A stretch of 27,838 nt of DNA from the IMG/VR virus record IMGVR_UViG_3300025687_000242, positions 1 to 27,838 of that record; one strand, given 5' to 3'. Source of the DNA: a virus. Shown one piece after another: positions 1 through 27,838 of the stretch. The translations under genes and the position numbers were made by a program. Positions within the stretch are counted from its first letter, which is position 1, and each line of letters begins with the position of its first letter. The notes under the pieces were generated by a model. That model saw only the letters and a list, made by a program, of their open reading frames with translations. It did no database searches and had not been told where the DNA came from.

Positions 1-238
1 CGAACAATACCCGCCCATCCATCAACCGCGACCCAATTGCCTCTAGGATCTGCTCATTGATGTAAGCGCCAGAACCGTTATCGACGAGGATATCGTCAGC
101 AGCGCGAGACGTGATCGTGACATCCGATAAGTCATCCGCCGCTGAGGCCCCGCCAGACGTAGCCCCGCTGACGGCTTGGCCGAACGCCGACATTGGCATC
201 AGTAAGGCCAATAGAATCAGTAGTTTGCGAACAGCCAT
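1..238 (-). CDS. Partial CDS: N-terminus of an exported or fibre-like protein
   Basis: The gene starts at ATG 238 and runs off the left edge; 79 residues are visible. An AGGAGG Shine-Dalgarno at 245-250 fixes the start. Residues 1-21 look like a Sec signal peptide: basic MAVRK, then a run of Leu/Ile/Met, then a small-residue end near SAFGQA. After a Ser/Gly/Ala linker comes LSDVTITSRAADDILVDNG followed by SGAYIN, which resembles the DVTIT...DG.G.Y.N module common near the N-terminus of phage fibres and appendages. It lies 25 nt downstream of the GroES-like gene in the late operon. A signal peptide on a virion fibre is unusual, so an exported host-surface protein is an alternative. The function is inferred from a short fragment only. 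Confidence 0.6.
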   Translation of the reverse strand, partial: MAVRKLLILLALLMPMSAFGQAVSGATSGGASAADDLSDVTITSRAADDILVDNGSGAYINEQILEAIGSRLMDGRVLF

Positions 239-263
239 TGTCGGCCTCCTTTGCATCTTGGCG

Positions 264-689
264 TTAAGCCGCCTCATCTACTCGCACAGCGTCAGCCAGT
301 ACGCCGTCTTCCGCAACCATCGTGCAGAGCACTTCGGTAGTGAAGATGATCTTGAATTGGCCTTCCGTGCGATTTTCCGTGAAATCCACGCCCGCGTACT
401 TTGAGAACATCACGGCCTGGCCCACTTCGTACTGCCCTTCCGGTACTTGGTCGCCCACCTTGATAATGATGCCCATCGAGGGAAGAGGCGTGTTGGACTT
501 CTTGACATCATCCGGGATGAACAGGATGCTGTTCTCTTCCAGTTCGTCAATCTTCGTGCGCGGCTTGATGGGGCGAATGAGTAGCCGTTCGCCTCGCACC
601 GTATCCACGCGGAGTTTCCCGCCGATGTGCTGGAGTTTGTGTACCTCCGCAATCGGGAGTTGTTTCATGAGTTCTGCCGGGTCGTTCAT
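264..689 (-). CDS. GroES-like co-chaperonin (phage Cpn10)
   Basis: A 141-residue protein with the Cpn10 pattern: first beta strand RLLIRPIKPRT at 35-45, a mobile-loop region at about 53-68 containing SILFIP, then GIIIKVGD at 73-80, VGQAVMFSKYAG at 89-100, and a closing strand IIFTTEVLCTMV at 114-125. GroES caps the GroEL chamber, with an I-V/L-containing mobile loop docking on the apical domain; phages such as T4 (gp31) encode substitutes to fold capsid proteins. Here N- and C-terminal extensions of about 30 and 15 residues flank the roughly 95-residue core. The start has a TAGGAG Shine-Dalgarno, which overlaps the stop of the preceding small gene. It sits far from the capsid gene, at the end of the visible late operon. 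No GroEL is visible, so it probably works with host GroEL. Confidence 0.85.
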   Translation of the reverse strand: MNDPAELMKQLPIAEVHKLQHIGGKLRVDTVRGERLLIRPIKPRTKIDELEENSILFIPDDVKKSNTPLPSMGIIIKVGDQVPEGQYEVGQAVMFSKYAGVDFTENRTEGQFKIIFTTEVLCTMVAEDGVLADAVRVDEAA

Positions 690-697
690 GCTGTCTC

Positions 698-889
698 CTA
701 GTAGCCTTTCTTGCCGCCCTTATTCAGGGCGATCGAGTTGCCCACCTTGTTAGCCGAGGCCGAGCCCGGTCGCACTGCGATCGAGTTCTTGACTGGCTTC
801 GGTGAGCCCTTGCCTTTCCCCATCGGGGGGATCAGCGAGTTCTTTGCGCCGGTACCGCCAGCGCCTCCGGTTTTGCGTGCTCTGTTCAT
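698..889 (-). CDS. Small basic Gly/Lys/Asn-rich protein
   Basis: A 63-residue protein rich in Gly, Lys, Ser and Asn, with a repeated NSIA/NSLI pattern (KNSLIPPMGKGKGSPKPVKNSIAV, abbreviated pattern KNS...KNSI...NSIALN). It has no membrane segment and no Cys. Its ATG overlaps the TGA of the large upstream gene as ATGA (886-889), and an AAAAGGAG Shine-Dalgarno lies inside that gene, so translation is probably coupled. The composition suggests an unstructured nucleic-acid-binding or virion peptide, but no family is recognised. The short repeats could be a minor structural or DNA-condensing feature; that is inference. Confidence 0.7.
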   Translation of the reverse strand: MNRARKTGGAGGTGAKNSLIPPMGKGKGSPKPVKNSIAVRPGSASANKVGNSIALNKGGKKGY

Positions 890-3717
890 TTTAGTAAACT
901 CCTTTTCACCAACCTAAGAAACGGTGCAGGCTTGCCTTGGTAAGCATTCTTGTTCCGCCTGACGATCCGCTCCACTATGAGCTTTTTCAACTCGTCGGGT
1001 TTTGACTCCCAACCAGGAGAGTTCACTAGCGGGGCCAAGTCCTTGTGGATCATCTTCCCAACGACTTCTTGTTCTAGCAAGTAGTCTTCATTGTTTTGCT
1101 CGTCCTCTTGGCGTGGCTTTGTAAGGCCCATGCCAAGCCGTTCCATCTCTGTCCGCACTCGATCGCCAGACTCCTTACTCGGCATCCCTGGGTCGTAAGT
1201 GTGGCGGATGTCAGATTGAACCTCATCCCCAAAAGCATCCCGCAGTGCTGGTAGGTATTTACGCAGACCCGGCAACCGCTCCTTGACTGAATCAAGGACG
1301 CCGGACCCCTTGAGGTAGGTTGTGCGAACCTTGTCATCGGTGCCGCGAGCAACATCAGCAACAATGGTAGGAATCATCGTACCCAATTGCTCTCGCAAGT
1401 AACTCTTCGGTGCCGTAGCGGGAGATTCCATTACCCTGTCAATCGTCTCGACACCCTGCAAGAGCGGAAGATCCTTCAATCCCCTCAGTGCGCCCTTCAG
1501 CAACTTCTGTGTGCGCTTACCTTCATCCTCCATTGCCCTAGCGCTATTTTCGTACATCGACGCGCCTGTAATAAGAAGAGGCGCAGCGGGAGCGTACTCG
1601 TTGAATTTCCGCCACTCGCCATCGGGGGTCTTGTACGACATGGGCTGCTTGCCTGCCGCCATGTCGATAGCACGCTCGCCGGGGGACTCTGCCGGGAACC
1701 CGGTCATCGTCCCGTTCGACGCCATCGTGTAGCCCATGTACATCAAGGCGCTCCCTGTCGCGCCCCTGCCGATTGCTTGCGATAGAGCCTTTTGCTGATC
1801 TGGTGTGAATGACTCGGCTATCATTTTATGGGCCTCTTTGATGGAGCGACCATTTTTGCGAGTCCCATCCCACACGGCTTGAAGCCCAGCCCTTTGCGCT
1901 TTTCCGAGTTCAAACGCGGTGTTCAGAGGGGTGTACTCAATCGCCCGAGCTACGATATTGGTCGGCGTCGTCACATAGGGCATCACTAAGTCAAGCGCGA
2001 CTTTCCCGACTTGGCTTCCACCCTGCTTGGCTGAATTGATTTGTGATGCTATCCAATTCTTGTTCGCAAATACGGCATAATCTGCTGCGTACATCGCGTC
2101 TGCCGTTAAGTCCTTTGGCGGGTTTGCGGCAAGTTGCTTGGCATATGACGACACGCTTTGCCCAGACGGCAATTTGTTCTGCAATTGCAGTGTCTTTGCT
2201 CTTGTACGCGCGCCGTCATCCAGAGCTCTCTGAAAAGCGTAGGAGCGGAAAACCTTATCCTCTGCCCCAAGCGCGCGGAAGTTGTAATTCACCCACCCGT
2301 TGATGGCTTTATCAATCTTACCACCGCCGAATACTTTCGAGTTCAGCTCACCATACCCCAAGTCGAACTTCTTTGCGGCATCCAGCGTAGTTCCGTGTTT
2401 CCAGACTTCGGCTGCTTGCTTGAGCCCATCGGTTGCAGCGGCGTGCATCCCGCGATGAACATTCAGTCCAGGCGGGGCAATCGTCGATTGCTTGGAAAAC
2501 ATGCTGAAAGCCGTATCAGCGATGTATTCAGGAATTTGCGAGACTTCTCGTGTAACTGCAAACAGGGCATTGCCGCCAAGGTTTCGGAAGTGCGATTTGA
2601 GGCCAGACACAAGTCCAGCCTTACGGAACGCAAGTGCTACATCAATTACGCCGTGCTCCTCAAACTGATTCATCCACTTCGCGAGAGCTAACTTTCCAAG
2701 GCTCTTGGCCTTGTCGTCCGGGGCATCAGCGATCTGCTTGAGGATGCCATTCAACTCCAAGGCCTTATCGCCCGGTAGTCGCCCCCCCGCTTTCTGCGTC
2801 GCGCGCCCCAGCCAAAAACTAGGATCAGTCGTTGCCTCGGCTATTTGCCGCCAGACCCTCAAGCCTCTGCCGGCCTCGGCTCGTGCCCCTGTTTGGATGC
2901 CGACCAGTCTTGCAATGTCGTTCTCGGCGGCAGCGGCCTGAGCCAGCGATATTGTTTTCGTAGCTTCATCTACTGCACCCTGAGAGGATGCAGTGAATCT
3001 TTCAAGATCACCCATCCTGCTCTTGATCGCATCGCGCAGGGCCAAAGATGTAGCCTCATTGAATCCACCCGAGCCGGGTTTCGGCGTCTCCAGCAAGAAC
3101 AGCGATTCGAAGTCTATCTTGTTGGCGTCGGCGCGAACAGCGGCATCCGGCAGGACAGCCTTGGGATTCGGCAGCGCACCCGGAACTTCAGCAGGTGCCT
3201 GTGCGTACTTTTCAATCAAACCCCGCAGGCTTGCCTCCCCCTCTGTTGACAACCCAATCTTGGAGAAGTTGATGTACTCATCAGCTAAAGACTTCGCTGC
3301 CTTCTTGCCGCCTTTAAGCGCAGATTTAGTCCCCTTGATGGGGGCCGCTGCAATCGGGTTCATGAAGTCAGACGTATCGAAGTCTAAAGCACCAGCAACA
3401 AACGGCTTAGCTGGTCCGAGCCAGTCTGGAAGTTGCTGCTCGATTTCCTTTTGATAATGCTCTGGAAACGCCCAGTCCGCGATGTCACCAGGGGCGGCTG
3501 CCAGCCTCTCCCCATATGATTGATCCTTCCTCTTCTGATACGTCTCAAGGGCGTGAATGTCCAAGCCATTACGAACAGGCGGACGCGGAGGGGCGGGAGG
3601 CCCTACCGGGTCATCCTGATAGAGCCACGGAACACTCTGCGGCGGAGGCGCAGGGGGGCTCGCCCCCTGTTGCATCAGGAGGTCCATCAGCTCTTTCGTT
3701 GTGAGCCGAGTCGCCAT
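886..3717 (-). CDS. Large virion/ejection-type protein
   Basis: A 943-residue protein. Residues 20-50 are Pro-rich (PPAPPP, GPPAPPRPPV). Residues 100-145 contain Gly/Ala/Lys-rich stretches with weakly hydrophobic patches. The centre has SHFRNLGGNALF at 375-386, a signature like the LxSxxTHxxNxxGN motif seen in large polyvalent or internal proteins of many phages. A mainly helical, Ala/Lys-rich C-terminal half follows, ending in basic RIVRRNKN. It is the third of three consecutive large low-complexity genes (5204-7339, 3718-5187, this one), the position where short-tailed phages keep the proteins ejected ahead of the DNA. It starts directly after the stop of the 489-residue gene. An ejection role is inferred from size, composition and order; no enzymatic motif was recognised. 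Confidence 0.75.
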   Translation of the reverse strand: MATRLTTKELMDLLMQQGASPPAPPPQSVPWLYQDDPVGPPAPPRPPVRNGLDIHALETYQKRKDQSYGERLAAAPGDIADWAFPEHYQKEIEQQLPDWLGPAKPFVAGALDFDTSDFMNPIAAAPIKGTKSALKGGKKAAKSLADEYINFSKIGLSTEGEASLRGLIEKYAQAPAEVPGALPNPKAVLPDAAVRADANKIDFESLFLLETPKPGSGGFNEATSLALRDAIKSRMGDLERFTASSQGAVDEATKTISLAQAAAAENDIARLVGIQTGARAEAGRGLRVWRQIAEATTDPSFWLGRATQKAGGRLPGDKALELNGILKQIADAPDDKAKSLGKLALAKWMNQFEEHGVIDVALAFRKAGLVSGLKSHFRNLGGNALFAVTREVSQIPEYIADTAFSMFSKQSTIAPPGLNVHRGMHAAATDGLKQAAEVWKHGTTLDAAKKFDLGYGELNSKVFGGGKIDKAINGWVNYNFRALGAEDKVFRSYAFQRALDDGARTRAKTLQLQNKLPSGQSVSSYAKQLAANPPKDLTADAMYAADYAVFANKNWIASQINSAKQGGSQVGKVALDLVMPYVTTPTNIVARAIEYTPLNTAFELGKAQRAGLQAVWDGTRKNGRSIKEAHKMIAESFTPDQQKALSQAIGRGATGSALMYMGYTMASNGTMTGFPAESPGERAIDMAAGKQPMSYKTPDGEWRKFNEYAPAAPLLITGASMYENSARAMEDEGKRTQKLLKGALRGLKDLPLLQGVETIDRVMESPATAPKSYLREQLGTMIPTIVADVARGTDDKVRTTYLKGSGVLDSVKERLPGLRKYLPALRDAFGDEVQSDIRHTYDPGMPSKESGDRVRTEMERLGMGLTKPRQEDEQNNEDYLLEQEVVGKMIHKDLAPLVNSPGWESKPDELKKLIVERIVRRNKNAYQGKPAPFLRLVKRSLLK

Positions 3718-5187
3718 CTATTGCTCCGCTTTCTGCTGCTGTTGCTCTAGCAACTTCGCCATCATCCGCTCCAAAGCATCTGGGTTTTTCGACAAGTCTT
3801 TAAGGACTTTTTGCACACGGGGCAGCATCGCTTCAGACTTCTCTAAATCGAAGCCGGTGGCAAGCCGTGTGTAAAGAAGGGCTTCGTCATATGCCTTGTC
3901 TACATCGCCGAGAGCGAGCGCCAAAACAGATCCAGTGACTTTATCAAGTTCCTTGTCTTTGGCCCGGTCTTCGCGCGTCATCTGGATTTGCTCTTCAGCC
4001 CGCGCATCGCTCCTTGCCCGGAAAGCGGCTACTTCCTTCTGCATTTGCAGTTGGAGTTTTTCACGAGACGAACCAAGCTGACCCATAGCGGATGTGATCG
4101 CCCTAACATTTGGGTTTTCATCCAATGCAAGGGTTACAACAGTCCGCAGTGCCTCTTCTGGAGCCTCCGGGAACGCGCCTTGTAGACCAGTAACGATGCC
4201 AATGATATCTTCTCCGCTCTTGCCTCCCATATCAGGCGGCAACTCAACAGTCCCGTCGATGTAGCCCACCGCTTGAGTGACCTGCTCGGGTGACAGTTTG
4301 CCTGTTTTAACAGCCTCAAAAGCGAGCTTGCGGCTTTCCCGTGATTGCTTCTCGCGCTCTGTCGCCAATTTCTCCTTTTCCATGCGATCGTACACGGGGC
4401 CGAACTTAGCGCGGGCAAGCTGCTCACTTTCAGCATCACCGGCAGCTCCCTGTAGTCCTCCTGTCAAGCGTTGCAACTCAGCAATCGCCTTCATCTTTTC
4501 AGGGCTGTCATCTGGAATGCCAGCCCTTTCCATTTCACTAAGCTGCTCAGTTAGCGTCAACGCCCGAAGCGCTATCTTATTCTGCAACCCTTGCATGTCG
4601 CTATTCATCGCGCCGCGCTTCTGCATCTCTTGCAGCATCGCTAGTGCGCCCTGCTGCTGCGACTGCGAGGGCGGTTGCGGCACGCCCATAGCGCGACCGA
4701 GGCGGCTGAAGATTCCGCCACCTTGCCCGCCACCCTGCGGCGGCCCGCCTTGAGGCATCCCTGGAGGCGGACCTTGCATCTGCATGGGCGGTCCCTGCTG
4801 GGGCATTCCAGGAGGGGGCGGGGGCGGGGGAGCCCCTTGACCGCCCATTGCAGGGGCTGCCCCACCGGCGGTAGGCACTCCACCGCCTTGAGGCATCATT
4901 CCGCCTTGTGCCCCAGCAGGAGCTTGTTGTGGCATCGCGGGCGCGTCGTAGTCGAACTCCATCCCTGCTTCATTGGCCCACTTCGCCATCATCTTGAGGT
5001 TGTATCCAGGAAGCCCCTGCTGCAACAGCGCCATATGCCTGTCGAAGTTCTTGGCCGCTTCCTGTTTCTTGGACTGGCGCTCGCCCCGGTAGGCTTCGAT
5101 GAATTGCGCCAAGCCAGCGCCAAAGCCGTTCCCCTGCGTCGGGGGCGGCGGTACGATCGGTCTAGGTTGCGGTCCTGGTTGTGGCAT
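3718..5187 (-). CDS. Pro/Gln-rich virion-associated protein with shared N-terminal module
   Basis: A 489-residue protein. Residues 5-34 form a module, GPQPRPIVPPPP then GNGFGAGLAQF and AYR, that recurs in the secreted protein at 26184-26513. Residues about 80-175 are low complexity: Pro, Gly, Gln and Met with repeated GMPQGG / GPPP. From about 185 to the end the protein is charged and helical, probably coiled coil, with a Gln-rich tail (EQQQQKAEQ). There is no signal peptide and no Cys. It lies between two other large virion proteins; the gap to the 711-residue gene is only 16 nt and carries an AAGGAG Shine-Dalgarno. An internal or ejected virion protein is the best inference; a second scaffold-like role is possible. 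Confidence 0.75.
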   Translation of the reverse strand: MPQPGPQPRPIVPPPPTQGNGFGAGLAQFIEAYRGERQSKKQEAAKNFDRHMALLQQGLPGYNLKMMAKWANEAGMEFDYDAPAMPQQAPAGAQGGMMPQGGGVPTAGGAAPAMGGQGAPPPPPPPGMPQQGPPMQMQGPPPGMPQGGPPQGGGQGGGIFSRLGRAMGVPQPPSQSQQQGALAMLQEMQKRGAMNSDMQGLQNKIALRALTLTEQLSEMERAGIPDDSPEKMKAIAELQRLTGGLQGAAGDAESEQLARAKFGPVYDRMEKEKLATEREKQSRESRKLAFEAVKTGKLSPEQVTQAVGYIDGTVELPPDMGGKSGEDIIGIVTGLQGAFPEAPEEALRTVVTLALDENPNVRAITSAMGQLGSSREKLQLQMQKEVAAFRARSDARAEEQIQMTREDRAKDKELDKVTGSVLALALGDVDKAYDEALLYTRLATGFDLEKSEAMLPRVQKVLKDLSKNPDALERMMAKLLEQQQQKAEQ

Positions 5188-5203
5188 CGTTTATATCTCC
5201 TTG

Positions 5204-7339
5204 CTAGCCCAAGATCCCGCCGAAGTACCCGCCTAGGTTGGTCGTAGATCCTTGCGCGCCGCCTCCGCCTCCGAACCCGCCCAAGATGCTCGAAAGCCCA
5301 GGGGCTAGCCCGCCAAGGATCGAGCCCCATTGTGACTGGTTCTGTTGCGGGTAAGCCGTAACCGGGTAGCCCGTTGCGCCTGCGTACTGGTAAGGTAACA
5401 GCGGCGAGTTGTAGTTCCGCGTCCGCAGCCATTCTTGGTAGATGCGGTCGATCTCATTCTGGCCAATACCGTACTGCTGTTGACCCAGCGCCGATCCAGC
5501 GCCAAGGTTCTGCCGCCAGAGATTCGACAAGTCGCCAGCACCCGCTAGCGACAACTGCATCAGCGCCATCTGGCGATCCTGCTCAGTCATGCCGGCCGCC
5601 GTCTCCGCGCCGTACAGTTGCGTCGCCGCCTGCATGGCCGTCTGGTTGAGTGCCTGCGCCGCACCCACCGAGCCCTGGTACATCTGCTGCGCCAAGTCAT
5701 AGGCGTGCTGCATCTGCCACATATCGGACTGGAAATCCTGCCCCGACAATTGGCTGATGCCTTGCTGTGCCATTTGCCCTAACTGGCCGGAAGCCCCGTA
5801 CTGCCGACCCATCGCAGCCTCTAGGGCTTGAGCCGTCATCTGCGCCAACAGCGCATTCTGCTCCAGCCCTGCTTGAGTCTGGAAATCCACCGCCGCTTGG
5901 CCGAACGGCGTAGACGCCCGATTGCCCGATACGTTGAACGATTCCTGGAGGTCCGCATAGCGCCTGTCGAGGTTCCGTTGCTGTGCATCCGTCATCGCCT
6001 GCCACGCCGGAAGCTGATTGATCGCTTGGCCGTCTTGGGCAAAACTCTGGAGATAGCCAAAGTCATTGGCCCCAGACGCCAGCCATTCAGAAGCCGACGA
6101 GGGGACGCCGTTCGCAGAAGCGTTGCCAACACCACCGCCACCGGGGTTCGGGTTCGTGACCGTAGGCTGATTGTAGGTTGGGGAGGCGTTACTGCCCGGC
6201 AGACTGGGTAAAGTGGTTCCGCCTCCCCCGGTTCCGCTGCCGGAACCACTTCCCCCCGAACCACCTGCCGGAGGGAAAGGATTGGGATTCGCGCCGCCCG
6301 TGCCCGAGCCCGAGCCGTTGCCCTGGCCATAGCCCGAGCCACCGCCAAAGACGCTCCCGTAGTCATAGCCGCCGCCGGCGTTTGTTCCTGGGTTGTACTG
6401 GCTGCCGCCAGGGGCCGACGCCCCAAACCCGTTCTGACCGTAATACGACGCCTGCGGCAGTCCGCCTTGGCTTGCGCCAATTGGGAACCCGTTGTCGTCA
6501 TACAGCGACGGAGCCGGAGGGTAAGAGCCCTCCAGGTAGTTGCTGCCGTCAAGCCCTGCGCTCGCCGCGACCCACGGCGGAACGAACCCGTGCAATGGAC
6601 CGCCATACCCAGGCAGGCCGCGCATCAACTGATCGGTCTGCACTCCAGCCCCGAACAAGCCGGGGTTGGTCTGCATCAGGTTCGGGTCGAACGACTGCGT
6701 GATGTTGCCAGGAAGAACAGCGCTTTGGCCGTAGGGCGTGTCGTAGGTCCGCGCCTGGGGAAAGTTCAACTGAGACCCAAGGGGGCCTTCAGCCCGTGGT
6801 CCTTGATTGTTGAACCACGTCATGAAGTCGTTGACGGCGGTTTGATTGAGCGTGCCAAGCCCTAGATCGCTGCGTTGCTGCGCTGCTGCCGCCGTGCGCG
6901 ATCCCATCGGGGCCGTCATGCCGGTTTGCTGCGACTGTATCCCATGATCCGCCGCGTTGGTCGAGCCCATCGCACCCAACACTCCGGCGTTGTTATAGTA
7001 ATCGCCGATGAGCTGACCCGAGCCCATGCCCGTGACGCCCTGTTGCCGCGCAACTTGATCCACTTCGCCGGGGACGTAGATCGACCCCATTCCCTGCTGG
7101 GTCTGGGTTGAAGGCGTGTGGTAGGCGGACCCCGCCAATGAGCGGTAGCTTCCGCCCGGCAAGCCCAACTGTTTCGCAACGTCAGAGCCCCAGAACATCG
7201 TCCCGTTTGGGGCCGTGTTGCCGCTGGGCATCGCGCCGTAATAGTTTACGGCTTGGTTGTAGATGTCCTCGCTGACGACCCCCTGTGCTTGGGGGTTGTT
7301 GCCCATCCATGTGCCGTAGTCGATGTTGCCGAATGCCAT
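5204..7339 (-). CDS. Gly/Gln-rich internal virion protein
   Basis: A 711-residue protein. The N-terminal 290 residues are Gly/Asn/Tyr/Gln-rich. Residues about 300-405 are a Gly/Ser/Asn linker (repeated GSGSG). Residues about 415-640 are Ala/Gln-rich and helical, with the pattern QRNLDRRYADLQESFNVSG and DRIYQEWLRTRNYNSPLLPY. The tail is Gly-rich and ends GGYFGGILG. The helical stretch followed by a W-x-R...Y-N-P-L-x-Y-x-x-A-x-x-Y element resembles core or ejection proteins I know from podovirus-type tail modules. A GAGGGG Shine-Dalgarno precedes ATG 7339, with 1 nt between the preceding stop and this start. No enzyme motif was seen. Assignment is by order and composition. Confidence 0.75.
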   Translation of the reverse strand: MAFGNIDYGTWMGNNPQAQGVVSEDIYNQAVNYYGAMPSGNTAPNGTMFWGSDVAKQLGLPGGSYRSLAGSAYHTPSTQTQQGMGSIYVPGEVDQVARQQGVTGMGSGQLIGDYYNNAGVLGAMGSTNAADHGIQSQQTGMTAPMGSRTAAAAQQRSDLGLGTLNQTAVNDFMTWFNNQGPRAEGPLGSQLNFPQARTYDTPYGQSAVLPGNITQSFDPNLMQTNPGLFGAGVQTDQLMRGLPGYGGPLHGFVPPWVAASAGLDGSNYLEGSYPPAPSLYDDNGFPIGASQGGLPQASYYGQNGFGASAPGGSQYNPGTNAGGGYDYGSVFGGGSGYGQGNGSGSGTGGANPNPFPPAGGSGGSGSGSGTGGGGTTLPSLPGSNASPTYNQPTVTNPNPGGGGVGNASANGVPSSASEWLASGANDFGYLQSFAQDGQAINQLPAWQAMTDAQQRNLDRRYADLQESFNVSGNRASTPFGQAAVDFQTQAGLEQNALLAQMTAQALEAAMGRQYGASGQLGQMAQQGISQLSGQDFQSDMWQMQHAYDLAQQMYQGSVGAAQALNQTAMQAATQLYGAETAAGMTEQDRQMALMQLSLAGAGDLSNLWRQNLGAGSALGQQQYGIGQNEIDRIYQEWLRTRNYNSPLLPYQYAGATGYPVTAYPQQNQSQWGSILGGLAPGLSSILGGFGGGGGAQGSTTNLGGYFGGILG

Positions 7340-7340
7340 A

Positions 7341-8027
7341 TCAACCCCTCGGCGGGACCGGAACCTTGCGGTGGGGGTTCAGGCTTCCAGCCATTGCCTC
7401 TTTCATGAAGTTGCCCATCGGCGTTCCCGTAACGCCAAACTGCGCGAGGTTGCCAAGATACTGGCCAGCCTCGGACGGAGCGCCGTATTGCAGCGCGGTC
7501 TGAACTCCCGAATGACCAGGACCGCCAAAGCCGCCGTAATCCATGAGTTGCCGCGCTCGCGGATCTTCCTGCCCAACCGGGTTCTGGTTGTAGAGGAAGT
7601 CGGCAAGGTACTGCGTGCCTGCATCCCACGGCTGCCAGTTCTGGTAGACGTTCGGCAGAATCGTGTTGTTAACGTCCGGAGACATCTGGCCGATCGTCTC
7701 CGTGCCTGGGCCTTCCTGTGAGCCAGAGCCCGCAGGACCGCCAGCGCCAGGAAACGCTTGATGCCCGTAGTATGCGCCCGTAGCCGGGTCGATGTAATTG
7801 CTCAGGTATTGACCAAAGTTCTCCTGCAAGAACGGGTATGTCGGATCAAGCTGAACAGGCAAGCCGTCTTCGGTGGCATTGTTGTTTCCGCCGAACAAAC
7901 CGCCGCCGATACCCAGGATGGCCGGCAGGATGTTGGCGAGCGCACCCCAAAACGCTCCCACGGCAAACAAGCCGACGAGTTGGAAGATCAGCGGGAGGGA
8001 TGATGGGTCTGTGTTGGTTACGATCAT
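7341..8027 (-). CDS. Membrane-active virion protein candidate
   Basis: A 228-residue protein. Residues 11-46 are strongly hydrophobic (LPLIFQLVGLFAVGAFWGAL then NILPAILGIGGGLFGG), enough for one or two membrane passes or a fusion-peptide-like hairpin. The remainder is soluble, rich in Gly, Asn, Tyr, Gln and Pro, without Cys. It lies directly upstream of the 711-residue protein in the leftward operon and shares its Gly/Asn/Tyr/Gln bias, so both may act together during DNA ejection. A holin role is less likely given the long polar C-terminus and location among tail genes. No family was recognised. Confidence 0.65.
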   Translation of the reverse strand: MIVTNTDPSSLPLIFQLVGLFAVGAFWGALANILPAILGIGGGLFGGNNNATEDGLPVQLDPTYPFLQENFGQYLSNYIDPATGAYYGHQAFPGAGGPAGSGSQEGPGTETIGQMSPDVNNTILPNVYQNWQPWDAGTQYLADFLYNQNPVGQEDPRARQLMDYGGFGGPGHSGVQTALQYGAPSEAGQYLGNLAQFGVTGTPMGNFMKEAMAGSLNPHRKVPVPPRG

Positions 8028-8039
8028 TGCGTGTTCTCC

Positions 8040-8666
8040 CTATACTGTCGTTAACGCCGCGCGGTGTGTGTAGCAAAACCAAAAGCAGTAGTCACTGCCG
8101 CCAAAGTTTGCGATCGAGTTGACAACCAGTTCGATCTTCAGCGATGTTCGATACTCAAAATTCAGGTCTAGCGAGAACGTGTCGCCTTGGACCGAACCCC
8201 ACCGCTCGGGGTCTGCACTATTCACGTCGCCGTTGGTGCGCCACGGCTGCGCCCATGCGTCCCATCCACGCACGCCTGATGCAAGCGGCAAATTGGTCGC
8301 GGTTCCTCCATCAATAGTGATCCGCAAATCCGCATCAACGCTCTGAGTAGTCCAAGCGCTCGAATTGCTGCCGCCACACAGTAGCCCAACAGATAGAAGT
8401 TTCCCGGTTTCCGTCACATTCAATACGGTTGCCGACCCAGCCCCATCCCCTGCATCAATGAAGTTGTAACCACTGCCAGGAGTGCCGTACTGCGGGTCTT
8501 TGTATTCCCATCTATCACCCACAGAAACCTCCTCGGACCCAGCAAAATGAGTGATATTGTCGCCCACCAACTGCGGCAGGCGCTCGTAGCGCAAATACTG
8601 ATCCGCAGTCAGCAGCATCGCCTTGAACTCGGCGAACTCTTGACGCAACTCTTCGATTTCCGTCAT
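8040..8666 (-). CDS. Fibre/decoration-like protein with coiled-coil start
   Basis: A 208-residue protein. Residues 1-30 form a short amphipathic helix (MTEIEELRQEFAEFKAML), probably a trimeric coiled coil. Residues about 50-205 are Gly/Ser/Thr/Asp-rich and read as alternating beta strands, consistent with a jelly-roll or fibre knob (GYNFIDAGDGAGSATVLNVT; LSLDLNFEYRTSLKIELV-like strands near 170-190). The start codon overlaps the previous stop as ATGA at 8663-8666. Its place after the nozzle gene suggests a small tail fibre or nozzle-associated appendage. There is no catalytic motif. The function is inferred from architecture and order. Confidence 0.65.
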   Translation of the reverse strand: MTEIEELRQEFAEFKAMLLTADQYLRYERLPQLVGDNITHFAGSEEVSVGDRWEYKDPQYGTPGSGYNFIDAGDGAGSATVLNVTETGKLLSVGLLCGGSNSSAWTTQSVDADLRITIDGGTATNLPLASGVRGWDAWAQPWRTNGDVNSADPERWGSVQGDTFSLDLNFEYRTSLKIELVVNSIANFGGSDYCFWFCYTHRAALTTV

Positions 8667-10267
8667 GCGGCCCTCGATTGCGCGCTATCATCGCCATGCA
8701 CTTCCACTTGCTTGATCGCCAACTTGATTCCCGTGGGGACTGTCAGTTTCAACTTTAGCAAGTTCCCGTTGAGCCTCATCGGAAACTTCGTCCTATTCCA
8801 CTCGCTGCGCCGGGCATCAATCTTGCAAGCTAAGTCCAGCCGTTGCTTGACGGCTACCTGTTTGTGGTTCTGCTGAAAGGTTGCCGTCAAATCCACCATT
8901 GGATGATTGAGAGTTCCATTAGATGTCGGCCCGCCCTCCATCGCCCACACGAGGTACAACTCTTTTACGTCGTAGTCGCGCTCTGCGGACCCGCTGAGCA
9001 AGAAGACCGGCGAAGTCAGCGACGCATCTTGGTCGTCCAGGTCATCAGGCCACGAGCTGATAGCGTTGTAAGCCCCTGATTGACCGTCAAACCATTGGAA
9101 AAACTGCGGCGGCGTGGCGTCATCAACAAAGCATAGCGAGAAGATAGGGTGTTTCTGCGGCCACTGCACTTTCTCAAACCCAACTCGAATGTCGGTATTG
9201 TACGAGTGCGCCGCCCATGTTTGCTCATGCACGTCATAGCTGTAGTGACGAGCGCCCTCGTGGCTTACAATCGGGATCAAGTGATAACGCAGTCGAGGGA
9301 TGAAACTTGCTGCTTCGTCCACGTCGGTTGCGGATTCAGAATTGTAGCGATAGTCGCCCCTGGTAATGACGCCCCTGTATCGCGCGCCCTCATGGAGCGA
9401 GTGCATCAACGCATCTCGGATACTGCCGCCAATCGGCTTCGGCCCCGAGGCAATGTCGAACGTGTACACGTCATCGTGCCCGACGCAGAAGATCGTGCTA
9501 TTGAAGTGCGCCAACGTCGAAGGCCACGCACAACCCGACCCCTCTCGCACTTTCATCTCCCAGCGAAACGGGCCTGTAGTATTTGAGCCAGTCACGTAGC
9601 CCAGCGTCCACCCGTAAGTACGGGCCACTACGATGATATTGTTGATGTTGACGATGCCCGTAATGTCGTCCGGGATGTCCGTCAGCTCCGTTGACCCTGA
9701 CCCGGTACTCGTCCAGTCTGTGATGTCCGTGGTGGTGCTCCACCCGATCTTGCGCGGGTTGTTTGCCCCCGATGTGATATCGTAGGCTGCCACAGCTCGA
9801 TTGAACGAGGTAGTGACGTAACGGTACTTCGCGTCCGAAACCACGGCGTAGGTTGACGTGGAAACCGGCGTATGCGTCAGCAGCCCGCCGACGTTGTTTC
9901 CAACCAAGACGATTCCAGCCCAGACAGTGATGTTGTGAAATTCGCGATCGCCAAAGGTCGTGCCAGCGCCCGTGATCTCGGCAGCAGAATACGGAGTTGC
10001 GGATTCCGACGAACCCAGCCGTCGCACCGCCCCAGCGTCGTCGATATAGACGATGTAGCGGTTGCCCTGGTTGAGCAAGAACGCTTTTGCAAAGTCTACC
10101 TTAGCCCCAGACGCCCACTCTGAAAAGCGCTTTCGCAAGTGTGGGCGGGTTCGTGCTACGCCGCGCTCAAACAAAAAATTGAGTGCATCGCTGCACTCCG
10201 TCTCGCCTAGCGCAATTGGGGCTGCTTCGGTGTTGAGCCTTTGGGGGGTCCACTTAGCTAGCAGCAT
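8663..10267 (-). CDS. Tail nozzle / beta-propeller-like tail protein
   Basis: 534 residues using ATG 10267, which overlaps the previous stop as TAATG and has GGAGG eight bases upstream; a start 33 nt further out is open but would overlap the adaptor gene and lacks a Shine-Dalgarno. The N-terminus (LNTEAAPIALGETECSDALN then FLFERGVARTRPHLRKRF) matches the opening of nozzle-type proteins such as P22 gp10 and T7 gp12 in style. It is followed by repeated beta blades, for example GNRYIVYIDDAGAVRRL, FHNITVWAGIVLVGN and FNSTIFCVGHDDVYTFDI. Nozzle proteins form the hexameric tube tip below the adaptor ring. The gene follows the adaptor gene directly, which supports the call. Confidence 0.8.
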   Translation of the reverse strand: MLLAKWTPQRLNTEAAPIALGETECSDALNFLFERGVARTRPHLRKRFSEWASGAKVDFAKAFLLNQGNRYIVYIDDAGAVRRLGSSESATPYSAAEITGAGTTFGDREFHNITVWAGIVLVGNNVGGLLTHTPVSTSTYAVVSDAKYRYVTTSFNRAVAAYDITSGANNPRKIGWSTTTDITDWTSTGSGSTELTDIPDDITGIVNINNIIVVARTYGWTLGYVTGSNTTGPFRWEMKVREGSGCAWPSTLAHFNSTIFCVGHDDVYTFDIASGPKPIGGSIRDALMHSLHEGARYRGVITRGDYRYNSESATDVDEAASFIPRLRYHLIPIVSHEGARHYSYDVHEQTWAAHSYNTDIRVGFEKVQWPQKHPIFSLCFVDDATPPQFFQWFDGQSGAYNAISSWPDDLDDQDASLTSPVFLLSGSAERDYDVKELYLVWAMEGGPTSNGTLNHPMVDLTATFQQNHKQVAVKQRLDLACKIDARRSEWNRTKFPMRLNGNLLKLKLTVPTGIKLAIKQVEVHGDDSAQSRAA

Positions 10268-10986
10268 TACATGGACCTCCGGTAAGGCTGCATCCCCCAA
10301 TCCTCGTCAATCGACTCGCGCCAAGTAAGGGTGGACAGCAAGTCGTTCCACAGCCGAGGGATGATACCCATCTCTTTCGAGTGCCGCTTCCGCACGGACG
10401 GTCCATCAGGCAGCATGGCCGGCATTATCAGCGCCCCAGCCTTGTCGAACGATTGTAGGAAGTGGTACGTCCGGTAGAGGGTTTCCCAAATCAACAACTC
10501 TTCCCATTCGACAGGGATCAGCAGCTCATGCGAGGCCGGGTCCGTCACGCTGATGACGGGCTTGCGCCAGAAGTATGCACGGATAGTATGAGCCGACGAT
10601 GACGGCGCAACGTCAAACTCGATCGTATCTTGGTCCACTCGCGCGTACAGGCGCGGAGTCCCGCTGGTCTGGTAGGTGTACCATTCGTGGTTTCGCGCAT
10701 CGTCGCGCGTCAACCTGAAAACCTCGGTAGCCGAGACCTTGTACCGCAAGGATATGATCCCGGCTACCTCGTAGTCCGACAGATTCGTTGTCAGGTTTAG
10801 GGTTTGAGAATCTTGAGTGACTGCGATCTCGTCGGACCTAACTAACAACTCAGGAAAGGGAACTTTGTTGGCGATCGTGCGATACGCCATTGTGGCGGCT
10901 TTGATGGCGAATCCAATCGTCTCGTCGGGGCGCACGAGGATATCGTTTGCCACCGTCGATGCAATGTCGCCCAAAGTCGTAGCCAT
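10267..10986 (-). CDS. Head-tail adaptor (tubular protein A-like)
   Basis: A 239-residue protein. Helical N-terminus (GDIASTVANDILVRPDETIG then FAIKAATMAYRTIANKVPFP), a beta middle (SQTLNLTTNLSDYEVAGIIS; TIRAYFWRKPVISV) and a helical C-terminus (LIPVEWEELLIWETLYRTYH). The IPxEWxELLxWxTLYRxY element is a hallmark I associate with podovirus adaptor/connector proteins (P22 gp4 / T7 gp11 class), which form a dodecamer under the portal. The stop of the preceding gene abuts this ATG (TAGATG). It is followed immediately by the nozzle gene, the expected order. Confidence is high for adaptor, lower for the exact family. Confidence 0.8.
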   Translation of the reverse strand: MATTLGDIASTVANDILVRPDETIGFAIKAATMAYRTIANKVPFPELLVRSDEIAVTQDSQTLNLTTNLSDYEVAGIISLRYKVSATEVFRLTRDDARNHEWYTYQTSGTPRLYARVDQDTIEFDVAPSSSAHTIRAYFWRKPVISVTDPASHELLIPVEWEELLIWETLYRTYHFLQSFDKAGALIMPAMLPDGPSVRKRHSKEMGIIPRLWNDLLSTLTWRESIDEDWGMQPYRRSM

Positions 10987-11250
10987 CTAAATCTCTTCGC
11001 TCCCAAAGAAGCGCCTTCGCATGTGGCGCGTGTCCGTCCCTTCGTATTGCGCGCCCTGCTGGAGAACGCGCGATATTTCCCGCTCTCGGCGTTCCACATC
11101 CAACGAGTCCACGCATGTTTCCGCACAAACAAAATGCCCCTTGGTTCGACGCGAGTTAGAGACGACCAGCTCGCTCATGGGAAACTCCAGTCCGCAGATG
11201 TGGCAAAATTCCCATGCTTCCTCCGCCCTGAAGTTGCGCTTGCGTCGCAT
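10987..11250 (-). CDS. Small zinc-knuckle protein in head-tail region
   Basis: An 87-residue, very basic protein (starts MRRKRNFR). It has two cysteine pairs, CHIC at about 16-19 and CAETC at about 42-46, a C-x2-C...C-x3-C arrangement typical of a small treble-clef or zinc knuckle. The C-terminus is charged and helical (VERREREISRVLQQ). It sits between the 98-residue gene and the adaptor gene, so it is translated with tail-completion proteins. Possible roles are head completion or nucleic-acid contact at the connector; neither can be shown. The stop is immediately followed by the adaptor ATG. Confidence 0.7.
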   Translation of the reverse strand: MRRKRNFRAEEAWEFCHICGLEFPMSELVVSNSRRTKGHFVCAETCVDSLDVERREREISRVLQQGAQYEGTDTRHMRRRFFGSEEI

Positions 11251-11253
11251 AGC

Positions 11254-11550
11254 TCACTCGATGATGATCTCCAGTACGCCGGATGCCAAAGAAGGAACCT
11301 CCAGCGGCCCCGCGAGAGGCGCTGCGAACTCTTGCTCAAAGAAGGATTCTCCCGCCACTGCTTCGTGGAAGAAGACCGTGCGCCCCTTTGCGTCCTTGAC
11401 GTGTACGGCATCCCCAGGGTCGGAAGACCCGTCAGGCTGCCAGCGAATACGGTGGGCGAAGATACGCGAGCCGCCTGGGACATCGCGGCCAACAGCCGAG
11501 GTCGGGGCGTCATCGGGATAAATCCGCCAAATGTTTGTGGTCAGTTCCAT
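11254..11550 (-). CDS. Small beta-rich hypothetical head-tail protein
   Basis: A 98-residue protein of unknown family. Starts MELTTNIWRIYPDDAPTSAV and contains strand-like stretches (RIFAHRIRWQP; GRTVFFHEAV; GVLEIIIE). No Cys, no membrane segment. It is the first gene after the hairpin at 11587-11624 and lies 3 nt before the zinc-knuckle gene. Size and position would fit a head decoration or head-completion protein, but nothing specific was recognised. Confidence 0.65.
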   Translation of the reverse strand: MELTTNIWRIYPDDAPTSAVGRDVPGGSRIFAHRIRWQPDGSSDPGDAVHVKDAKGRTVFFHEAVAGESFFEQEFAAPLAGPLEVPSLASGVLEIIIE

Positions 11551-11586
11551 CTAGGCCGCCCCTACTAAAGTTCCTATCTCTTGTTG

Positions 11587-11624
11587 AGTGGTTGCGGGCA
11601 TGGAGAACAATACCCGCAACCACT
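11587..11624. terminator. Perfect 12-bp hairpin after the beta-helix gene
   Basis: AGTGGTTGCGGG (11587-11598) pairs perfectly with CCCGCAACCACT (11613-11624) across a 14-nt loop. It lies in the 88-nt gap between the beta-helix gene and the 98-residue gene. No U-tract follows on the leftward (gene) strand; on the rightward strand TTTGTTTT follows. It could attenuate late transcription, stop antisense transcripts, or serve as a processing or stability stem. A classical leftward intrinsic terminator is not fully supported. Confidence 0.5.
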
Positions 11625-11638
11625 TTGTTTTCAGCTAC

Positions 11639-12577
11639 TTAGGCGTCGGTCGAAGCCGTGCCGTTCCACTGTAGCGCTTGCTCGCCATCGAGGTTGACGA
11701 TCGGCAGGTTCGGACCAAACTGCATGTCCGCGCCAACCAACGCTTCAGTGATGTTGGCCGCGTTGTCAGCCAAGCGGCTGAAGATGTTGTTCACGAAGCC
11801 GGTCGTAGTCGAGACAGCCGAGAAGATCACATCCGCCGAGTTGCGATTCCGGGCAAGATTGTACCCCGCCGTCTTCGCGCCAATCTTCAGATTCGTCGCC
11901 GCCGTGCCCGCGTTCAAAATGGCCGCGACCGCAAAGTTGCCGTCGATGTCGAAGTCGTCGATCTCGCAACCATCGCCGCCTACGATGTGGATGGCCGTAT
12001 CAGCGCCAGCAGCCGCAGCGCCGCGATGGACCCACCCCTTGATCTTCAGGCGATCTGCATTGGCGTCGGCGCTGATGCAGTCGGTTGCTTGCCCGGTCAC
12101 ATCCCGGTACTCGCAATTGACGATCGTGCAGTCCGCCGCGTTGATGTCGATCGGGAACACCAGGGCGTCAATGCCGCCCGTAAACAAGATGTTCTCGATG
12201 TAGATGTTGGCCGCGTCCACGTCCATGTCAGCCGTGGTGGCGGTCGTGAAGTTCACGGTCGGGCGAAGAGAACCGGAGCCCAAACCGATGATCGAGATAC
12301 CGGCTACGTCCAGATCCAGGCCGCCGGCAGCCGAGACGGTTTCGGCGTGGCCCGGCATGACGTAGATCACGTCGCCCTTGTTGGCCGTGCAGCGACCGAC
12401 CGCATAGTCGATCGAGGCGAACGGTTCATCGGGGTTGGTGCCGCGACCAGGGGAATCCGAACCCGTGCTCGAATGAACAAAGAACACCGACCCGGTGGTG
12501 GTGTAGGGGAAGGAACCAGCGCCGACTTGCGGAATACCGAAGCTCGAAACGCCGTGAGGGAAAGCTGTCAGACCCAT
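11639..12577 (-). CDS. Beta-helix (pectate-lyase-like) structural protein
   Basis: A 312-residue protein. After an N-terminal stretch containing VFFVHSSTGSDSPGRGTNPD it has the ASIDYAVGRC...GDVIYVMPGHAE opening typical of right-handed parallel beta-helix proteins. Repeating rungs follow (ISIIGLGSGSLRPTVNF; IYIENILFTGG; CTIVNCEYRDVTG; LKIKGWVHRG; CEIDDFDIDGN; LKIGAKTAG). No catalytic residues can be assigned. It has an AGGAG Shine-Dalgarno and follows the major capsid gene, separated by hairpins. A head-fibre, capsid-decoration or host-glycan-binding role is inferred. Expression close to the capsid gene suggests many copies per virion. Confidence 0.75.
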   Translation of the reverse strand: MGLTAFPHGVSSFGIPQVGAGSFPYTTTGSVFFVHSSTGSDSPGRGTNPDEPFASIDYAVGRCTANKGDVIYVMPGHAETVSAAGGLDLDVAGISIIGLGSGSLRPTVNFTTATTADMDVDAANIYIENILFTGGIDALVFPIDINAADCTIVNCEYRDVTGQATDCISADANADRLKIKGWVHRGAAAAGADTAIHIVGGDGCEIDDFDIDGNFAVAAILNAGTAATNLKIGAKTAGYNLARNRNSADVIFSAVSTTTGFVNNIFSRLADNAANITEALVGADMQFGPNLPIVNLDGEQALQWNGTASTDA

Positions 12578-12616
12578 TGAGTTACTCCTGTGGGGCGGTT
12601 AAGGCCGCGTACAACC

Positions 12617-12637
12617 CCAAACGCCTCGGCGGTTTGG
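12617..12637. repeat. Inverted repeat in the capsid-to-beta-helix gap
   Basis: CCAAAC (12617-12622) pairs with GTTTGG (12632-12637), continued inward by GCC/GGC past one bulged G, with a small loop. It lies within the 135-nt gap 12578-12712, which contains no gene. Its place between the post-capsid hairpin and the next ribosome-binding site suggests a stability stem at a 5' end or an operator. Only the symmetry is seen. Confidence 0.4.
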
Positions 12638-12689
12638 CCCGCCGTTTACCCTATGAACCCAAGTGGTCTGCCGTCACCGGGGGTTGAAT

Positions 12690-12707
12690 GGGGGGCCGAA
12701 GCCCCCC
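12690..12707 (-). terminator. GC hairpin with UUCG tetraloop after the capsid gene
   Basis: Read on the leftward mRNA the sequence is GGGGGGC-UUCG-GCCCCCC: a perfect 7-bp GC stem with the extra-stable C(UUCG)G tetraloop. It starts 5 nt beyond the capsid stop codon. There is no U-tract (ATTCAACC follows), so it may act as a partial terminator, a 3' exonuclease block that stabilises capsid mRNA, or both. Such a hairpin would raise capsid yield relative to downstream genes. Confidence 0.65.
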
Positions 12708-12712
12708 GTGGT

Positions 12713-13621
12713 TTACGGGTTGGAACCAACCCAGCCGCGATAGTCGGTCACAACGACCGAGCAACGCATCGTGCTCTTGAACTGCGCGGAACCCGTGTTG
12801 AAGTCGTCCGTTTGGGCCGTCTTCGGGCGCATCCGCCAGTAGAACGTGTACTTGTTCTCGTCCTTGGAGGCGAGGAACCAGTTGGTCGTGTCGGTGAGGC
12901 GGTGCAGTACGCACGGCACCAGCCGGTTGTAGAGGGGGTTAACCGCGTTCTCGCCCGATTCGGGGTCGAACTGCGATTGCAGGATCTTCGCCGCCGTGAA
13001 CTGCAACTGCGGCGGGATGTAGAGCTTGTCGGGGGAGATCGCGATCCGCAAGCCCCGTTCGTTCACCTGATTCTCATAGAGGATCAGAGCGTCCTGGAGA
13101 GCCGTCACCGAAAGCTCGGCGGCGGGGTTCAGCAGGTTGGATTGAGTGGAGGTTGTGATCTCACCTTGCGAGGGATCTTGCAAGGGGTGAGACGCCGAGA
13201 AGAACGCCACGCCGTCCGCCGTGGTGGTGGACGAGAAGCCGGTGTTGAGGGGAACAATCGCCAGAGTTTCGGCGGTGGCTTGCATCGAGCGCGCCATGTC
13301 CTTCGGGAAGCTCTGGATGATGTCGTACTGGTCGTCGGCGATCATCTCGTCGGTGACCTGGAAAGCAAGCGCGTAGGTCTCGTGGATCGCGCGCTTGGAC
13401 GGCCCCATCAAGGGATCATCAAAGGTGACCGAAGCGCCTTCATTCTTCAGGCGAGCGAGCCCGAAGCCGGCGACGCGGTGAGTGTCTTCAAACGCCCGAT
13501 CGGAAGTCTTGACGACGCAGTATTGCGAATACTCCTCAGGGAGTTTCGCCCACTCGTCTTTCATGATCTTGTCGATGCCCGGCGCGAGTAGGGGGCCGAA
13601 GTTTCCTCTAAATGTTGCCAT
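12713..13621 (-). CDS. Major capsid protein (HK97-fold, Mu gpT-like)
   Basis: A 302-residue protein at the expected place after the decoration-like gene and scaffold. N-terminus MATFRGNFGPLLAPGIDKIM; then spine-helix and P-domain patterns (YALAFQVTDEMIADDQYDII), LFPKDMARSMQATAE-type helix near 105-118, FFSASHPLQDPS near 138-150, and a C-terminal MRCSVVVTDYRGWVGSNP. The FxxxHP segment and the terminal RGWxGS resemble Mu-type major head subunits. HK97-fold subunits assemble on the scaffold into the prohead. Two features mark it as highly expressed: a strong hairpin right after its stop and isolated spacing. A start with TAGGAGGCTGACATG context (AGGAG) supports ATG 13621. Confidence 0.88.
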   Translation of the reverse strand: MATFRGNFGPLLAPGIDKIMKDEWAKLPEEYSQYCVVKTSDRAFEDTHRVAGFGLARLKNEGASVTFDDPLMGPSKRAIHETYALAFQVTDEMIADDQYDIIQSFPKDMARSMQATAETLAIVPLNTGFSSTTTADGVAFFSASHPLQDPSQGEITTSTQSNLLNPAAELSVTALQDALILYENQVNERGLRIAISPDKLYIPPQLQFTAAKILQSQFDPESGENAVNPLYNRLVPCVLHRLTDTTNWFLASKDENKYTFYWRMRPKTAQTDDFNTGSAQFKSTMRCSVVVTDYRGWVGSNP

Positions 13622-13630
13622 GTCAGCCTC

Positions 13631-14191
13631 CTAGTCGAACGCCCGCTTGCTGCGAGTGAATTTGAAAAGAACGTGCTCGGTGGAGTTGGGGTCGGCCCCA
13701 ACGATTTCGACCACATGATCCGCGCCTGTCCCGGTGTCGGTGGAATCAACCGACCAGTAACCGTTGGATTCCCGCGCCAGTTCGTAGAGCGTGCCGGGCT
13801 GCACCAAAGCAGCCGAGTAAGTTTGGCCGTCAGTCAAAGCCGCGCGCCAAGTAGCATTGCCGGTGGCGTGAAGCACCTGGACCTTGCCATCCTTCATCGG
13901 CGAGCCTACGGCGGAAATACCAGCCGCAGACATGCCTTGCGGCGTGCCGTGTTCGCTGCCAACCTCGGCAGTGTTCTGCGTGGTGAGGTTATGACCAGCC
14001 TCGGCGGAAACGCCGAGTACGGTTTCGGTGCCGCCAAAGCTGGTGGTCACCTCGTTGACCATGCCGTCGCCGTCAAGAAAGACGGGGACGCCACGGTTGA
14101 AAGTCTCGCTGGCGTCTTCAGGGTAGCGATCGCCCGCAGGCAGACCTGGCCCATCAACACGCCACAGAGTAATTGGACTAGCCGTTGCCAT
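13631..14191 (-). CDS. Head decoration-like protein
   Basis: 186 residues using ATG 14191, which has GGAGA five bases upstream; a longer open frame upstream (14 residues) overlaps the preceding gene and lacks a Shine-Dalgarno. The protein is Gly/Thr/Ala/Val-rich and beta-like (PVFLDGDGMVNEVTTSFGGT; VLGVSAEAGHNLTTQ; KVQVLHATGNATWRAALTDG), with no membrane segment or Cys. It lies directly before the major capsid gene, 9 nt away. That position and composition suit a capsid-cementing protein. A specific family is not recognised. Confidence 0.7.
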   Translation of the reverse strand: MATASPITLWRVDGPGLPAGDRYPEDASETFNRGVPVFLDGDGMVNEVTTSFGGTETVLGVSAEAGHNLTTQNTAEVGSEHGTPQGMSAAGISAVGSPMKDGKVQVLHATGNATWRAALTDGQTYSAALVQPGTLYELARESNGYWSVDSTDTGTGADHVVEIVGADPNSTEHVLFKFTRSKRAFD

Positions 14192-14192
14192 T

Positions 14193-14660
14193 CTATTCTC
14201 CGTTGGATATGGATGCGCCGTCCTCTTCTGCAAGGTGCGCGCGAATACCAGCCTGCCGGGCCGTTTGCAAAATGGGCGCTCGCGATTGGCGCAAGTTCTG
14301 GACTGCTTTCAACTCGCTGTAGAGTTTCAAGGCGTCATGCCGCTGCTTGTCAGCAGACATCAGAATCAAATCGCCGCGAACGAATGAGCCATCAGGCTTG
14401 CGCCAAACGCTCTGAACTGTGGGCTTATTCCGCTTGTCCTTGCCGTCCTTGACAACCTCGTACCCCATGCCCATGCGCGAGGCGATGGTTTCGGGGGAGT
14501 TGCGGACCCAGACATACGCCTTGGAGGGGTCGCCGTTAAGCAAGGCCCCTAGGTTGCGGGTTGCGTTTTCGTGGATGACGTGAACGTCGGCAAGCAGCTT
14601 CGCGAATGCGGCGCTCTGCTTCTCGTCCGGGGTGTCGTAGATAGCGCGGGCTTCAAGCAT
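14193..14660 (-). CDS. Hypothetical head-operon protein
   Basis: A 155-residue, helical, charged protein. It contains WVRNSPETIASRMGMGYEVV and a central LMSADKQRHDALKLYSELKA. There is no Cys, membrane segment or catalytic motif. Its start overlaps the end of the scaffold gene by 8 nt (14653-14660), and its stop lies 1 nt before the decoration-like gene start. I recall comparable proteins with a WVRxxxxxIxxRxxxGYE-type segment between scaffold and capsid genes in several podovirus-type phages, but the role is unknown to me. A minor head or assembly protein is inferred. Confidence 0.7.
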   Translation of the reverse strand: MLEARAIYDTPDEKQSAAFAKLLADVHVIHENATRNLGALLNGDPSKAYVWVRNSPETIASRMGMGYEVVKDGKDKRNKPTVQSVWRKPDGSFVRGDLILMSADKQRHDALKLYSELKAVQNLRQSRAPILQTARQAGIRAHLAEEDGASISNGE

Positions 14661-15456
14661 TGGCTTTGGCTCTCTTTCGTGGCTTGCGGGAGTCGAGCGT
14701 AATCACATCCGACCAACCGCTCTTGAGCATGTTCCGTCCAGTCGTGGGGGCCGATAGGTCCGTGGCCCACCCCTTGCGGGCGTCCTCATAGTCCGCATCG
14801 GACATTCCCAGGAACTCAGCCATCGCGCGCTCATCGTCGGACAAGCCCTTAGGCTCGTCGCCGGAGAACCCGCGACGCGAAGGCGCATTGATCGAAGTGG
14901 CGGCCTTTTTCTTCTGGGCCTTCCATTCTGCGATCTCATCCAAGTGGTCAGCCTTGACGCCTTTCAGCCCTTGCTCCCAGACGAACGGGTTCGTCCAGTC
15001 AGCCGGACCGTAGGTGTTGCGCACCCACTCGGAAACCTTGTCTTTGTACTTGTCGAAAACCTCAGGGTCTTTGCCGCGCGCCTCATCCTGCGCTAGCCGT
15101 ACCTGCATGGGATGCAGTTCGCCGCGTAGCTGGTTGGCCTGCTGCTGGGCAGCCTGCGTCGCCATGTGAGCGGTTACGCCGGTGGGGTTTTGGAAGAACG
15201 CCTCTTCAAACTGCTTGCGCTGGGCGTTGGGGTCGGGACGCTGCTGCTGGGGTTCCCGCTGGGGCCGCTGGAAGAAGTTGGCAAGAAAGCCGTTTTGGCT
15301 GTCAAGTTTCTTCTCTAGCCGGGCAAGTCGGTCATCGCCAGGATCGGCTGCGGGAGTGTCGTTTTGCTCGGCGGGGTCGTCGAACAACTCCGCTTGGCCG
15401 CCGCCACCGCTTTCCGGTTCGGGGTCACGCAATATGCCAGACAGAAAATGTCGCAT
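14653..15456 (-). CDS. Scaffold-like head assembly protein
   Basis: 267 residues from ATG 15456; a TTG two codons upstream is possible. No strong Shine-Dalgarno is visible before either. The protein has an acidic, disordered N-terminus (PEPESGGGGQ...FDDPAEQND), a Gln-rich helical middle (PQREPQQQRPDPNAQRKQFE; QAAQQQANQLRGELHPMQVR), an ERAMAEFLGMSDADYEDARK-type helix near 215-235, and a basic C-terminus (RKPRKRAKANA). Acidic N-terminus, coiled-coil middle and basic capsid-binding tail are typical of phage scaffolds. It lies between portal and capsid, as expected. It overlaps the next gene by 8 nt. Confidence 0.72.
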   Translation of the reverse strand: MRHFLSGILRDPEPESGGGGQAELFDDPAEQNDTPAADPGDDRLARLEKKLDSQNGFLANFFQRPQREPQQQRPDPNAQRKQFEEAFFQNPTGVTAHMATQAAQQQANQLRGELHPMQVRLAQDEARGKDPEVFDKYKDKVSEWVRNTYGPADWTNPFVWEQGLKGVKADHLDEIAEWKAQKKKAATSINAPSRRGFSGDEPKGLSDDERAMAEFLGMSDADYEDARKGWATDLSAPTTGRNMLKSGWSDVITLDSRKPRKRAKANA

Positions 15457-15502
15457 CCACAATGATATGTACCAGTTACGTCAGCGCAAGTCAAGCGTTA
15501 CT

Positions 15503-15871
15503 TTAGGTATTGGCCGCATCTTGCTCAAACGACTCACGTTTGAGGTTTGCCGCCTCTGCGATTGCACGCCGCATGTCCCTCACGTATTGCACCGTAAGGT
15601 GTTGAGTTAAAAGGTCTTGCATGTCGAGAGCGCCCTGCGAATAGCGGATCGTCTCGATGTTCGCCTTTTTATCGCGCACCACCCGTTCATGATGGCGACC
15701 GCCGCTGATGAGGTAGCGCTTGAGCGCGTGCCAGCCCTCACTGCGGAGCAGGGCCTCCAATTGCTCCCATTCCTCCGGCTCCAGGGGGCTGGCCTTGAGC
15801 AGGGCCTCCGCTTGGTCCAGGCTGGGGTTGAGATTGAGCTTCGATGGCTCGTTTGGCATCTGGTATGTCAT
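15503..15871 (-). CDS. Small helical protein overlapping the portal gene
   Basis: 122 residues from ATG 15871 (a TTG immediately upstream and an ATG at 15859 are alternatives). The first 134 nt lie inside the 3' end of the portal gene in another frame. The overlapped part encodes a sensible helix (LDQAEALLKASPLEPEEWEQ; LEALLRSEGWHALKRYL), then RHHERVVRDKKANIETIR and a charged helical C-terminus. In contrast the portal reading of the same DNA is low-complexity Pro/Gly/Gln/Ala. I read this as the older frame, with the portal tail extended over it. Similar short helical proteins occur between portal and scaffold in podovirus-type operons. The function is unknown. Confidence 0.65.
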   Translation of the reverse strand: MTYQMPNEPSKLNLNPSLDQAEALLKASPLEPEEWEQLEALLRSEGWHALKRYLISGGRHHERVVRDKKANIETIRYSQGALDMQDLLTQHLTVQYVRDMRRAIAEAANLKRESFEQDAANT

Positions 15872-17594
15872 CAATCAATCCGTGTAGGTCGAACTCGTTA
15901 AGCAGCGCGCGGGCGATGCCGTGCTGCATTTGAAGGGTTTCAAAGGCGATCGTGCGCATGACAGGGTTCATCGACTCGTTCACCGCTTGCGCCGCGAGTT
16001 GCAACTGCTGTTGCGAGAACTGCGATAGCGTATTCGCCATCGTCATCAGGTTGGCCTTTCGCGCTTCGGCGTTCATCGCCGCATCGGAGACCCGAACCTC
16101 GAAGATCGAGCGCGCCAGTTGGTCCGGCGTAGACATTTGCATGGCCTGCCGCACTAAGGGCTGCATCTTTTGGGGCAATTGCCCAATAGCCGGGTCGTCC
16201 GGCTCAATCTCACGCTGTAGCCCGAACATTGCCTTAATGACGCCGCCAAGGCATAGCCGGAAGTCCTTGATGTTGGTGTCCTGACGTTGGTTCCCCTCGG
16301 CCATGACGGCCATTGTGCCTTGGGTGTTGTAAACGCCGCCCTTGCCCTGCCCGCCCTGCGATGCGGCCTGCATCCCCGCTGAGATGCCAGACACGCGATC
16401 AGCCAGCGATAGTGAGTGGTTCTCCTCGGCGATCATGTCTTGGTAGTTGCCGCCGATGGTCTGGACGCTGAAATCGTCCATGTCCTCCACGTTGTAGACC
16501 TTGCCGGGATAGAAGACGTTGCTGGACTGACCGGGCGTCCTCGCTCCCTCTTTCTTGAGGATGATCGGAGCCGATGTCATCACTGATAGATTCCGCCGCT
16601 CGTTGTGGATCTGTGAGACTTCCTCTTGGCCTTGGCTGAGGATTTCGCACATCGACTCGCCGGGGAACACGTCGTCGCGGGGGAACGGACGGTAGGCGTG
16701 AAACAACTCGATCTGCGGTGGGTAGGAGTTAATGCGGAAGTCCACGAGCGTCTTGGTGACGGGCTCGAAAAGCGCGATACAGCGGAACGTCTTGCCGCTG
16801 ACCTCCCAGTCAAAGTGGCATTCGATGATCGACATCTCGCGATAGTCGCCATCGCTCACACCCGCTGACCGCTGTTCTTGATCCCGCTTGGCATCCGAGG
16901 GGTACTTCAGCGCCGCCTCAATCTCTTCCGACGACAGGCCCCACTGATTGCGGTTTGCGTGGGCGACTTCCTCGGGGTAGCGAAGCCGATGGAACATGAT
17001 CTCGACTTCAGCGACAGAGTTCGCTGTGATCGGGTAGAGGAACCAGTCATCGAAAGCGATATGGTCGGCACTCGGGCCGCTGTAGCGCATGACGGGAATG
17101 GATTCAAGTTTCTGTTCCCCATCCTCGCTGAAGACCTGCATGGGCGAGTTGACTTCATCCTCGCGCCAAAACACCTTCGTTAAAGCGGTGCCGTACTTAT
17201 TGCCCCGCATCAGGATGCCGCGCGCCAGCTCGTAGATGTCCCAGTCTTGCCTACACTTGAGGTTTAGGTACGCCTCAAGCGCCTCGCGAACCTCGGCGGG
17301 ATACCCCGACACCCCCACCAAGGGCCGCGTCTTGAAGACCACGTTCAGGGTCCTGGCGACGAACGTATCCACGTACATGCGGATAATCGGCACCACGAAG
17401 TTCGAGGCGTTCGGCCACGGGAAATTGCGCTGCTTCTGGGCCGGCACGGCGCGGTACTGCCGATCCCACGTCTTGTAGAACGACTCTGTTTCCTGGGAGC
17501 GGGCGTCTTCGGCGCGTCGCCAGTGCATCGCAAGATACCGCTCAAGCTCTTCGCGCTGGTCGCTGGAAAGGTTGGGTTGGATTATTCCTGTCAT
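15738..17594 (-). CDS. Portal protein (P22-type)
   Basis: A 618-residue protein. Near the N-terminus it has a WRRAEDARSQETESFYKTWD helix followed by RNFPWPNASNFVVPIIRMYV, the WPxxSN/AxxP element typical of podovirus portals. Clip- and stem-like segments include ILMRGNKYGTALTKVFW, HIAFDDWFLYP, RPFPRDDVFPGESMCEIL, SQGQEEVSQIHNERRNLSVM and GIAARALLNEF-type helices. The portal dodecamer occupies one capsid vertex and docks the terminase and adaptor. The C-terminus is Pro/Gly/Gln-rich (residues about 585-618) and overlaps the next gene in another frame. The start lies 1 nt after the terminase stop (TGACATG). Confidence 0.88.
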   Translation of the reverse strand: MTGIIQPNLSSDQREELERYLAMHWRRAEDARSQETESFYKTWDRQYRAVPAQKQRNFPWPNASNFVVPIIRMYVDTFVARTLNVVFKTRPLVGVSGYPAEVREALEAYLNLKCRQDWDIYELARGILMRGNKYGTALTKVFWREDEVNSPMQVFSEDGEQKLESIPVMRYSGPSADHIAFDDWFLYPITANSVAEVEIMFHRLRYPEEVAHANRNQWGLSSEEIEAALKYPSDAKRDQEQRSAGVSDGDYREMSIIECHFDWEVSGKTFRCIALFEPVTKTLVDFRINSYPPQIELFHAYRPFPRDDVFPGESMCEILSQGQEEVSQIHNERRNLSVMTSAPIILKKEGARTPGQSSNVFYPGKVYNVEDMDDFSVQTIGGNYQDMIAEENHSLSLADRVSGISAGMQAASQGGQGKGGVYNTQGTMAVMAEGNQRQDTNIKDFRLCLGGVIKAMFGLQREIEPDDPAIGQLPQKMQPLVRQAMQMSTPDQLARSIFEVRVSDAAMNAEARKANLMTMANTLSQFSQQQLQLAAQAVNESMNPVMRTIAFETLQMQHGIARALLNEFDLHGLIDDIPDAKRAIEAQSQPQPGPSGGPAQGQPPGAGGMGAIGGPAPQ

Positions 17595-17595
17595 G

Positions 17596-19218
17596 TCACT
17601 GTGTCCATTGCGAGTACGACTGCCCCAGTTCCGCTAACCGCGCTTGGTCGGCCACGATCGCGTCCTCTTCCTCTTCCGATCCCATTGGATACTTCCACAC
17701 CGACGCACCCTGCGCCAAGGCGTCCAGGAGGTCGTAGTCATGCCCCGGCACGGTATGAGGGAAGGTGGACGCCATTTCCACCATCTGCTCGTGGCGCTCG
17801 TCAATCCCGAATCGCCCGGTTTCGATCACGGGGATCAGGTAGTCGCGGACCCGAATCTCCATCGGTTTGCCTTTGGTCGTCACCGGCACAACGCGCCGAA
17901 TCTTCCGCAGTCCTGAGGATTGGAACTCAGCGGTGTTCTGAAACTTCTTGATGTAGAACTCGGCCATGTTTTGCCCGCCGACATCCTCGTAAGTCATCAG
18001 CAGTGGGTCCCATCGCGTGTTGATCTTGAACAGTTCCTCGAAGATCCGCTCATACGAGGCGGATTTCTTGCAAAAGCTCGCCAGCATGAACACATGCTTG
18101 TCCGTCGCCGTCCCAACAACCGCAATGGCCGGCAGGGATCGCGAGAACTTGCCCTTGGCGCTGTACGGATCGTAATGGATGTAGCGGTTCATCCCCGCTA
18201 CGTCGTACATCTTCTGACAGGTCTTGCACCAAATTTGCCCCGCATCCTTCACCTGATAGCGGTGGAGCTTAGAGGCGTCGAAGTCCGCCCCGCCAGGGGG
18301 TCGAGGCTCATTCTGGTACTGGGCGAAGAACTCATCTTCAGACATCGAAGCCCGTTTCTGGTCCAACACTTCCAAGGGGTACATGGTCGGCCACGTCGGC
18401 ACGCGATTCCCATCCCCATCGAGGGTGTAGGACTGGAGGTAGGAGAACTCCCAGTGGGGTTCGTTGATCCGAAGGTGAGCGTTTAAGTCGTTGAAACCCC
18501 AGCGGTTAGAGACGCCAAACCGCCACGTCCTGCCACCCAACTGCTCAATGCCGTTGAGTTGCCCGAACCACTGGATCGTGTCGTTCATGACGGTCTCGGA
18601 CTTGATTGCATCCTTGCCCACCACGTCATCGGCCCAGATCGCATCAAAGTGGCGCGATTGCAGCGCACCGCCAACACCGATAGCCTCAAAGGTCGCCTCC
18701 GGCTGTAGGTGCCTCCGGGGGTTGCGGCGAACGCACAACGCCCCCTCATTCCAGGGGTTCTCCCCACCCGTGTAGGCGATCTCGGGGAATACGACCCGGA
18801 AGGTCTCGTACTCTTCAAAGAATCGGCGGATGTTGCGCAGCTTGCGCTTGGCGTTGTCGTGGGTCTCGAAGACCAGCAGTTGCGAGATGTTCTGGTTTCG
18901 CAACCTAGAACGTTCATCCCATACTTCAGGTGTGATCCCTAACTCATTGATAGCGCAGGCTTTATCGGCTGCATCTTCAGGCAAACACAGCCACACGGAA
19001 AGCCCTTGAGTGAACACCGACGACTTCAGGAACCCACGCGGCCACTCGATCCACTTGTAGCGCTTCCCGCTAGCCATCGAACGGACGCACTTCTCCAGTT
19101 CGACCCCGTGGATCGCTTCGTCCATATCGGGGTTCTTCAGCAATGTCTTGATGAAGAAGTATGGCGAGACGAGAGCTTGCGCCCGCAGTCGCCTCAGGTT
19201 GTCGTCAAGGACGGCCAT
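17596..19218 (-). CDS. terL: Large terminase subunit (TerL)
   Basis: A 540-residue packaging motor. Walker A is a variant, WPRGFLKSS (residues 59-67); Walker B is IWADDVV (194-200, with catalytic-type DD), followed by the coupling-like FGVSNRW (234-240). The RNaseH-like nuclease domain shows its acidic set at YIHYD (D350), TYEDVGGQ (E411/D412) and DYDLLDALAQG (D494-D499). Just before the first nuclease strand is an extra CKTC pair (331-334), unusual for TerL. The enzyme translocates and cuts concatemeric DNA at the portal. Its start overlaps the small terminase gene by 14 nt, and the portal follows after 1 nt. Confidence 0.9.
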   Translation of the reverse strand: MAVLDDNLRRLRAQALVSPYFFIKTLLKNPDMDEAIHGVELEKCVRSMASGKRYKWIEWPRGFLKSSVFTQGLSVWLCLPEDAADKACAINELGITPEVWDERSRLRNQNISQLLVFETHDNAKRKLRNIRRFFEEYETFRVVFPEIAYTGGENPWNEGALCVRRNPRRHLQPEATFEAIGVGGALQSRHFDAIWADDVVGKDAIKSETVMNDTIQWFGQLNGIEQLGGRTWRFGVSNRWGFNDLNAHLRINEPHWEFSYLQSYTLDGDGNRVPTWPTMYPLEVLDQKRASMSEDEFFAQYQNEPRPPGGADFDASKLHRYQVKDAGQIWCKTCQKMYDVAGMNRYIHYDPYSAKGKFSRSLPAIAVVGTATDKHVFMLASFCKKSASYERIFEELFKINTRWDPLLMTYEDVGGQNMAEFYIKKFQNTAEFQSSGLRKIRRVVPVTTKGKPMEIRVRDYLIPVIETGRFGIDERHEQMVEMASTFPHTVPGHDYDLLDALAQGASVWKYPMGSEEEEDAIVADQARLAELGQSYSQWTQ

Positions 19219-19690
19219 CAGGTGTCACATCAATAGGAGCCGCTATCAACCTCGACGACTCAGCTCGCGCCGATTCCAGCGCCGCCGCTGATTCCGGGTC
19301 CAACCTGTGAGTGATCGTGTGTTCGTGTTGGATCTTCTGGTTCAACCCGTCCATCGTCAAGGCCGCATCAAAGAACTTGCCATGAATCCGCGCCCGTACA
19401 TTCGCAGGCACGTTCTGATCCATCCCCATCTCACGCAGAGCCCAGTAGGACTCCATCTTTTGATCGTGGATCAACTCAAGGGCCGTTTTGTCCGCAATGT
19501 CTTGCAACGACTCAGGGCCGGTAAGCTGCACGGTTTCAGCAAGATACCGCTCAACGAACTTGCGCGAGCGCTGCAAAGCACGGATATCCGCAATGTCGCA
19601 GCCAAGAGCCTCGGCAGCAACCTGTGGATTCCATGCCTGTTTCAGGTAGGCAAGGTAGTCGGCGGGTTCAATCGTGCGCTCGCGCGCCAT
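19205..19690 (-). CDS. Small terminase-like protein (TerS)
   Basis: 161 residues from ATG 19690 (a TTG one codon upstream is possible). The N-terminal 55 residues look like a helix-turn-helix: YLAYLKQAWNPQVAAEALGC then DIADIRALQRSRKFVERYL. The centre is helical and charged, ending in the Gln/His segment LNQKIQHEHTITHRL. TerS subunits bind pac or cos DNA through an N-terminal helix-turn-helix and oligomerise through a central coiled coil. Overlap with TerL and first place in the late operon support the call. It is the first gene of the leftward operon, so its promoter should lie at 19700-20110. Confidence 0.72.
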   Translation of the reverse strand: MARERTIEPADYLAYLKQAWNPQVAAEALGCDIADIRALQRSRKFVERYLAETVQLTGPESLQDIADKTALELIHDQKMESYWALREMGMDQNVPANVRARIHGKFFDAALTMDGLNQKIQHEHTITHRLDPESAAALESARAESSRLIAAPIDVTPDGRP

Positions 19691-19738
19691 CAAACCTATC
19701 TTCCAGTGAATTGCGCACTAAGTCAAGTGAAACCAATA

Positions 19739-19754
19739 TGTTCCACGTGAAACA
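19739..19754. promoter_or_regulatory. Perfect parS (ParB-binding) site
   Basis: The 16 bases TGTTCCACGTGAAACA match the chromosomal parS consensus TGTTYCACGTGRAACA exactly. It lies 49 bp upstream of the small terminase start, in the non-coding gap 19691-20111. Two related half-sites flank it: CAAGTGAAAC at 19724-19733 and CAAGTGGAAG at 19756-19765. In bacteria ParB loads at parS, spreads and recruits SMC or the ParA partition machinery. No parA or parB gene is visible here, so host ParB would be the reader. Confidence 0.8.
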
Positions 19755-19845
19755 TCAAGTGGAAGGTGAGGTTGTGAGCCCGTTTCTTCTCTTGGTAGGC
19801 CAGCCCTCAACCGGATCTCGGCCACCGGCGAGCCGTAGAGTAAGT

Positions 19846-19952
19846 GTCGAGGCGGTCCGGATTCGAACCGGCGTATTCCTGGCTGTGTGGGCTTGGTGCT
19901 CGCGCAAATCACCGTACCCCAGGTCCGTCTTCCCTTTAACGCACGCCCCGAC
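19846..19952 (-). other. tRNA-like sequence with irregular fold
   Basis: On the minus strand the element ends in a classic tRNA T-arm: GCCGG, then TTCGAAT, then CCGGA. Terminal sequences GTCGGGGCG (19944-19952) and CGCCTCGAC (19846-19854) pair over 9 bp (one G-U). A D-arm-like CGTT-AAAGGGAA-GACG follows TG after the 5' strand. However, the anticodon stem candidate CCTGG/CCAGG encloses 36 nt rather than 7, position 49-65 is mismatched, and no CCA is encoded. It may be a decayed or intron-like phage tRNA, a tRNA-derived attachment site, or a tRNA mimic. A functional tRNA cannot be claimed. Confidence 0.4.
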
Positions 19953-20037
19953 AAGTCGAGAGTATCACAGTTTTGGTGGCGAGCAAAGACCTTAGTCCCT
20001 ACGTGCTAGATGTTGCACTACCCGCCGGAGCTAGTAT

Positions 20038-20063
20038 CGCTGATTCGCCCGGCTGGCTCAGCG
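20038..20063. repeat. Inverted repeat in the control region
   Basis: CGCTGA (20038-20043) pairs with TCAGCG (20058-20063), and the inner GCC/GGC (20047-20049 / 20055-20057) extends the stem past a 3-nt bulge. It lies between the 55-residue gene and the tRNA-like element, in DNA with no coding signal on either strand. The role is unknown. Confidence 0.35.
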
Positions 20064-20111
20064 CGGCCTTTGATGGTTACCTGCCGCTGGCAAGGAACAG
20101 ACTCGCCCCGT

Positions 20112-20279
20112 TTATCGCGTCAACTTCGACCGCCCAAACTCAATCGCCCCCGACATCAAGATGATCTGCCCAATCGAGGTCAACTCCGTCTCGTCAAAGT
20201 GGCTCGCGTTCAACCACAAGGCCCCAATCACCACAGCCAGGTGTAACGTCTTCCAGATAGGGTGGTGCTCATTGGGCAT
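20112..20279 (-). CDS. 55-residue small membrane protein
   Basis: The protein runs MPNEHHPIWKTLHLAVVIGA, LWLNASHFDETELTSIGQ, IILMSGAIEFGRSKLTR. Residues 12-24 are a hydrophobic helix, and 37-48 a second weaker one. The N-terminus is His-rich and soluble, the end is basic. A start at ATG 20279 is backed by AAGGAA 10 nt upstream. The NASHFDxTE style recalls short membrane proteins near terminase genes in other phages. It may be a holin-like or infection-control peptide, but no family is certain. It is the only convincing gene between the terminase operon and 20790. Confidence 0.6.
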   Translation of the reverse strand: MPNEHHPIWKTLHLAVVIGALWLNASHFDETELTSIGQIILMSGAIEFGRSKLTR

Positions 20280-20336
20280 CGTGCTACGTTTCCTTCAGTT
20301 CGTATGCGTTGACCTGCCCAAAAGCCTGAAATCTAC

Positions 20337-20398
20337 ATACTTTGCGTTTGCGCCGCGTCTGCAAGCTAGCTTGCGTGCGCGTCGCTTTCGCAAAGTAT
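20337..20398. repeat. 62-bp near-palindrome with perfect 14-bp centre
   Basis: ATACTTTGCG (20337-20346) and CGCAAAGTAT (20389-20398) are perfect 10-bp inverted arms. The centre, GCAAGCTAGCTTGC (20361-20374), is a perfect palindrome. Both share the same axis. The 14-nt segments between them also pair in part (GCG and CGCG blocks), giving 24 Watson-Crick pairs of 31 plus two G-U. A TATACT -10-like hexamer on the leftward strand lies in the right arm (20395-20400). Candidates are a replication origin, a multi-site operator between the early and late modules, or a recombination/telomere-type palindrome. Confidence 0.75.
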
Positions 20399-20481
20399 AA
20401 CAGGTAGTGTCAAGTTTCAGCAAGCCTTTACTGAAAACAAAGGACTTAGGCGTCGCAAGGTACTGCACTTAGGTGTACGGA

Positions 20482-20514
20482 ATCTCATAGGTGGGTATAT
20501 GAGATCTCATAGGT
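20482..20514. promoter_or_regulatory. Operator-like repeats of ATCTCATAGGT
   Basis: ATCTCATAGGT occurs at 20482-20492 and 20504-20514, 22 bp apart (two helical turns). TATGAGATCTCATA (20498-20511) is a perfect 14-bp palindrome that joins an inverted copy to the second repeat. A looser pair, ACTTAGGCGT (20444-20453) and ACTTAGGTGT (20467-20476), lies 23 bp apart just before. Same-face spacing and dyad symmetry are typical of a dimeric repressor operator. The binding protein is unknown. Confidence 0.45.
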
Positions 20515-20789
20515 AGCACCCAAGGCATAGGGAAACTGGATTTTGATTTTTGTTGGCGCATTGGTGGGGGGACTATGCGTGTGTGACGACCGTGCGCTTT
20601 TTTGCCCGCGCGTTTTCTGATTCGGAATCGGGTTCCCGGATCGGCCGCCGGCTGCGATCGGACCGCTGAACCAAGCGCAAGGCTAGCTACAACTGGACAC
20701 AGTACGGACATAAGACACTGTGTCGCGTCCAAGTAATAGCAAGCAAAGGGGTTAGCGCGCCAAACAACGTGACCATATACCAACTTGCG
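20515..20789. other. Non-coding stretch with one 8-bp dyad
   Basis: With the preceding elements this makes about 500 bp without a credible gene (20280-20789). A 104-codon open frame on the minus strand starts with TTG and is Arg/Pro-rich junk. The clearest structure is GACACAGT (20696-20703) paired with ACTGTGTC (20717-20724), loop 13 nt. GATCGG also repeats twice near 20640-20665. Nothing else is supportable. Confidence 0.4.
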
Positions 20790-21212
20790 CTACCTGGTGA
20801 GGCTTGCGAGCTTGGCCTTGGACGCCAGCTCTAGCTGCCGACCACGTGCTCGATGCTTGCCAGAACGGCCCATAACACGCGCTCGCCTGAGTCCTAATAA
20901 TGCCGCTTCTTTCGTAACTCTCCGAGCCGTCACATGCTCGTGGCACCCCATACCGCCGTTGTCGAGCATGTAGACGAAGCGAGAGCGCTTGCCGCATGCT
21001 GGGCATACAAAGAAGCAGCGTGAGACGCCCCAGCCGTTCTCTGGCCATTCCAGCTCCACGCGTTTACCGTTGAACTCGACTGCCGGCGGCTTGCTAGTTG
21101 GTTGCGGCGATTGCCCGACGCCGACCCATTTGAACTCCACTGGTAGATCCCTCATAGCGTCGAATCGGGTTTGATTGGCCAGCATTGCATCGAGATCCAA
21201 ACTTTTTTCCAT
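20790..21212 (-). CDS. Zinc-finger, basic-tailed protein
   Basis: A 140-residue protein. The centre has CPAC (about 70-73), then CHEH at about 90-93, a C-x2-C...C-x-H-type zinc site. The C-terminal 45 residues are very basic (ARRVTKEAALLGLRRARVMG then RSGKHRARGRQ), suggesting nucleic-acid binding. The N-terminus is acidic and hydrophobic (MEKSLDLDAMLANQTRFDAM). It stands alone and is divergent from the early operon, whose promoter lies 113 bp away. A regulator of the early operon or control region is plausible. The start at 21212 has AAGG very close to it; ATG 21185 (residue 10) is an alternative. Confidence 0.7.
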   Translation of the reverse strand: MEKSLDLDAMLANQTRFDAMRDLPVEFKWVGVGQSPQPTSKPPAVEFNGKRVELEWPENGWGVSRCFFVCPACGKRSRFVYMLDNGGMGCHEHVTARRVTKEAALLGLRRARVMGRSGKHRARGRQLELASKAKLASLTR

Positions 21213-21324
21213 GCCTTAGTGGCTACCATGAAACGCTAGCAGAATCAAGCAGTTTCGCGCTGTCACCTTCGCCTTTGCTTCGCTTTTTAGGCCATTGCAA
21301 ACTATGGGAAGTGACAAATAAGTG

Positions 21325-21353
21325 TTGACACGCTCTATGGACTGTCCTAACCT
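21325..21353 (+). promoter_or_regulatory. Sigma70-type early promoter
   Basis: A perfect -35 TTGACA (21325-21330), a 17-nt spacer and a -10 TAACCT (21348-21353, 4 of 6 consensus bases). It is the best promoter in the window and sits at the head of the rightward run of early genes. A start site 7 nt beyond the -10 would be base 21360, the A of the first gene's ATG, so the first transcript may be leaderless. Confidence 0.75.
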
Positions 21354-21359
21354 ATGGGC

Positions 21360-21506
21360 ATGCCGAACCAAGCACGAACCAAACGCTACAAGGTCTGGGC
21401 AGATCGCCCACGCTACTTTGATTCGCTGAATGACGCGCTAGCCCTAGCAGATAAGGTCTATGCGCGCACTGGCAACATCGTTGCCATTACTGAGGTTTGG
21501 GTTTAG
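21360..21506 (+). CDS. 48-residue early protein, possibly leaderless
   Basis: The protein is MPNQARTKRYKVWADRPRYF then DSLNDALALADKVYARTG and NIVAITEVWV. It reads as strand-helix-strand: KRYKVWADR...FDSLNDALALADKV...IVAITEVW. It resembles the core of the 67-residue protein at 24451-24654 (YYLVQLG...YRTWADRDGAVAKAQQ...YTVK). No Shine-Dalgarno precedes ATG 21360; ATG 21354 in the same frame is an alternative. First gene of the early operon. Function unknown. Confidence 0.65.
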   Translation: MPNQARTKRYKVWADRPRYFDSLNDALALADKVYARTGNIVAITEVWV

Positions 21507-21529
21507 CCCGAGACGAGGAGTACAACACT

Positions 21530-21880
21530 ATGACCACGCAAACAGAAACGACCACGAACGGAACAGACTTCGCGCAAATCTGCACAATCACGCACGAGGG
21601 ACACAGCTACACAGCAAGCGGCGCGTACAGCGTGGGCAATCGTGTTTTCGCCTACGTGAAGCACGACCTAGAGCCGTTCGCTGCTGGGCGCTGCATCATC
21701 CAAACGTGGGATGGAGTTGAGATCGGACGCGGGCGTATGACAGCTCGCCGCAACTTCACTTCACCGGGATCATGGGAACGTCAATACCGCCGCTGGATTG
21801 ACGCGACAATCGACGGTCGCAAGTATCGCGGCTGGTACTGCGAGTCTAGCGGCGACTACTGCCGATTAAAAGCGTACTAG
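21530..21880 (+). CDS. Hypothetical early protein
   Basis: 116 residues from ATG 21530, preceded by GAGGAG at 21514-21520. It is mainly beta (ICTITHEGHSYTASGAYSVG; FAYVKHDLEPFAAG; CIIQTWDGVEIGRGRM), then basic and Trp/Tyr-rich (SWERQYRRWIDATIDGRKYR). A Thr-rich N-terminus may be disordered. No known domain recognised. Its TAG stop abuts the type I hammerhead ribozyme, so the ribozyme would cut its mRNA about 47 nt past the stop. Confidence 0.7.
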   Translation: MTTQTETTTNGTDFAQICTITHEGHSYTASGAYSVGNRVFAYVKHDLEPFAAGRCIIQTWDGVEIGRGRMTARRNFTSPGSWERQYRRWIDATIDGRKYRGWYCESSGDYCRLKAY

Positions 21881-21931
21881 CCGCCTGATGAGACCACTGG
21901 CAAGGTCGAAACGCCCTTATGGGCGTCGCGG
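21881..21931 (+). ncRNA. Type I hammerhead ribozyme
   Basis: All core elements are present in order: stem I 5' strand CCGC (21881-21884), CUGAUGA (21885-21891), stem II GACC/GGUC with an 8-nt loop (21892-21907), GAAA (21908-21911), stem III CGCCC/GGGCG with UUAU loop (21912-21925), GUC (21925-21927), stem I 3' strand GCGG (21928-21931). A21911 pairs with U21926 as required, and cleavage is expected after C21927. Stem I is open, so the permutation is type I. It begins right after the stop of the upstream gene. Confidence 0.9.
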
Positions 21932-21943
21932 TAGCCACCGTAA

Positions 21944-21965
21944 GCTGAGCAGCCCTCAGTAGGAG
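21944..21965 (+). promoter_or_regulatory. Hairpin with GCAGCCC loop abutting Shine-Dalgarno (copy 1)
   Basis: GCUGA pairs with UCAGU (last pair G-U) around the 7-nt loop GCAGCCC (21949-21955), and AGGAG (21961-21965) follows with no spacer. The ATG lies 8 nt further. The same architecture with different stem sequences recurs at 22349-22370 and 22858-22879, so the pairing is conserved rather than the stem bases. A translation-control element is inferred. Confidence 0.8.
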
Positions 21966-21973
21966 TTTTGAAG

Positions 21974-22288
21974 ATGACGACACTTAGCAAGGGATTCACC
22001 CTAGACGACATGTACAAGTGGGAAGGGCAGCTAGCCCAGCGCGAAGCGAGGCGCTTGTGGGATGCGCTGACACAATCCGGCGGGGTAGGCTCGCTGTACT
22101 TGTATTTCAAGCCGTCTACCGCTGACACGCCGGGCGACATTCTGTTTGTGCGCGAAGAGGATAGCGCCAGCGACGAATGGCAATGCGCCGAACCCCAAGC
22201 GTACAGGGGAAACCTCACACAAGAGCAAGCCACCAGACGCATTCTGAAGACAATCAAAAGCCTACCGATTCTGCCGTACGGTGAGTGA
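21974..22288 (+). CDS. Hypothetical early protein
   Basis: 104 residues from ATG 21974. N-terminal helix (FTLDDMYKWEGQLAQREARR then LWDALTQSGG), a strand segment (VGSLYLYFKPS), an acidic middle (REEDSASDEWQCAEPQAYRG) and a C-terminal helix (TQEQATRRILKTIKSLP). One Cys, no membrane segment. The ribosome-binding site is the structured AGGAG of hairpin copy 1, downstream of the hammerhead cleavage site. No family recognised. Its mRNA should start at 21928 after cleavage. Confidence 0.7.
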   Translation: MTTLSKGFTLDDMYKWEGQLAQREARRLWDALTQSGGVGSLYLYFKPSTADTPGDILFVREEDSASDEWQCAEPQAYRGNLTQEQATRRILKTIKSLPILPYGE

Positions 22289-22300
22289 ATCCCTAGACCA

Positions 22301-22324
22301 TGCGCCTACCCTAGCGTGGGCGCA
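22301..22324 (+). repeat. Strong hairpin in the gap with no hammerhead core
   Basis: UGCGCCUAC (22301-22309) pairs with GUGGGCGCA (22316-22324) over 9 bp (one G-U), loop CCUAGC. AGCG/CGCU (22330-22333 / 22340-22343) forms a second small hairpin. This gap (22289-22378) holds the GCAGCCC hairpin like its neighbours, but no CUGAUGA or GAAA core. It may be an unrelated stability stem or another self-cleaving fold. Confidence 0.5.
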
Positions 22325-22348
22325 TTCCTAGCGATTCAACGCTAATAA

Positions 22349-22370
22349 GCTAGGCAGCCCCTAGCAGGAG
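22349..22370 (+). promoter_or_regulatory. Hairpin with GCAGCCC loop abutting Shine-Dalgarno (copy 2)
   Basis: GCUAG (22349-22353) pairs with CUAGC (22361-22365), all Watson-Crick, around loop GCAGCCC (22354-22360). AGGAG (22366-22370) follows directly; the ATG is 8 nt beyond. Stem bases differ from copies 1 and 3 but pairing, loop and spacing are kept. Confidence 0.8.
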
Positions 22371-22378
22371 ATTTGACG

Positions 22379-22792
22379 ATGGAAGACTTTGAACAACGAG
22401 ACTTAGAACGATTCACCCGAGCCTATATCGTGGCGATGCTATGGAGCTCGAGCGATGAGAGTGACGAAAGCGGCGGCGAACCATTGGACGCCAACTACAG
22501 CGCCGATGATCTAGCGCCGGAAGCGCTGGCGGCGATCGAGTCCGATTGCAAGGCGTTCTACACTGCTCATTCCGAGTTGTGGGTCGACCAATACAAAAAC
22601 GCCCGCCGATTCGCCGCAACGGAATCCGAATGCGCTGGCCATGATTTCTGGCTCACCCGCGCTGGGCATGGCGCGGGTTTCTGGGATGGGGACTGGGAAG
22701 AGCCAGCCGCTACCACACTGACTGATGCCTGCAAGGCGTTCGGTGAGGTTTGGCCCTACGTTGGTGACGATGGATTGATCTATCTCGGCTAG
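22379..22792 (+). CDS. Early protein of a widespread phage family
   Basis: 137 residues from ATG 22379. N-terminus DFEQRDLERFTRAYIVAMLW helix; central LAPEALAAIESDCKAFYTAH; then CAGHDFWLTRAGHGAGFWDG, an element I recall from many small early phage proteins; C-terminus LTDACKAFGEVWPYVGDDG. No catalytic site can be named. The family has no agreed function that I know. Its stop codon (TAG 22790-22792) is part of stem II of the type II hammerhead, so a terminating ribosome would block ribozyme folding. Confidence 0.75.
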   Translation: MEDFEQRDLERFTRAYIVAMLWSSSDESDESGGEPLDANYSADDLAPEALAAIESDCKAFYTAHSELWVDQYKNARRFAATESECAGHDFWLTRAGHGAGFWDGDWEEPAATTLTDACKAFGEVWPYVGDDGLIYLG

Positions 22793-22853
22793 CCGAAACG
22801 GCCCACACTGGGCCGTCCGCCAGAACGCCCTACTGGCGCTGATGAGGCAGGGC
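22789..22853 (+). ncRNA. Type II hammerhead ribozyme
   Basis: Same core as the first ribozyme, permuted. GAAA (22795-22798), stem III CGGCCC/GGGCCG with ACACU loop (22799-22815), GUC (22815-22817), stem I CGCCAG/CUGGCG with a 9-nt loop (22818-22838), CUGAUGA (22839-22845). Open stem II is GCC (22792-22794) with GGC (22846-22848), continued past an A-A mismatch. A22798-U22816 and the conserved G-C closing stem II are present. Cleavage is expected after C22817. Open stem II makes it type II. Confidence 0.88.
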
Positions 22854-22857
22854 ATAA

Positions 22858-22879
22858 GATCGGCAGCCCCGATTAGGAG
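22858..22879 (+). promoter_or_regulatory. Hairpin with GCAGCCC loop abutting Shine-Dalgarno (copy 3)
   Basis: GAUCG (22858-22862) pairs with CGAUU (22870-22874, last pair G-U) around GCAGCCC (22863-22869); AGGAG (22875-22879) follows with no gap, and the ATG is 9 nt beyond. It lies 4 nt downstream of the type II hammerhead. Confidence 0.8.
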
Positions 22880-22888
22880 ATATGAGAG

Positions 22889-23269
22889 ATGACCAGGAAA
22901 CAAGCTGAAGAGATGGCCGAATTTGAAAGCGTCCTATGTAACGCTGTGCCGAGCGGCACGCCCTACGAGCAATGCGGCGGCATGATTCCCGCAGCTCGCG
23001 AGCTGATGCGCCTTGCGCGTCGCCACGGCAAATTACAGGAACGGCTCTGTAATGAGCCTGACGACAACGGCAAGCTAGTGCGCGCCGATGAGGCTTGCAT
23101 GGATCGCATTCAGCGGCTCATCTTTGCCGATGACTCTCCGCTGCACCACGCGGTTGACAAGGTGGTATTCGGCGGCGACCCGCGCGGCTATACCGTCAAG
23201 GTGATTCTGCGCAACGGCAAGTACAACACATGGGGCGGCGCTGAGGATGGCTGGGGCGTGCCGCAATGA
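22889..23269 (+). CDS. Hypothetical early protein
   Basis: 126 residues. Helical N-terminus (MTRKQAEEMAEFESVLCNAV), MIPAARELMRLARRHGKLQE in the middle, MDRIQRLIFADDSPLHHAVD near 78-97, and strand-like YTVKVILRNGKYNTWGG near the end. The pattern AARELMRLAR...LCN...D resembles short phage proteins I have seen in early regions, without an assigned role. It uses hairpin copy 3 as ribosome-binding site. The stop overlaps the next start as ATGA (23266-23269). Confidence 0.7.
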   Translation: MTRKQAEEMAEFESVLCNAVPSGTPYEQCGGMIPAARELMRLARRHGKLQERLCNEPDDNGKLVRADEACMDRIQRLIFADDSPLHHAVDKVVFGGDPRGYTVKVILRNGKYNTWGGAEDGWGVPQ

Positions 23270-23403
23270 CCATCCTATACACTTTCCCATTCGCAGCCCT
23301 GGCCCTATCCGGGCTGGCGACGATCCACCCGAACGCAGCGCTCTGGGCGGCATTCGCGGCCGCCGCGCTGTACTGCTACCGCGCCGATCGGCGTATTAAC
23401 TAA
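23266..23403 (+). CDS. 45-residue small membrane protein
   Basis: The protein is MTILYTFPFAALALSGLATI then HPNAALWAAFAAAALYCYRA and DRRIN. Two hydrophobic segments (3-20 and 24-38) and a basic end suggest two membrane passes, both termini on one side. It starts in an ATGA overlap with the previous gene and its TAA begins the first TAAACCGTG repeat. A small inner-membrane peptide affecting host physiology is inferred; a holin is possible but unsupported. Confidence 0.65.
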   Translation: MTILYTFPFAALALSGLATIHPNAALWAAFAAAALYCYRADRRIN

Positions 23404-23430
23404 ACCGTGAGAACCAAGGGAGCTAATACC

Positions 23431-23643
23431 GTGACGAAAACAGAGGCAACTGAGCGCCTTCGCCAAACCAAAACGCCCGAGCTGGTGGTAAAAACCGAGC
23501 GCCACGATAGGCTCTGCCTAGCTAGTGGGCGTGAATGGATCGGCCAATTCGGGGTAACGCCTGGGGCGTGTTCCTGTGGCGGCCCAAAGTCCTACGGCTA
23601 CACCTACAGTATCGTGCTAGACACAGGCAGGGCAGGCAACTAA
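23431..23643 (+). CDS. Hypothetical early protein
   Basis: 70 residues from GTG 23431, chosen because AAGGGAG lies 9 nt upstream; an earlier GTG at 23407 in frame sits inside the repeat and lacks a ribosome-binding site. The protein has a helical basic N-terminus (MTKTEATERLRQTKTPELVV), then CLASGREWIGQFGVTPGACS then CGGP with three Cys. A small zinc-binding or redox fold is possible. The stop is the second TAAACCGTG copy. Confidence 0.65.
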   Translation: MTKTEATERLRQTKTPELVVKTERHDRLCLASGREWIGQFGVTPGACSCGGPKSYGYTYSIVLDTGRAGN

Positions 23644-23672
23644 ACCGTGAGCAACCAGGAGAGGACAAGACC

Positions 23673-23969
23673 ATGAAAATGCAAGACGATCGCACCCCCG
23701 AACAACTCAAGACGCATCAACTGCTGATTATCGGGACTGATTCATTCATGAGCGGCTGGGGCGATGCCGACAACGGCGTCAGCTATGCCGCTTGGGCATG
23801 CCACTACGACGACGCCGACAAGGTACGCCGCTGGGTCGAATCCCGTAGCGAGATGAAACGAGTGCGGGAGACGGTAGACCCGACGTATGACGGCAAGCGC
23901 TACCGCCCGTCAGGGCGTGGCCACTGCCACATCTACGTGGTCGAGAAGGGGCACCCGGCGCTGGGCTAA
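23673..23969 (+). CDS. Early protein of a phage-conserved type
   Basis: 98 residues. Contains HQLLIIGTDSFMSGWGDADN, YAAWACHYDDADKVRRWVES and RPSGRGHCHIYVVEKGHPAL. The GTDSFMSGWG...SYAAWAC...VxxWVExRSxMKRVR pattern I recognise from small early proteins of several tailed phages; no function is known to me. Short strand-helix-strand fold likely. The ATG has CCAGGAGAGG upstream. Its TAA begins the TAAACCGC variant of the repeat. Confidence 0.72.
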   Translation: MKMQDDRTPEQLKTHQLLIIGTDSFMSGWGDADNGVSYAAWACHYDDADKVRRWVESRSEMKRVRETVDPTYDGKRYRPSGRGHCHIYVVEKGHPALG

Positions 23970-24130
23970 ACCGCAAGGCTTCCGGGCGCGTACTCCACGC
24001 GTCCGTTGCGGTGAGCCTCGCAAGCTCTCATGGTGCGTCCGTCAAGCGCACTCGGCCCCAGGGCTGCCGCCTTCTCGCGGCGGGGCTGATTCAGACTGAG
24101 TGCAGCCGACTAAACAGTAGGAGGATGACA
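23970..24130 (+). other. 160-nt structured intergenic region
   Basis: No gene fits. Successive hairpins can be drawn: CCGCAA/TTGCGG (23971-23976 / 24007-24012) enclosing CGCGT-ACTCC-ACGCG; GAGC/GCTC near 24013-24027; GTGCG/CGCAC near 24033-24051; CCGCC/GGCGG near 24067-24083. A weaker form of the ribosome-binding hairpin follows: AGT-GCAGCCG-ACT (24099-24111) inside ACTG/CAGT (24096-24118), next to AGGAGG. No hammerhead core and no tRNA T-loop were found. A regulatory RNA or structured leader is inferred. Confidence 0.5.
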
Positions 24131-24421
24131 GTGCAAGACATCACATATACCACCGCTAGCGGTACCGAATGCCGCGCCACAATTTCACACTCGTGGGAGC
24201 GACAGCCCCACAATAGGGGCGATAAGCTCCGCGCCACCGTGAGGCGAACAGGTTTCGTCGATTGGCACATCCACTCGCCCACAGTCCACCCGTCGGTATC
24301 GCCTCAGATGCGCGATGCAATCGTCTCCGACGCTGCCGAATTCGCCAAGCGCTGTCTCGCTGGGAGACGGCCCGAGAGCACCCAATTTTCTACCAGTGCA
24401 GCCGATACCGCTACGGACTAA
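24131..24421 (+). CDS. Hypothetical early protein
   Basis: 96 residues from GTG 24131; AGGAGG ends 6 nt upstream. An ATG at 24125 directly abuts the Shine-Dalgarno and is less likely. The gene at 24741 has the same AGGAGG-ATGACA-start layout. The protein begins with strands (ITYTTASGTECRATISHSWE; KLRATVRRTGFVDWHIHSP) and ends in a helix (MRDAIVSDAAEFAKRCLAGR) plus a Ser/Thr-rich tail. No family recognised. The stop is a TAAACCGTG copy. Confidence 0.65.
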   Translation: MQDITYTTASGTECRATISHSWERQPHNRGDKLRATVRRTGFVDWHIHSPTVHPSVSPQMRDAIVSDAAEFAKRCLAGRRPESTQFSTSAADTATD

Positions 24422-24450
24422 ACCGTGGACGAAACGAAGGAGATGAGACC

Positions 24451-24654
24451 ATGACCAGACACGAACCAGCAGCACACAGCCAAACCGGGTACTACCTCGT
24501 GCAGCTTGGCGCACAGTACCGCACTTGGGCAGATCGAGACGGCGCAGTAGCGAAAGCGCAACAACTTTCCGCAGAAGACGACCGCCCGTATACCGTCAAA
24601 TGCCGCTGGACGGGGCAACTTTGGACGTTTTACCCGTCAGATGCCGGCGGCTAA
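24451..24654 (+). CDS. Hypothetical early protein
   Basis: 67 residues: TGYYLVQLGAQYRTWADRDG, then AVAKAQQLSAEDDRPYTVKC and RWTGQLWTFYPSDAGG. A strand-helix-strand fold is likely. The YxV...WADRxGAVAKAQ segment resembles the 48-residue first gene of the operon, so the two may be distant paralogues. ATG 24451 follows GAAGGAGATGAGACC. The stop starts a TAAACCGTC copy. Confidence 0.65.
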   Translation: MTRHEPAAHSQTGYYLVQLGAQYRTWADRDGAVAKAQQLSAEDDRPYTVKCRWTGQLWTFYPSDAGG

Positions 24655-24709
24655 ACCGTCACTGATCCCCGGACTATGCGCCACGGCGGCTAAACCGTGG
24701 CGTATCCCC
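24652..24709 (+). repeat. Tandem duplicate with 11-bp hairpin
   Basis: TAAACCGTCACTGATCCCCGG (21 bases split here: TAAACCGTCACTG then ATCCCCGG) at 24652 is repeated as TAAACCGTGGCGT then ATCCCCGG at 24691. Between them ATGCGCCACGG (24676-24686) pairs with CCGTGGCGTAT (24695-24705), 11 bp with one G-U, loop CGGCTAAA. No U-tract follows. The copy without a gene suggests that a small gene was lost or that the element spreads by itself. Confidence 0.6.
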
Positions 24710-24740
24710 GGCGACCAATGCCGAACTAGGAGGAATGACA

Positions 24741-24980
24741 ATGAACGACGTATACGAACGATCTATCCAGGGCGACGAAGTCTCACACTACGCCAGTATT
24801 GGCAGCGTGCGCGGCGACTGCGGACACAAACACCGCTCGCCACGTACAGCCATGAGCTGCACAGCGCGAGACCAGCGCGCTTGCCGGCAACTCCCAGGGC
24901 GGTGCTATTCCGACCGCTCGACCTACTTGGTACTCACTGATGGTACGCAGATCGACATCGGATGGAACGCCGAAGGCTAA
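24741..24980 (+). CDS. Hypothetical early protein with Cys/His motif
   Basis: 79 residues from ATG 24741, with AGGAGG ending 7 nt upstream. Contains CGHKHRSPRTAMSC and CRQLPGRC, so four Cys plus two His could hold a metal. The C-terminus has strands (STYLVLTDGTQIDIGW). The GDCGHKHRSPRTAMSC layout is like small phage proteins built as a CGHxHxxxxxAxxC knuckle. Function unknown. Stop TAAACCAG is a diverged copy of the repeat. Confidence 0.65.
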   Translation: MNDVYERSIQGDEVSHYASIGSVRGDCGHKHRSPRTAMSCTARDQRACRQLPGRCYSDRSTYLVLTDGTQIDIGWNAEG

Positions 24981-24987
24981 ACCAGCC

Positions 24988-25134
24988 ATGATCTACGAAG
25001 TCTGCCGCAAGTGCAAACACACCTACGACCCCGCCAAGGGGTGCCAGAACTGCCCGCCGCCGGCCCCAAAAGCTGCGGCGGGCTCAAAGCTAAACCGTAA
25101 GCGATCGAGCAAGAAGAAGGAACCGAAGCGATGA
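24988..25134 (+). CDS. 48-residue zinc-ribbon protein
   Basis: The protein begins MIYEVCRKCKHTYDPAKGCQ and contains CRKC (6-9) and CQNC (19-22), a compact two-knuckle zinc site, then a Pro/Ala linker and a Lys/Arg tail (KRSSKKKEPKR). ATG 24988 has AAGG about 11 nt upstream, within the previous gene. The stop overlaps the next start as ATGA. RNA or DNA binding is inferred. It contains an in-frame CTAAACCGT copy (25091), read as Leu-Asn-Arg. Confidence 0.65.
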   Translation: MIYEVCRKCKHTYDPAKGCQNCPPPAPKAAAGSKLNRKRSSKKKEPKR

Positions 25135-25358
25135 AACCGATTAACAACCGACCCCCGCAGGCGTGCGCGATTGCTCGCAACGTCTTCACTATCCCCAATG
25201 CCGACCTCGCGGAGTTAAGCGCCGCTGCGGGCGGGCCGTTCTCCTGTATCATCGGATGGTACGGCAAGGCTACCGTGCGACCCGACCAGGACCGCTATTA
25301 CATGCCCGTGGCTACCCGCGTGACAATCGGCAAGATTCTCATGGGGGTCGCCCAATGA
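25131..25358 (+). CDS. Hypothetical early protein
   Basis: 75 residues, starting in an ATGA overlap with the zinc-ribbon gene and ending in another ATGA overlap with the next gene. Reads IARNVFTIPNADLAELSAAA then GGPFSCIIGWYGKATVRPDQ and YYMPVATRVTIGKILMGVA: a helix, then strands. One Cys-pair is absent, so no metal site. No family recognised. Tight overlaps on both sides point to a coupled set of three genes. Confidence 0.65.
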   Translation: MKPINNRPPQACAIARNVFTIPNADLAELSAAAGGPFSCIIGWYGKATVRPDQDRYYMPVATRVTIGKILMGVAQ

Positions 25359-25852
25359 ACTGCCCCCACTGCGAACACGACCTAACCGACCTTGAAATCA
25401 AGCGCCTATGGTCGGCCTACTGCAACGCGCGCATCCCCGAAGAGAAGCGCGGCGGGGGGGCTAAACCGTGGAAGAATCACAGTGTCAAGGCGGGGCTAAA
25501 ATGTCGCTGCAAAGACTGCAACCGCCTGCGCCAGATCCGGCTGGACGACCTGGAGCGCGCGAAAGCGGTCAAATTCGTGGAACCGTCGCCCGAGGATCTG
25601 ACCTGGGATGCGATGCTAACCGTTAACCCTCAAGACGGCTACGAAGCGCTGATTCGCCACGAAACGAACAAGCGCGTCGGGCGGCGCAAGGCTAAACTGA
25701 AAAGCAAGATCAGCCAGGAACGATTCAACCTCAAAATGAAGTTATTGCGGGAACGTGCTGAAAACGAAAAGGTTTGGGGTAAGATAGTCAAAGAGGCGAA
25801 GGCCCGAGCAGACAAACGATGCCAGAACCAAGACCATTCCAAGGCAAACTGA
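25355..25852 (+). CDS. Zinc-finger coiled-coil early protein
   Basis: 165 residues from ATG 25355 (ATGA overlap). N-terminus MNCPHCEHDLTDLEIKRLWS carries CPHC, and CRCKDC lies near 56-61, which makes a split zinc ribbon. I recall CPHCxxxLTxxEVRxLW openings in many phage early proteins. The rest is a long basic helix (LKSKISQERFNLKMKLLRER then AENEKVWGKIVKEAKARADK). Nucleic-acid binding is inferred. An in-frame TAAACCGTGG copy (25461) is read as Ala-Lys-Pro-Trp. The next gene starts inside this gene's 3' end. Confidence 0.72.
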   Translation: MNCPHCEHDLTDLEIKRLWSAYCNARIPEEKRGGGAKPWKNHSVKAGLKCRCKDCNRLRQIRLDDLERAKAVKFVEPSPEDLTWDAMLTVNPQDGYEALIRHETNKRVGRRKAKLKSKISQERFNLKMKLLRERAENEKVWGKIVKEAKARADKRCQNQDHSKAN

Positions 25853-26004
25853 TTGTTGACGAAGACGGCCACGGCGTCCTCTACCTGGACGGGATGCGGT
25901 ACGATGTTGGGACCGGCTCAAACGCCTACCTGCGCATTGAGAGCTGCTTCGCCGCCCTTGTTCGGGAACTAGCAAACAAATGCCGACCCCCCAAGAATCA
26001 ATGA
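25819..26004 (+). CDS. Hypothetical early protein
   Basis: 61 residues; ATG 25819 lies 34 nt inside the preceding gene. The protein is PRPFQGKLIVDEDGHGVLYL then DGMRYDVGTGSNAYLRIESC then FAALVRELANKC: a beta hairpin followed by a helix. Two Cys, no membrane segment. AGGCGAAGG lies about 20 nt upstream, so the start is not strongly fixed. Function unknown. The stop overlaps a likely start of the next gene as ATGA. Confidence 0.6.
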   Translation: MPEPRPFQGKLIVDEDGHGVLYLDGMRYDVGTGSNAYLRIESCFAALVRELANKCRPPKNQ

Positions 26005-26174
26005 ACCCTTTGGATGCCGCCAAGCGTATGCAGGTTGACAAGCTCTCCCAGCTCATCGACGTGCTCGGCTGGTACGTTATGGACCCCACGCTGCCGGCGG
26101 AAGTCAACGCCTACGCTTTGTCGCGCCTGGGGGCGTTGCTTCAGTATCTCGAAGCACGCTCCCAGGGCGACTAA
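26001..26174 (+). CDS. Short helical early protein, last of the operon
   Basis: 57 residues from ATG 26001, which overlaps the previous stop as ATGA; ATG 25980 (seven more residues, GGGAA upstream) is the alternative. All helix: MNPLDAAKRMQVDKLSQLID, VLGWYVMDPTLPAEVNAYAL, SRLGALLQYLEARSQGD. No Cys. It ends the rightward operon in a TAAACCGTG copy, 9 nt before the convergent secreted-protein gene. Function unknown. Confidence 0.6.
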   Translation: MNPLDAAKRMQVDKLSQLIDVLGWYVMDPTLPAEVNAYALSRLGALLQYLEARSQGD

Positions 26175-26183
26175 ACCGTGGCT

Positions 26184-26213
26184 CTACTGCTTCGATTCAA
26201 GCGATTGCAGTAG
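26184..26213. terminator. Inverted repeat at the convergent junction
   Basis: CTACTGC (26184-26190) pairs with GCAGTAG (26207-26213); inner TCG/CGA may extend it. It spans the stop codon and last codons of the leftward secreted-protein gene and lies just past the end of the rightward early operon. Position suits a two-way terminator, but no T-run follows on either strand. Confidence 0.4.
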
Positions 26214-26513
26214 GGTCTTCAGCGCTTCCACCTGCGCCTCCAACTCTTCCACTCGCGCCTTCTGCTCGGCTTGGTAGGCGGCGGCATATGCCTGCAATGT
26301 GGCCTGTCGCCGCACTTCCGCCTTTGTAGGAGCCGCTGTAAGCGATTCTTGCGCCTGGGCCTGACGGTATGCACCCCAGAATTGCGCTACGCCTGCACCA
26401 AAACCCGTCCCGTACACCACGGGCGGGGGCGGCATGATGGGGCGCGGCTGCGGCCCGTACACTTGTGCTGACGCGGCAACCGCGAAGACGGCCATCAAGA
26501 TAATCTGTTTCAT
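26184..26513 (-). CDS. Secreted coiled-coil protein carrying the virion-protein module
   Basis: A 109-residue protein. Residues 1-17 form a signal peptide ending SAQ (MKQIILMAVFAVAASAQ). Residues 20-50 read GPQPRPIMPPPP...GTGFGAGVAQF...AYR, about 23 of 30 aligned residues identical to residues 5-34 of the 489-residue virion protein at 3718-5187. Residues 65-109 are an Ala/Glu/Gln coiled coil (VEELEAQVEALKTLLQSLES). No lipobox Cys. GGGGAG lies 12 nt before the ATG. It should act in the periplasm or at the membrane. A decoy for the incoming virion protein is one hypothesis; a Rz-like lysis protein is less likely. Confidence 0.75.
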   Translation of the reverse strand: MKQIILMAVFAVAASAQVYGPQPRPIMPPPPVVYGTGFGAGVAQFWGAYRQAQAQESLTAAPTKAEVRRQATLQAYAAAYQAEQKARVEELEAQVEALKTLLQSLESKQ

Positions 26514-26530
26514 GGTTTGATTCTACTCCC

Positions 26531-26713
26531 CTAGCCAAACAGCCTCCACTTGCTCTCGTCAAAGGCATGGCGCGCTCGTGCTTCCTCTAATGCGGTCAGC
26601 CGATCCGCGCCCATGCCCAACCGTTCACAGAACACATACCGCGCTTCAGGCCCCCAATCTCGCCATTCGCCGATGGGGGCTTCGGGGGGGATTGTGTGGA
26701 GTTCTGGCTTCAC
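26531..26713 (-). CDS. Hypothetical small protein
   Basis: 60 residues from GTG 26713, chosen because it overlaps the preceding stop as GTGA (26710-26713) and has GGGGAGG 5 nt upstream; a longer TTG-started frame is possible but less likely. Contains IGEWRDWGPEARYVFCERLG and LTALEEARARHAFDESKWRL. Charged and helical. No family recognised. Next in line is the secreted protein gene, whose Shine-Dalgarno overlaps this stop. Confidence 0.62.
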   Translation of the reverse strand: MKPELHTIPPEAPIGEWRDWGPEARYVFCERLGMGADRLTALEEARARHAFDESKWRLFG

Positions 26714-26874
26714 GGCATCCTCCCCACGCAGTAGGCAATTGCCGCTAGCATTGCAATCGCAACCGCAGCGGCAGGCCAATTCATCCTCTGGACAAGATCA
26801 GACAGTACGCCATTCAGGCCCAGTACGAGACTGACTGGCAGCGCCAAGATCAGGAATACCCCCAGCACTGTCAT
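26710..26874 (-). CDS. 54-residue two-pass membrane protein
   Basis: The protein is MTVLGVFLILALPVSLVLGL then NGVLSDLVQRMNWPAAAVAI then AMLAAIAYCVGRMP. Two hydrophobic helices (3-20 and 33-50) joined by a short polar loop, both about 18 residues, as in class II holins or small inner-membrane proteins. No good Shine-Dalgarno precedes ATG 26874; SSB ends 7 nt upstream, so translational coupling is likely. A holin is possible but no endolysin is visible nearby, and the SSB neighbourhood favours an early function. Confidence 0.6.
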   Translation of the reverse strand: MTVLGVFLILALPVSLVLGLNGVLSDLVQRMNWPAAAVAIAMLAAIAYCVGRMP

Positions 26875-26881
26875 TGCGTCG

Positions 26882-27322
26882 CTAGAAGGGCACATCCGAG
26901 CCTCCATCGTCCATGTCGTCCATGCCGACACGCTGGCGAATATCGCGCACATCGTCAGCGGTTGGTTTTGACCTGCCACTCGATTGCCCACCACCGCCCA
27001 ACAACAGCAACCCGCTAGGCCCATCACACACGACCTCGGTACGGTAGTGCTTTTGGCCGTCCTTCTCCCAGTTGCGCGTTTGCAGCCGGCCCTCAATATA
27101 GACCTGCGTACCCTTGGTGAGGTACTGGGAGACGTTTTCGCCGCGCCACAGCACCACGTCGTGCCAGTCGGTTTCGTCCCGCCATTCGCCGGTTTGGCCG
27201 TTCTTGACCGAGCGCGCGGTGGCGAGGCTGAAATTGGTGACAGTCGCGCTGCCTGCTTGTCGCGTCTCGGCGTCCTTGCCTAGGTTGCCGATCAGCATCA
27301 CTTTATTGAGTCCTCTAGCCAT
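26882..27322 (-). CDS. ssb: Single-stranded DNA-binding protein
   Basis: A 146-residue SSB. Core OB-fold: MARGLNKVMLIGNLGKDAET; TVTNFSLATAR; TDWHDVVLWRGENVSQYLTK; GTQVYIEGRLQTRNWEKDGQ; YRTEVVCDG. These match bacterial SSB almost motif for motif, including the GRLxTRxWxxxxGxxxYxTEV segment. A Gly/Ser linker is followed by an acidic tail ending DDGGSDVPF, the standard peptide that recruits replication and repair proteins. It coats single-stranded DNA during replication. The ATG follows GGAGG and overlaps the previous gene's end (27315-27322). A phage replication module probably lies further right. Confidence 0.95.
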   Translation of the reverse strand: MARGLNKVMLIGNLGKDAETRQAGSATVTNFSLATARSVKNGQTGEWRDETDWHDVVLWRGENVSQYLTKGTQVYIEGRLQTRNWEKDGQKHYRTEVVCDGPSGLLLLGGGGQSSGRSKPTADDVRDIRQRVGMDDMDDGGSDVPF

Positions 27323-27497
27323 TGGTCTCGTCCTCCACCTTGGTATTCAAAGCCTTGAGTAGCTTAGCCGCCTCAATCGGGTCCAGCTTGCCCGTCCCAG
27401 ATTGCGCCAACCACTGAATCGTTCTTCCCAGCACGCGCTCCAACCGATCCAGCCGAGCGTCTTGAATCGCTGCCGCTTTCTTCTTGGTCTCAGCCAT
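27315..27497 (-). CDS. 60-residue helical hypothetical protein
   Basis: MAETKKKAAAIQDARLDRLE then RVLGRTIQWLAQSGTGKLDP then IEAAKLLKALNTKVEDETNG. All helical. ATG 27497 overlaps the preceding gene by 8 nt and has GGAGG 8 nt upstream. Both this protein and its upstream neighbour end in TNG, since the same ACCAATGGCT start-context word is read through at each junction. Possibly an SSB partner; no function recognised. Confidence 0.65.
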   Translation of the reverse strand: MAETKKKAAAIQDARLDRLERVLGRTIQWLAQSGTGKLDPIEAAKLLKALNTKVEDETNG

Positions 27498-27837
27498 TGG
27501 TTTTATCCTCCATCTCTCCAAACACAATCTTCCCCAGGTCAGGCTGTTGCCAGCCTGCGGGTTTCAGGATGCTACCGGCGTTGGTTCGGCGCACAGCGCG
27601 TCCAGTGCCGTCGCAAGTCAAACAATTGATTCCGGTTCGACGTAGCGCCTCAGTGTCGCAGCCACACTTTAACTTCGCCATGTTGGCCCGGTGGACCTCG
27701 GTGAAGCAGTCTTCGAGCTTGTCGCCGAATCCGTAGTAGGCGGCGGCGCGGCGGATGGGTGCAAGATACTGAGGACGTTGGAATAGCTTGTAAAGACTCC
27801 CCTCGATTGCCGACCTATGCCACCGATCCGGGTCTAA
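27490..27837 (-). CDS. Partial CDS: C-terminus of a zinc-ribbon protein
   Basis: The frame is open to the right edge, so 115 C-terminal residues are visible. It reads RWHRSAIEGSLYKLFQRPQY, RRAAAYYGFGDKLEDCFTEV, HRANMAKLKCGCDTEALRRT, GINCLTCDGTGRAVRR. CGC and CLTCDGTG form a zinc-ribbon-like site, of the CxxCxGxG kind. An ATG at 27681 could start a 63-residue product, but the sequence before it is clearly protein-like and that ATG lacks a close Shine-Dalgarno. Ends KTNG. The family is unknown; the neighbourhood suggests a replication or regulatory protein. Confidence 0.6.
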   Translation of the reverse strand, partial: LDPDRWHRSAIEGSLYKLFQRPQYLAPIRRAAAYYGFGDKLEDCFTEVHRANMAKLKCGCDTEALRRTGINCLTCDGTGRAVRRTNAGSILKPAGWQQPDLGKIVFGEMEDKTNG

Positions 27838-27838
27838 G

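Follow-up and report, generated by a model that had tools for sequence, protein, structure and literature searches.

The window, by which we mean the whole 27,838-nt stretch of DNA analysed here, a linear 27.8-kb virus record, carries two hammerhead ribozymes, one of type I and one of type II, which lie on the same strand at the stop codons of small early genes and are each followed by a shared leader hairpin that abuts a ribosome-binding site. We consider it probable that the two ribozymes divide the rightward early transcript into shorter mRNAs that have protected ends and carry a standard leader. The pair are real hammerheads, and their kind and arrangement are already known; the preliminary description of this DNA had recognized the first of them and had missed both the second (22791-22856) and the shared leader module.

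Late genes, including those for terminase, portal and head protein, run leftward in this record, and the rightward set of small early genes starts at about 21.4 kb. The best explanation is a small tailed phage with a rightward early transcript carrying both ribozymes. Three of the early genes bear directly on what follows:

21530-21880, + strand: ORF B (116 aa), for which no family was found; the stop codon UAG (21878-21880) adjoins hammerhead I
21974-22288, + strand: ORF C, 104 aa, stop codon UGA, no confident family
22379-22792, + strand: ORF D, 137 aa, phrog_1915 (unknown function); its stop codon UAG (22790-22792) overlaps hammerhead II

Relatives of ORF D are present in many phages, and hammerheads were absent from those on contigs L008-L011. 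ORF C had one distant relative, in which a covariance-model search gave no convincing match, and no relatives of ORF E were found. Terminase relatives (L003-L006, 92-100% identical) end before the early region or have other sequence there, and our search for conservation of the two ribozymes across phages found no near relative with the region.

Other repeats and folds were noted in the window. Between the divergent gene sets, at 20330-20400, there is a long inverted repeat (ATACTTTGCG...CGCAAAGTAT, with an inner GCAAGCTAGCTTGC; -35.9 kcal/mol), also present in the relative L006, which is a candidate origin, terminator or regulatory site. On the minus strand at 19845-19955 we observed a tRNA-like fold whose acceptor-like stem has 7 bp and which includes a GGTTCGAATCC T-arm; neither ARAGORN nor Rfam made a call there, and the fold is perhaps a tRNA relic, an attachment-site remnant or a tRNA mimic. 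A CTAAACCGTG-like motif occurs at ten plus-strand sites within 23400-26180 (23400, 23640, 23966, 24110, 24418, 24651, 24690, 25090, 25461 and 26171), eight of them with at most one mismatch against 1.2 expected, and at six of the ten sites the TAA of the motif ends a frame that stays open over at least 50 codons. It may be a regulatory repeat associated with stops, similar in its position to the stoperators or start-associated sequences that other phages have.

The first ribozyme and a possible tertiary contact within it were located as follows:

21881-21931, + strand: hammerhead I, type I with stem I open, predicted cut 21927/21928 (C21927/G21928)
21898-21937, + strand: possible hammerhead I pseudoknot of 4 bp, UGGC 21898-21901 (loop II) with GCCA 21934-21937 (3' of stem I)

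The stretch 21881-21931 is a complete type I hammerhead, as had been claimed for it from its core bases and three stems. Its letters are CCGC CUGAUGA GACC-ACUGGCAA-GGUC GAA ACGCCC-UUAU-GGGCGU C GCGG, in which CUGANGA, GAAA and U16.1-H17 occur in order: CUGAUGA at 21885-21891, GAA at 21908-21910 (GAAA 21908-21911) and C17 at 21927, the last in agreement with the cut that the preliminary description had predicted between 21927 and 21928. Three stems meet at the core, of which II and III are closed by loops and I is open. Stem I consists of 21881-21884/21928-21931 (CCGC/GCGG) plus a wobble pair G21880-U21932, stem II of 21892-21895/21904-21907 (GACC/GGUC) with the loop ACUGGCAA, and stem III of 21911-21916/21921-21926 with the loop UUAU, closed by the A15.1-U16.1 pair (A21911-U21926). 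Since the upstream ORF B ends with TAG at 21878-21880, the ribozyme directly abuts the stop codon without a gap, which bears out the location given earlier.

The Rfam comparison proposed in the preliminary description gave a divided answer: Hammerhead_1 (RF00163) was the best family for hammerhead I, but the score of 20.3 bits lay below the gathering cut-off of 34, which is a curation threshold of Rfam and not a defining hammerhead feature. A phage-derived covariance model was based on 49 diverse hammerheads of type I from other viral contigs, the window being left out. Hammerhead I scored 49.9 bits with it, at an E value of about 3e-14 for the window; in 705 kb of other sequence the best hit of this model, at 33.7 bits, is probably a genuine hammerhead, and no further score exceeded 14.2 bits. 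A strict type I descriptor, demanding stems of at least 4, 4 and 6 pairs, matched none of 600 shuffled strands (300 dinucleotide shuffles, both strands), and a loose descriptor matched two of 600. From the shuffles and the phage-derived model we conclude that hammerhead I is more than a chance match. The possible contact between loop II and the 3' flank is of the kind described in PMC3088659, but 4-bp matches of this sort are weak when taken alone, being present in 24% of the phage type I hammerheads among the matches listed and in 11% with swapped flanks. We rejected an overlapping type II reading (21904-21958), whose core would read CUGAGCA.

The second ribozyme lies at the end of ORF D:

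22791-22856, + strand: hammerhead II, type II with stem II open, predicted cut 22817/22818
22827-22853, + strand: hammerhead II pseudoknot of 5 bp, GCCCU 22827-22831 (loop I) with AGGGC 22849-22853
21928-22817, + strand: predicted two-gene RNA (ORFs C and D) of 890 nt with 5'-OH and 2',3'-cyclic phosphate ends, as expected from the two predicted cuts

Hammerhead II scored 46.1 bits with RF02276 (cut-off 37) over model positions 1-66 of 66, and its core is intact. Stem II comprises 22792-22794/22846-22848 (3 bp), its first base being the last base of the ORF D stop codon, and is followed by GAAA (22795-22798), stem III (22798-22816), the stem I hairpin (22818-22838) and CUGAUGA (22839-22845). 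The pseudoknot, which was read from the sequence, can join loop I to the 3' tail of stem II and matches the type II pseudoknot of PMC3088659; plain folding of hammerhead II prefers slightly different pairings. A descriptor scan of the window revealed no third hammerhead. The two predicted cuts are 890 nt apart, with ORFs C and D between them.

We then compared this arrangement with hammerheads from other viral contigs, using two IMG/VR pattern scans, one for type I and one for type II, with at least 120 stretches each. Descriptors yielded 169 nonredundant hammerheads of type I and 181 of type II among the matches listed. Counting only stops of ORFs of at least 60 codons, 67% of the type I and 80% of the type II hammerheads among the matches listed begin no more than 12 nt from an ORF stop, compared to 7% and 11%, respectively, of random positions in the same loci. 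The offsets in the window are 0 for hammerhead I and -1 for hammerhead II, and -1 is also the commonest type II offset among the matches listed. The preliminary description had regarded placement after a stop codon among small phage genes as unusual; these frequencies refute that view, and a position right at the stop codon is the rule for phage hammerheads and not the exception. Downstream, 52% of the type I hammerheads among the matches listed are followed, 10-75 nt beyond the cut, by a Shine-Dalgarno (SD) sequence and start codon (control, 11%); the median of 29 nt is exceeded in the window, where the ATG follows the cuts of I and II by 46 and 71 nt. Copies per stretch reach at least eight for nonredundant type I and at least ten for any type among the matches listed. 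Dense arrays were also seen, with seven matches to the type II pattern inside 4 kb of one locus (L209) and eight type I matches within 6 kb in another (L092). Type I and type II together are uncommon, occurring in 3 of 226 hammerhead loci among the matches listed, the window included, a ratio that is only rough because the two scans were each biased to one type. A pairing figure of 99% was discounted as evidence because the sequences behind it had been selected by pairing.

A terminating ribosome must cover bases just downstream of the stop codon. The ribozymes could therefore be translation-coupled or regulated switches, in which a ribosome at the abutting stop covers the 5' strand of the ribozyme and cutting tracks upstream translation. 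That both ribozymes start at or inside a stop codon, like most of those in the survey, speaks for such coupling, but tight packing of genes alone could explain the same placement, and we hold this alternative only tentatively. The processing of the early transcript that we favor is consistent with the same placement and concerns what each cut leaves on the two sides, to which the sequences downstream of the ribozymes are relevant:

21941-21965, + strand: leader module copy 1, hairpin 21944-21960 and AGGAG 21961-21965, then ATG 21974
22346-22370, + strand: leader module copy 2, hairpin 22349-22365 and AGGAG 22366-22370, then ATG 22379
22855-22879, + strand: leader module copy 3, hairpin 22858-22874 and AGGAG 22875-22879, then ATG 22889
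22286-22345, + strand: structured element at junction C/D, a 10-bp hairpin at about 22300-22325 plus a UAGCG hairpin, candidate processing or coupling element

Junctions B/C, C/D and D/E share the same ending (repeat family D3), namely UAAG, a 6-bp hairpin with a CAGCC loop and an abutting AGGAG, with the spacing TAAG-N4-GCAGCCC-N5-AGGAG; two of these junctions have ribozymes and one has a non-ribozyme hairpin. The stems vary while the pairing is kept by compensatory changes (CUGAG/CUCAG, CUAGG/CCUAG and AUCGG/CCGAU). Each stem has a closing G-Y pair whose G comes from UAAG, and GCAGCCC is invariant. A viral scan found no other stem-forming copies except one in apparent coding sequence, at about the chance rate. 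At the middle junction, 22286-22378 is strongly folded (z -4.1, 0 of 200 shuffles), and its SD sequence AGGAG may be paired to nucleotides at the stop of the upstream gene. We found no hammerhead core by descriptor and no Rfam ribozyme in 22289-22378, so that processing at this junction would need another agent or would not occur; we infer that it may be a counterpart of the other two that does without a ribozyme, either of RNase III type or coupling translation. An unlikely but wider idea is that the leader binds a protein of phage or host, or deliberately gives ribosomes access, controlling three early genes jointly, with the hammerheads and the middle hairpin as interchangeable makers of the same end-protected leader. 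This would be a natural RiboJ-like system, with ribozyme and nuclease-type processing standing in for each other.

Cleavage of hammerhead I would also allow a rearrangement of its downstream product:

21928-21941, + strand: post-cleavage 5'-terminal hairpin of the type I product, GCGGU-AGCC-ACCGU

The 5' arm of this hairpin is the 3' strand of stem I, and hairpin and stem I are therefore mutually exclusive. The two folds differ by about 1 kcal/mol (-27.5 vs. -28.7 kcal/mol), and stem I would form first during transcription since ACCGU is made last. The predicted 3' product of hammerhead II starts with stem I itself, a 6-bp hairpin without an overhang, and thus both predicted 3' products have a hairpin at the 5' terminus. 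Counting at least 4 Watson-Crick pairs, we found that 36 of the 169 phage type I hammerheads among the matches listed can refold in this way, compared to a mean of 19 in controls with swapped or shuffled flanks, and none of 500 controls was as high; with one hammerhead per contig the count was 22 of 95 among the matches listed, vs. 10 expected. The exact enrichment (about twofold) is soft because of related contigs and shared flanks. Examples of refolding through the stem I 3' strand were observed on viral contigs such as L062, L071, L077, L100 and L116.

Starting from the observed sequences and folds, the statistical position at stop and start codons and the repeated leader, we favor the following course of events. 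The region would be transcribed as one early polycistronic RNA, which each ribozyme, fused to the stop codon of the upstream gene, would cut. The upstream mRNA would terminate in the hairpin of stem III and bear a 2',3'-cyclic phosphate there, and the downstream mRNA would gain a 5'-hydroxyl and a 5'-terminal hairpin (the refolded GCGGU/ACCGU for I, stem I for II). The second hairpin, with its CAGCC loop abutting the SD sequence, would come next, the ribosome-binding site AGGAG being kept clear, and mRNA stability and translation would presumably be affected. This processing is favored by the complete cores and stems of both ribozymes and by the co-directional genes, the stop-codon placement and the SD sequence and start codon downstream, features that most phage hammerheads among the matches listed have in common. 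The 5'-terminal hairpins on both products, together with the refolding enrichment in phage type I, and the leader common to three junctions with compensatory stem changes argue in the same direction. Further support comes from the clustered hammerheads that flank prophage genes, whose cleavage Perreault et al. 2011 saw in vitro and, for one of them, also in E. coli (PMC3088659), and from RiboJ, a hammerhead and hairpin before a ribosome-binding site, which raises mRNA and protein (PMC6206723). The reading is weakened by the nearly equal stability of the fold that competes with hammerhead I and by the slightly different plain fold of hammerhead II, as well as by the lack of a near relative with the region and the middle junction without a ribozyme.

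The competing fold of similar energy and the score below the Rfam type I cut-off might also suggest that hammerhead I is a chance match or has decayed and is inactive, with only hammerhead II working. Its score with the phage-derived model, unchanged core, absence from all 600 strictly searched shuffles and typical position make this very unlikely. RtcB-type ligases join 5'-OH and 2',3'-cyclic phosphate ends, which the two predicted same-strand ribozymes would give to the 890-nt RNA released between them. Ligation of these ends to give a circular or spliced RNA is nevertheless highly improbable, as Perreault et al. sought such products of clustered hammerheads and found none (PMC3088659), and ribozymes of different type make no dimer-like repeats of the sort found in retrozymes or viroids.

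That hammerheads were already known in phages, as the preliminary description noted, is correct; clusters of them were published in 2011 (PMC3088659). Perreault et al. suggested processing into gene-length mRNAs, and the window resembles their clusters in having same-strand hammerheads around single genes or short blocks, types I and II, and a pseudoknot between the regions of stems I and II (PMC3088659). It differs in combining type I and type II within one operon, as in only 3 of the 226 loci among the matches listed, and in its repeated SD-proximal hairpin module, of which there is no mention in the available text of that paper; a search of the paper's text for "stop codon" returned nothing (PMC3088659). 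Compared to RF00163, hammerhead I shares all core bases and the open stem I but has a longer stem III and an 8-nt loop II, and hammerhead II, which passes over the whole of RF02276, differs in its 3-bp stem II and in having AGGGC for the consensus AGCC pseudoknot strand. The parts worth following are the shared leader and the general docking at stop codons. The regularity from the survey, a start at the stop codon, a type I cut with the next start codon some 29 nt further on and a released strand that often refolds into a 5' hairpin, makes the mRNA-processing idea testable in any cultured phage of this kind. RiboJ, engineered from the sTRSV ribozyme and placed after a promoter, about doubled mRNA and increased protein two- to tenfold, an effect for which its authors propose the terminal hairpin as a cause (PMC6206723). 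As in RiboJ, the order here is a hammerhead cut, then a hairpin, then a ribosome-binding site (PMC6206723); unlike RiboJ, the arrangement is natural, lies between genes and has its hairpin at three junctions, of which the middle one lacks a ribozyme. The locus thus adds a compact case, two ribozyme types with a shared leader hairpin, that is close to the expression-raising RiboJ.
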